In this document: positions 1-64,000 of the stretch, piece by piece
How the letters are laid out: each line of letters begins with the position of its first letter
Position numbering within the stretch: the stretch's first letter is position 1
Assembly (NCBI GenBank): GCA_022457155.1
Contig: JAJGOT010000059.1
Coordinates: 1,932,001 to 1,996,000, forward strand
Direction of reading: 5' to 3'
DNA: 64,000 nt
Source: Cladopsammia gracilis
Lineage: Eukaryota; Cnidaria; Anthozoa; Scleractinia; Dendrophylliidae
Notes under the pieces: generated by a model
The model's input: the letters and a program-made list of their open reading frames with translations, nothing else
What the model was told of the DNA's origin: nothing
Database searches by the model: none
Program-made: the position numbers and the translations under genes

Positions 1-111
1 AGAAAATGTTTGCATAAAAATAGAGTTCAATTAATTCCCGGAGGATTGGTTTGGTACACCAATATGGCCGCCGTTTCTTTGTTTTGGAACACCAATATGG
101 CCGCCGTGACG

Positions 112-238
112 TCTTAGGTTTGAAAAATTTCAAACCAGTTTGGTTTTTGTTTTCCTTTGTCTGATATCATGCTCATGAATCTGAGGAAAAAAAAATTAAA
201 CTGGTTTGTAAATTTTCAAACCAAAGAAAATTTTGAAC
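112..238. repeat. Inverted repeat (GGTTTGAAAAATTTCAAACC)
   Basis: The left arm, itself palindromic, at 116-145 matches the complement at about 203-233. Just upstream, ACACCAATATGGCCGCC is duplicated (57-73 and 88-105) next to a TGACGTC. No gene is attached to it. Confidence 0.7.
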
Positions 239-1454
239 CGCAACATATGCATCTGTAATTGAAAAAAAAAAGTGAATTATTGTTCCTTTCCTCAGCAACA
301 ATTGTGTCGATTCTAGTCTCTGTTGTCAAAGCATATTTATTGCTGCGGGCAGGCAGTTTCACTAATCATGAAAAATAGATAATTTTCTGTCTGTCTTTCC
401 TTCTCGATTTTCCGAATATGACAATGAATAGCTATGAATTGTTCGAGAACCAATCAAGGGTGGAAGAAGACATCCTGGAAATCGTTGGGAGAGTCCCGGC
501 ATTAGATCAAAACAAAGTGACGGCCGAGCCGACTCGAGCACGCTTTTGCCACAGTAATTGCGTGCATTAATGTACGACCAACAATAGCAGCTGTGTTTTA
601 CAAGGCCAATGCAGTGTTTGCGGTTTATATATGATTTAACTATGAATTTTTCCATATCGCGCTAAAAGTGGAACTGCGACGAAATATATTTTTCGAAATA
701 TCGCACGCATCGCCATCGTGTTGCAGCAACTCCATGAGTCTCTCAGAGATTTCATTCTCACGAAATTTCGCCGTATTAAACTTTTTTTTGCTACAGTCAA
801 ACGAGACTTAACTTTGTTCGAGGATTTACAGCAACGAAAACGAAAGCGACGTTGCTTGTTGTGAAAATATTTGCCTTTGCGACGGGTAAAAATATGGAGT
901 GTGATTACCATCAAAATTCAAAGTTGTATTGTGATATTCAAATATGCAGTTAAATAATAATAAAAATTGAATTATGAAGTGATGACATGACATCTTATTC
1001 GGCACTCAGTGATCCGTTTTTGAACAAACCGGGCACCCCCTGATACGATAATTTACTTCCAAAGTATAATTATGTTCGCCATCGAGGCGCAGAAGAGGCA
1101 GGGATGATAAGTTCTTGCCAAACATTTGCATATTTGAAACTCGAATAAAATACACATTGAACCACAAATTTATTTACAACAGCGGCGTGGATTAACAGTA
1201 AAATATCAATAACTGAACAACTCAATCGGCAATGGTCACGCTTTCGTCACGCTGTCTAGTGGCTGCGCAAATGTTTGTTCTTTTCTATTATTTTTTCTTT
1301 TAAATTTAAAATTTGTCTGTAACTGTTATCGAATGTTACACTAAAACAAAATATAAAGAAAATCGCTGCTTTTTTTATTTAGGGTTAAATTATAAGGAGC
1401 ATTCCACTTATATTTCGTGATTTTTCTTTTCACTCCATTTCGAGTATTTTTTTT

Positions 1455-1508
1455 CACTCCGCACTCCGCACTCCGCACTCCGCACTCCGCACTCCGCTCC
1501 GCACTCCT
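1455..1508. repeat. (GCACTCC)n satellite
   Basis: Six to seven tandem 7-bp units, last one slightly altered. Confidence 0.95.
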
Positions 1509-2189
1509 CATTTTCGGAACAGCCTGAAATTTGCATAAATCAAAACTGTGTATTTGCGACAACACTTTAAGAAACTGTGAAGCCTGGAAAAAACTTATTA
1601 TAGATGGCAAAATCAAAGCATTTTTTAAAGAACCAGCTTTAAGTTATGGAAACATTTCATTTCGATTTGGTCTTAAAATCACGGAGAGATTTTAGTGAAT
1701 GCGTCACGCAACGTCTATTTACAAAATGTTTGACCAATTCATAGCAATTATCACCAAAGATTTGAAAACTTTAAAAAATCCCGGATCTACTGAATGTAAT
1801 TTCTTGTTTATTAAGGGCCTACAAAAAGTAAATGGCAATCCGGGCAGGAGGTGGTATCTGGGTAAAAAATCAAGGTGCGAGGGTGGGTCGGCTTGGCCGG
1901 GAAATCCGGACGGGGGAGGGGCAAAAAATATTGCATCCGTCGGGGAGGGGGGGGGGGGAGTTCTGGAATAACCCATTTTACACCGGTTGCATGCGATTTA
2001 GTAACACAGGAAAACTAATATGAATTTTCTTTTTATAGCATGTGGGCCACATGCTGTAAGTAGTATTTTCAAATGTAACAGAAATAATTCATAGACGAGT
2101 GTGGATTTGATCGGGAATCAATAAATTAAATATTAAAAGCGAGCACAGAAAAATTGGTACCTTCAAATAACGCGTCTTAGAGTCTCATG

Positions 2190-2220
2190 CGCATGAGTAT
2201 AGGCTAAGTGTAGCCTCTTG
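2190..2220 (+). repeat. Recurrent hairpin TATAGGCTA-TAGCCTCTTGTTA, copy 1
   Basis: GCGCATGAGTATAGGCTAAG followed by TGTAGCCTCTTGTTA. The same short hairpin and tail occurs at 2595-2632, 16270-16312 and, inverted, 47346-47372. Confidence 0.75.
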
Positions 2221-4560
2221 TTATTTTTTGTGTCACGATTTTGCATGCAAATTTATGCAAGCATATTTTAAATTGTGCACTTCCAGTTCATAACATTACC
2301 ACTACACTTCCCGGTTAGTTACTTCCGGCTACTCTCACTTCCGGTAAAAGAGCGTTACTTAAGTGTCACGATAGCGTCTCCTACAACCCTCCTTACATTA
2401 GTAATGTTTACGTTTAGTTTATATATAAGACTTAGAAGAATCACTGGCTTCATTGTGGTACAACCTTCATTTCCAAAACAATCAATAGTGAACAACGTGG
2501 TTTGCAGGAACGATGACTGAATGAAAGGAGTAACTCTTCTCCATGTCGGACATCTTCTTATCATGTTTAAAATATATCATAAAACTTTCTTACGCATGTG
2601 CATGACTATAGGCTGCTTGGAGCCTCTTGTTAAAGAAACGTTGTCGGGAAAAAATTCACAATCCATAAAACCATGGATACACACAATGGATTTCTGGGAA
2701 CAAGACAACGGTAGGGCTTGTTAATTCATCACTGTTGGTATAACTATTTTTAAGATCTATTCTTTCCTAAAAGATTTTCGGAAGATGATTTGGGCATACT
2801 TTGTTATAATAATGTGAATTTATCTGGGAACACAATTTTTTTCCGTTTCCAGAGAACTGTATTCGGTCATATATATCGTCCATGGTTTATACTTTTTACC
2901 CGACGTTTTTTTCGATCAGGTGCCGGTATACGAACTTATCCAGACCACATACTGAAGCATGGTTCTCACTTGTGTGATAAGCACATTTAATATTAGGTAG
3001 CGTTTCGTGAATACGGCCCCAATTCTTTAACCAAGTTGCGACAAATGTGACTGTCAGGGCCCACCATTCCATGACTTTCTTAAACTTATTAAAAATAATT
3101 AATATACAAAGTGATTACTAAACTAAAATAACCTTTCCAAAAATAAAAGTGAAGCTACAAACATGTATTAAATGAAGATACTTACGCTGATGCCCTGTGG
3201 GTCCACAAAATTCCATATGGGGAGGAAAAACAAGAAAATGTAGTGCAGGAGTAATACAATTTATGGTGTGTTTTTTTTTCAACTCTAATAAAGTATTTTA
3301 ACTTTAAAAACCCAAGTGCAGCCAACGTTATTTCTGCTGGACTTTTAACTTTCTAATGATCAAATTATTTAAAACAATGTACGAATTCAAATCAACATCT
3401 TTTGGGGGGATAAAAAGTTAAGCTTTACTCCGTACAGACGTAAAAAGTTAAAGAAAAGCCACGCGCGTAATGAATGCAGATTTGGTCATTAATTATAATG
3501 TCCATAAAAAATGAAAAAGACAAACCAATCATTACGAAATGTACATCTTAAATGCTGAGCAATGATTTTTTAGACAGTTGGACGTAGCTGGTTCGTAATA
3601 AGACGCATTTTTCTCAACAAAGACAAAGCATTATTTCTCTGCGGCCTCCTAACAGACTCGCAGCCCGCACACCGTTTATAAAGTAAATTTCAAAAACTCA
3701 TTCATAATTCATGAGCATATCAGCCAATCACACGACGCAAATCGATCACGTGCATGAGCCTTTATACCTGGTAATCTACGGTCATTATGAAAAGCCAGGT
3801 GGCGGCTTTGATTTCAGTCACAGGGGAGTTCGGGGCTGAATGGGCAAACAATGCAATTATCGCTGAATTTTTAATGACAACGGATTTTAAAATGACCGTG
3901 ATATTTATATTAAGATCACACGTAATCTTTATATAAAGATTACTGATATGGGTAGTAATTGTTCAGGATTCTTAGTGCAACAAATGGTGACTTTAATATT
4001 TTTGTGCAGTACTGTTTTACGAAATCTGGTCTTTCGCCATTCTATTTGGAATCTTCTCAACAAAATAAACAACCAACGGTTTAACAAGTGAGCCGTTATT
4101 TGAATGACACCAGCGCCCTAGTGTAAATTGCCAGGCAAGCGACTGGTTCGCAGATGCAAGCTGCTTATTTCTTCTCATTCTCTACCTCTGAAAAAAAATT
4201 GTAAGCCGTTTTATCTACCGTACCTGACAATTTTAGTATAGCATTTTTCAGTAGATGTTTTCCCTCAAAACTATAAAATCCCAAAACTTTCGACAGGAGC
4301 CGGGAAGCAATGGTCACTTCGTCGAAGACGTGGCACATGTGTTGTATGCTAATCAGTCTAGTCTACTTGTTTTTCTCGTATGCTAATTTCCTCTTTGTAC
4401 AAAAGCGCAATTGTTTTAATAGCAAAGCGCACAAATGACGTCAGTACTCATGTTTGTCTGAGTTTATAATTTATTCTTGTTTATTCTTGCATTTCTGACA
4501 ATAGAAATTCCTTATTAGGAATCCCCTGAGAGTCACTTTTGGTTTGTTTGTCTGAGTTTT

Positions 4561-4682
4561 AGGCCCGGTTCAAACGTCGAACTTTACATGTGCCGAACCT
4601 AATGCAAATGAGCAAAATCTATTGTTCTTGCTAATTTGCATTAGGTTCGGCACATGTGAAGTTCGACGTTTGAACTGGGCCT
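4561..4682. mobile_element. Near-perfect hairpin MITE (AGGCCCGGTTCAAACGTCGA)
   Basis: Two arms of about 50 bp, nearly perfect complements, around a short AT-rich loop. A diverged relative spans 4995-5372 and a half copy starts at 13217. Confidence 0.92.
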
Positions 4683-4767
4683 TAGTTCTATAAATAGTAA
4701 CTGTGCGCTACGCTATTCCGAAGGGACACGCTTTCGAAAGAACGTTTTTGAAGCCGTTCAAAAAACT

Positions 4768-4850
4768 CACTGCACGTGTATTATCAGGTGTAAAAACTCT
4801 CGGCTTCGCCTCGAGTTTTTAAACCTGATAATACACTACTGCTCGTTTTT
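4768..4850. repeat. Short palindrome
   Basis: GTGTATTATCAGGTGTAAAA and its near complement TTTTTAAACCTGATAATACA flank CTCGGCTTCGCCTCGAG. Confidence 0.8.
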
Positions 4851-4994
4851 TAAATTATACAGCACGCTCGCTTCGCAGTTAACCCATGGCTACTGTACAC
4901 GGTCTGAGTCGATTCAGCATGAACATGGTTTAGAAAATGAACGAACATAACGGTCAGACACTGTTTAGGACCATGTTTGTCACAATGAAAGTAA

Positions 4995-5372
4995 AGCCCG
5001 GTTTAAACGTCGCATTTCCGCACATGTGCCGAATCTAATACCTATTTGGGTCGACTCAAATAATTAAATTCGACATTTGATTTAGACGTCGAATTTAATA
5101 GAGTCGCATTGAATTCATGAGCGAGTTTTTATAAAATATAAAATATAGAATGGAGAATTGTATATAACAAATAATTTAAAATTCGATTCGGCACATGTGA
5201 AGTTCGACGTATAAAACAACTGTCGAATTTCTGTCAAATACTTGACTGGCTCAGTAGAAGATGCGGCAGAAGTCGCATTGTCGAATTTAATTTGAATTAA
5301 ACGTCGAACTTCACATGCATTAAATTCCTGAATTAGATTCGACACGTGAAATGCAACGTTTACACCGGGCCC
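4995..5372. mobile_element. Diverged, longer member of the GGCCCGGTTCAAACGTCG MITE family
   Basis: Ends GCCCGGTTTAAACGTCG and ACGTTTACACCGGGCCC, with internal repeated TCGACGTTT and GCACATGTG motifs from duplication of the family hairpin. Confidence 0.8.
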
Positions 5373-6032
5373 ATACCACACAAGACAGAATCGTGCATTG
5401 AATGAACGTCAAGAGATACTTACTTGTACTACCTAGTTTGTCGCAAAACATCCATATAAAAAGGAAAAAGGCAAACCAGCTTTAGAAAGAGTGTATTTTA
5501 GTAATTCAGTAGAAATAGTGTATTTGATTTAAAAAAGAAACCAGTTACCACTCGTTTATAATAAAGGAGATGCATGTACGTAATGAAACAGAAATTATCG
5601 TAACGGCCACTGAGTAAGGTGTCAGTCCATACAAGACTGAATCGTGCACTGAATGAACTTCAAGGAATACTTACCACCTAGTTTGTCGTCAAACATCCAT
5701 ATAAAAAGGACAAAAAGGACAAAATGGAAAAACCAACTTTTAAAAATAGTATAATTTAGTAATTCAGTAGAAATAGTGTATTTCATTTAAAAAAAGAAAC
5801 CAGTTACTACTCATTTATAATAAAGGAGATGCATGTATGTAATGAAACAGAAAACGGCAATTATCGTAACGGTCACTGAGTAAGGTGTCAGTCCATACAA
5901 AACTGAATCGTGCACTGAATTAACTTCAAGAGATACTTACGACCTAGTTTGTCGCCAAACATCCATATAAAAAGGGAAAAAATGGCAAACCAGCTTTTAG
6001 AAAGAGTTTAATTTAGTGCGAAGCGCCCAGTT

Positions 6033-6217
6033 AAGGCTGGTTTTCACTAGCGCATAAACATAAGCACAAGCCAACATACGCAGACGCAGTAACGTGTTAT
6101 TCATTAGTACCAATTGTTTGAACAAAACAGAACAATAGGCACTAATGATAAACATGTTACTGAGTCTGCGTATGTTGGCTTGTGCTTATGCTTATGCGCT
6201 AGTGAAAACCAGCCCTT
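6033..6217. mobile_element. Hairpin MITE (AAGGCTGGTTTTCACTAGCG)
   Basis: Arms of about 75 bp, strongly complementary (CAACATACGCAGAC / GTCTGCGTATGTTG region), flanked by TTA/TA-like sequence. Inserted in the ~270-bp array. Confidence 0.92.
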
Positions 6218-6218
6218 A

Positions 6219-6647
6219 CCGTGAGTACCCAACAAACTTTTTAACAAGTTTTGTAACTTACTTTGTGAAATTCATTAATAATTCATAAGGGTACTAACAA
6301 ATAGAAATGAACCATTCCAATCACATGGTTACCTGTATAGGCCGATACAGTCTTGATACAACTCATTAGTGGTTGTATCTAATTTACATGTGAATTTCAC
6401 AAGTTGTTTACTACATTCGCGTCCGTGTTGTATCGGCACTATACATTCACTCGCCTTCGGCTCGTGATTGTGTAGACCGATACAACACTCCCGCTGATGT
6501 AGTAAACATTACATACACTCCTGTGATAAACATGAAGCGACAACATTACATTTAATCGTTTGTCGCTTCGTGTTTATCACAGGATTGCAAAGTTAGTTAC
6601 AAAACTCAGAAACAAAACTTGTAAAAACGTTTGTTGGGTGTTCACGG
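6219..6647. mobile_element. Inverted-repeat element (CCGTGAGTACCCAACAAAC)
   Basis: Ends CCGTGAGTACCCAACAAAC and GTTTGTTGGGTGTTCACGG. Two internal palindromes: TTGTATCGGC ... GCCGATACAA-like at about 6428-6485, and CTGTGATAAACATGAAGCGA with its complement at about 6522-6583. Confidence 0.85.
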
Positions 6648-6689
6648 CAAGGCGTGTCGCACGGTAGTAATTCAGTAGAAATAGTGGAT

Positions 6690-6957
6690 TTGGTAGATTT
6701 CGTTTTGCTATTTATGTAACAGCTAATTTTTTAAATTTTTTAAATTTTAAATCTACATTATTATTATTATTACTATTATTATTACGAAGGAATTTTAATG
6801 TTAGTGTAAATCTGTGAATATTTTAGAAATTAGTTATTATATATTTTAGTTCTTCTTAATTTTAAGTTCTTAGTTTAGGTGTCACCAATTAGCTCAATGG
6901 AAAAATTGAGCTAGAAAGCTTCTGACACATGAATAAAGTTGATTGATTGATTTTGAT
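6690..6957 (+). mobile_element. LINE or SINE 3' end with (TTGA)n tail
   Basis: An AT-rich tract with a hairpin (AGCTCAATGG / AATTGAGCT) followed by AATAAAGTTGATTGATTGA, a typical 3' UTR and microsatellite tail of a non-LTR element. It interrupts the ~270-bp tandem repeat array. Confidence 0.5.
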
Positions 6958-7268
6958 TGAAAACCCCAATTACTACTCGTTTATAACAAGGGAAATGCAT
7001 TTATGTAATGAATGGAATGAAACAGAAAAAGGCAATTATCGTAACGATCAGACACTGTTTACATATAGAACCAGTTTTTGCCAGAATGAAAAGTAAGGTG
7101 TCAGTCCACACAAGACTGAATCGTGCATCGAATGAACGTCAAGCGATACTTACGTGTACCACCTAGTTTGTCGGAAAACATCCATATAAAAAGGAAAAAA
7201 GGCAAACCAGCTTTTAGAAAGAGTATATTTTAGTATATTTTAGTAATTTAGTATATCAAGCTGTTTAA

Positions 7269-8903
7269 GGCCTGGGTTTAAAGTCTGTTCGGAAAATATT
7301 GTTAAAACTTAATATCTTAGGCTAGATTGACTGGACCAGATTGAAATTTTTATTGAATGTAAATATCGACGTCTTCTTGTGCCTTAACGCACAAGTTTGG
7401 TCACGTGATCAAAATTTTAAAATTAAGCAATTCGGCGATATGGCAGCGAATTTTCTTCGTATAGTTAAATTAGCTTTCCCAATGGAGGTTGACAGGGGCG
7501 TTCCTGGCCAGTTTTTACCAGTAAGCCATGGGGCACAAGTTGAAAAAGAAAAGGTTGGTCACGTATCTTTATGACGTGTCGTCACCGAATGCTTTCTTTT
7601 ACGAAAAACAGCCGACCTGTTTTTCTTACTGTTTTGCCCGGTGTTAGCAGTTCTATTTTTATTGTTAGCGAGAATCGGCATTTCATGGGGTTTTCATGTT
7701 GTTGTTTTTTTCGAACCCGCGGCTCTTTGGAAATTGCGGGCACAGTCGTCTGCACTAGCAAATAACAACTTTTTTCGAAAGGTACACTTGAACACAAGTA
7801 AAATTTTATTATATTTTTTTTTATCGTATCTGAAAAAAATTATGTAACGGCTATTCAAAAAGCACTCCAGTTGTCCCTAGCTCTTTGCTGACTTTTGCGA
7901 CGGACTTCACTTGTCACTCTTCAGAAAACCTTTTGAAATTTTCTCAGTGCGATTACCCTTGGGACTAAATTAAATTTAAAAAAACTTGTAAGCCAGTGCT
8001 TACTTAGCCTACAGGCAGGTACGCCCCTGGTTGAACATATTTAACTTTCTACGTTTGGAATGATTGTCCTCGAGTTTTATAATTATAGTTATAGATAATC
8101 AAAGGTTAAATTTTGGACTTAAAAATGACCTTTGTACTCATAATTTTTTTTCAGAGAACCATTGAAGTTCATTCCAAACGTGAAGGGCTGGAAATAGTTA
8201 ATCTGCATCAGAAAAGCGTTTTTATTTTATGATTTCTCTTAAACCCATCAGCAATTCGTCAAATATTTGCTATTTTAAGAAAAATGGCCACGTGACATGT
8301 CACGTGACTTATGGGAAAGCTTACTATACTTAAGTAACAATCCGTGTAAGAAGTAGGCAATTATCTATTGTTCCGCTGCATTTCGCTTTCCCCACATAAG
8401 AATGTTTAGATTTTCGTACTGAGAAAACGTCAACCTATGGACAACATGGTTTTGAAATAAAATTTACTGAAACTTTATTTTAAAGCGATGTTTCTTTTGT
8501 GTTACAAGATTTCATCCAATCCTGAGACTCCAAAACAATGGCCAAGAAAGACTTCTAATTTTCCATGTTCCCCACATAGAATTTTTGTTGCATTAAAAAT
8601 CACAACAGTTTTCACTAAAAGGGAATCAATTAGTATACTAGAGATAAATAAATGCGCTGCCTGATGAAGTTATGGTAGATTTTCATGTTTTAGCCAATGA
8701 GGTGGACGGTTTCAACAATAGCACAATTCACACCTTTCTGCATTCCGTGCATTTGGGTTGCCTACTTCTTACACGGATTGTTACTTAAAAATGAGAAGAA
8801 CGATAAGACCTTTCCATGTGCCAAATTTCGATTTAATTCCATTCTCTTTGTTAAAGTTATCACGAATAACTGTTTTTCCCGATAAGAGCCTTTGACCCAG
8901 GCC
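7269..8903. mobile_element. 1.6-kb TTAA-flanked insertion
   Basis: Flanked by TTAA at 7265-7268 and 8904-8907, with ends GGCCTGGGT-TTAAAG and CTTTGACCCAGGCC as short inverted repeats. It splits one unit of the ~270-bp array. An inner inverted pair, AAGTAACAATCCGTGTAAGA at about 8334 and its complement at about 8785, lies within it. No transposase frame found. Confidence 0.75.
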
Positions 8904-9661
8904 TTAAACTACTTGAAGAAATAGTGTATTTGGCCTAAAAAAAACGCCCAGTTACCACTTGTTTATAATAATGGAAATGCATGTATTAAATGAAATAGAA
9001 AATGTACTTACAAGCTGTTGTGTCCAGCAAAGTCCACGATAAGAAAAAAGGACAAGAAAATGGTTATATGTGTTATACTGAGGATTTTTAATACTTGGGC
9101 GTACAAAGGGAAGGAGGTATGGGGTTGAGAGGGACTTTTGAAGTGGAATGGTTTATCTGCACTATAAGCCAAAAACGAGTAAATTATACTTCGTATAAAG
9201 ACTATCTTTTCGCGCTTGTAAAGTAAGAAAAGCTGGGCTTTCTTTGTATGGAAAACAACTAGCCTACAAAGTTAAGAGCGATTTTTTTCAAAACCAGGCG
9301 AGTTTCCAAAAAGTGACATAAGGCAAATGACAAATGAATGTTTGCTGAAAATAAAGCCGTGTTAACTTGGAAAATTGGTGCACAAGAAAAACTATCTTTT
9401 TAAGTTTTAAAATGTTAGGTTGGATGTTCGTTCGAAAATGGCGCGTCTTGGGCATGCGACCTATTGTTTCAAGCACACGATTATATAACAATGGTTGTCA
9501 AGACTTTTTAATATTCTATTCAGAAAAAGCACTCAGTCGTTACATGTAAATCATCAACTAATCAGTTGCTGCGAATTTTGAAATATCTGTGTACCAGCTG
9601 ATTCACTCCAGTTAGTAGATCAAACAGATGTCGCGCGTTACAATGACCAAGGAAAACGGTT

Positions 9662-10012
9662 ATGTCTGTGATGGGGAGCTCTTTTCAGAGCTCGCAGAAT
9701 CCTCGATCCATCCTTTACTTAATTATTCATATGGTCTCCCCTTTTGTCAACGGAAACGACGCAAAATTCTACTGCCAAATAAACGGCGAAGCATTTTGGA
9801 AAAGGAAGGAAGTTGGTAGACAGCCGAGCATGGCGTTCGATCTACTCCAGTCAAGTATCCTGCCTCTTGGATATAAACTAGAGGATACTGCTCGCGAACG
9901 CGTTGGGCACGCCGTTGCTACGAACATTAGAAAATTTTGGCGAAAGATCGAGGGTACAACGAACTACAAAAAAAAAGGAAAAGCATACGAGCGGAGACTT
10001 GGACAAAAATAG
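9662..10012 (+). CDS. Unidentified open frame, possibly a degenerate gene piece
   Basis: A 116-codon frame, with an overlapping 63-codon frame from 9628. The part EAFWKRKEVGRQPSMAFD ... ARERVGHAVATNIRKFWRK is basic and protein-like, but the N-terminal coding signal seems to lie in another frame. No family recognised, no splice sites or promoter identified. Confidence 0.2.
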   Translation: MSVMGSSFQSSQNPRSILYLIIHMVSPFVNGNDAKFYCQINGEAFWKRKEVGRQPSMAFDLLQSSILPLGYKLEDTARERVGHAVATNIRKFWRKIEGTTNYKKKGKAYERRLGQK

Positions 10013-10276
10013 CTTTCAAACCAGAAGAGGTCATGATTTCGCCTCGAAACTTGTTGTTTCAGATGATTATCATTAAAGTTAAAAAGCATTACAAGACAAA
10101 TGCAAACGGGTATTCATTCGTGTACATGTATATTGCTACCGCGCGCAGATTAAACTAATGCGTGAAGACATTCTGACATTCAAGTTAAATCATAATCACT
10201 TCGCTCGCGCAAAGATAATGATACTTTATTATTTATCGAGCCGAAGAACGAAAAAAAAAAATTCTCAGGTTGGTGC

Positions 10277-11903
10277 TAGAGTTAGATAAATTATGCAGGC
10301 ATAATTTCGAGTATAATGCTATGGTGCGAGCATCGAGCATAATGCCGTCATAATAGTTATGTTTAGGAGCATAAAAGTTGATAAAATTACCCTGCTAATA
10401 AAAACATCAAAATAATGTGTTTAAAAAAAATGTCCTATCAATTGTGGGCTTTGTGGCTGCTTGATGCATATATTTGGCTTTGTTGAAGGCCTGGCTACCT
10501 TACTTTATGCCTGGCTCCCCAGGCCTGTAAGTTTCAGAGTTCACATTTAGCTCTTTTTGCTCCGTATGAGCCGAGAGCATTCTTATTTCAAAGACGTTGT
10601 TGTTATTTAAAAGAAGGAAATAATATGTTAGCCCCTATTTTGTCTTTTTTTTTTTTGCGCAAAATTCACCCAGCATCTTTGAGCATAATGCTAGGGCAAG
10701 AGCATAATTTTGAGCACAATGCTATGATTTTAGGAGTGACGCTCAAAAGCATAATGCTCAAATTTTCGAGCATAATTTATCTAAGGGGTGGACCATTAGA
10801 AATCCTGGGAGGGGGGTCAAAAATTTTTCAGTGTATGAATTTTTTTTTCGGCCTGAGTTTCCTGCAGGATTTTTTTTTTGGGAGGTGCAAGCCTGCAGGT
10901 TTTTTTTTTCTCAGATCTTTTTTATAAATGTGTGCAAGCTCCAATTTTTTTATACTTGGCCCAATCCATTTTTGGTATTAAATGCTGGAGAGTAGATTTA
11001 AGTCAGACTGTCAAACCTTTGCATGAAAAATGAGGAGAAATAAGAATTGAGATGGAGTGGTCGAGCGCCGAAGGCGCGAGCCGCAAGGGGGGTCTGGGGG
11101 CATGCCCCACCAGAAAATTTTGAAATCTTGATGCTCTGAAACTCCATTTCTTGTGTTCTGAGACAACAATTTCTGTCAAAAATGTTTGGCAAATTGATGT
11201 GGCTTCTCGTCGCTTTGCGTCTCTTTGTGTGGCTCCACATACAAGTACTCGATTTCATTTTATATTTCTTGCTGTTTCTTTAGTTTATCTGGATATCAGA
11301 GTTAAGTATACGCAATTTCGTCTTTTTGTATAGTAAGTATTATGAGAATTTGACGAAGATGACAGAACAGATGTCAAAATCGGGATTTTTCTATCCCGAT
11401 CACATGTTGGTCGGGATTCGGGTTTTTGAAGTAAAATCGGGGTAATCTCGACGAAATCGGGACGGTTGGACAATCTGTAATGTATTTAAAAAACTACTTG
11501 CGTGTAGTACAGCAGGTTACATATTTCATGATGTTTACAGTGTTTTCAAATATGTACATAAACAAGGTTTTGGTTATATTAAGATATTGGTACATGTACC
11601 AGATAGACCTTTGAGGCAGGTAATTTTTGACAGCATTTGACTCAACCTGAAGTTGCTTTTTGATGAATTTTACGGCTACCAGAGAGCATGTCATACTCTC
11701 ATATGTTCCACTTTAAAATAAATAAATATATAATTATATATATCCAGTTAGCTTGCAGGATTTCATTTTTTTATGGTCAACTGCTTGCAGGAATTTTTTT
11801 TGAGACAATTTTCCTTTGCAGGATTTTTTTTTGGTAATTGTCACCCCCCCCCCCCCCCCTCCCCCCCCCTCCCAAGATTTCTAATGGTCCGCCCCTAACC
11901 CTA
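10277..11903. mobile_element. hAT-like non-autonomous element with 8-bp target duplication
   Basis: Exact duplication GTTGGTGC at 10269-10276 and 11904-11911 flanks ends TAGAGTTAGATAAATT and GCCCCTAACCCTA, the 8-bp duplication and TAG-type ends expected for hAT transposons. Inside are inverted pairs (AGATAAATTATGC / GCATAATTTATCT at 10284 and 10780; GGACCATTAGAAATC and complement at 10800 and 11880), GAGCATAATGC repeats, and a C/G homopolymer at 11846-11875. No transposase. Confidence 0.8.
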
Positions 11904-11911
11904 GTTGGTGC

Positions 11912-13975
11912 CCCTCGCGGCGAGCGCGGCGATTCTCGATCAATCGTTTGCTCGGCGCTCTGATTTTATTTTAAAAAAATGCCAGCAGTCTAAAAACTTG
12001 CACGAAGATTCGTTTGCTGGCACCAATTTAAATTTTGTATGTGCATCAAGCAGTCTCAAACCCTTTCATTTTGTCTTTTCTGATGCTGAAAAATAATATG
12101 CGGGTAATCGTGTGATTTTGAGAAACAAAAGCTGACAACAATAGCACGCATCGTTCATTGTTTGCTTTGCCCGCCCACTTCATGTTAATGATTATAGCAG
12201 TGCGTGCCCAGCAACCAATCATTTAAGCCGCTTTTAGAGCGTCCATGAATAATAACGAGCAATATGCCAGATCTAGAAATTTTCTGCGCTGTAAGTAAAT
12301 GTCCCGAGAACAATTTATTTATTTTAGCCCCCGTCGAAGGTTTGTGTTTCAAACCGAAATATCGGGCACAAAATATATATCTTTTATTTTACTTTATTTT
12401 TCTTGAGTCAATCTTTTCTCGGCCGTACGGATCAGTTTGCCGTGTTATTTTACATTTATCCGAGAACAATAGCCATTCTGCGCGATGGTAATGCATATGT
12501 TTGGGATTATCGGCTTCTTTTGACGCTATATATATGTGGATACATAATTAGATCATATTATGCTCACGTTCCTTATCCAAATCGTTGGAGAAAGGAAACT
12601 ATAGACACTAACGAATATCGTTCAAAATCCAATCAAAGGGCTCTTAAAGCCATCTCGTTAATGCGTTGAAACATGAGGTTAAAAAAAGAAGAATCTAAAA
12701 TAAATATAAAATAAATATGGTAAAGATGGCGTTGTAGAATCAGACATTATGTAGAAAATGCGAGGCGCAGTAGTCAACTGGATATGGTTCTTGGCAGGAT
12801 AGAGAAGATTGAGAGAACTTGGTTTGAAAATTCGTGTTGGTGCAAGTCAAAAAAAGTTATGAGTAACAAAGAATCACGAGTGTGAATGTAAATAATTTTG
12901 ATGTTAGTGAAGTGAAAGTGAAAGACTTTTCCCGCCTTGCTAGCTAATTGACGATGAAAATGTGTTGTTGGTTCAATTTACACAGTGCATTTTCAGTTAT
13001 TCATTGTCTATTTTCGGTTGGGATATTTGACAATGGAAAAGACTTTCTAAATCAAATACAATAGATTGCCGCAATTTCAAAACAATTAAAAGCCCACATC
13101 GATAATACGTCACGTGCAATGACTTTATATCTGATCAGATGAGACATTAATATTAATTATCAAAATATCAATTGACACAACAAATGGTGACTGAATCTTT
13201 AATATTCTTTAAAGTAAGGCCCGATTCAAACATTGAACTTCACATTTGCCGAATCTAATGAAAGGAGGCCGTAACAACATGTCATTTCTCTAGAGCTGCC
13301 TTTCCCCATGCCAGGACAATTTGAGCTATGTTTAGCAAACATCGCGCCATCAGCCATTTCTTTTTCAACTCTCCAGCAGTATTCGAAAAAAGAACGAAAG
13401 TCAAAATTTATGGTATTTTGCTGTTCCTACTCTTGCATAATGAAACGGAAAGTTTTGTAGTTAGCTAAAGTATCAAGTCTGCTGTTTTATATATTTTGAC
13501 ATGAAAAATGGCGGGAAAATGGTGATCACGTGGTCATTTTTCGGTCACGTCTGCTATGGACGCACTTATATAGAAAATATTGGGTCTGGAGCGGATAAAC
13601 AGGGCACCACTCCTGGCGGTCACTTTTTTAGTTTCCCTTAGATCGAAATGAGGTTCATGACAGGCCTGCACCGACTCCGCTATGTGGTTTTGCGGTTGCG
13701 ATGCATTTATATTAGCTTTCAAAGTTTGGCTGTTATGAGTCGTGTCGTTAAGTGATTTACGTCTTGTATGATGTGTTAGACGGCGTTTTGTAAATAGTTT
13801 TCAGGAATGGTTGGTTTTGAACGAAACTCCATTTTTCATCAGTATTTGTTTAAGGTTTTTCAGTCGTGGGTGAAATGTTGTGACAAAAGGCGTTATTATC
13901 TCGCGAGGTTTTTTCGTTTTGTTTGTTTTCATGCCAATTGCGTTCCGGCAAAAGTGAAATTTAGAATACCAGTGC
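11912..13975. other. No recognisable gene
   Basis: Contains a half copy of the GGCCCGATTCAAAC MITE at 13217. Short open frames (12264-12669) look accidental. The insertion site of the hAT-like element marks its left edge. Confidence 0.5.
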
Positions 13976-14053
13976 ATTTAGGAGGGTGCTGATGGGGTTA
14001 ACAGTTAACTGACAATTGCCCAAAAATATAGTAGTTAACTGATAAATGAAAAG

Positions 14054-14320
14054 TTACCGTATTTTCTCTATTAAATGCCCCCGGCGTTTATTTCAAACTT
14101 GGCCTTGTGGACCCGGCGTTTCTTTGTATCAGCAGTTTTTTCTCGCCCGCCATTTTTTAAGAAAGGGTTATTATTCGTTTTTCTTGGCAGCCTTGTACCT
14201 TGCCCTTAAATCTTAAGTTTATTATACCACAAACAAACGTTTGAGGAGCTTACTTACAACTTCCTCAATTATACCCGGCGTTTATTCGGGGCCCGGCGTT
14301 TAATCGAGAAAATACGGTAA
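14054..14320. mobile_element. MITE with TTACCGTATTTTCTC ends
   Basis: TIRs TTACCGTATTTTCTCTATTA and TAATCGAGAAAATACGGTAA, with GGCGTTTATT motifs just inside. Nested in the 2.4-kb element. Confidence 0.85.
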
Positions 14321-14825
14321 CAGTTAAGTGACATTCTATTAATTATACTAAATGAACGATTGTTGTTGTTAATAAAAGCAACATAGTTTTTTCCTAACAG
14401 CAAAGCTATTTTGATACTTTTACCTGCCTCGCTGCGTGACCAGGTGACATATTAACCGATATTATATGCGAAAGGTACCAGGGTCGTAGAGCGTTGACCT
14501 TGATCTCCGTGATGGCGTCGAGTGGCGTGGTCAAAGTTATTCTGAGTTTTTATCGAGATGATGACAAAGGATCGGCATTCGAATGACACATAAGTCGCAT
14601 ACCGTTTGACATGACAAAGCACAATTCAATGGACATATAATCAAACAATAAGCGGAAAGTTTGGACTCGGTGAGTTTGATTTAAAGTTGTTGCGATTAGA
14701 GAAGATCGACGGGAAAGCTGTTACAAAGGCTCAGTTGGAAATGGAGCTACCTTTTCTAATGGGAAGTGCGACAAGTGAGATACATGGTATGTATTCTGTT
14801 TCGTCATTTTGTCCTAGCACGCGAA

Positions 14826-15850
14826 CGCGGGTTGACTAAATAGCCGGCAGTCCTATATTCTCAGTAAATTTCTCAAAATCGAAAAATTCCAGCTAATCTA
14901 AACTATCATATGTCGATTTAGAAAGGTCAAGCGATCCTGAAATGCTTTATAGATTTCAAGCCTAGTGTTTGGTTTACGCTAGGCTCAGTAGATGAAACCA
15001 TGTTTTGTGACACTTAGAAATTTTTTCAGTTCGACTGCCGGTCAAGGTTTTCAAAACACTAAATGGCCGGCAGTTCTATATTCTCAGTAAATTTCACAAA
15101 ATCGAAAAATTCCGGCTAATCTAAACTATCATATCTCGATTTAAAAAAGTCAAACGATCCTGAAATGCTTTATAGATCTCAAGTCTAATGTTTGGTTTAC
15201 GCTGGGCTCAGAAGACAAAACCATGTTTTGTGACACTGAACTTTTTTCAGCTCGACTGCAAAAACATGGTTTCGTCGGGGGTTTCGTGATATAGAAATCC
15301 CACAAAACCGGCTCGTTTGATCAGGATCACGACATATGATAGTTCAGAATGGCTGGATCTTTTCGATTTTGTGAAATTTACTGAAAAAATAGAACTGCCG
15401 GCCATTTAGTGTTTTGAAAACCTTGACCGGCAGTCGAGCTGAAAAAAGTTCCAAGTGTCACAAAACATGGTTTCGTGATATAGAAATCCCACAAAACCGG
15501 CTCGTTTGATCAGGATCACGACATAGGATAGTTCAGAATGGCTGTATTGTTTCGATTTGTCAAATTTACTGAGAATATAGGACTGCCGGCCATTTAGTGT
15601 TTTGAAAACCTTGACCGGCAGTGGAACTGAAAAAAGTTTAAGTGTCACAAAACATGGTTTCGTCTTCTGAGCCCAGCGTAAACCAAACCCTAGACTTGAG
15701 ATCTATAAAGCATTTCAGGATCGCTTGACTTTTCTAAATCGACATATGATAGTTTAGATTAGCTGGAATTTTTCGATTTTGAGAAATTTACTGTGAATAT
15801 AGAACTGCCGGCCATTTAGTGTTTTGAAAACCTTGACCGGTTACCGGCCA
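14826..15850. repeat. Five-copy mirror array of a ~200-bp unit
   Basis: Two direct copies (about 14826-15035 and 15040-15250) face three inverted copies (about 15260-15430, 15460-15640, 15650-15840). Landmarks are GCCGGCAGTTCTATATTCTC, AACTATCATATGTCGATTTA and CATGTTTTGTGACACT. The centre of symmetry is near 15255. Confidence 0.85.
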
Positions 15851-16269
15851 TATAGCCACAGCGTATTTTATTGGACACAAGCATCAGTGAAATTCGATTT
15901 TTTTCCTTCCCATACTCTCTGTGTACGATCCTGTATCAAACAGACATCTTTAATACTGACAATCCTTATTACGGTTTTGGAAGCTATCTTGACAGGTGAG
16001 AAATTATGGTTTTTAGATGAGAATCTAATGTCGAATAATTTTCGTAAAGCGGCTGTTCTAAGTCCAATCCCGAAAACGCATTCACTCTGGTCATTCTCAT
16101 GGCCTTTAAAGTAACCTTATCTTAACTTTGCAAATTTAAAAGCCTTACTGATATACGTAATTTCCTACTTGTCAAGCTAAATCACTTGATAAGATCAATG
16201 AATGAAAATATTGAAATGAACCGATTTCCGACAGCGTGACCCAGTTAAAAAAGAAAAAAAAAACTTTCT

Positions 16270-16312
16270 TATACAAGCGCATGAGTATAGGCTACCAGTG
16301 TAGCCTCTTGTT
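16270..16312 (+). repeat. Recurrent hairpin, best copy
   Basis: GCATGAGTATAGGCTACCAG then TGTAGCCTCTTGTTA. Stem AGGCTAC-CAGT-GTAGCCT is perfect. It sits next to the right subterminal repeat of the 2.4-kb element. Confidence 0.75.
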
Positions 16313-16774
16313 AACTGACAATTGGCTTTAAAAAAATAGTAGTTAACTGACAATTGGGTACCCCCATTAGCACCCTCATTTAGCAGTGCTAGATTAATTT
16401 GTCGTGTGTTTGGCCTTGTTTACAAAATGGTAAAGTAAGCTCACTGTAGCTGTCGAGAAAAAGCTGCGCCGGGTTTACAGCTCTTTACAGGCAAATTCAC
16501 CGCGAGAAACAACTTCAAGCATCACGCTTCAGTGAATGTTCTGACACCTATAGAACGAATTGAGTTCTGGTCATTTCACGAACAAAAATCTAGAACCGGA
16601 AAGGAGGAAAGAGTTACGCGGTTAACATCGAAACGGATAGATTGCCGTCCAAAATGGTGGCGCTGTTCAGATGTGTGTTACTTTTCCTTTATACCCTCTT
16701 AAAGTTTGATGTTCCCAATGTTTACGTATTTTTCTGCGAAAGAGACGATAACTTAATTTGTAATAGGAACGAAA

Positions 16775-17164
16775 TTAAACAAGAGTGACAGGAGCAAAAG
16801 TTTCATTTGATTCAACAATATAAATTGATAAATTGAGACAATTAGCCACAGCTTGAATGATAATCGCATCAGCCCATGTTCCTTGACATGACATATTATT
16901 CAAATATTCTTGCCAAGGGTGTTCAGTATTACTCTCTATAAACTGTTCTGGGTTATATACTAAATATTCAATGCCAAGACTACGTATATAAAAATGGTTC
17001 GTAGCATCGCCATACATGTACAATTGATGTGATACGGCACGAAAAAAACAATCGCCACCTCCTCCAACATCAAGAGCAATTCTATTTAATTCAGATAACC
17101 TACTTTCTAGTAGTAAAACTGAATCTATAGCACCTGAACCATTAAAAGCAACCATTACAAACAA
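16775..17164 (-). pseudogene. OTU-like cysteine protease fragment
   Basis: 129 codons on the minus strand. ALDVGGGGDCFFRAVSHQLY contains the D-x-x-C-type catalytic block (Asp and Cys with FFRAVS), and WADAIIIQAVANCLNLSIYI is the usual second block of OTU proteases. The frame stops after FAPVTLV, just where the family normally continues to the catalytic His, so the enzyme is truncated. OTU domains of this style are common passengers in animal transposons. No partner ORF is visible. Confidence 0.7.
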
Positions 17165-17984
17165 TTGATAATTTTGTTTAACGAAATAATAGATTTAAAT
17201 ATATTTTTTCTTGCTTTAAGTGTGCTATATTCTTTGCTAATAGAGCTACGTTGAGCGCTCGAAGGCAACTCTCTTGTGTCAGGATTTCAATGCAATCAAG
17301 CTACGTTGAGCACTCTAAGGTAACTCTCTTGTCCGCTTTAGGATTTCAATGTTATCAGTACGACACGCAATTGATATTCGTCTTCTTTTTATAGACTTTA
17401 TACGCCAAGAACGTTTTCTCTCTCTTACTTGCCACTCAAACAATACATTGTCTTTTTGTCAAATAGAGACAAAATCTCTCTTAAAAAAATAAACACGCTG
17501 AAATCGCTTATAAAATGCTTCTTAAAATGCTTCCTTGATAACTTTTATAAACAAAATCAGGAGCATTTTTACGTCTTTTGCGTACTGTTGCATAATCAAA
17601 CTGTAATAGCAATGATTAATTGTTTTAAAATAGCACAAAACCGAAATCCATACTCTTGCATAATCAAACCGAAACATTTTTAGTTAGCTGAATAAGCAAA
17701 ATCTACCCTCTCTTGCATACTATTGCATAATCATGACACCTAAATATTTAATAACTATTGGAAAAGCAGACAAAGATTACAACTCAAAAAGCGAACAAAA
17801 ATACAGCGTGAGATTTCTCAGCTTCGTCGAGCGCGAAAAGTTGACTCGTTTAACTTTAAGCGAGTTGACTTTAAACGAATCGTAAAATTAACTCTTTTCA
17901 CGAGATTTCACTTTGACATTCGTTAAGCGACATAAAAAATCGCTCCTCGCTGTTCATCATACCGGGTAGACAACGTATAGCAGA

Positions 17985-18211
17985 ACCCCGGAGGAGGACT
18001 CGCATATGTGGTTGGGTGGGGGTGCTCGTCGTATCTTTTAGGGGTTAAAATTAGGGGATCTAGGTATCTTTTAGAATATATGATTAAAAAAAAAACTCAT
18101 TTTCCCAGAAAATGGTATCTTTTAGTGTGTTCAGGGTTTCACTTTTTTTCCTGACGAGCACCTCCGCTTGACGACTTATAGGAGTCCCCCCCCCCCACCC
18201 CCCTCCTGGAG
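17985..18211. mobile_element. Inverted-repeat element with C-tract
   Basis: Ends CCCCGGAGGAGGACTC and GGAGTCC followed by a long C run and CCCCTCCTGGAG. Internal GTGCTCGTCGTATCTTTTAG / GACGAGCACC pair. Confidence 0.7.
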
Positions 18212-18754
18212 CAGAATATTCTTACCAATTTTTCTTTTCACGATATTTCCGGTTGTCACTCGCTAAGCGACTTAAAAGGCAGAGCAAAATAGCATGTTCT
18301 TTTGAGCGCAGCTATCAAATGTACTGAATAGGACAGCCTCTGACTCAGTTAAACTTCCCATATGACTAAGAAAAAAATTGCCGGATTGACCCCTTTCATA
18401 AAATAGAAGTCCGTATAAAGGTGAATATTTTAAGTTCGTTTACCTACAGGTTGCAACTAATTTGATTGAACCTGCACTTGGCACCGGTAGCATAGTATTG
18501 GCTGACCCGTGTACTTTCGCTTTTGTGCTATTTTAAAACAATTAATAATTGCTATTACAGTTTATTATGTAACAGTACGCAAAAGACGCAAAAATTTAAG
18601 CCATTGAAGGCTTGCCGCAATTCCATTCAACCGTCATCATTATAAGCCAAAAAATCAACACAACTATGACATGTTTACCATACTATTGCACAATCAAACC
18701 GCTTGGCCAATCATAATGCAGAACGTAGCTAATACAGGAAATCGCCTGCTGCTG

Positions 18755-18990
18755 CTCTCTGAGTTGACCTCTGATACGCTTGGTTAATTGCACGCTTACT
18801 TGTAACTCTAAAGTTTTCTTTCCACCAGTGATCGAGTGCATTGTTATTTAGAAGTTGCTGAAACCAATTCTGTGGTCGTGGAAATACCCAAGCCCTCCTG
18901 GGCGGCGAGCAAGTTCGTGGCGAGCTCCTAAATGTGAATAAAACGCCGACAAACCTTGAAGATAGCGTAGTTGAAGGCGTCTTCTTCGGT
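18755..18990 (-). pseudogene. Possible PIF/Harbinger-type transposase N-terminal remnant
   Basis: A minus-strand frame without an internal stop reads PPRRAWVFPRPQNWFQQLL, then DHWWKENFRVTSKRAINQ. The pattern of W, RPQNW and WWKENFR is reminiscent of the N-terminal part of Harbinger-like nucleases in invertebrates. There is no ATG, no DDE catalytic region and no terminal repeats found. Identification is tentative. Confidence 0.35.
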
Positions 18991-20149
18991 GTCTTCTCGC
19001 AAAAAAACTGCCGGATTGTTATATTTATCGAATGATAAGCAGGAGATTGACTGAAATTAAATTTACAAGATCTCGATTCGTGTCATCCATGTCGATCTGT
19101 ACGTTTTCGCGCGTAAACTGCAGTGTCAGTGAACTCATATCTTATTATATTTTACCCTGGGGAGTCTTTTACTGTGTAACCGCATCCCCAAGAGTAAGAT
19201 GAAACCTGAGATAAACCGAACGCAAGCCATTAACCCTTGGGAAGGCCCCAAACCCAAGGTATGTGTAACCACAACTCAATAGAAAAAAACGCAAAGTTCA
19301 TGCTATTTTGCTCTGCCATACCGCTCATATTAACACACAAACTTTCCTGTCCCATTTAACTTTCTTATAACCTCTCCATTAGTAAAATACACCGTGAAAT
19401 TCTCAAACTACGTTTCCCAAGAAAACGCATTTAACCTATTTTTACCCTTTTAAAGTAGCTATAATGGCTTTACGACAAATGATTGAAACTGATAGGTAAC
19501 GTGAGATATCGAAATTTAACAAGGACTAATACCTTTGCGGTAACGTAATGTGAGATATGACAAGTTCATCACAAGTTCTGACATCCCAATACCCTAGGGA
19601 AATTAACAATAGGTCCGGGGGTGCTCCCCAAACATTTTAGTGGCAGTATGTGACGCCCTTCTTGAAATCCTAACCGCTTTAACCAACCATATCCTCAATG
19701 CCCTAATATAGCTTCTATAAAGAACGAACAAGAAACCCCCCCGGACAAAAGTCCACAAAATTTTGTTAACAACTTTTGTCCCTTTTTAGTACTCGACTCC
19801 GAAATCTCGCTTAATGCGCAAGCGCATTAACGAGATAAAAATGAATAATGAGCCAGAAAAAAATTCTAAAATTTAAAAGTAGTTTAAAAATGTCCATTAC
19901 TTTTACCCGACCCAATAGATACCGACTGAAATTGTGTTCTTCTTATAAAATAATGTTGAATTATTTTTCCATATGTTTGTGGGGCGATGCCAAGGCTCCC
20001 CCTTCCAATCTCACGTATTTTAGAAGTATCTAAATGTTATTCTTATCATCTTAAATTTCTCTGTTTGGTAAGTTTTCTATGGTATCTTTATTTTTATGTT
20101 TTTTTTTTTTGCATTATTCTATTGCTTTTAATAAATTTTGGATCAATAA

Positions 20150-20535
20150 AGGCAATTTCGCCTCCTTTCTAATAAGTGCCCCTCCCCTTGAGTGTGGTTT
20201 TGGTAATAAGCGCCTCCTTTCTAATAAGCGCCCCTCCCCTTGAGTGTCGTTTTGTTAATAAGCGCCCCCTTTCTAATAAGCGCCACTCCCCTTGAGTGTA
20301 GTTTTGTTAATAAGTGCCCCTCCCCTTGAGTGTCGTTTTGTTAATAAGTGCCTCCTTTCTAATAAGCGCCCCTTCCCTTGAGTGTCGTTTTGTTAATAAG
20401 CGCCTCCTTTCTAATAAGCGCCCCTCTCCTTGAGTGTCGTTTTGGTAATAAGCGCCTCCTTTCTAATAAGCGCCCCTCCCTTTGAGTGTCGTTTTGGTAA
20501 TAACTGCCCCCTTTCTAATAAGTGCACCCCCGCCA
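20150..20535. repeat. 52-bp tandem repeat of AATAAGCGCC units, about 7 copies
   Basis: Each unit holds TAATAAGCGCC, TCCTTTCTAATAAGCGCC and CCCTTGAGTGTCGTTTTG. Further AATAAGCGCCC motifs lie at 20815-20880. A related GGCGTTTATT / ATACGGTAA theme occurs at the ends of the element at 14054-14320, so this may be an internal repeat of the same transposon group. Confidence 0.85.
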
Positions 20536-20559
20536 CTGCTTCAAGGATAAGAAGACGTG

Positions 20560-20720
20560 CCATGCCAGCTAAGAGTGGATCAAGGCACTGCACCAAGCTA
20601 TCAACAAATCCCGCGGAAGCGATCTTTTTGATAGGATCACAGAATCAGACGTTGAAGATGCTACGCCAAAAACCTATCTTATCGAAGAAAGTAATCTTGA
20701 GGACATTGAGGTTTTATAGC
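20560..20720 (+). pseudogene. Coding-like remnant, unidentified
   Basis: One frame reads WIKALHQAINKSRGSDLF ... ESDVEDATPKTYLIEESN and ends EDIEVL stop at about 20717. Composition resembles the acidic C-terminal end of a transposase, but no catalytic part is seen. It directly follows the 52-bp tandem array of AATAAGCGCC units. Confidence 0.25.
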
Positions 20721-21649
20721 GAATTAATGCTGTGACTATGCGCATTGTACATTTTCTGTTATTGTTTATTAAAGTGATTTTTTTCACGTTCGCATGTTTT
20801 TCGTCAAGAAAGAAACAAGCGCCCCTCTCCAATAAGCGCCCTTCCTTGATCTACCGAAAGAAAATAAGCGCTCCGGGCGCAAATGTTGGAAATACTAGCT
20901 CATTGAAAAAATTCTTTGTGTTATAAAGAAACGCATTTGTCCAATTTGGCAACCTGTGCGATGATGGCAGCTAATTAATTGTGAAAACGAACTAGGGACA
21001 GCGTAGGGAAATAATCTAATTTGGGGCGAACCATTTGACTTTTGAGGGGGGGGGGGGGGGGGTGTTGGAAGATTTAAAGAAAAAAATCATAGACATTTTT
21101 CGATGGATTGGTTGGTGCAAATCCCTGCCTGTAGGTTAGCAAAGCTCAGTGCAGTCTTTACATCCAAGCTATGTTCTTTTATTTAATAAACCAATGTTGT
21201 CTCAAAAACAGGAGTTCATTGTGTCAGATCACATGAAAACTTTAACCTCAACACTATTACTGATATAAAATCAGTTTTACATCATTGTTGTCATACTTTA
21301 TGTGGGTCTACTGACATTAGAAATTGAGCATGCAGAACATCAAAATAAACCTTTGAATTGAATGATTTACTCAGCAAAACTTTACATTTATACTTGCATT
21401 CTGAAATATAACTTTGAATATTTAAAAAAATAAATAACCGAACTTATGGTTTAAAAATAACCAATAAAACAATCTATAAAGAATAAATAATATAAAATAT
21501 ATAATTTTTTTTTTCAATGAAAAGAAAGGAATAGCCCAGGGGCTGGTCTCAAGCCTTACACCTCAGGGCAAAGGAGTCCTTCCCACTGTATCTATGTTTG
21601 AAAAGGTAAGGAAATAGCACCACACACGAAAATGGCATGCCATTTGTTT

Positions 21650-21935
21650 CAAAAATACTTCTTTGTGATATATAATACTTAGTTTGTAATATATAAAACT
21701 TTCATTCTTTGAATAAAACTTCTTTGTTTATATATAAAACTCGTGTTGCACAATATAAAACTTGGGGAAAAATATGAAACTTGTTGCACAATATAAAACT
21801 TGTTGAAAAATATAAAACTTGTTGCACAATATAAAACTTGTTTAAAAATATAAAACTTGTTGAAAAATATGTAACTTGTTGCGCAATATAATACTTGTTT
21901 AAAAATATAAAACTTGTTGTGCAATACAAAACGTA
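21650..21935. repeat. Left array of TATAAAACTTGTTG units
   Basis: Irregular 15-30 bp units AATATAAAACTTGTTGCACA / AAAAATATAAAACTTG. The inverted counterpart is at 24340-24560. Confidence 0.9.
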
Positions 21936-22025
21936 TTGAAAGGGTAGTATCTAGGCTACCGCTCCGCGGGTCTCGTTTCCAAGATTTGTGGCGGGAACCT
22001 GTCGAATTTCCAACACTGTCCCAAG

Positions 22026-22963
22026 ATGGCGAATGTTCATAGGGAATTGGTTGAGCGACTTTCAAGTCTTGTAAATGGACTTAGAGGAAATGCACAGAAC
22101 GGAGCGGAACAACAACGAAATAACAACGAGGACATGAATGAATCCTTATTTCTTAGCAGAAGAGGGAGGGTGCGATCAGCAGCACTAGTATACACATACA
22201 GCAAACTCAGCCAGCAATCATGCTCCACGTTTCGATCAATGGAGTGAAGAATCAAGATCAAAGAAAAATCAACGCCGTCGACAGCCGTATCCAAAGTCAA
22301 AGCCGGCAAAAACACCCTCAGCTGCTTCAATAAAGGACATAATTTTGTTGCCAAATCTAAAGATGGCTACCGTTCCTCGTGGGCGAGTCGAGAAGAGCTT
22401 TATATGCGAAAGCTGGTTGCCACTGCCTTTGAGATAACGAGCGACATGACGTCGCTGGAAGTTTACGAGGGCTTTGCATCATTTTTTTCGCATCGTTTGA
22501 AAGGAATTCGAATAGATTTTGAAATTGTCAGAGCATTCGGTAATAAGATCGTAACCCCGAACCTTTCCCAAGATATTACAGGTAGAGTGCTGAAACACCT
22601 TTGTGGCCAAGGTCCTGTATATCTCCGCTGTAAAATTACAATAGAAAACGACTACGCATGGGTAACTGATGAGGAAAATGATGAAAGTGATGTAAGCGAG
22701 GACGATTCTTCCCTAAAGAGAAAATTGCACATTATGTACGTGACAGCAAGACCCAGTCTCCAAGTGTGAGTGAAGACGAGGATCCCCTGCCTATGATGGA
22801 ATGGAGGCCTCCATCAGCTGCCAGTTCTGAGCCAGTGCACGACGTTCATCCGGCTTCGACTTGTACAACCTCTATTTCTCATACATCCACAGGCAGGGCT
22901 GCAGGTTCAGCCAGTTTTACCTTTACTGGTTCTAGATACACCAATCATTCTCGATATCTTTGA
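22026..22963 (+). pseudogene. Frameshifted remnant resembling the N-terminal region of HECT/G2E3-like animal proteins
   Basis: ATG in a CAAGATGGCG context at 22026 opens MANVHRELVERLSSLV. The coding signal then moves between all three frames: Ser/Arg/Lys-rich part at about 22195-22380, KDIILLPN and VPRGRV at about 22340-22390, then ITSDMTSLEVYEGF, DFEIVRAFGNKIV and HLCGQGPVYLRCK (22404-22769), and an acidic tail in a third frame to 22963. The order of KDxxLLPN, VPR and the later block recalls a family found upstream of HECT domains in cnidarian and fish G2E3-like proteins, recalled from memory and not checked. No HECT domain is seen. It sits inside a 3.9-kb inverted-repeat element, which suggests transposon capture. 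Confidence 0.5.
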
Positions 22964-23184
22964 CCACGAAAAAGCAAGTTCCCTCAGTCCTTTATTTTAT
23001 TTTATTTTTCTTACAACAACTATGTTCACTAATTTTAGGACAACTGATGTATTAATTTACTTATACTGTAATTAGTGTTAAGTGTTGTACGTATTGTAAG
23101 TTATGCAATTAATCTTTTTGTACGTAGTGTTTTTTGTATTGCAAATTAAAAAAAAAATGTTCCCTCAGTTCTTCTATTTGTGAC

Positions 23185-23409
23185 TTAGAAACTGCAAAAC
23201 CTGGCCTCCCTCGCGATCTTGCACCATCTACAACAGCTTCTTGCTGGCATCGAGAAGCTGTGGTCGTTACCCTCTTCCTCAAGCCACAGCAGCCGCTCTA
23301 TGTACTTTCTAGTGTGGTCTTCATACGATTTAAGAAGTGGCTCCATGAGCTCATGTATTTCGACACTAACGTCAAAGTCCCACGATTCAAAAATGCGAAG
23401 AAACAACAA
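23185..23409 (-). pseudogene. Short coding-like stretch inside the 3.9-kb element
   Basis: A minus-strand frame of 74 codons reads FESWDFDVSVEIHELMEP ... HTRKYIERLLWLEEEGND, with helical, acidic composition unlike random frames here. It has no clear start, splice sites or family. It could be an exon or remnant of a gene carried by the surrounding inverted-repeat element. Confidence 0.25.
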
Positions 23410-23572
23410 TATAAAATATCAGCAAGACCACAGCGACAAACCGTTGAGTGGTGCCGGATCTCCCAGTTGTAGACCTGGATCAGTACAAAATTTACTTGTA
23501 TAAAATCAGAAAACGGCAAACTGATCCTTACACACAGCCAGAGCAAGCGCCTTCTGCAATGTTAACCATTTG

Positions 23573-23742
23573 CAGGGGCGGATTTAGGGGTGGGCCGAGG
23601 GGGCCGCCCCCCCCCCCCCCTTTTGCCTTTTGCCCCTAGATTGTCACGCCTTCGGCGCTCCTGATGGGCGCTGGCGCACCCATATTGTCACTATAAAAAT
23701 TGCTCCGGCCCCCTCTTTATAGATTTCCTGGATCCGCCCCTG
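23573..23742. mobile_element. MITE with CAGGGGCGGAT ends
   Basis: Ends CAGGGGCGGATTTAGGGG and CCTGGATCCGCCCCTG, a terminal sequence typical of hAT-like MITEs. Internal C-tract. Confidence 0.75.
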
Positions 23743-23795
23743 ATCTGATCCGCAATCACCGACTCTACTGTAAAGAAGTTTTGTCTTAATTTGCA

Positions 23796-24254
23796 CCCCC
23801 GGGGGGGGGGGGGGGGTGGTACTCTGCAAATTTTTGGTTGGGGGTATGCCGCTGGGACTCTGAGACCCTTAACCTATACTAGACCATTTTAGCTGCATTT
23901 TGCAACCCTATTCTAGACTAGACACCGAAAAACCCTACCCTATCCTACACCTATTCCAGTCTCGCTATTTTCCAGAAACTCGTTCAATATCACAGTTATT
24001 AGTTAACAGAGGTCAGTAAAAATGTTGTACTGCCCGCCGTACCGAGTTTTAAATGCCATTTGCCAGTAAACCTTGTCTAGACTAAATTCTTCACGCAACT
24101 GATCAGTTTCGCGGAAAATGATACCCTATTCTAGACCAAAAATCTGATTACTATACCCTATCCCAGACTAAACGGGCTGAAAACCATACCCTTTACAGCG
24201 GCACATACCTATATAGCGCACATATGGGAGTACCCCCCCCCCCCCTCCCCCGGG
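23796..24254. mobile_element. Inverted-repeat element (CCCCCGGGGG ... GGTACTC)
   Basis: Left CCCCCGGGGG run then TGGTACTC; right GGGAGTACCCC then C run and CCCCCGGG. Internal repeated motifs ACCCTATTCTAGAC and ATACCCTAT. Confidence 0.7.
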
Positions 24255-24339
24255 ATTTGCACATACACTTCGTCCGCCATGTTGGTAGGAAGAGTACGAG
24301 GTCAGCTCGGGATAGCCTGGGTACGATTTTCGATATTGT

Positions 24340-24600
24340 GTATATTATGCAACAAGTTTTATACTTTTCAACAAGTTTTGTATTGCGCAACAAGTTTCAT
24401 ATTTTTCCACAAGTTTTATATTGCGCAACAAGTTTCATATTTTCCCCCAAGTTTTATATTGCGCAACACAAGTTTTATATATATATAAACAAACAAGTTT
24501 TATTCAAAGAGTGAAAGTTTTATATATTACAAACTAAGTATTATATATGACAAAGAAGTATTTTTGAAACAAACGGTACGCCATACACGAACACTCAACC
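24340..24600. repeat. Right, inverted array of the TATAAAACTTGTTG units
   Basis: Complement of 21615-21935, including the flanking GTTTCAAAAATACTTCTTTG segment. Confidence 0.9.
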
Positions 24601-25299
24601 TTTTTCTTTATGGATTTAATGCTGTCTGCTAGTGCTGGCAAAACACTGTAAGTTAAAAATTTCGTAAAGAAGAAGAAACCATTATAAAAATGCAGAACGC
24701 TCTCTATTTTGAAAATTTACATATGAGGGCTGTTCCACTCCATATTGGAGTGAAAAAAACAAATTCCTGCAATGGATAATTTAAAAAAAAAAATGTCATG
24801 CACCGCTTTTCGACTGAAAAAAAATATCCGCCTAGTTGGTCAGTGGGAAAAAAATTCTTTCCAAGGAGAAATCTTCCAACTCCCCCCCCCCCCCCCCCCC
24901 CCTCAAAAGTCAAATGGTTCGCCCCTTTAATACGTGCATCATGAAATCGGAGATACAAAGGGTCAAAAGGTCAACACCTTGAGTTTCCGTTCGTTTCGGT
25001 GTTATTAAATATTCCAAAAGAATACACAAGACAACGGTTGATACCTGTGTTTTATTAAAATGTCGGATAATTTGACGGGTTTTCCTTTTAGAGAGTATAT
25101 AAACAGAAGAGAACTGATGTTATAATACCTACGTGGATTTGGGCCGCCACGAGGAATGGCAGGAATGGCATGTTTTTTATTCATTTTCACCTTTCGTCTC
25201 GGTTTTCATTCGCTGCTTGGTTTTGGAAAAGCCTGGCCATGCAGACTACGCTATACCAAGTTGATTAGGACTGCCCTCAAGACTACTCGCTTACTGTAA

Positions 25300-25590
25300 A
25301 TCATGCCGGGAATGAAAAATATCCCTGGCAAGATTCTGGCCAAGATCCAGGTAAGAATGACAATTTCTCGGCAAGATCCCGGCGGCAAATCTTGGCCGCC
25401 GGGACTTTTATTCCCACCGGGATCCCGGCGGGAATTTTCCTGAAATTTCCTGCCGGGATCCCTCCGAGAATAAAAATCCCGGCGGCCAAAATCCCGGCGA
25501 GATTTCTGTCGAGATCCCGGCGGGATTCCCGGCAGGAATGAAAATCCCGGCTGCCAATTTCTCGGCGGGATCCCGGCAAGATCCCGGTAC
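25300..25590. repeat. Irregular GGGATCCCGGCGGGAAT-type repeat
   Basis: GC-rich block of repeated CCCGGC, GGGATCCCGG and AAAATCCCGGCGGCC motifs, partly palindromic, contrasting with AT-rich surroundings. Confidence 0.8.
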
Positions 25591-25895
25591 CTTTTTTTAC
25601 AAGGGATTAAATTGGGTCTAAGTTTATAAATTCAATTAATGCAAAATAGACTTAAATAACTAATTAAAAATTAACTACAGTAATCATTTTTATACAATCA
25701 AACCTCTCCTTAATTATGGACACCTCCAGTCTATTACGGACAGTTCTCTTGGTCCTGAAGACACCAAAATTAATGTTATCTCTATGATTCAGACTCTTCA
25801 ATAATACAGACACTTGGGTCTGCAGTCCATTTGGTGTCCATTTTAAGGTGGTTCAACTGTACTTTATACCAGTAATAAAAAATGGCGACACTTAC

Positions 25896-26186
25896 CTATC
25901 ACGTGAAGAATTGCTGATTTAGCTTTATAGCCTTTGAACCGCCAGGGAATGATAGTTGTTCGACACTCATATTCACCAGCTTGTGATGTTGTAACTGCTG
26001 TTAATTCAGCAATGCTAACAATGTAATTATCAGTATTGTTATATCTACTGGAGATTCTCATTTTGTCTTTATACCATTCAACTCTTTTAATGCCATTTCC
26101 ACTAACTTCGCAGGCAAAGGTTGCACTTTCCCCCTCATTTATGGTGATATTTTCTGGAACAGTGGATTGTGTCAAAATGTAATTTC
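25896..26186 (-). CDS. Ig-like domain exon 2 (I-set type)
   Basis: 291 bp, phase 1-1, acceptor TTGTTTCCAG, donor ATAG|GTAAGT. Canonical features are all present: GESATFACEV, VEWYKDK with the core Trp, and AGEYECRTT. NNT and NIT N-glycosylation sequons are present. This is the clearest Ig domain of the gene. Confidence 0.85.
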
Positions 26187-29100
26187 CTGGAAACAACGAA
26201 TAATAAAATAATATTAACACAAATGAATAAATAATTGACGACTTATTAATGGTTTGTGCAAAAAAACTTCATTAACTAAGAAAGTGTTACTGTATCATGC
26301 AAAGCCTGAGGCCTTTTAAATGTTATGCAATAAAAGCATCGATTACCTTGTTCTCCGTAAGAAATAGGCCATATTCTGTCTATACGGAGAACATATTCTC
26401 TAACTTTGCAATAATATCTGCCTTTATCAGAATCTTGACAATCATTTATGGTAAATATCTGCCCACTCTGAGTAACTTTGACTCCATCTACAGTCCTGAT
26501 CTTGCCGTCTTGTTGTAATGTTACCTCAGCCAAGATGTCATTTAATTGACAGTTAAGATCTACGGAGTAGCCTTTTGCAACAATTAGAGTGGTTCGCCCT
26601 TCTTTTATCAGTCTAGGTTGTATTGAACCTGTAAGAAATAAAAAACAGAACCATTCTCTCAGCTTTAAGTGTTTATTTTTCAGACATGTAGATTAGACAA
26701 TGTGCAGTGGACCTTATTTCTCACAAACGAGTTATTATGTGAGCATATGTGAAAATCACCACCTGTAAGAAGACCATGAGAAGACCGTTGACAGGGAGAC
26801 GGGAGCAGAGAAAAAAATGAGGGACTCAACTCATACATGTAGTCTGCAACACGGTAGCATTTTGCTGACAAAAGTGGAATAAGTAAGTTTTTCATTCTTC
26901 ATTATGTGCAAACAGCATACATTACATGTACATATAAATGATCTGAGAAATGCTACATGTAGGTGTAAATGCAGTGTTTTTCTGCCAGTTGTCATAATAA
27001 TTAACATAACTTGCATCGTGATGACTCATATAGCATTTCTTTTTAATTTCAATCCTCATTTTTAATTTTCAAAACATTTTTCAAATTCAAAATTAATTAT
27101 ATTTAATTTACACAAATTGGCAGGCGGGACGTTAAATAAATATATCAGGCGTTCTTTTTTTCCCCTCCCATCTTTTCTTACCTCCCCGCTCTCTGCTGAC
27201 TTTCCCTCCGAAAAAAAGAGCGCCTGATCGCAGGTTAGATCTAAAAGGAAAAATCTCTCAGGCACGTACTTGGGGTAGACTTATTCTAAAGCTGGGCTAA
27301 AATGCTTTTAGCAACGAGCAGGATTTGTGCTCGGCCTGTCAATTTTTATAACAGCCACGCTTATGTTGAGCCATACACGACAGAATATTCGCCTGTCTCG
27401 ATCTTCGAACCAAAGGTGAGATCACGACAACGATGTGACCCGTCTGTTCGATCGGGAACATGGTCAAACACGAGCGGGAGAGCTTGGTAGATTAATGATT
27501 TTCCGAAGCCCGTCGGCAAGTTAACAAATGCGTCTTTTGTCAACAATAATTTTACGAATGACCTGTTTCTGGTGAACATTTCCTGCACGAAAACCTTCAT
27601 TCAGCGCCGCCATCCAACTGAGTCAATGATTGGACGAGTCACGCGTAGAGAATTTCCGAAAATGGCACTGCAACTGTGATTGGCTTATGTGGTCCAGGTT
27701 TGAGCAGCCGTTAGTGGGGAGGAGCGTTGCGTGACGAGACAAATAACGGCTGCGTGGAAGACTAGAATGCTGCCGGCAATCAACAATATGCCCGAGTGCA
27801 CGCTCAAGCGCTTCTTTTACAGGGATTTATCAGTCTCGCTATTTTTATTTACACGACTTTTAATGGGTTACATGATTGTTACACAGTTTCTAGCGTCTCC
27901 TTTTTACAATTACATGGTTTTTACAGCTATAGATTCGATAAATATGTACTTCAATAAGCGCATTAACCTTTAAGCTTTAGATAGTAAGAAGTTACCATCG
28001 ATGAAAGTTGGAAATTTCGATGACATCCGATTGTATGGTGCAAGTCCCGTGTATTTTACAGCCTCCTATTTCTATTTAGCTTCAATAACACAGTTCCAGT
28101 CGATCTCAGTGTTTCAACGGCACCCGTATTTTAGCGTGAGTTTTTAGAAGAGCCGTCAAAGGAAACTTAAAACAGTTCGAGTTGACAAAATTTCAAGTTA
28201 TTGGGGGTAACGAATAATTGTAATAGAGTGAAGCAGGGGAAACTGCGTTTAGTTCTAGTTATCCAGAAGTTCGATACTGAGACTCTACTGTACACAGCTT
28301 CAATAGCCCTCCTTTTCTCACTTACATAAATTACTATTTACGGTACATTTACATGATCCACTGAAACATGTAAATTTAATTTACAGGGTTTCAACAGCCC
28401 AATTTGTGGTAATGACATTTACATGTTATTTACAGGATAACTCCAAACATTTAAATTTTATTTACAAAAGAAGATACTGTAAATCTACCTAAAACAATTT
28501 ACATGTTATTTACATGTTCTTCAAATTATAATCCCAGAAAACGACCCTGTAAATCACCATTTACATTACATTTACATGATCTATTGAAACATGTAAATAA
28601 CAAGTAAATTGTTGTTTTTTACAAATCCTTACCATGTAAATTACAATTTACAAACCATGTAAATCCAGATTTACATTTTGTAAACTGGATTTACATGTGC
28701 ATGTAAATTTTCAACTTTTCCAGTGATTTTCCCTATAGCTCAAGCCCGTTACCACAAGTGAATTATTTAGTATAGTAAATACTTAAACTTTCCATGGCTG
28801 CCCCTCCATGAGTAATACCGGTAAGCATGCACATCCATCTACACCACCTCGGCCACGGTAGGTCTGTTTCGGGGGTGAGGGGTGAGGGGTGAGGGGTGAG
28901 GGGTGAGGGTGAGGGTGAGGGGTGAGGGGTGGGGGTGTGGGATGGGGGAGTGAAAAATTTGGGGGTTGATAAATTTGCTACATCGTGCTGCTGTCCACGG
29001 TTGCAACCCTGCAATTTTCACGTAGTAGCTGTATTATTAGATGTCTTGTAGATCCTACGTTAGCAGCATTATCATTGGCGGTCCCTTGCTGTCTTGAAAT

Positions 29101-32100
29101 TTACTTCCAAGAATATATATTATTGTAATAACTACAGTATCAGCCAGCAAAAACATCTTGAAAAATACACACACACAAACGAAAAACTCGAAAGAAGTGG
29201 AAAAAAGAACCGATAGTGCATACCGGTACGCGCGTGTTCAAGTTACAGTGTCTGGCACGTGCGCTTATGGAAGGTTATACCGGTTAATGCATGGGAATAA
29301 TGTACATTCCTCGAAATGTCTTCGTACGAGATAAGTGTTTATTGAGTTTATCTCAGTTATATATTGTATTTTGAACAATAATTTATTCAATATTCGGCGA
29401 TGAGTTACATTCCAGAGCCAATAGACCAATATCACGCTAGCATGGCACAAAAATATATTTGGTTTATTGGGAAAAAGAGCCCAGCATCAAATTCAGCATA
29501 TCGATATTAGTAAAACTACAAAGTTTTGTAAAGATTGCTAGAAAACTGACGAAGATATGAAATTTTGAAACTGACCATTTTTACAAAGAAATGTATGGTG
29601 GGGATAGGCTATGTTCACACTTGGTGCCCGAGCACTAATGCTTAAGCACCGGCACAAAATGGTGCTTTGTTCCGACACTGGGTACCCAAGATATCAACCT
29701 GTTCACATTCTAAGTGTACCAGGGAATTGTGGGTACGCAAAGCAGTGGTTCGTGGGTAAAGTGCCTCGGAACTAACGCAAAACGCGTGCACACTAGGAAC
29801 CGGTGCCCATTTTAGTGCCCGAGTACAAGGTCTCGACCTTGAATTCTGGTTTGGGTACTTGAAAAAAAGGTATGTTTACATTAGTGCCCAGCGATAATCG
29901 TACTCGGGCACCGTGCTCGGGCACCAAGTGTGAACATAGCCATAGATTGCCCGTCCAGCCTCGTTTTCGTGTTTTTCCCATACATTTCTTTGTGAAAATT
30001 AGGCCAGAGTACTAAGTTTCAAAAGCTCATATCTCCGTCAGTATACGAGCAATCTTTACGAAACTTTACAGTTTTACTAATATTGATGTGCTGATTTTGA
30101 TACTGGGCTTTTTCCCCATTAAATTAAATATATTTTCATGCCATGCTAGCGTGATATTGGTGTATGTAACCTCTGTGATGGGACTAAGCGATAAAATGAT
30201 AGAGAAAGTCCTCTATCTAAAAATATGCGGGCCAACCGTACCGAACTGGCTGGAACTGCTAGCGGCTAAATTAAATATATCTGCAATAATTGTTTGATTT
30301 ATTTCTTTGTTATCATTTGGATTGCAAATAGGACAATCACATGACTTTTGGAGGGCATATAGTTTATTTGTGGCCCGAGTAGCATCATTTGCGCCCGAGC
30401 GGAGCGAGGGTGCAATTGATGCTACGAGGGACACAAATAAACTATATGCCCGACAAAAGTAATGTGATTATCATTATTATCAATACACAAGGCCAAATCG
30501 TACAAATTCATTTCATAACAGAAAAATGTTAAACAGAAACAGGGCCGTAAATGCGTTTGCAGCCCGTCAAATTCAATATCGTCCGCCACTTACGCGTGTT
30601 TTCTCGAAGGCAGTTTCTTATTTGGCCGCGTATATTGATAATAATGTTGGTTGCTTCGCGGCATAGAAGAAAACTGATTTATCGACTTATGTCATTTTCC
30701 ATTTTCATTCGGTATTGTAGACATTCAAGGTAGTGAAATTAACTTTATTTTATAGTGTTTTGCACTCCGTTGACAGCTGTAATTAATTTTGAGTCACGGT
30801 ATTTGCTTATTGTTTTTATTAGCGATAAAACCGGACACACAAGATTATTATTCTTTCTTAGAATTTAGCCAATCAGTTTTCAGCTCTCTTGTGGGACTAG
30901 CGTGATTAGGGAAATTGAAGGATCAGTGAGAAAGAATCCTGGTATTGAAAACAGTGTTTTATACCTTTTCTTCAAATAAGATGGGAAAATAGCCGTGTCA
31001 TAAACGGGATAACGCCTTACAGAATTGTAAGTATGTTCACATTTGTTGAAGAAAGTTTGCTGATTTCATTTTCGGTTAATTCACAAGTAAGCAATGCAAT
31101 GCATGCCTTTATTTTCAGTTGACTACACATTTACACATTTAGCTAGCTGTCGCGAGATTGGAAATTTTGACATTAAAGTAGTTCAAAAACAACTGGTAGA
31201 TCCCCTTGACATTATTTTCCTGGTGTGTCTTCAACCCGAGTAGTGCCCAAACCCGTGGTGCGAAACATATGGTATTTTGAAATTTATTTGCCTTGGCCCA
31301 ATCACTGACAAAATAGAACTTTAAGGGGCCGATTACATGGCGGATTTCAGCCCGGCCAACCGGGCTGAAATTTCGTTGTGATTACATGACGAATTTCAGC
31401 CCGGGCTGAGATTTCAACCCGGGCGCCAAGTTTGAAAATGCGCGGGAAGATTGATAACAAGAATCAAAATAGCGTCACTGAGCATGCCCAAATTCACTTT
31501 TCAGCCCGAGCTGAAACTTTGTTCATGTAATCGCTAACTTCATTTTAAGATGATTTATTTCGGAAGCCGGGCTGAAATCTCAGCCCGGTCAACCGGGCTG
31601 AAATCTCAGCCTGGGCTGAAATTCGCCATGTAATCGGCCCCTAAGTCAACCTGGACTACTACCGCTGTTGCGTTATTTTTTTTTTCAATCTTTTGTACGC
31701 CGTTTGAATACTTATCGATTTTTAATTTTTGAACTTAATTAAGTAACGTAGCTAAATATACAGAAGCAAATAGAATAAGCGCAAGCTACAGCTTTATACA
31801 ATATGATTAGCATGAAATGTATGGCTACACAGGCCCTTAGGTAAAGCCTTACTCAATAAAGTTGTTTGTATTACATCATGATTTTGATTCATTGTATGCT
31901 AAATACAATATATATTATAGAGGTTTTCCTGAAAGAAAATATGTGAGAATTTTGTCGGGACATCGGAAATTGTCCGTAATACGGAGGTGTCCGTACAACT
32001 AATGAAAAACGAATCCTCACCCCTCACCCCCACCCCTCACCCTTCAACCCCCACCCCTCACCCCTCACCCCCGAAACAGACTTGCCGCCTCGGCCATCTT

Positions 32101-33192
32101 ATTGCGAATGATACAGCGCAAAGAGGTTAATTTTCCCTTCCGGCTATTTGAACTTGAAAGCCGTCCCTTCGAATTCAGCTCATGGAATTCAGTCGCATTA
32201 GACAAATTAAACAAAACAAAGCAATTGCATTGAAAGTAGTTCAAAAGAGCGCGATATTTTTTCAATGATGTTTTCCCGGGAGTTGCCGTCGTGGTTGCTG
32301 TCTGTGCGCATGCGCAAGGTACTGAACATACCGCGGAGATGGTAAGGTGCGCCTGTTGTAGTCTATTTTAGTTTCCTTTTGAATAATGCCCGGTTTAATT
32401 AATTACAGAACAATTCTCTTATGAAGGAAGAGAGGGTAGGGGGTAGAATGAGTTTTCGGAACGGTTCGAAAACTTCTCAAACAGTTTTGTTCGTTTGTTT
32501 GTTTTGTTTGCTTTTGTTTTAAAAAGTTGTCTTATATTTAGTATGCTGTACGTTCTACCAGACTGGACATTTCCGTGTAACACGATGTGATCAATCAGAG
32601 CAAACACGCTTTCTTTTCAAACAATAACAGCAATTGTGATAATAAATCATCTAAACTGCAGACACCGTGAACGATCTATTGCGGCACATTGGATTCGTCA
32701 CGAATGATTAGAATAGAATGATTAGCGACATATATGAGATAGGTGAAGTTATCGACTCTCATTATGTTCTAGCTCATTATGGCACACCGACGATAGCCAT
32801 TAAGCCCGAAACAGCTGTCTGTGTCTGCTTTATAGTTTTTAGCGCTGATCATGTCAAGTTTGGCCGACCGTAGTGCCATTTCGAGAGAATGCCTTTCCAC
32901 TTTGTTGGATCGCCGTCCTTGCAGTGGTCTGTTGCTTATCACTGTTTGTATTTGATAGAATGCGACGCGATAGATCGTTCACGGCATCTGCAGTTTAGTT
33001 GATTAATTGTGATAAGCTAGTTTTTCTGAGCATTATTAAAAGTAGCGTCTCTATCTGACCGATTTGTTTATTTCGTTATGAACGTTTCAGTTGCGATTGT
33101 TAAAAATAAAAATAAAAATGCGTTAGTACAGATTACATACCAGTACACGGAGCGGTGAATAGTACAACCCCCAGGAAAATCAATAGATGCAT
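25896..33192 (-). CDS. Immunoglobulin-domain secreted or membrane protein, 5' part (3 exons seen, 3' end not found)
   Basis: Minus-strand exons 33192-33141 (signal peptide), 26628-26347 (Ig domain 1) and 26186-25896 (Ig domain 2), all joined in phase 1, the usual arrangement for Ig-superfamily genes. The join gives CTG-SIQPR at the first junction and EQG-NYILT at the second with no stop. The last exon ends ATAG|GTAAGT in phase 1, so the gene continues at lower coordinates, but I could not identify the next exon, a transmembrane segment or a tail. The 6.5-kb first intron is full of repeats and a broken RecQ-like gene. Likely an adhesion or recognition receptor; function unknown. Pairing the signal exon with the Ig exons is inferred from strand and phase. 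Confidence 0.65.
26347..26628 (-). CDS. Ig-like domain exon 1
   Basis: 282 bp, phase 1-1, acceptor TTTCTTACAG, donor CAAG|GTAATC. It encodes a domain with paired cysteines in VDLNCQL and GRYYCKV, and D-x-G-x-Y-x-C before the second cysteine. The usual Trp of strand C is not evident, so this is a divergent V/I-set fold. Confidence 0.75.
26640..28315. other. First-intron sequence of the Ig gene with RecQ-like remnant
   Basis: Only the RecQ-like fragment (27300-27600) is recognisable. Confidence 0.45.
27300..27600 (-). pseudogene. RecQ-like helicase N-terminal fragment with frameshift
   Basis: Starts ATG at 27600: MKVFVQEMFTRNRSF, then DAFVNLPTGFGKSLIYQALP with a Walker A GFGKS typical of short RecQ-like helicases abundant in cnidarian repeats. 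After VFDHVPDRTDGS the original frame loses similarity, while the next frame continues IVVVISPLVRRSRQ, the expected motif Ia neighbourhood. This indicates a one-base indel near 27445. Both frames end soon after. No downstream helicase motifs were found. Confidence 0.6.
28320..28715. repeat. Cluster of ATTTACATG / CATGTAAAT motifs
   Basis: Roughly twenty short, mutually complementary motifs (TTTACATG, CATGTAAA, ATTTACAGG) are packed into 400 bp with irregular spacing, giving many alternative hairpins. No coding potential. Confidence 0.8.
28857..28945 (+). repeat. GGGTGAG-type G-rich tandem tract
   Basis: GTCTGTTTCGGGGGTGAGGG followed by about ten GGGTGAG/GGTGAGG units. Runs of three or more G at short spacing could form G-quadruplexes. 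The same lead-in and tract occurs in inverted orientation at 32010-32095. Confidence 0.85.
29419..30170. mobile_element. Inverted-repeat element containing a second element
   Basis: Left arm about 29419-29603 and right arm about 29975-30170 share ATCACGCTAGCATGGCA, GGGAAAAAGAGCCCAG and AAGATTGCTAG-type sequence in inverted orientation. The centre is filled by the MITE 29607-29941. Confidence 0.8.
29607..29941. mobile_element. MITE with GGCTATGTTCACACTTGG ends
   Basis: Perfect-looking TIRs of at least 25 bp (GGCTATGTTCACACTTGGTG and complement). Several internal GTGCCCGAG motifs. Confidence 0.9.
30331..30472. mobile_element. Hairpin MITE
   Basis: Arms TTTTGGAGGGCATATAGTTT and AAACTATATGCCCGACAAAA around GAGCGGAGCGAGGGTGC. 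Confidence 0.85.
31324..31642. mobile_element. MITE with AGGGGCCGATTACATGG ends
   Basis: TIRs AGGGGCCGATTACATGGCG and CGCCATGTAATCGGCCCCT. Internal TTTCAGCCCGG repeats. TTA/TAA-like flanks. Confidence 0.92.
32010..32095 (-). repeat. Inverted copy of the GGGTGAG tract
   Basis: On the minus strand AAGATGGCCGAGG leads into AGTCTGTTTCGGGGGTGAGG and further GGGTGAG/GGGTGG units, matching 28857-28945. The two copies face each other across 3.1 kb. Confidence 0.8.
32626..33016. mobile_element. Inverted-repeat element (CTAAACTGCAGA-CCGTGAACGATC)
   Basis: Left arm 32630-32682 and right arm 32965-33012 pair: CTAAACTGCAG, CCGTGAACGATCTAT and complements. It lies just upstream of the Ig-gene signal exon on the plus-strand axis. 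Confidence 0.8.
33141..33192 (-). CDS. Signal-peptide exon of the Ig-domain gene
   Basis: ATG at 33192 encodes MHLLIFLGVVLFTAPCT followed by one base G and donor GTATGT. The peptide has a short start, a hydrophobic core of about 11 residues and a small-residue C-end, as in a secretory signal. The phase-1 donor matches the phase-1 acceptor of Ig exon 1. It lies immediately upstream (minus strand) of the 35-bp minisatellite. Confidence 0.6.
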
Positions 33193-33304
33193 CTTAGCCA
33201 AAGGAAAAATCTGTAGATAACATATATCAGCAGATAAGTTTGTTTGGATTGAACTGCACTTGCTGTTCTATGTGAGCAATGATACAATGCAACGAATGTA
33301 CCAC

Positions 33305-36300
33305 AATACACTACAATCCAGTTCAATCCCATCCCATTCTACCCTATTCAGTCCATTTCAATCCCATCCCATTCAAACCTATTCAATCCAGTTCAATACC
33401 ATCCCATCCTACCCTATTCAATCCAGTTCAATCCCATCCCATTCTATCCTATTCAATCCAGTTCAATCCCATCCCATTCTACCCTATTCAATCCAGTTCA
33501 ATCCTATCCTATTCTACCCTATTCAATTCAGTTCAATCCACCCCATTCTACCCTATTCAATGCAGTTCAATCTCATCCCATTCTTCCCTCTCCAATGCAG
33601 TTCAATACCGTCCCATTCTACCCTATTCAATGCAGTTCAATACCATCCCATTCTACCCTATTCAATCCAGTTCAATCCCATCCCATTCTATCCTATTCAA
33701 TCCAGTTCAATACCGTCCCATTCTACCCTATTCAATGCAGTTCAATACCATCCCATCCTACCCTATTCAATCCAGTTCAATCCCATCCCATTCTATCCTA
33801 TTCAATCCAGTTCAATACCATCCCATCCTACCCTATTCAATCCAGTTCAATCCCATCCCATTCTACCCTATTCAATCCAGTTCAATCCCATCCCATTCTA
33901 CCCTATTCAATCCAGTTCAATCCTATCCTATTCTACCCTATTCAATTCAGTTCAATCCTATCCTATTCTACCCTATTCAATTCAGTTCAATCCTATCCTA
34001 TTCTACCCTATTCAATGCAGTTCAATACCATCCCATTCTACCCTATTCAATGCAGTTCAATCTCATCCCATTCTTCCCTCTCCAATGCAGTTCAATACCG
34101 TCCCATTCTACCCTATTCAATGCAGTTCAATACCATCCCATCCTACCCTATTCAATCCAGTTCAATCCCATCCCATTCTATCCTATTCAATCCAGTTCAA
34201 TACCATCCCATCCTACCCTATTCAATCCAGTTCAATCCCATCCCATTCTACCCTATTCAATCCAGTTCAATCCCATCCCATTCTACCCTATTCAATCCAG
34301 TTCAATCCTATCCTATTCTACCCTATTCAATTCAGTTTAATCCTATCCTATTCTACCCTATTCAATTCAGTTCAATCCTATCCTATTCTACCCTATTCAA
34401 TGCAGTTCAATACCATCCCATTCTACCCTATTCAATGCAGTTCAATACCATCCCATTCTACCCTATTCAATGCAGTTCAATCCCATCCCATTCTACCCTA
34501 TTCAATGCAGTTCAATACCATCCCATTCTACCCTATTCAATCCAGTTCAATCCCATCCCATTCTACCCTATTCAATGCAGTTCAATCCCATCCCATCCTA
34601 CCCTGTTCAATGCAGTTCAATACCATCCCATTCTACCCTATTCAATCCAGTTCAATCCCATCCCATTCTACCCTATTCAATCCAGTTCAATCCCATCCCA
34701 TTCTACACTATTCAATCCAGTCCAATCCCATCCCATTCTACCCTATTCAATGCAGTTCAATACCATCCCATTCTACCCTATTCAATGCAGTTCAATCCCA
34801 TCCCATTCTACACTATTCAATCCAGTCCAATCCCATCCCATTCTACCCTATTCAATCCAGTGCAATCCCATCCCATCCTACCCTGTTTAATGCAGTTCAA
34901 TACCATTCCATTCTACCCTATTCAATCCAGTGCAATCCCATCCCATCCTACCCTGTTCAATGCAGTTCAATACCATCCCATTCTACCCTATTCAATCCAG
35001 TGCAATCCCATCCCATTCTACACTATTCAATCCAGTTTAATCCCATCCCATTCTACCCTATTCAATCCAGTTCAATCCCATCCCATTCTACACTATTCAA
35101 TCCAGTCCAATCCCATCCCATTCTACCCTATTCAATCCTGTTCAAACCCATCCCATTCATCCCTATTCAATCCAGTCCAATCCCATCCCATTCTACCCTA
35201 TTCAATTTAGTTCAATACCATCCCATTCTACCCTATTCAATCCAGTCCAATACCATCCCATTCTACCCTATTCAATCCAGTCCAATCCCATCCCATTCTA
35301 CCCTATTCAATCCAGTTCAATCCCATCCCATTCTACCCTATTCAATCCTGTTCAATCCCATCCCATTCTACCCTATTCAATCCTGTTCAATCCCATCCCA
35401 TTCTACCCTATTCAATCCTGTTCAATCCCATCCCATTCTACCCTATTCAATCTAGTTCAATACCATCCCATTCTACCCTATTCAATCCAGTTCAATCCCA
35501 TCCCATTCTACACTATTCAATCCAGTCCAATCCCATCCCATTCTACCCTATTCAATGCAGTTCAATACCATCCCATTCTACCCTATTCAATGCAGTTCAA
35601 TCCCATCCCATTCTACACTATTCAATCCAGTCCAATCCCATCCCATTCTACCCTATTCAATCCAGTGCAATCCCATCCCATCCTACCCTGTTTAATGCAG
35701 TTCAATACCATTCCATTCTACCCTATTCAATCCAGTGCAATCCCATCCCATCCTACCCTGTTCAATGCAGTTCAATACCATCCCATTCTACCCTATTCAA
35801 TCCAGTGCAATCCCATCCCATTCTACACTATTCAATCCAGTTTAATCCCATCCCATTCTACCCTATTCAATCCAGTTCAATCCCATCCCATTCTACACTA
35901 TTCAATCCAGTCCAATCCCATCCCATTCTACCCTATTCAATCCTGTTCAAACCCATCCCATTCATCCCTATTCAATCCAGTCCAATCCCATCCCATTCTA
36001 CCCTATTCAATTTAGTTCAATACCATCCCATTCTACCCTATTCAATCCAGTCCAATACCATCCCATTCTACCCTATTCAATCCAGTCCAATCCCATCCCA
36101 TTCTACCCTATTCAATCCAGTTCAATCCCATCCCATTCTACCCTATTCAATCCTGTTCAATCCCATCCCATTCTACCCTATTCAATCCTGTTCAATCCCA
36201 TCCCATTCTACCCTATTCAATCCTGTTCAATCCCATCCCATTCTACCCTATTCAATCTAGTTCAATACCATCCCATTCTACCCTATTCAATCTAGTTCAA

Positions 36301-36555
36301 TACCATCCCATTCTACCCTATTCAATCCAGTCCAATCCTATCCCATTCTACCCTATTCAATCCTGTTCAATCCCATCCCATTCTACCTTATTCAATCCTG
36401 TTCAATCCCATCCCATTCTACCTTATTCAATCCAGTTCAATCCCATCCCATTCTACTCTATTCAGTCCAGTTCAATCCCATCCCATTCTACCCTATTTAA
36501 TCCAGTTCAATACCATCCCATTCTACCCTATTCAATCCAGTTCAATACAATACAA
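33305..36555. repeat. 35-bp minisatellite, about 93 copies
   Basis: The unit begins CCAGTTCAATCCCATCCCAT and repeats every 35 bp, with variants at a few positions (T/C in ATTCTA, CCAG/GCAG/CCTG). A higher-order copy of 23 units (805 bp) is visible: the block starting at 34776 recurs from 35581 with the same rare variants, for example CCCTGTTTAATGCAG at 34881 and 35686. Because 35 is not a multiple of 3 and no frame contains a stop, long forward ORFs (up to 731 codons) arise by chance. Confidence 0.98.
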
Positions 36556-36691
36556 TGCAGTTGAATACGTACTTCAGCGGGATCATTTTTAATTTGTCTC
36601 AAGTCTATTTGTGCAAACGAGGCCTGGTGTAAGATAATTATAAGGCATTTTCGTTACTCCAGGTCTTGCTTTAAAAAAAATGCATGCTATA

Positions 36692-36983
36692 TACACCAAA
36701 TTGAAGAAACGTTGTCGGGTGAAAAGCATAAACCATGAACGATGCGACCCAAAGGTTCACTGGGAAGTTGGATAAATTAATCTTCGTTTGTGACAGAATA
36801 CACATAATATTAACACACGATGCATAAATCATGCTCTAAAATGTCTCCAAAAAAGAAAGCATCTTGATTATCAAGAAATGGAATATTACTATGCTTACCA
36901 ATGCTGCCTACCCAGAATCCCATTCAGTCTCATCGTTCATGGTTCATGCTTTTCACAGGTCAACGTTTCTACAATTAGGTGTA
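36692..36983. mobile_element. MITE with TACACCAAATTGAAGAAACG ends, copy 1
   Basis: TIRs TACACCAAATTGAAGAAACG and the matching right end GTTTCTACAATTAGGTGTA. Internal GTGAAAAGCATAAACCATGA pair, flanked by TA/TATA. Confidence 0.88.
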
Positions 36984-36999
36984 TATAGCATAAGGGTAT

Positions 37000-39425
37000 G
37001 ACATATTTAAACAAAAATAGTTACCCGTACCATATCAAACTTAGGGTTAACGTCTGCCTTTAATTAGGAGGTATTTTGCATCATTTGAAAGCGTTTTCTT
37101 TCTTTTTCTTATCAATTTTGCTTGTTGGTTGGCTATATTATTTAATCCTTCATCTAAACATCTCTTGTTTATCAGGGAAATTTTAATCCTAAGATCTGTA
37201 CAAAAAAACGTCAACAAAGATCGCTATTTGACATCCACCCTCGCAGGCCCTTGGCATTTAAATGAGAGTGAAACGCTCGAGAGTCTGGGTGTATGGTTTA
37301 AAACATTCATTTGGCTATTGTTATCATTTGATAGTACAAACTTTTTTATGCAGTTTATTTTGCGGTGAATATAAATTAATGACGACTTCCACAAAAGACT
37401 TAAAAGGAGGAGGTTTGGGGGGGTTGAGCCAGCTGGATCCAGATGTTGAAAACTAAATCGTTTCTTAAGTTATTTCGTTTGTTAAGGCGTCAGGGATAAA
37501 AAGAAACTGCTGCTTGACTTTGTATTAATATAATAAGAAAATAAACCAGAAACCAACAGATGAATTAGCAAATCTAGCCAGAGCGAGACAGAAAGAGAGA
37601 AGTGCCCATATATCAATTCTCAGATTATCTTACCACTGCATAAAAGAAAAATGTATAAACCCGAAGAGATGGAAAGAAAGCGGAGAGCACATGTGAAATT
37701 TTATTTACTAACTATAGCAGAAAGCTGAATAACCCCACGCTTCTTTAAACCACTGGCAGAATTAAAAAAAACCGGGGAGATGAGTGTCGCGTGTGTTTAT
37801 TTCAATTCACTCGAAAAAACAAACGGAGAAAAACAAACTGATTATAAAGTTACTATTTATGCAGGCTGGCATTCGTCAGTTTCATTCACTGCTTTCCGAG
37901 GAATTAACAGACAGAATTGTAAGGCTGTATGCATAATCTTTATACTCAGAGGGAGAGAAAGCGATGTGCCCGAAATGTATGTAGTAAAACAAAGAAGCTA
38001 TAGTGCAAGCAAAATTTGATCACTTTTAAATTAAATTTAAATTTAAATCAATCCAACGGACAAATTGGCAAACCAAGATTATTTTACACAGAGGGACAAA
38101 AAGAGAGCGCATTGTGCCCATGAAGTTTTGTTTACTCAAATTTTACAAAACATAACAGGAAAATTAACAACCGATGTATAATGTTTATATCTACGAGAAA
38201 TAACGAGAAAATGAGAGTAGCGTGTATGCGTAATTGATTCACTCAATTTGTTGAAAAAATAATTTTCAGTAAAATGAGTAAATAAGGCGAATTTCAGTTT
38301 GCAAACAGCGAGTACTGACTAGAATATGCAGAGGAAAATATCAGAAAAATTTGAATATCCAGATGTTCAATTCATGTAGTTTTATTCACCATTTCACCTA
38401 GAAATTTATAGTAGACAATTGTTATACCCCAATGAGAGAGAATTCTTTTCACATAATTTACGAGGAGCTTTAATCGACAAATTAATATTATATGTGTTAG
38501 AAATTCAAATATAAACACAAATTAAGTAGTCATTATTATTTAACAGCGAGAAGTTTGTAATTAATCTATTTTCTCTAAAAGTATAGTATAATGACTTATT
38601 AACACTACATACCTTCTTGGTAAACAGATAAAGCTCTCCAATGCTTGGTTCTACCTGAAAAGACAACTCCAGAATTAATCTATGGTTGATCAACTCTAAT
38701 TTTGGTTTGTGAATAAAGTCTTGGGAGCCATTTTTAAATGCTTCACTTTGTTTGTTTGTAAAATCTCAAAGAAATTAGACCTTTGGTAGCAGATAAAGAG
38801 AAATAAATTGAACGGCAACATTTATACACTTTTGTAAAATAAACAAGTACCTTTTCTCTTCTTTTTGAGGATATAAGAGTCTTCAGTCTCTATAAAGACA
38901 ATCTCACCGAAAAAAAACTTTCCTGTTTATGGAGGACGACAAAAAATCGGCCCACAGACAGCTGGTTTCAGCTGCTTAAGAACTATCGGTAAGAAACAAT
39001 GTTTATTATTTCCTTCAAACGTAATACGCATGATGCATTAATTATCTGTAAAGATATAGCATTAATCTGTAGAAAATATTGAAAGAAGATTTGCAAAATC
39101 ATTAAAAGAAAGCAAGATATTCTCAAAAGAGAAAAGAGGACTTCGCGCTTGAAGGGGATAAAAAAATTTAAAAACGTGACTTCACGCTTTCCAGCACTGC
39201 TACATCCCAAACCTTTGATGAGTAATATCTTCGCTTCTTCCTCGCCTCGTAAGTTGTTTGTAAATAACACTGTATGTAGCGGCATGTTTGCCCCGATTAT
39301 CCAGGAATGTTTAATAAAATGCTTTGAATGGCGTTATACTGGTTTTTTTTTTCCTGTTATTTAAGTGCTTTTAAAGGAAACCGTATGTGAAAGCTAGTAC
39401 AGTATAGAGCTTTAAGGTTCTTTTA
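37000..39425. other. AT-rich region, nothing recognised
   Basis: No convincing exon, RNA or repeat between the MITE at 36.7 kb and the 30-bp minisatellite. Confidence 0.5.
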
Positions 39426-39429
39426 GATG

Positions 39430-40175
39430 AATATTTCACTTCTGATACCCAAATCCCAGCTGACCTCCCTTCTGATACCCAAATCCTAGCTGACCTCACT
39501 TCTGATACCCAAATCCCAGCTGACCTCCCTTCTGATACCCAAATCCTAGCTGACCTCACTTCTGATACCCAAATCCTAGCTGACCTCACTTCTGATACCC
39601 AAATCCTAGCTGACCTCACTTCTGATACCCAAATCCTAGCTGACCTCCCTTCTGATACCCAAATCCTAGCTGACCTCACCTCTGATACCCAAATCCCAGC
39701 TGACCTCACTTCTGATACCCAAATCCTAGCTGACCTCACTTCTGATACCCAAATCCTAGCTGACCTCCCTTCTGATACCCAAATCCTAGCTGACCTCACT
39801 TCTGATACCCAAATCCTAGCTGACCTCACTTCTGATACCCAAATCCTAGCTGACCTCACTTCTGATACCCAAATCCCAGCTGACCTCACTTCTGATACCC
39901 AAATCCTAGCTGACCTCACTTCTGATACCCAAATTCTAGCTGACCTCACTTCTGATACCCAAATCCTAGCTGATCTCACTTCTGATACCCAAATCCTAGC
40001 TGACCTCACTTCTGATACCCAAATCCTAGCTGACGTCACTTCTGATACCCAAATCCCAGCTGACCTCCCTTCTGATACCCAAATCCTAGCTGACCTCACT
40101 TCTGATACCCAAATCCTAGCTGACCTCACTTCTGATACCCAAATCCTAGCTGACCTCACTTCTGATACCCAAATG
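39430..40175. repeat. 30-bp minisatellite, about 25 copies
   Basis: The unit starts CTTCTGATACCCAAATCCTA and is highly uniform, differing mostly by CCTAGC/CCCAGC and CTCACT/CTCCCT. The length is a multiple of three, so the minus strand shows a 269-codon frame of IWVSEVRSAR decapeptides. No splice or start evidence makes it coding. Confidence 0.97.
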
Positions 40176-40724
40176 GACACTTGTTATCCCTCCGAAAACA
40201 AAAGGCGTTAAATAGTCCGAAGGTACGAAAGAACCAATCCATGGCAACAATCTACGCTCCCTCCCCACCCTTGGACAAAAGTCGCTACGTAGCCAAATGC
40301 TATCGCTGCTGCTGTTAAAATGAAGAAAAATACATCTTTCATCTTTGCAGCTCAAAAATCAGGCAACATCAACGGCAAATAAATCGTGTTCTCTATATTC
40401 TTTGTATGAATGGCTAAGATCCTTCGATACCTCCAAGTCATTACGTTCAGGACAGAACAGTGACTGTGAATGATAACTGATGATTCCTGCAGTTTGTAGT
40501 TAATTTGTGGGCCGTGTGCAAGTACATGTACCAATAAATGTTAGAAATCGGCAAAAAAGAAACGTGGTAACACTTAGGGCTTTAATTTTGCAGGAGCGCT
40601 GGATTACTTTGGCTTCTACTGACTACTCACAGGAGAAATTATTTTCTCTTACTATTTACTAATCATATAAATTGAAGTTCTGAAATTTACGGATTTACTG
40701 CAACCTTTATGATCCCCTTAGTTT

Positions 40725-40842
40725 TGTTTGCAATTTAAGCAATTGCAAAGAAGTCTGAAAATAATTCAAAGCTTCAACGGAGTTTGAACCCATGACCTCA
40801 GCGTTACCGTTGCGATGCTCTTACAAACTGAGCTATGAAGCT
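40725..40842 (-). repeat. tRNA-derived SINE-like element
   Basis: The minus strand 40842-40770 has acceptor AGCTTCA / TGAAGCT, D-arm GCTC-GAGC, B-box GGGTTCAAACTCC and GGT in the anticodon position with C at 33. It is followed by ATTATTTTCAGACTTCTTTG and GCAATTGC. Confidence 0.6.
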
Positions 40843-41509
40843 ATAAATAAAGCCAAACTCAATATAACTCATCTTATTTTCCACCTAGCTCATGATCAGT
40901 TTTCTTTGTTCTTTTCAGGAGAATATATCACATAACCCCGTTCATTACAGTGTCTGAAAAGCTGGGTGTGGCTTTGATTGTAACAGAGGAGAGGCGGGGC
41001 TGAAAACAATAGCTGATAACAATAGCAAAACAAAGAATTATATATTCCCCCCGTCATATTCCTCCTGTCATTTCCCTCGTCCTATTCCCCTCGCCTTAGT
41101 CCCCTAGTAATAGAATAACACAAACGGGAAGACAAAATAGAGCTTAACAAGGAAAACACACAAGTACCAGTCAATATTTTTTGTTTACATAAAAAGGCAA
41201 CTTCATCAATCTTATTCCAACATAATTAACTTGCCGGGTCACGACCAAAAAGCGAAATGTTGATAACATTATTCGATGGTATCGTACCTCAATTTAGGTT
41301 TCGGGTCTTCAATAGTGTATGACGCCTCGGTTTACGCTTGAACCTGAATATTTTCCCGCCGGTTTCCCTTGGAAAACACACCGACATCCACTCTATTGTT
41401 CTTCGAAAGATGAAGGCGGGCAGTTGGGCCATGGCGAGACCACGAGTACTGTTCATACATTTTCTTTTCTCTCTCCCTCCTTCTACTCATCACGAAGCAA
41501 CATGCTCAA

Positions 41510-41692
41510 TACACCTCATTCCAAAATGACGGGCAATTTATTATTCTTTTGTATGCATTTCAATTAGCCCTCTTTGCCTCATTTTTGCGTGAAAATTCTG
41601 TTGTATTTTGCACATGCTGACGAGGCAACGAGGGCTAATTAACATACATATAAAAGAATAATAAATTGGCCACCATTTTGGAATAAGGTGTA
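41510..41692. mobile_element. Hairpin MITE (TACACCTCATTCCAAAATG)
   Basis: Arms of about 75 bp, ends TACACCTCATTCCAAAATG and CATTTTGGAATAAGGTGTA, with AATTAGCCCTC / GAGGGCTAATT inside. Confidence 0.9.
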
Positions 41693-42321
41693 TGCAAATT
41701 TGGCAAAAGCATCTCGCTAGTGTTCCGTGATTCCAATGCGGCCTTGCGGAATCATGCTTTTTTGCATTTGAATTCAACGAAATGTTACTCTCCGAAAAAT
41801 CAATAGTTTCTTTGTTTTAGAAAACCTCACAAAGTGAAAAATAAGCGTGTTATTGACCTGTCCCTCGGGGGTATGTGATTTAATCCCCTCGTGGCGTTCC
41901 CTCGGGCTGCGCCCTCAGGTACGCTGTGAATACGATTGATGTGAGACGCAGATATTATGCGTCAGTCAATTATAGCAGTGCCAATACCTACAACCCTGGG
42001 TCATTAGCATTTTATGACCAAAAAAATTGTTAAATGTCCCATGGCGGAAACAAAGCAGCTGTGCTGCCCTGTGGCTGCTTCCTTGCCCTACCCCCTGTGG
42101 GTGCCACCCACTAATGCCCGTGGGCGGGGGGGGGGGGGGGGGGAATGAGCAGATTTGAAAGGTCGTTCCGGACTTTATTTTTAGTATTAACCCTTTGACT
42201 CCTAGATCGACATTTAGCAGAAAACAGCAATTTGAAGCCACTTATGCCGTTGTCTGACTGCTGTGGAGGCAAATTGCAAGCAAACTGTGCAAAGCGTTGT
42301 TGACAACATAAAAACTAAGCT

Positions 42322-42494
42322 CGGGGGCGGATCCAGGATTTTGAAATGGGGGGTGAAATTTTAAATGCAATAGCCTAACCAAAGCCTGGTTGAGGTGTTT
42401 GAGGTCAGTGCATCAGAAAGAAAGGGTCTCAGAAAAGGGGGGTGAAAATTCACTCATTTCACCCCCCCCCCCCCCCCCCTTGGATCCGCCCCTG
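42322..42494. mobile_element. MITE with GGGGCGGATCCAGG ends
   Basis: Ends CGGGGGCGGATCCAGGATTT and TTGGATCCGCCCCTG. It shares the terminal motif of 23573-23742. A C-homopolymer precedes the right end. Confidence 0.75.
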
Positions 42495-42712
42495 AAGCTT
42501 CATTTCCTTTCTGGGTCAAATATATCGACATGCGCACAAAGCAAAATTTTGAGAAAAAACGTAAAAAGCTTCACTTTTCTTTTTCTTCGTATCACTCCGC
42601 GTTCTTTTTCGTTCTTATTCCAATTGTTTCCCTCATCGTTGGCCTTTCAATAGACCATATTAATTATTTTATGTAGTAAACGTTTCCAGGAAAACAAAAA
42701 ATTGATTTTCTT

Positions 42713-43668
42713 TTAACAAAAAGTGGCAAGTGGTTGCTGAAGACCAGATTTTCTTCGATGTTGCCGGTCAACTACGACAGGTTTTTTGCGCAAAACTCTG
42801 GCCCAATTCACGAGATCTCTCTCATTTGGGCACTTTTTGAAAGATTTCTTTCTGTGTGAGTTAGTCATAAAAGACATCTTTTGCGTAAATAGGGATGACG
42901 TTACAAATGGTAGAAGGACCGTGGTCCCGTCAAGGGTAGCCTGCATAATTAACTATTATAGGCGATATCACGCAAGTTTGAGCGCTATAATAGTTTTATA
43001 ATTCAACACATTGACAACAAAGCACAGTTTGAAGAAAAAATATCGCCGACAAGCCTTTTATTTTAAAAAAAGCTTACATATGTTTTACCGCGCGAAACTT
43101 GCAACATCACACAGTTCATGAATGAAAGTGACGCCTTTGTCAATATTGCGCAAGCTTGAACACTATAACTGTTTGATAATTCAACACATTGATAACAAAT
43201 CACAGTTTCTAGAAAAAATTCGTTGAGATATACAACCTTTCATTAAGTAAAAAGGCTTACAGCAATATTTTACCTCGCACCATTTCTTAAACAACACGCA
43301 GCGAATGCCCAAACTTTTGCCAAGCTAAAATTAATCGCGAAAATTAATTTAGCGTACACAATCAGTTGAGAGTTTTTACGAAGAGCTTTCGTCTACTCAA
43401 AGAACGGGACAGAGTAGTGACTACAAGAATTAAAACACAGTAAAATGTCATAGAATGTCTTAGTTACAAGTGTTTCGTATCTTAAAAAGTTCAATTCAGA
43501 ATCGGCTACGTACCTAAACATAGCGGCGAAAAGTCGGAAAGAACTGCAGCGTGGACAGTATGTCTTACAAAAATTCACAGCTAAAGGATACAAGAAACGG
43601 TTAAAACATCGTACCTGTAGTTGATTTGGCTTTTTAGTCCCTTCCATCAGCACCAAATTTTCAAACAT
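42713..43668 (-). CDS. Candidate small two-exon gene
   Basis: Exon 1 (43668-43615): ATG then FENLVLMEGTKKPNQLQ and donor CAG|GTACGA in phase 0. Exon 2 (42940-42713): acceptor ATGCAG, then ATLDGTTVLLPF ... KKCPNERDLVNWARVLRK and a stop, also phase 0. The join gives roughly 93 residues, basic at the C-terminus. The intron contains two diverged tandem copies of a roughly 170-bp block. No family recognised; phase match and ATG context are the only support. Confidence 0.28.
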
Positions 43669-43699
43669 CGAAGTACGAGCTGAGTCGATCAATGTTGTT

Positions 43700-44345
43700 T
43701 ACAAACTTGCTCGTTCTTTAGCTCCTACAGCCGTAATGACGAGGTCAGAAACTTTTCTGAGGAAGCATCAAGTCCATATCATATTCCAGAGATAATTACC
43801 AAAGGAATTTTACGAAAATTGTGCTCCTTCATTCATTCCTTGTCGAGCGGTTAAACTTTGAACCAGTTTTCATTCAGCTGCGCCAAGAAACACTGCGACC
43901 CGGCGCGACAACGCAAAAATTTCGCGCCTTTTTTGTCCAATCATGTGAACAATGTTTTTTCTCTTTTCTTTTCTTCTCTTTTTTCTTTCTTTTCCCTTTT
44001 TTAACTAATAGTTCACGCACTTTTTCGCCCAAAAACACGAAATTGCTTTTGATCTCCATTTCCCTCACTCAAGGTTTCCGAAGCAAAACAACATTGGTAG
44101 CGGGGGGTGGGGGGGGGGGGGGGGGGGTTGCGGTGGAACAAGTTAAAAGTTGTCGCAGTAAAGTTATGACGTTTAAAGGTGCTATTTCACCATTTTTAAT
44201 GTTCCTTAAAAAGCCAAAATACATATTTATATAAGTGAAAATATACAAATAATGGTCCGGTTTTGTTGAAAGTATTCTACTAGCGCTCTAACAGTATCAA
44301 TAACTTTCTTGTGCAGCAGATAGCTGATAGCTAGAATGTCTGTAA
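43700..44345. other. No recognised gene; G-homopolymer
   Basis: Includes a T/C-rich tract at 43955-44005 and a G-run at about 44101-44127. Confidence 0.5.
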
Positions 44346-44349
44346 AAAG

Positions 44350-45011
44350 ATTGCTTCCGTCATTGGTGCAATTAAACGGATACGGCATCTTATCCCATTT
44401 AACATTTTAATCAAAGTTTATAATAGCCTTGTTCAGCCTCACTTTGATTATTGCAGTGTGGTGTGGGGAAACTGTAACAAGGGCCTTTCTGAAAAGCTTC
44501 AAAGGCTTCAAAATCGCGCAGCCCGCATTTTAATGTCTGCGATTGGATGATGTGTTCCGGGCATTAGGGTGGCGTAAACTATGTCATCAAAGATTAGAAA
44601 TGAAATCTATCATGATGTATAAGACCTTACATGGGATGACACCAGATTATCTACTATCAAGATTTGTTTATCGCGATAACGCGAATGCTTATCGTTTAAG
44701 GAATACCGAAAACAAACTAGTTCTTCCACAACCTCGCACTGATTATCTGAAAAGAAGTTTTTCATACAGTGGAGCTCAGTTGTGGAACAACTTACCCACA
44801 GAATTAAGACTAGCGTCTTCCTTAAGCGAATTTAAGACAAAACTAAGTCGCCATAGTTTTTAAGTAAAGTTTTAAATAATATTTTTGAACACGGCCTCCA
44901 TGAAAAGCAGTTTTTATTTTTTATATTGTACCTCTTATTTGTAGTTAGGAAGTTAGGTAGTTAGCTGATTGTGATAATTTAAGCTGATGGAAATACCGTG
45001 TATAAATAAAG

Positions 45012-45013
<2 letters not shown>
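44350..45013 (+). mobile_element. LINE (CR1/L2-like) 3' end with reverse-transcriptase C-terminus
   Basis: Frames around 44390-44545 read LVQPHFDYCSVVWGN and KLQRLQNRAARILMSAIG. After a frameshift, 44543-44863 reads YKTLHGMTPDYLLSRF ... SFSYSGAQLWNNLPTELR, the classic end of CR1/L2-type reverse transcriptases. The 3' UTR ends at an (ATCT)n tail. It is truncated at the 5' side and frameshifted, so inactive. Confidence 0.85.
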
Positions 45014-45063
<50 letters not shown>

Positions 45064-45064
45064 A
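45014..45064. repeat. (ATCT)n microsatellite
   Basis: About twelve perfect tetranucleotide units forming the 3' tail of the adjacent LINE fragment. Confidence 0.95.
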
Positions 45065-45423
45065 GCCAGGATGAAATTACAACTTGAAATTTGGGCCAAT
45101 TTATTCAAGTTTATCTCCTGGTGTCTTGAAAACTCGCTTAAACTCTGATTATGGTTTATCGTAGAGTTCCGAACATAGCGGCCCCGTTACTTTCGTAATT
45201 AGCAAGCCTAAGGGGCCGCTACTTTCGGGTAGCCGTTACTTTCGGCACCTAAAATATCTGAGTAATTGAAAAAAATAATGATGATAAACACAACCGCAGA
45301 AAAGGAATAATGTCAGTTTAATTCTATCTAGATCTTTCTCATTGATAATTCGGCATTCCTCGGCATTATTGTACAGTAAAACACTAAGCGGCTATTCCAT
45401 CTGCAGGACACGTTAGACCTCAG

Positions 45424-46245
45424 TATGGTATTTTCGACTGGACCGTTACTTTTGGGTGGACCGTTACTTTCGGGTGGGCCGTTACTTTCGGGTGGACCGT
45501 TACTTTCGGGTGGACCGTTACTTTCGGGTGGACCGTGACTTTCGGGTGGGTCGTTACTTTCGGGTGGGCCGTTACTTTCGGGTGGGCCGTTACTTTCGGG
45601 TGGACCGTGACTTTTGGGTGGGTCGTTACTTTCGGGTGGGCCGTTACTTTCGGGTGGACCGTGACTTTCGGGTGGGCCGTTACTTTCGGGTGGGCCGTGA
45701 CTTTCGGGTGGGCCGTTACTTTCGGGTGGACCGTGACTTTCGGGTGGGCCGTTACTTTCGGGTGGGCCGTTACTTTCGGGTGGGCCGTTACTTTCGGGTG
45801 GGCCGTTACTTTCGGGTGGGTCGTTACTTTCGGGTGGGCCGTTACTTTCGGGTGGGCCGTTACTTTCGGGTGGGCCGTTACTTCCGGGTGGACCGTTACT
45901 TTCGGGTGGGCCGTTACTTTCGGGTGGGCCGTTACTTTCGGGTGAGGGGTCACTTTCGGGTGAGGGGTCACTTTCGGGTGGACCGTTACTTTCGGGTGGG
46001 CTGTTACTTCCGGGTGGACCGTTACTTTCGGGTGGACCGTTACTTTCGGGTGGGCTGTTACTTTCGGGTGGGCCGTTACTTTCGGGTGGACCGTTACTTT
46101 CGGGTGGGCTGTTACTTTCGGCTGGGCCGTTACTTTCGGGTGGACCGTTACTTTCGGGTGAGGCGTTACTTTCGGGTGAGCCGTTACTTTCGGGTGGGCC
46201 GTTACTTTCGGGTGAACCGTTACTTTCGGGTGGGCCGTTTCCGTT
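45424..46245. repeat. 18-bp minisatellite, about 45 copies
   Basis: Unit CCGTTACTTTCGGGTGGG, with variants GACCGTGACTT and GGGTCGTTACTT. Open frames occur on both strands (PPESNG repeats on minus, YFRVGR repeats on plus), a by-product of unit length. Diverged units of the same motif extend left to about 45175. Confidence 0.97.
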
Positions 46246-46638
46246 TCCACTCACGAGGCGCAGCCGAGTGAGTCAGCAACAAATTTTGACCATGTGATGA
46301 CGTAAATCGTGGTAAATAAGAGTCCACACCACGCAAAACCGGTGTAAATTTGTTAAATATATAATAACTATACAATAAGATAACTAATCTATTCATTAAA
46401 ATCATAAGATTATGTCTAAATTTCTCTAGATAAAAATTGGAAAAGCATACGTTTAAAACATTTCGTACCGTTTCGTACTATGTATTAAAATATGCAATTA
46501 TAAACTAAAAAGAGCATAAGATACCTCGCTTTCTAATAGAGTGATTTTACTTCAACTGTGAAACAGAACCTATTAGTTAGTGTGTAACACTATCTATCAC
46601 TATCTATTACACTAGCGCTAGACCTTAGTTGATAGAAT

Positions 46639-46768
46639 GATTACAGTTAACCCGTGAAACACAATCTAACAATTAGTGTGTGATAGTCCAAATTAAACAA
46701 AAGAAAACAATGGAATTGTCTAATAGTGCGTACTATTCTACTAACTATTTCACGGGTTAACTGTAATC
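46639..46768. mobile_element. Short inverted-repeat element
   Basis: Ends GATTACAGTTAACCCGTGAA and TTCACGGGTTAACTGTAATC. Sequence around TTAGTGTGT is repeated nearby at 46575-46610. Confidence 0.8.
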
Positions 46769-47100
46769 GCTCTAATATTTGAGGATAATAGAAACTGATA
46801 CGAAGTACTACGGCGTAAAACTGATGGTGCGTTCCGTATATTAGAGTCTAGCTTTGACCAAAGTAGAGGTCCTAAGTATCTCAACGAGTGTTTACCATAA
46901 CTAGTTGTGTTGAATCTCGAAATTATAAATTCTTTCACTCTTAGATTATAGCTGCTATTATTAAATACAAATAAATCCTTTATGTGAATCTTTTTAGTGT
47001 TCTGTAAGCATTGCGTGTATAACAGTTTGGACCCACAAACGTCATAAAACACATGACGTAACTCCTTTAAGTTTTAAACAATTCAAACTGCCTCATCTTA
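46750..47100 (-). mobile_element. Second LINE reverse-transcriptase C-terminal fragment
   Basis: A minus-strand frame reads SYNLRVKEFIISRFNTTSYG, then KHSLRYLGPLLWSKLDSNIR, equivalent to the GKHSLRY-G-LWNKLP end of non-LTR reverse transcriptases. A different lineage from the 44-kb copy. Truncated. Confidence 0.75.
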
Positions 47101-47120
47101 AATTGACCACTTATCCATGT

Positions 47121-47285
47121 GGCTTGATAGCTCAATGGATAGGACATTGTACAGGTAGCGCAAGGTTATGGGTTCTAATCCCGTTTAAGCCTCATTTTTT
47201 TTTTCAGGTTGCTTTTTCAACTGCTGAAGTTGAAAGCAAACTGCGAGGATCACAAATTTCGCTCATCTTAAAGGCTATAGTTTAA
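47121..47285 (+). repeat. tRNA-derived SINE-like element
   Basis: 47121-47191 folds as tRNA: acceptor GGCTTGA / TTAAGCC, D-arm GCTC, T-arm ATGGG-TTCTAAT-CCCGT (B-box-like). The anticodon-loop position reads GGT but base 33 is not T and the stem is imperfect, so it is unlikely to be a working tRNA. A T-run and TTTTCAGGTTGC tail follow, as in the 40770 copy. Confidence 0.6.
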
Positions 47286-47394
47286 AAAAGGCTCAATAAA
47301 CACCCGTTCGCTTGACCTTTGAAGGGTAACGGAACATTACTTCAACAAGAGGCTACGCGTAGCCTATACTCGTGCCGGTAATGTACGTTACTCC

Positions 47395-47945
47395 CGGGAC
47401 GTAAAACAGCAACAGTCAAATCAACAAAACCAAAATTAGTTTCGCTTGCATGCGTGCGTATTCTCGTACCCAGATTTAATGCGATGCACAAATGAGAGAC
47501 GAAAACACGAATTATAAAAAGAAAAACGAAGGGTAAACCTTGCCTCGTTGCCGTATCCAGCACGAGTAAACAGCAACAAACAAAACCCAAATTTGTTTCG
47601 CTTCTGCTTGCATCACACCAAATCCAAGTATCGTGGGCCCAAAATTTTCTCGCTCGCATTCTCGTACCCAGATCTAACACGATGCACAAAAGTAGATACG
47701 AAAACACGGAGGAAAACAAATAGAAAAAAGGAGGGCGAACCTTAAAGGCCCATGTTCACCCAATCTGGTTTGCGCGCTTGTGTTTTTGTTTTGAAACGGT
47801 TCAATTGTTCAATGTAGCGTTATGATTGGTTGGCACGTCGATTTTTCGATTTTCCGTCTGTGCGAAAATCAGCCCGGGGCGCGCAAAGCAGATTGGGTGA
47901 ACATGGGCCTTTAACTCGTTGCCGTACCTTCACAAGTAAAAAGCC
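47395..47945. repeat. Tandem duplication downstream of the RdRP gene
   Basis: Units at about 47395-47541 and 47542-47742 and the start of a third at 47915 share AACAGCAACAA, TTTCGCTTGCAT, TTCTCGTACCCAGAT, GATGCACAAA, GAACCTT and CTCGTTGCCGTA. A MITE splits units two and three. Confidence 0.8.
47746..47910. mobile_element. 165-bp MITE flanked by TTAA
   Basis: Perfect 22-bp TIRs starting AGGCCCATGTTCACCCAATC, flanked by TTAA at 47742-47745 and 47911-47914, inserted in a tandem repeat unit just 3' of the RdRP gene. Confidence 0.93.
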
Positions 47946-47956
47946 GGGTCACGACT

Positions 47957-49117
47957 TTAAAGGGACACAAACGAAGACAAGTTCAATGAAAATTCCCATA
48001 CTTCTTGCAGGAAGGTTTTCACCTTCTGTTTTTCCGTTAAATCTCTCGGAAGCGCTACCTCTAGGGACACCTCCCATCGCGGAAAGATCTTTTTTCTGAA
48101 TACTCCTACTTCCTGAGCTGGTCTGGAATATTCCGACACCTCATCAACATACACTGTCAAGCCGGACAAGAAACCCTCTCCTGCTGTCGCTCGTGTAAAT
48201 TTTGTAGATTTGATGAAGCGAATAAGACGTATATCTTTCCACAGATCTTCCCGAACTTCAAAAGGTTGAGACTGCGCTTGATTACCAGCTTCCAACACTC
48301 GCTGGTAACGAGCGTACTTTGTACCGTGGATGTCGCGTAGCTGGAGTTCATAACGGGACTGCAAAAGAAAGCGTACATCGGTTTCCCAGCCATCCAGAAT
48401 GACGTCTTCCTGTTGCTGGGAGCCATCTTGGATGACGTTATGGTTTTGGCGCATGACGTCTTCATGTACCAGGTGCGGCATTAGGTCAACAAGTACATGG
48501 CCACTGTCTTGGATGGCGTCGTTTGGGTAAATTACGCCACCACGTGCCTGAGCATCTCGATTGACGTCATGATTTGGGCGTGGTTGCCAGGTTCTCTTCA
48601 CATCAACCATACACCAGCGGAGGTTTGGAAACTTGACGTCGATGAAACGGAGTTCCTTATCGAGTCGGACGTAAAATTCAACACCGTCATCACTTGGACA
48701 AATGTCCACATTGTATTTCTCTGTAGGGGTGGTGTTAGGATGGAATCTATAAGAGCGAAGAAATTTCTTCACTCTGTCTGGGGAATGCACAGCAGTATAA
48801 AATGAACTCCTCGAAGGATTTGCTCGTTTACGCTTCGTTCTTCTGTTGCCTTCGCTGTCTTCAGTGCGTTGAAGTCGCCGTCTCCTTCTTCGAGCTCGTT
48901 CTTGTTCTTCGTTGGCGTAGGACACTTCATTAGGAACTGTACGCGGCCTGCCCTGTTGCTTAGCAACCTTCCGCTTATTCGTCCTCAGCATTGCAATGGA
49001 GATGGGTTCACCGTCTTCCAGCAACTCGTGTGGTATACTAAACAAATAGACCCGCCCAAAATGGACAGCAAATTCAAGACGACCATGGATCTGCGGATCG
49101 AAATCTCTCTCAACAAC
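47957..49117 (-). CDS. Exon 8: C-terminal region of unknown family, stop codon
   Basis: 1161 bp, residues 2436-2821 and TAA at 47959-47957. It begins VVERDFDPQIHGRLEFAVHF after acceptor TTTCTTTAG. A very basic stretch at about 2510-2533 (RRRRRRLQR, then RRTKRKR) could be a nuclear localisation signal or RNA contact. The rest is a mixed alpha/beta-looking segment with several WEV/W-rich pieces that I do not recognise. No poly(A) signal is obvious close downstream; ATTAAA occurs about 480 nt beyond the stop (minus strand, near 47477). Confidence 0.82.
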   Translation of the reverse strand, partial: VVERDFDPQIHGRLEFAVHFGRVYLFSIPHELLEDGEPISIAMLRTNKRKVAKQQGRPRTVPNEVSYANEEQERARRRRRRLQRTEDSEGNRRTKRKRANPSRSSFYTAVHSPDRVKKFLRSYRFHPNTTPTEKYNVDICPSDDGVEFYVRLDKELRFIDVKFPNLRWCMVDVKRTWQPRPNHDVNRDAQARGGVIYPNDAIQDSGHVLVDLMPHLVHEDVMRQNHNVIQDGSQQQEDVILDGWETDVRFLLQSRYELQLRDIHGTKYARYQRVLEAGNQAQSQPFEVREDLWKDIRLIRFIKSTKFTRATAGEGFLSGLTVYVDEVSEYSRPAQEVGVFRKKIFPRWEVSLEVALPRDLTEKQKVKTFLQEVWEFSLNLSSFVSL

Positions 49118-52100
49118 CTAAAGAAATAAAAGAGATCCTCTCTTTGAAAACTAAGAAAACACCTAGTAAATTTGTCTTTTAAAGTAATGCTTATGATAGT
49201 AACTTATTCCTGTAGTGTCTTAAACGACGCACTACAGAAGATACTTCGTTCCCGTCTTTACACTGAACCCTTTTACTCTCAGAGTCAATTATGGAGACAT
49301 GTAGTGTAGTTCTAACTTTTGAGTCTGTTAACGAAATCCTATGATGTGACCATTCAAATGAAACCTCTTCAGTAGTACTTTTGCATGGTGCTATTTGTTT
49401 AACCCATTCGCTCCTACACCGGCCAAAACCGGCCGTACAAGACTCCACTGCTTTAAAAACTTGCAACTTTCTCAATCGCGCGAACATTGCCTTAACTAGC
49501 AGTTGTGAACATTGACTAGAAAGTTCCTCAAATTGAGATACCCAATAAACACAAAAAAGTCAGCGATTTTTGCAGAATACCAGCGTTTGAATTTAGACAA
49601 TAACAAAAATGACCGTTTTTAACGTCATAGAAAAACAACAAAAATCATGTTTTTGCCTTTAGTTTTTTTTATTCAAATCATCGTGGCAAACCCAAAAGTC
49701 AACATTCACAGCAAAATTCAGTCCTTGTCCTAGCTTAACAGTGAACTTTTTTGCTCTTATTCGTTGCTCGAGCCGAGCTACAGCCTCTCGTTCTAGTACA
49801 TGCTGACCTTGCCTCGATTTTCAACATCACCACCGCACTGCATGCTGGGAAATAGCCACAATTTTTGACAGCGTTCCTTCCGTCCTCCACACATTTCATA
49901 TTTATACTAAGTCCACAGCCACTCCGACCCACCGCCGAAATTTCACGCTTGCTGTGTCCTTTAGTGGTCGCAACTTCCAAAATATGCCGCGGGTCGAGAA
50001 ATTCATCCAGGCTACTTCGTTTCGGGGAGGCCATTTTTCCAGTTCAACGAGCAACGAGCCAAATTCGTTAACGAAGTACCACACCTAACTCGCTTCATTG
50101 AGAAAGTGGCCTCCAAACTACCTTCAAGCTTAATGACGCTCATCAGGCAGCTACTAAAGATGAAAAATGGCTGTGAACTTATCAAAAATCGCAGATAATT
50201 CATATTGGACCCTTTATTGCAATTCAACGAAGCAAAATGACGTCACAATGACGTTTCCAGTAAACTTGAGTGTTTTAGAACAGCAGCACTTTCGATGGTA
50301 ACTTTAAATATGGAGTCATGAAAGCCCATGGGGCGTGTGTATCCAGAAAATCACTCAAAAACGTAAAAATTCTCAGGAGTGAATGGGTTAACAACATTTT
50401 ATAAAATGGAATTTGGAATTTTTGTTGAATTTATATTTTAGGCACTCTTGGGAATTAAAGGGTTTATGAACTACGAGACCCATAACCAGACGCACTACAA
50501 AGGTTTTTAAACCGTGTTTGTCAACTTTTCTGTCAACTGGTCAGTACGTCTCGGATTACAGACTCGCTATGATACCGAACTTTGCTTCCTTTAGTACAAC
50601 CCTTATTATTCTTTATAAAATGCTCAAGGAAATGCGCGCGCTATGATTGGTTAAACCGAGTTCATTATAACTCGACAAGGCACGCGCGTGACGTAAGATT
50701 CATTATAACCGTTTTTATTTTATAAAAGAAATAAAAAAACTTGTTCCTCGTGCATTATTGAGTTATATAAGCACTTGGGGGTTTTTAAGAACACTCGAGA
50801 AGTGCGAGAAGCACTCGCCTTTGGCTCGTGCTTCTCTGCACTTCTCTCGTGTTCTTAAAAATTCCCGCGTGCTTATATAACTCAATAATGCACTCGGCGC
50901 GTTTTTTATTTCTTTAATAAACCGTTTTTCCTTCCTCGCTCTTCCGTGTAATTTTAACAAATGGGAGTGCATTTAAGTACCCGGATATGGCCCGAACACT
51001 ACATTCGTGTGATTATTGTATACGAGAAATGTCAACTCACTTTAAGTTGCTGAAAGAATTTCTCTGTGAAGCGTCGAAACGTATACTCGTTGAAAGTGGG
51101 ACTCGTCACCAAGGCAACATGACGTGCGAGGTTATCGTGTGTCTGATGACAAGGGCCGTCATATGGTGTCAGTGTCACGTGATCATTTTTGTTTTGACTG
51201 CCTTCAAACAACAATAGACTAGCATCTTCCACGAAGCAGCCACTCATCAGCGACACACGGTCACGAGACGCCTGTACAGCCATTCTCCCCAGCTCTCTCT
51301 CCACCGCACGAATCGCAGGTTCACTTCCTTTCACCTCAAGAATGGCTGAATTGCGAGACTGCGGGAGCCTGGGGCGAATGATGACACTCCTCGCTCCAGT
51401 CTTCCTCGCGATTTCTTGAGCCTTGCTTTTCTCGACGCTCGCCAAGAAGGAAGAAAGGAGAGGCGATAGGTAAATTACATTGTAATCTTCAGAACCGCTT
51501 ATGGCCAACATTATTTGTACATCTCCATACAACGCTAACAGCTGATACGCACGCCGCATGTGCTCCTTTACCAGGTCCACGTGCTCCTTGTCCAGCAGAT
51601 CTGTAAATTTGCGCGAGCGCAGAATACGCGCCAGGGGGTCTGGGATCTCTCTTTCAAAGGAAGTTTCGTGCGTTCGAAAAAACTCCAGGAGGATTTCACC
51701 AAGCTGGGTAGTGTTCAGCTCCTCATGGGGGAGCTGTGCGTCATTTGTGTCCACACCAGAAGCTGCATTAACAACTCTTTCCCACCTTATGTACACGTCA
51801 CCATCGGTCACTTTTCCTTGTAAAATGTGTAGCTTCTCTGTCGTAATATGTTCTTCATTGAAATTTTGAATTTGTCCCTTGCGCATGCACTGAACAAGAA
51901 GCAGGGAGGCCAGTAGGTTTGATGTGTTTCCAGAACCAGCTGCGTTGCGTGACAGTCCTGTCACGTAACACCATCGGTGAATAAGACGGAGGACCAACAA
52001 GAGACTGGGATAGGACTTCATGTAGCTGGACAACAAAATGGCCACGGACAAACTGTTTGGGGAAAAACTCACATCGCAATTCCTTTCGGTGTTTAACTTT

Positions 52101-55100
52101 TTTGTGGGCTTCTTGCAAACCAGGACCTAAAAAGAATTGAATTTAGGTCAATACACGTAAAAAGAAGGAAGTTATTCTCGTCCCCAGTGCCACGCCTTCG
52201 TCCTAGCCGGTGGAGCTTCAGTACAATAAAGGAGGTGGGCCAAGAGAGAGGATACCGCCTCTCTTAAACGACTACCTCTTAACCAAAATAGAACATTTTA
52301 TTTTCAGTTAAACGCTCTTGTAAGCGCACACCTCTCGTAGATGACCGTAAACACTTTCAACGCATGTGGATCGAATTGTTTCTTTGTTCTTTCTTTTTTT
52401 CAGGTAAGCAATCATATACCCGTATTTGGATGATACTACAGATGGAAATGGAATGGTGTTATAACGTTCAACTCTGATAAGTTGAACATAAAACGTTTTG
52501 CTCCTCGTAACAAAATGTTTCTGCCTTAATTATATACACACATCACGTTAGACACATAATGTAAAATCGTGTTGTTACCCATTAACTTAAAACTTCCCTT
52601 TTGTTCAGGCCTCGGTTGTTCAAAAGGTGGATAGTGCTACCCACCGGATAAATAACTATCCAGTGGATAACACAATTGGTTTTGCTAATACCAATCCACT
52701 GGATAGTGATTTATCCGGTGAATAGCGCTATCTACCTTTTGAACTACTGGCGGCAGATGTATTTGTAATAGAGTGACATGGATTAACGTGTTTTACATCT
52801 GCACGTTGTTTCACCTGTATTTCGATTGAATGCACTCAAATAAAAAACGAAAATTCCAATTGAACGCGACTTCCTGCAAATCGCCAAAATTAATTCCCAG
52901 TAGGGAAAAACAGTCTTTCCAATCGCAAAAAATAGGTTCCGCAAAACACATAAAATTGCTCATCCGCAAAATTAAACTCCCGCAAAAATTTAGAAACATA
53001 ACATAGTGACGTAAATTTTTGCGGAGAAAATGTTTGGAACTTTTTTTTGCGGTTCGTGAAAAAATCCACAAAAATCGCAAAAATTAGAACCAGCAAAAAT
53101 TTAGTGCCACACGATACTATATTTTATGATGTTAGACGTTTTGTATCTTAAAGATACTAAGGGCTCCTAGAGAACATCAGGGAAGTCATATGATTCAAAA
53201 TAAAACTCTCTGTGATATGACATCACCAAGGCGACCTCCTCCCGTAAGCGACCATCTTGGCTTGGTATTAAGGGTGGTCGTTTGTGGGATGTTTGACAGT
53301 AATTGAGAGAAACATCGTGCTTACCGGAAAATTCTTTTTGCCAACAAGACTAACTTTATGGAAGAGATTTGTCGCTTCTTTATTCTCTCCTATTTGAATT
53401 TGATCCTCCTTCAGGTGTGGTATCAGCATCTCGAGTGACGTCACTTGATCTTGAATTGGAATATCACACACTTTCGGTAGATCCACAGGTTTCCCACCCA
53501 AAGTGGTTGTCTTCAGTGCCTGGGTGTGATTTTTATCAGGAATGCCGCTTTCGTCCGGTAAAACCTCCGGCTCCACACACAAGGTGGTTCTCTCGGGTAC
53601 CTTTGCTTCACCTTCAGTTGGGATGTTGCCAACTTCCTGCACAGGAATCCCACGCAAACTCTGGGCTCCCTGTGGAAGAATACAAAGATCCAGATCTGAC
53701 TTCTCATGAAGCAGAAGCGTGGCTGAAGAGCCAATCATAGTGACCGACAGCTTGGGTTGAACGAGCTTCAGATGGCGAGATATTGAGTTCTTTGTTCTAA
53801 CTCTTTCTTTGAAGTCTTCTAATAACCAGATCTTCTCTTCATTGAACAGTCTGACTAAACTGTCACCAACCGTTGTGCTAACGTCAAGGGCCAGGAACGA
53901 ACCAGGTGGTTCTTTGTGGTTTTTGATCGCTAGCATGACGTCGTTAACAAACCATGGAAAACCGAGTAATCGCTTCGGGCGACCTGGGTCTGAGTCGTCC
54001 GCATGATCGTGCGCATGCGTGTAAGCCACAGTGTACCAAGCTGAGGCTTTGAGAAGCATTTCATTCGTGACCTGTGCATTGTCCAACAACTGCTGACCAT
54101 CAACACTGAATTCGTTAAAAAATTCGCGCCGGATTTCGGACCGCATCGCGAAGAGCAGGTCGCCAACAGTTGCTGCAATCTCGGTTTTGTCTTTACGCTG
54201 GCGATTTCGAAGCTTCAGAAAGCAGCCGGTGAACACTTCAGCCTCAGTTTCAATGCCATACAGACGCATCAGTGCCTCGATTTTGTCACGGTACTTCTGG
54301 TACAACTCTCTCGCCTCTTCCATGTACCTGTCGTTTCCAGGAAGAAAAAACGACTTGTCGACTCGCATTTTCTGGCTGTACTTCTCAGACGCCACGTCTT
54401 GAAACTTCCGACAACGACGATATAGCTTTCCTAACACCTTTTCTGACGGATAGCTCGGTTTATCACTCTTCATCATAAAATCAGGGCATTCTTTGTTGGA
54501 ACCGACTCCTGCCATACTTGGCCACTTTCCCGTCTTGGGAGCATCAACTGCTATAGAATGTATTTCTGCCAAATGTAAACAGATCTTAGATTCAACTCCA
54601 CCCTCTTCACAGTCCGCTAAAGCTTTATGCGCGTTGTCAATCACTCCTAACTGATCACTCCGGATGTAATCGACCACGAACTTGGTCATGTGGGTTGCTG
54701 TGATTGGTTCATCTTGTTCTTTCTTTTCCTGGGCTTGGTAGTCCATTGGCGGGAAATTCGGTTTCCTTGGTAACAAGCTCTTATTCCAGCAAACGAAGTA
54801 GAGATCCCCATCCAGGTCGCCACCTACGATAAAAATACTAAGATTAAAATACTGATTCTCCTTTCGGATTGGTATATATTATGTTTGACGTAAGTTGTGA
54901 GAATTTACTAGTACATCCCCAACCCCTCCAAGTCTCCACCTACGATCAAAAATACTAAGATTAACATAATGATTTTCTTTTCGGATTGGTTTATATTTTG
55001 TTTGACATAAGTTGTGAGAATTTACTAGTACATCCCCATCCCCATCCCCATCCAAGTCGCCACCAATGATAAAAAACTAAGATTAAAATACTGATTCTCC

Positions 55101-58100
55101 TTTCTGATTGGTTTATATTCTATTTGACGTAAGTTGAAAGGCAGGAAATCTACGGGAGGTGGGACAACGATTTTCAAGAAGCAGTACGGTGCACAAAACA
55201 AAGGCAAAGAAGGCTAGAAAGACAGGGACAGGAAGTGGGGGGAGCCAAGGGCACAGGAGGCAAACGTTTTTAACCCCTCCCACTCCCCCCTCCCCCCTCC
55301 CCCTACCCCACCCACCTCCCTCCGCATTTCGTGTCACAACTTACCTGCCATCTCATTAGGATGGGGCCGTTCTCCTTGACGCGGGAAAACCACACAGTCC
55401 ACAAGATGACTGAGCCCGGGGACTTCTACAGCCTCGAGTTGGCGGACATCTCCCGGATGTAAGCAGGGATTTCTGGTCACCACCACAGGTCCCTTGAGGA
55501 CAAGTTTTTCGTTTTTGTTGAACTGATCCTCGCGGTCTGTACGAGTTGAAACTGCAGAATACTGAACGAAAACCTAATGCGATGAAAGGGTATTGAAAAA
55601 AAATGCGTGAAACACGGAACATTGCGCGAAAATCTAAGGTAATAAAACGGTATTGAAAAGAAACAAAAAAAAAAAACAATGCGTGAAACATGCATCTCTC
55701 TTTACTAGCATTAAAGGATTTGACCCATTTTTTCGTCTAAAAACTCTAGATATAAATTTTGCAGTTGTGATTTTTAAAGCGATCTTGTTTTACAATGTGT
55801 AAGTTAATCTTCAAACAAACGAGAAAAGAAGTAAAGTAAAAAACAGATTTTTGCAAAGCATTTTGAACATACTACGCGAACATGTGTAACATGTGTACGT
55901 TCGCGAGTGGGTCTAAAACGGGGTACATATTTTAGAACCCGTCACCAGAGGGATAATTGACGTACGACGCCCAAGTCTTGCTGCGCTTAACGTTGAGAAA
56001 CAGAACTGACTAGTGTTTCAGCTTGTGTAATGGTGATGAACTAAAAAACATAACATCTGGTACTTTCCTTAGCAGCCGATTGGACTGTGTTATCGCTGAG
56101 GACATGAGCAGGCAATTCTCGCATATTAGATTTTCATTCATAAAAATTTATTACAGAAGAAACAAACCTGTCCTGGTTTTAATACACCTATTTCGTCCAT
56201 GACACCCATCATCAAACGTGCTTCCGCTGGCGGTAGAAGGATGCGGGCTCGGGAGAGAAGTTCGTTGATGTGATTTCTATACATGGCGACAAGCAAGGAT
56301 TTAAAGAACGGTTCAGTTGTTAGCGGTATCCCGGAGCTCGATAAACTGTGGTAGGACACGCCCATCTTGGCCCCAGTTCCCAGCAACTCAACAGCGTCGT
56401 GTTCATTAACCAGCATGCCTGGAAAAGAAAGGAAAGGTAAATTTTTCTGAGAAATTGAGACTCACAGAACACATATTAATCTTGCCCAAGTCTCCACATC
56501 ACATTTTTATTATTATTTTAGATGTTTTATTTTCTTCTTTTTTTTTCCTAGTCGGGCGTTTTTAACCGAGCCTTTGGCTCTGGAGACTTAGGCAACCACT
56601 CTCCACGTTTTCCACGTTAAATTAAGTTACTACTACTATTACTACAACTTTCACATGTTAAATAATTATACATGGAACTAATAAAGCAAGGCTGACTGTA
56701 CAACTGACTTCTTCAGGGTATTCCCTGAAGAAGTCAGGCCATGCCTCTAACGAAATATTGGAAAGAATATACACCAAATTGAAGAAACGTTGACTCGTGA
56801 AAAGCATAAACCATGAACGATGAGACCGAATGGGATTCTGGGTAGGCAGCATTGGCAAGCTAGTAATATTCTATTTCTTGATAATCAAGATGTTTTCTTT
56901 GTTTGAGACTTTTAAGAGCATGATTTATGCATCCTGTGTTAATATAATGTATATTCTGTCACAGACGAAGATTACATTTTCCAACTTCCCAGTAAACCTT
57001 TGGGTCGCATCGTTTATGGTTTATGCTTTTCACCCGACAAAGTTTCTTCAATTTGGTGTACTTATAATCCCAGTTGTACAGCCAGTCTTGCTTTATTAGT
57101 TCCTTGGTATTTATATCAAATTTGCTGCCAAGATCCACCAGGATCCGACGCTTTTGCATTGTCCGTTGGCCCTTGCAGAAATTGACAAATTTTACATGAC
57201 ATCATCGAGCCCGGCATCACGCAATTTTCACGCACCACATGTTTCTTCAGCTTACCTGCCAGTCTGTCCAACATTTTGCTCTGCAGATCAATGAAAACTT
57301 CATCCGGGACACCCAGATTAGATAGCAACATGATGACCTGGTGGTTCAGATAAACGACTTGGGGACGAGATGTCTGTAGTACTTCGAGTCTGCGGTGGAA
57401 GCTATCAAATTTGTGCATGCTTGGACGAAAGAAGGCCTGTTTGCCTGAAAGTGTGGGATCTACTGCAAGGACACCTTTAAAGCCAGCGAATCGAATTTGA
57501 AAGGCGGATGGGATAAAGGGCTTGGCAATTTTCTTGACCACCTACAATAAACCAAGAAATAGAAGAATAGAATTTGTTATTTTAAATAAAGGTGATGTTG
57601 GGTTTCCACTTTCGAGTAATTTTTATGCGCGCACCGACAAAACATTTATTCCAATAATCCATGGCCACCATGTTACCTCTTTGACAAGCTCCTGTGATAT
57701 TCTGCCAACTCCATCAGAAAAGCAGTATTTCTGGTCAGCTGTTTTGACGTCGTCTTCTACGTCATGTAAAGTACCTTGACTGATCTCAATGCCCACGGAG
57801 TCTATCGAAGTAGAAAAGCACTGTCCCATGCGAGCCATGTACGAAGCCACACACCTGACATTGAAAAAGTACACACACACACGGCAAATAAGCTTTCATC
57901 ATGCTCAAATATATCTATTTTGCTAAAAAACGGTGACGATTATGCGAGATCGGGGAACACTTATCTTTAAATTCAGCGACTAAGCACGTTTAGGAACATA
58001 CGTGTGGACTCGCGATTGTCACGTTTAGGAAGGGTTCTAGCTTTGGTGCAGTGGTTGCCATCATGATATTTCTTTACAAAGAACTTTCCATGTTGTTTTT

Positions 58101-61100
58101 TTTCATCGAGATGTGTTAAGTGAAATAAATACGTCTTCTTATGATTTCAATGGGAAGCGAGAAATACAGACTATCCTTAATTTTTCGCTCTTTACACGTC
58201 TCTGATGTTTTAGTTCAGTTAAGGGAAGCAAAATAGTTTCAGTTGATGTTTGGGCAGAAACTAGACACGGCTTACAATTGACGCCGTTTAACTTAGTTTA
58301 GATAATCGCCGTTGGTGTCCTCCTTAGCCTCACAGTAAACAACTCAACCCTTTCACTCCCAGAGTCAATTATGGAGACATGTAGTGTAGTTCTAATTTTT
58401 GAGTCTGTGGACAAAATCCTATGTTGTGACCATTCAAATGAAACCTCTTTAGCAGTACTTTTGCATGGTGCCATTCGTTTTCAATATTTTACAAAATGAA
58501 ATCTGAAATTTTTCTTGAATTTAGTTTTTTGGCACTCTTGGGAGTTAAGGGGTTAAACAACTGGAAATCCCAAGATGAAAGTGATCATGTGTCACGAACG
58601 TGGATACAAACAATTAAATCTGAGTGCCGGACGAAAATCGAACCCATGCCTTCCGATAACAGGTCGGACGCTCAATTCTCTATTTTCGAATTGCCCATAA
58701 TACACTTTGTTTGCCCCCCAAATTTTGCATAAACTATTGTTTTGAAATGCTCTTGGGAATATGCAGTCCTCCCAAGAGCATTAACAAACAAAAGTTTATG
58801 CAAAATTTGGGGGGCAAACAAATTGTATTATGGGCAATTCGAAAATAGAGAATGCAATGGGTCAAAGAGATTTTACGGATAGCTGAGGCATTTTACTAGG
58901 TTCAAGCATAACAGACGTCCCGTATACTGCTAGGTTGAGCAATGTAGAATGCCTCAACTCTTCGTGAGTCCTCGTTGGCTCAATGGATTGGGTATCCGAC
59001 CGGTTATCGATCGTTATCCGAAGGCATTCATTCAATTCTTATCGGAGACTTAGATTTTTTTCTTAGCCCTGACGTCCGTGACATATGAACTTCCATAGTA
59101 TCATTTCTTTCCGAGCTCAAAATTTACCATCGATCTTACAAGCATTATTTAGCTGGAAATCTGCGACTTACTTGATCTGACTGAAGTTTCCCATCCATCT
59201 GCGTATGTAGTCCGGTCGAAGCCTGGGCCCGACAAACCAGCAGCTATGGCCACGAAGCTGACTGTTCGAGGACCCCAAAAAGTGAAACCGCTGACCAGCT
59301 ATCCCCAGCCCTTCATTCAATACGCGGTTAACGCCATCGAGCAGAAGATCTAAGCTCCCTCTTCCTGCAGATAGTTTGGAGAGGTCCTCGTCACGAATAC
59401 TGACACACAGGAAGTTGTCTGTTTCATAATGTCTAAGTACACGATTTTTTACCATGACTTCCGGTGGATACAGTAGTAGCCTCGTTGGTGTGATGACTGC
59501 GCGCTTTATCAGAGCACAATGACCTGGGACGAGCCTTTTTTGTAACCCGGAAGTTGACGGCTTGTTTTGGTTTAGAAACGCTTGGAGGGTCTTCTCGGAA
59601 TCACAGAATTTATCTTGCTCCAAAGCTTTCTTTAACTGCTCCAATCCTGTGCACACCACATTGGAAGGCTTGTATTGCAAAAGGTCGCTGAACATCCCAG
59701 ACACTTTACCGCGAATTACTGGATGCAATGAGACGACACTCTGCGCAGCATATAAGACGTCAAATGGTAAATCAAAAGGGAGATTTCCAGGTGGGAATCT
59801 GCCAAAGCTCTCCTTCACTCGACAATAAAATGGTTTTTTGTCGAATCTATTCTTGATTGCAGCCAACAAATGCATCAGCTGGGTTGATTCTTTGCAGGGA
59901 ATTGTAAAACAATACGTAAAACACTGGCCCCACGCATTGTCGCTGTTCAAGATATCAGGAACTCTTTCCCAGTCATTGTCAAAACTTCGGTGGAGTTGCG
60001 AAGAACGCTCGCGATAATTCGTGATTACATCCGGGTACTCGTCATCTGTCGAGAAACTGTCGGATTCCGATTCATCCAACGAGTCGCTGAAATAATCTTC
60101 GTCGTTTTCGTCATCATCTTGCAGGAAATCGTCATTGACATCTTCTTGCAGACCAAGCTCGTTGTCTACAGACTGGAACAGTCGAGGAGGGTGCTTCACT
60201 GTGAGAAACACTTTGTTCACACCAGCGTCCACGTCGCTGTCCACGACAAGGAAATCTTCGAGCTCGTGGTATCGGAGTTCCAACTTGTAATACCCTTGCG
60301 AGGTAAAAAGTATCGTTAGCATCTTCAGACTGTGGTCGAAATAAACCTGAACATTCTTCATGGTCGGTTCTGAAGGCCATTCGTATCGAAAATGGCTACG
60401 ATTGATGAACGTCCCAAGAAACATGGAATTTGCTGATAGCGAATGAAAAGAATCTTTCGCCTTGTGACGTTTCCTGGGTAGCGAGGCCTGGAGCCAAACC
60501 GGAAGTGGTTCCTCATCTCGGTTCGTCAGACACGAGCACCACTGTTCTGTCACGTGTCTTATGAACGCTTCCTTTGATCGGAATTCTTTATTGCTCTTCT
60601 CTTCGTTTGCTTGTAGTTCAAAGGCCATGTGTTTCTGTTCTGTTCCTACATTGGTCATCGCGGTGGGATGAATGTTTTTCATGGACATAACTTCGAAGTT
60701 GTTCTCCAAAAAGTTTATTACGCGTGTACAATTTTCCAGGCTTTCCAGATAATGCACCGAAATAGTTATGCGCGGGTTGAAGCGCTCGATGAAAATATTT
60801 TCATTGGTTTCTTCGTTTGAAGGAGAAGAAAAACTCGGAGTTTTTACCTCGCATCCAAATTCCTCTGCTTGTGATTCCTGTTTCTTGTTCGCCATTAGAT
60901 GTCTAATTGCTTTTTCCATGTTCCTTTCTTTAAGAGCTACATCTTCTGCTTCTTGTTTTTGCTTTTCATTGCAAATCACGACAAACTTGCTGTCGGGTCG
61001 ACGGGACGCGCGCCCGCGGGTCTGTACAAGCGCGCGTAAGGTAGCCGCGCCTTCAAAGCGGATGACCAGGTTACATACGGGAACGTCAAGACCTTCCTCC

Positions 61101-62947
61101 AGAACACTGGTGCTAATAAGAAGTTTCGTCTTGCCTGATCTGAAGCTCTGTAACAACACTTCTTGTTCATCTACCCACGCCATTCCGTCATAACTTCCCT
61201 GACCGTGGCCGACAAAAGCTTCGGGATTCAACTTTTCTTTCACTTCCGGGATAGCCCCGATCTTCGCGCATAGCTTATAAGCTGTCTTGCGCATGTTGAC
61301 AAAGATGATACCTCTGGACGTTTCATCTTGTTGCGCGCGGGAGACAAACTGCTTTATGTGCCCCACAAGAATATTATATTTGTCCGACGTGGGGAACTCT
61401 TCCTCAACCGAGATGTTGGCTAAGTTTCTAAGATCTATAAATGTGGGGTGTAATCCAACCATCTTCTTCAGGGCGCTGTCTTTTGGAGAAACAGCATGGA
61501 TAGTGCGATAAACGGATTCTCTGAGGCATTCCATTGCATGCTTGTAGCCAAGAACCTCACTAACATCCACAATACTGAGCATTTGCATTACGTGTTCCCC
61601 AGCTATCAACGTTTTGATTTTTCTTTTGTCACCATGGCAATCGTCGATCAGTCGTCTTAGCACTCCTCTAAAATTATGCGAAAACACAGGAAGTTCTAAA
61701 GCCCGTGCGTTGTCTATGAAAGCGGTCCTCAAGTGTTGAATGTGATCCTGTATGAATCTCTGGACACGTATTTGGCAGGTGTTCATGGCGGATACTGTGT
61801 CGTACAATGTATCAGGATTGTTTACATTCTCCACAAGGTCTTCTGACTCAACCGGTGTCGAAACTTCACAACTGAGGTTGTGCAATAAGTTCTGAAGCTT
61901 CTCCGTGGTTCTTTCAACAGTAGCCTCTCCGGCTGGTGACGCAGACAAACCCAGTACAACAGGTTTAAACTTGTCTTGAGTGTGGTGATAGTACTCCATG
62001 ATCTGATAATACTGATGGTTGCCATGGCAATGATGAGCCTCGTCGAAAACCAGAACAGAAATGTCAGAGAGACAAATCACTGGGTTTTTCTCTTCGGCTA
62101 AAAAATTTAAAAAAATCTGATGCGTTAAAACCAATACATCAATTTCTTGATTTGCTAATGCTTCGTGCACTGCTTTCTGTTGTGGCCCTTCCATTTCACC
62201 GACCAACGTTTCCACCCTCAAATCTGGTACCTGGGACTTTATATAGCCACTCTGTTGGTAAACCAATGGGATTCGGTCAACTAGGAACACCATCAATTTG
62301 TCCGGATTGAGCTTCTTCATACAGCTCAATACCATCGCTGCAATCAAGGTCTTACCTGAGCCCGTAGGTAAGTAGACCAGCGTGTTTCCGTGCATGGCAG
62401 ACAGGAAAAGCTCACGCTGGTAGTCCCGCGGGCGCTGGCGCGTTAAAGAATCGATTTCCCGCGAGGTATGACTAAGCCCGCTGGTGTCGCAGTAAATCAT
62501 GGGCTCGCTTGGTCGGCGAGCAGACAAACGTGTTGAACTATACGACACATTAATTACTTCAATGCCACAGCTCTTTTCAAGCCTCTCACGTACTTTCGAC
62601 AGTTTCTTCGATCTAATCTCTTCACCATTATGAACAAAGTAGACATTGTCAATCTTGTAGCAGATCAGTTCTTTCGATCCTAATCTTGTAATGTTCCCGA
62701 CGTGTTTTCCACATTGAGGCCCGCGACAATGAACTATATAAGGACAATATTGCGCGCTCTTTCCACCTCTTGAATTCTCGACCTTGGTAAGCTTTGCATA
62801 TGCCTCATCTTCTTTTCTTTGTTTCACAGCAAGATGACATTGGGATGGTGGCACAGTAGCTAACATAAGAATTTCACTTTTTGCTAGTTCTGTCCGGCAC
62901 TCATCACAATGGAGGGTGACCGAGCCCGACTGAGCCCTTGAAGCCAT
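47957..62947 (-). CDS. Fused RIG-I/Dicer-like helicase, RNA-dependent RNA polymerase and terminal nucleotidyltransferase (8 exons, 2821 aa)
   Basis: Assembled exons on the minus strand: 62947-59172, 57854-57677, 57541-57256, 56418-56168, 55573-55345, 54823-53325, 52126-51041, 49117-47957. Every junction has GT donor and AG acceptor and phases match (2,0,1,0,1,0,0). The coding length of 8466 nt gives 2821 residues plus stop. Domain order: RIG-I CTD-like zinc module (about 10-130), DExH helicase (170-690), RdRP (about 720-1870, catalytic DLDGD at 1576-1580), nucleotidyltransferase (about 1920-2290, D1950, D1952, D2091), KH-like segment (2300-2356), unknown C-terminal region (2436-2821). Families with these domains unwind dsRNA, synthesise complementary RNA and add 3' nucleotides in RNA silencing. 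The start used is the first in-frame ATG. A CAG just upstream at 62984 could be a splice acceptor, so 5' exons may be missing. The gene looks intact: no frameshift, and all expected catalytic residues are present. Fusion confidence is high, exact ends moderate. Confidence 0.9.
49403..50387. mobile_element. 985-bp TTAA-flanked piggyBac-like insertion
   Basis: TTAA at 49399-49402 and 50388-50391; ends CCCATTCGCTCCTACA and CTCAGGAGTGAATGGG. TTAA plus CCC ends fit the piggyBac group. Contains a 99-codon frame on the minus strand. The intact homologue of the host MITE in intron 1 shows the empty site. Confidence 0.88.
49735..50034 (-). CDS. 99-codon frame inside a TTAA-flanked element
   Basis: ATG at 50034 in AAAATGGCC context encodes MASPKRSSLDEFLDPRHILE followed by a Cys-containing segment. 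It lies in the piggyBac-like insertion 49403-50387 within intron 7 of the RdRP gene, on the same strand. It may be the start of a lost transposase or a captured 5' exon. Not recognised. Confidence 0.25.
   Translation of the reverse strand: MASPKRSSLDEFLDPRHILEVATTKGHSKREISAVGRSGCGLSINMKCVEDGRNAVKNCGYFPACSAVVMLKIEARSACTRTRGCSSARATNKSKKVHC
50725..50925. mobile_element. Hairpin element in RdRP intron 7
   Basis: Arms AAAGAAATAAAAAA and TGCATTATTGAGTTATATAA pair with complements at 50868-50925. The centre is GCGAGAAGCACTCGCCTTTG. Confidence 0.88.
51041..52126 (-). CDS. Exon 7: nucleotidyltransferase third aspartate, helical domain and KH-like segment
   Basis: 1086 bp, residues 2074-2435, phase 0 at both ends. 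It begins VLVCKKPTKK and reaches CDVSFSPNSLSVAILLSSY at 2090-2108, where D2091 fits the third catalytic Asp of Cid1/TUTase/Trf-type enzymes (usual form CDISF-N). YPSLLLVLRLIHRWCYVTG follows, as in the central domain of these enzymes, then AYQLLALYGDVQIML. Residues 2300-2356 (AQEIARKTGARSVIIRPR ... AILEVKGSEPAIRAVE) look like a KH fold but lack a clear GxxG loop. Acceptor TTTTTAG, donor AAA|GTGAGT. Intron 6 (52127-53324) holds a hairpin element. Confidence 0.9.
52618..52745. mobile_element. Hairpin MITE (GTTCAAAAGGTGGATAG) in RdRP intron 6
   Basis: Arms GTTCAAAAGGTGGATAGTGC and GCGCTATCTACCTTTTGAAC, with CCGGATAAAT-ACTATCCA and complement inside. I recall such GGATAGCGCTATCC hairpins from anthozoan genomes, not verified. 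Confidence 0.9.
53325..54823 (-). CDS. Exon 6: RdRP catalytic loop, RdRP C-terminus and nucleotidyltransferase core
   Basis: 1499 bp, residues 1574-2073. It opens with GGDLDGDLYFVCW. The three aspartates D1576, D1578 and D1580 are the metal-binding residues expected for a cellular RdRP. RdRP C-terminal helices follow, with LLGFPWFVNDV at about 1860. With no stop or intron the frame runs into VTMIGSSATLLLHEKSDLDL, the GS-x(n)-DxD signature of polymerase-beta-type nucleotidyltransferases (GS 1938-1939, D1950, D1952). A low-complexity linker (about 1960-2073) then separates these from the third aspartate in exon 7. Having both enzymes in one open exon is direct evidence of fusion. Donor CCG|GTAAGC. 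Confidence 0.93.
54824..55140 (-). repeat. Tandem copies of the intron-5/exon-6 boundary
   Basis: The roughly 115-bp block running from the first bases of exon 6 (encoding G-D-L-D-G-D) into intron 5 is present three times: the functional copy at 54804-54905, a second at about 54914-55030 and a third at about 55031-55140. Copy 2 has lost DLDGD by substitutions. Copy 3 still reads GGDLDGDGDGD on the minus strand but has TTG instead of the AG acceptor. Only copy 1 continues into the long open exon. Confidence 0.85.
55345..55573 (-). CDS. Exon 5: RdRP core (NPCLHPGDVR block)
   Basis: 229 bp, residues 1498-1573 plus one base. It starts VFVQYSA and carries GPVVVTRNPCLHPGDVR, VDCVVFPRQGERPHPNEMA, the block immediately before the catalytic loop in all RDR-type polymerases. 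The donor GCAG|GTAAGT leaves one G that joins the GT of exon 6 to make Gly1574 ahead of G-D-L-D-G-D. Intron 4 upstream (55574-56167) has no recognisable element. Confidence 0.92.
56168..56418 (-). CDS. Exon 4: RdRP core (PPAEARLMMGVMDEIGVLKPGQ)
   Basis: 251 bp, residues 1414-1497. It ends in MMGVMDEIGVLKPGQ, equivalent to the conserved LDETG-x-L-x-x-GQV block of RdRPs. The V that normally follows GQ is supplied by exon 5, which supports this splice. Acceptor TTTTCCAG, donor CAG|GTTTGT. Upstream intron 3 (56419-57255) contains a 290-bp hairpin element. Confidence 0.9.
56770..57060. mobile_element. MITE with TACACCAAATTGAAGAAACG ends, copy 2 in RdRP intron 3
   Basis: Same family as 36692-36983, with right end GTTTCTTCAATTTGGTGTA. 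Lies wholly in intron 3, so it would be transcribed with the gene as a long hairpin. Confidence 0.9.
57256..57541 (-). CDS. Exon 3: RdRP core (SAFQIRF and FRPSMHKF blocks)
   Basis: 286 bp, residues 1319-1413 plus one base. SAFQIRFAGFKGVLAVDP and FRPSMHKFDS, then VVYLNHQVIMLLSNLGV, are typical of the eukaryotic RdRP catalytic domain. The acceptor is TTGTAG before 57541 and the donor GCAG|GTAAGC at 57256. Intron 2 (57542-57676) is only 135 bp. Confidence 0.92.
57677..57854 (-). CDS. Exon 2: RdRP core (ARMGQCFS and DGVGRIS blocks)
   Basis: 178 bp, residues 1260-1318, completing codon K1259 with the last two bases of exon 1. It encodes ASYMARMGQCFSTS followed by YCFSDGVGRIS, both hallmark blocks of the eukaryotic cellular RdRP family (RDR/EGO-1/QDE-1). 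Acceptor is TGTCAG at 57860-57855, donor GAG|GTAACA at 57677/57676. Intron 1 upstream (57855-59171) is full of repeats listed separately. Confidence 0.92.
58348..58552. mobile_element. piggyBac-like MITE in RdRP intron 1
   Basis: Ends CCCTTTCACTCCCAGAG and CTCTTGGGAGTTAAGG, with TTAA at about 58553-58556. Closely matches 49268-50462 apart from the insertion there. Confidence 0.85.
58600..58870 (-). repeat. tRNA-like element split by a MITE
   Basis: The minus strand has GCGTCCGACCTGTTATCGGA, GGCATGGGTTCGATTTTCG and GTCCGGCAC, clearly related to 58967-59050. The 5' part of the D-arm lies on the other side of the hairpin MITE 58675-58853. Confidence 0.5.
58675..58853. mobile_element. Hairpin MITE (ATTCTCTATTTTCGAATTG) in RdRP intron 1
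   Basis: Arms of about 75 bp nearly complementary (TTTGCCCCCCAAATTTTGCA and complement). It appears to split a minus-strand tRNA-like element. Confidence 0.9.
58967..59070 (+). repeat. tRNA-like element in RdRP intron 1
   Basis: GTTGGCTCAATGGATTGG (A-box-like), anticodon stem TCCGAC-CGGTTA, then ATTCAATTCTTATCGGAGAC. Degenerate, with a duplicated piece in the anticodon arm. Confidence 0.5.
59172..62947 (-). CDS. Exon 1: zinc module, DExH helicase and N-terminal half of RdRP
   Basis: This is a single open exon of 1258 codons plus 2 nt. Residues 14 and 17 form C-x2-C and residues 74 and 79 form C-x4-C (CRGPQC), the spacing style of the zinc site in the RIG-I C-terminal domain. Helicase motifs: Walker A LPTGSGKT at 193-200, DEAH at 302-305, SAS at about 335, motif IV IIFVN at about 547, STSVLEEGLDVP at 612-623 and QTRGRASR at 642-649. 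The roughly 210-residue gap between SAS and motif IV fits the Hel2i insertion of RIG-I/Dicer helicases. An acidic Ser/Asp/Glu tract spans about 935-972. The end, with SNSQLRGHSCWF and RRWMGNFSQIK, matches the conserved N-terminal block of eukaryotic RdRPs. The donor AA|GTAAGT at 59172/59171 is followed by an in-frame stop, so splicing is required. Confidence 0.92.
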
Positions 62948-64000
62948 TGGTAATCCTGGTAATCCTCGTTTTACATCCAAGATCTGCCAAGAGAGATAAC
63001 AATTGAATGTGATATATATTCTCTCGATTTTTGTCGCAAATTCACATCATTACATTTACCAAAAATGAGAGCAATCCCTCTCTTCGAGGCTTATGTGCTC
63101 TGATCGCGGTCAAGTTCTTAAAGTTCTTAATGCGTCAGCTGACAAACCCCACTCTTAAAAGAGTTACTATTAGGAGCCGTAGCCAACATGGCAGGCAAAT
63201 CAAAATTAGATCGCATGGCAGGCAAATCAAAATTAGATCGCAACCAGTTCACGCGCTCGCCCACGAGAGGAAGAGAACAACTAATTCAATGCCAAGCTCG
63301 TTCCCGAGATATTCTCAGACCATCCCCATAAAATGATTCGTTTTCCCTAATGCCCTACCTCTCGTTCGTGAAAGTGGGTTGGTCGGTCGGGCAAAAAGAA
63401 CTGAAGAATTGGCTGAGGGAGCCTGAGACTAAGTAAAAATCTGGATGCTAAGTAAGAAGGCCTGGTTAATAAGTTGGCTTGATAACTGATGATGTTGAGA
63501 GATATATGAATGACATCCACAAATATTTCAGATTTAATAAACAGGCTAGTAAAGGGCAGCGATGTCTATTTAAAGAAAATGAAGTCTTGACCACATTGTT
63601 TTCTTTTATAAAAGAGTGCGACTGAATTAGTTAAAAATTTAAATATATTTTTTCTTTGTCTCATACTCACGCTCGTGACACGATGATACATATTTCTAAT
63701 TTCATTACCAAGCTTAAAATTTACCATTTCTGTTTAATTATCATTTCAATTTTTGTTGATCAACAAATATGTTGATTGCATGACATTTTTGCTTCAGCTG
63801 TTTCCTTGCGTGACTTTTGTCGCGCTTTCTCTGATCCAAACTTTATACGAATCAAAATGTTACTCCCCTAGGAGTTAAACTTTATAATAATCTTGCATGT
63901 ACTCATGTTTAATATCAATGTTATGTGTTGAGAAGCCCTCAGCTCCTGTTCAACACACCTGCATAAATCATCTATTGCTGCTGCAGCCAAAAAATTAAAT
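62948..64000 (-). other. 5' region of the fused helicase-RdRP gene
   Basis: The reading frame stays open upstream of the chosen ATG to a TGA at about 63047-63049 but has no earlier ATG. A TTGGCAG at about 62984-62990 would make a good splice acceptor, so a 5' UTR or coding exon may lie further up. A 27-bp direct duplication sits at about 63189-63242. Nothing else recognisable was seen to the window edge. Confidence 0.4.

What the first reader, a model, noticed from the sequence alone, without database searches (positions are those of the whole stretch)
47957..62947. One-polypeptide RDRC: helicase, RdRP and nucleotidyltransferase fused in an animal gene
Seen: a 2821-residue assembled product with Walker A/DEAH/QTRGRASR helicase motifs, all RDR-family blocks including DLDGD, and GS...DLD...CDVSF nucleotidyltransferase residues. 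Known: S. pombe RDRC is three proteins (Rdp1, Hrr1, Cid12); Tetrahymena pairs Rdr1 with Rdn nucleotidyltransferases; C. elegans EGO-1/RRF-1 work with DRH-3 and CDE-1 or RDE-3; Dictyostelium Rrp proteins join helicase and RdRP only. Inferred: this gene hard-wires unwinding, copying and tailing, which would couple dsRNA synthesis to 3' tailing in cis. I know of no description of the triple fusion, but could not search.
Basis: partly seen in the sequence, partly recalled or inferred. Interest (0 to 1): 0.97.

Follow-up and report, generated by a model that had tools for sequence, protein, structure and literature searches.

The report
One-protein RNA copying and tailing machine
A gene, most likely from a coral, is predicted to encode in one 2,821-residue protein a helicase, an RNA-copying domain and an RNA-tailing domain; the same order of parts stands in proteins of green algae, liverworts, water moulds, a chytrid and an amoeba, and the protein would likely make double-stranded RNA for gene silencing or antiviral defence.

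Summary
Eight minus-strand exons (62947-47957) join at seven GT-AG junctions into one 2,821-residue frame with a single stop. Both fusion seams lie inside single exons, and a Montipora protein aligns over residues 10-2820 at 63%. First, there are more parts: an N-terminal RIG-I C-RD fold, permuted to the front, a Dicer/RIG-I-type helicase, a PH-like part, the RdRP, a TUTase-like nucleotidyltransferase with all three aspartates, a KH domain, and a C-terminal triphosphate-tunnel fold closest to trypanosome RESC1/RESC2, of which RESC2 binds guide-RNA 5'-triphosphates. Second, it is not an animal invention: 32 of 147 relatives hold helicase-RdRP-NTase in that order, from anthozoans, a chytrid, a rozellid, an amoeba, ulvophyte algae, liverworts and Phytophthora. 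Trees place helicase-less bilaterian RdRPs inside this group, their NTase decayed. Helicase-RdRP pairs were published, Nematostella included; ten searches of an open-licence library showed no paper on the rest. 'RDRC' is apt by analogy only: Hrr1 belongs to another helicase family. Activity is untested.

The parts
62543..62926 (-). RIG-I C-RD-like zinc domain, residues 8-135 (Cys14, Cys17, Cys74, Cys79), placed in front of the helicase
61931..62425 (-). Helicase domain 1 (DEAD), residues 175-339; PTGSGKT, DEAH
   Evidence: Pfam DEAD 70.1 bits
61001..61345 (-). Helicase domain 2, residues 535-649; QTRGRASR
   Evidence: Pfam Helicase_C 66.9 bits; the Nematostella relative matches Dicer, LGP2, RIG-I, MDA5 and Dicer-related-helicase chains
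54414..59494 (-). RDR-family RNA-dependent RNA polymerase over exons 1-6, GGDLDGD at the exon 5/6 junction
   Evidence: Pfam RdRP in three exon frames; Nematostella relative 426 bits to RNA-dependent RNA polymerase 2 chains
51566..53876 (-). TUTase-like nucleotidyltransferase, residues about 1890-2260; G1938 S1939, D1950, D1952, D2091
   Evidence: Pfam MTPAP-like palm; profile of seven relatives best to TUT7, TUT4, an RNA uridylyltransferase 4 and Cid1; triad
51260..51502 (-). KH domain, residues about 2282-2362
47957..49117 (-). RESC1/2-like triphosphate-tunnel (TTM/Cet1-like) domain: exon 8, residues 2436-2821; the structural match begins in late exon 7
47957..62947 (-). Whole gene, 8 exons, 2,821 residues
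   Evidence: near full-length alignment to Montipora
54804..55136 (-). 117-bp tandem repeat, 2.8 copies, that carries the exon-6 acceptor and GGDLDGD region into intron 5
   Evidence: frames

Best explanation
One gene is predicted to encode a single-polypeptide RNA copying machine in which a helicase, an RDR-family RNA polymerase and a TUTase-like nucleotidyltransferase are fused, and which likely tails the 3' end of a target RNA, copies that RNA into double-stranded RNA and holds the new strand by its 5'-triphosphate end. The order of parts is C-RD - Dicer/RIG-I-type helicase - PH-like - RdRP - NTase - KH - RESC/TTM-like. Inferred steps: the C-RD and the RESC/TTM-like end would recognise 5'-triphosphate or duplex ends (RIG-I C-RD and RESC2 do), the KH domain would grip single-stranded RNA, the NTase would add nucleotides to the template or product 3' end as RDE-3 does for worm RdRPs, and the helicase would feed the template. 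The dsRNA would then go to Dicer or to dsRNA sensors. The architecture is likely old: the same order stands in several distant eukaryotic groups, and animal RdRPs without helicase or NTase are best read as stripped descendants.
Against: No activity, transcript or small-RNA data for this gene. Nematostella, which has the fusion, showed no secondary siRNAs after dsRNA injection, so its product may not be siRNA. The NTase has lost catalytic residues in Montipora, Dendronephthya, Ostreobium, two of three Bryopsis proteins and others, so tailing is not essential to every member. The RESC/TTM and KH assignments rest on a model of a related frame (P0041), not of the window, and their sequence support is below Pfam cut-offs; a profile of the ten last domains lists a homeodomain (E 0.011) above RESC1 (0.14), and a 37-row profile finds nothing.
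Confidence: 0.6

Rival explanations
1. The fused NTase is mostly structural: it holds the RdRP and the 3' RNA end but adds nothing, and the protein is an RdRP with an RLR-type helicase.
For: 10 of 27 helicase-bearing rows have lost the D-D-[D/E] set while keeping a recognisable domain; Montipora, the closest full-length relative, has H for the third D.
Against: The window, its own paralog's SDLDL, Acropora, Nematostella, Riccia, Pelomyxa, Bryopsis P0133 and the chytrid keep the residues; 17 of 27 keep the set if E is allowed as the third, 12 of 27 with D only.
Confidence: 0.25
2. A dsRNA sensor and amplifier for innate immunity: it copies viral or aberrant RNA to raise dsRNA for RIG-I-like signalling, not for siRNA.
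For: C-RD and RLR-type helicase; Nematostella RdRPs induced by poly(I:C) but no secondary siRNA found.
Against: Pfam shows no signalling domain in the exon frames scanned; the same architecture is in algae, liverworts and oomycetes, which lack the animal RLR pathway (recalled).
Confidence: 0.25
3. An artefact of exon joining: neighbouring helicase, RdRP and NTase genes merged on paper.
For: No cDNA of the window gene; two middling donors.
Against: Both seams lie inside exons; near full-length Montipora alignment; a second full copy in the same genome; transcript-like P0006 and P0017, whose name bears TRINITY.
Confidence: 0.02
4. Independent fusions in several lineages rather than one old protein.
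For: The order of the fused groups is weak (67/33) and distances long; the helicase tree supports one fused side with only 48.
Against: The parts, small ones included, recur in one order; RdRP and helicase trees give largely the same subgroups.
Confidence: 0.15

Closest known systems
Helicase-RdRP proteins of Dictyostelium, Phytophthora, Hydra, Nematostella (PMC4791657, passages)
   Same: Dicer/RLR-like helicase in front of an RDR-family polymerase; proteins of Nematostella and of two Phytophthora species found here belong to this family, though I did not check that they are the paper's own
   Different: The paper has 0 occurrences of 'nucleotidyltransferase'; C-RD, KH and RESC/TTM-like parts are not in the passages seen
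S. pombe RDRC (Rdp1, Hrr1, Cid12; PMC3380556, passages)
   Same: RdRP + helicase + poly(A)-polymerase-family protein working together
   Different: Three proteins; Hrr1 is the ZNFX-1 orthologue, an SF1 helicase line, not Dicer/RIG-I-like
C. elegans RdRPs with RDE-3 and the DRH helicases (PMC12265681, abstract and passages; DRH part recalled)
   Same: Tailing enzyme supplies RdRP templates; C-RD close in fold to DRH-1, DRH-3 and RIG-I
   Different: Separate proteins; C-RD sits behind the helicase in DRH and RIG-I, in front here
Trypanosome RESC1/RESC2 (PMC10201420, abstract and passages), with the TUTase RET1 (recalled)
   Different: Separate proteins for mitochondrial RNA editing; the paper reports no sequence homology outside kinetoplastids

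Membership tests
Eukaryotic RDR-family RdRP (PF05183) | RdRP domain with DLDGD | tested here: met
   Nematostella relative full-length to RDR2
Dicer/RIG-I-type SF2 helicase | Walker A, DEAH, Q-RGR motifs; nearest solved chains Dicer, LGP2, RIG-I, DRH | tested here: met
   nearest chains by the Nematostella relative
RIG-I-like receptor | C-RD fold with four cysteines in the zinc positions | tested here: met
   fold; cysteines; zinc binding itself untested
RIG-I-like receptor | C-RD behind the helicase | tested here: not met
   C-RD is at residues 8-135, helicase from 175
TUTase / non-canonical poly(A) polymerase superfamily | GS, DxD and third Asp; helical lobe | tested here: met
TUTase / non-canonical poly(A) polymerase superfamily | Nucleotide choice and activity | not testable with these tools
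   needs assay
S. pombe-type RDRC | Hrr1/ZNFX1-type (SF1) helicase | tested here: not met
   helicase matches the Dicer/RIG-I group; Hrr1 is the ZNFX-1 orthologue
S. pombe-type RDRC | Cid12-type NTase | tested here: inconclusive
   same superfamily as Cid1; Cid12 itself not compared
Cet1-like RNA triphosphatase | Metal-binding ExE of the first strand | tested here: not met
   absent in 10 of 10 rows by alignment; that this strand answers to Cet1's is judged from the aligned ranges, not residue by residue
RESC1/2 | Barrel fold | tested here: met
RESC1/2 | Sequence profile PF25477 | tested here: inconclusive
   window 12.1 bits, cut-off 27 (1 of 10 rows); 6 of 37 related frames at E up to 1, best 0.015
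RESC1/2 | Binding of 5'-triphosphate RNA | not testable with these tools
   needs assay
Dictyostelium Rrp proteins | Helicase-RdRP without NTase | not tested
   sequences not fetched

The most novel reading that the evidence does not exclude
The ancestral eukaryotic RNAi polymerase of this branch was one giant protein that recognised 5'-triphosphate ends with a front C-RD and a rear RESC-like barrel, unwound, copied and tailed RNA in cis; bilaterian RdRPs are its stripped remains, and the trypanosome guide-RNA binders RESC1/2 share ancestry with its last domain, linking RNAi amplification to RNA editing.
Probability: 0.35. Interest if true: 0.95.

Novelty: new variant of a known kind. Interest (0 to 1): 0.87.

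Why it matters
It would show that unwinding, copying, tailing and 5'-end capture, known as separate proteins in yeast and worms, exist as one conserved polypeptide across distant eukaryotes, and that separate-subunit RdRP systems of animals may be derived. It makes testable, in one recombinant protein and in Nematostella, whether animal RdRPs outside nematodes make small RNAs, long dsRNA or tailed RNA, an open question since no secondary siRNAs were found there. It also offers a lead to relatives of RESC1/2 outside kinetoplastids.

Tried and rejected
Rejected: exon-joining artefact (seams inside exons, near full-length relatives). Rejected: 'animal-specific'. Rejected: RDRC by descent (helicase family). 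Helicase-NTase co-retention: 17 of 27 helicase-bearing rows keep D-D-[D/E], 1 of 10 helicase-less (Marchantia, whose frame starts inside the protein); Fisher p 0.008, but only 2-3 independent pairs on the tree, so not shown. Of 65 proteins with an NTase match, 37 entered that count; the rest were not in the tree or do not cover the palm. Trees: the branch that sets the fused and bilaterian rows apart from plant and fungal unfused RdRPs is strong in both (99; 100/99, where nine long or outlying rows were dropped, among them the fused P0016-P0019), but the order of the fused groups is weak (67/33) and the root unknown, so gain against loss is open. Helicase tree: fused rows on one side, support 48. 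A 37-row profile of NTase lobe, KH and last domain against PDB sequences: nothing. Ten-row profile of the last domain: homeodomain first (E 0.011, taken as chance), RESC1 next. Pfam UBR1-like_wing hit 16 of 37 related frames, best E 0.06, taken as chance. Bilaterian 'no helicase' was read from protein records, not checked in genomes. Papers: ten searches (listings) showed no description of an RdRP fused with an NTase or a RESC/TTM domain; the library holds open-licence papers only. Protein lists are capped: 7,976 candidates scored, best 120 of 905 listed. Dicer genes: the search did not complete.

Full report
Check of the observation. Stop-to-stop frames and a simple splice scoring gave eight exons; my first joining was off by one base at the donors and gave many stops, the corrected one gives 2,821 residues, one stop, seven GT-AG introns. 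Pfam on single exon frames shows DEAD, Helicase_C and the start of RdRP in one 1,292-residue frame, and the end of RdRP plus the MTPAP-like palm in one 536-residue frame. Both fusion seams are therefore in exons. The RdRP runs over exons 1 to 6 in collinear order. Montipora capricornis P0001 aligns over residues 10-2820 at 63% identity, all junctions bridged.

Independent copies. A search with the whole protein listed 39 proteins (7,976 candidates scored); a search with the NTase profile gave 87, mostly short frames without a name, 23-86% identical to the window piece; a search with the Nematostella RdRP-NTase part listed the best 120 of 905, 108 of them new. My own profiles of eight parts were run on all of them. 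Of the 147 proteins hold helicase, RdRP and NTase, and these 32 all have that order; 25 match the C-RD part, 25 the PH-like part, 31 the KH part and 28 the last part. The 32 include isoforms, near-copies and partial records, and some NTase matches are weak (Paramicrosporidium 28 bits). I scanned nine of them with Pfam: helicase, RdRP and a palm over the cut-off are found in seven (the chytrid, two EukProt proteins, Nematostella, P0006, Pelomyxa, Riccia sorocarpa); in Bryopsis P0133 the palm is below the cut-off (24.9 against 27), and in Dendronephthya none is called. Lineages of Pelomyxa, Paramicrosporidium and Phlyctochytrium were looked up. Of the 87 frames, 30 list both RdRP and palm Pfam domains (32 by my profiles).

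The same genome. The window lies in an 878-Mb assembly of 1,469 contigs. It holds a second copy about 480 kb away on the same contig and strand that matches P0006 from residue 9 to 2792 in 11 pieces at 67-86% and shows the C-RD cysteines, GSGKT, DEAH, GGDLDGD, SDLDL and the FGR strand of the last domain. P0006 itself is a 2,792-residue frame in a 9,488-base contig, which fits a spliced transcript. A third RdRP gene (contig 956) has no helicase match in the 18.5 kb taken, and its match ends at the start of the NTase; contigs 232 and 375 hold further RdRP frames. Piwi-domain exons are present. That the species is a coral is inferred from its nearest relatives.

History. In RdRP trees (68 rows; 59 rows) the fused proteins, with the bilaterian ones, lie on one side of a strong branch from plant RDRs and fungal unfused RdRPs. 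Bilaterian proteins form a well supported group inside (100/98): several lancelet, bivalve and Lingula proteins keep RdRP-NTase-KH-last domain without a helicase, with the catalytic NTase residues gone, while the spider, tick and echinoderm proteins listed show no NTase match. DUF7752, annotated in lancelet RdRPs, falls behind the palm, on the NTase's helical lobe, in Riccia, below its cut-off (15.4 against 29). Fused helicases stay together apart from Dicers and FANCM, weakly (48). One origin with losses is the simplest reading; transfer between lineages is not excluded, notably for ulvophyte algae, which group with anthozoans (98/96).

How it likely works. Shown by sequence: three enzyme motif sets in one frame; by model: C-RD, KH, RESC/TTM-like folds. 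Inferred: tailing of template or product, capture of 5'-triphosphate ends, dsRNA output. Worm RDE-3 tails RNAs that RdRPs then copy (PMC12265681, abstract and passages); a cis version is the reading I prefer. Against an siRNA role stands the lack of secondary siRNAs in Nematostella (PMC12768352, passages), although three of its RdRPs rise after poly(I:C).

Known before. Helicase-RdRP proteins in Dictyostelium, oomycetes, Hydra and Nematostella are published (PMC4791657, passages). PMC6396948, on animal RdRPs, has no occurrence of helicase or nucleotidyltransferase in its main text. Ten paper searches showed nothing on the fused NTase or the RESC-like end; subscription papers are not held. I recall, without a call, that comparative reviews of RNAi exist that could have noted such fusions.

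Noticed in passing
window 54804-55136: A 117-bp tandem repeat (2.8 copies) carries the exon-6 acceptor and GGDLDGD region into intron 5; upstream copies are broken frames that could act as decoy splice sites.
   Followed up: partly
window 47747-47767 and 47889-47909: A 21-base perfect inverted repeat lies just behind the stop codon, at the two ends of a 163-base segment; it may be a small transposon in the 3' UTR.
   Followed up: no
window 33314-36546, 39436-40174, 45439-46239: Large tandem arrays (35 bp x 92, 30 bp x 25, 18 bp x 45); the first explains the GC skew of -0.79 at 34-36 kb.
   Followed up: no
G000 contig 232:2242916-2364808 (L002-L008): A cluster of many RdRP frames, eight of them open over 675-730 codons, the seven compared 27-31% identical to the window RdRP.
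   Followed up: partly
G000 contig 1175:1479001-1500500 (L015, L009, L010): A second fused gene about 480 kb away on the same strand, of the Acropora-like type.
   Followed up: yes
P0012, P0133, P0142, P0150 (Ostreobium, Bryopsis): Ulvophyte algal RdRPs of this family group with anthozoan ones (98/96); Ostreobium lives in coral skeletons (recalled), so transfer or contamination deserves a check.
   Followed up: no
P0138, P0158, P0161 and other lancelet RdRPs: Pfam DUF7752 may be the remnant of the NTase helical lobe (matches below cut-off).
   Followed up: partly
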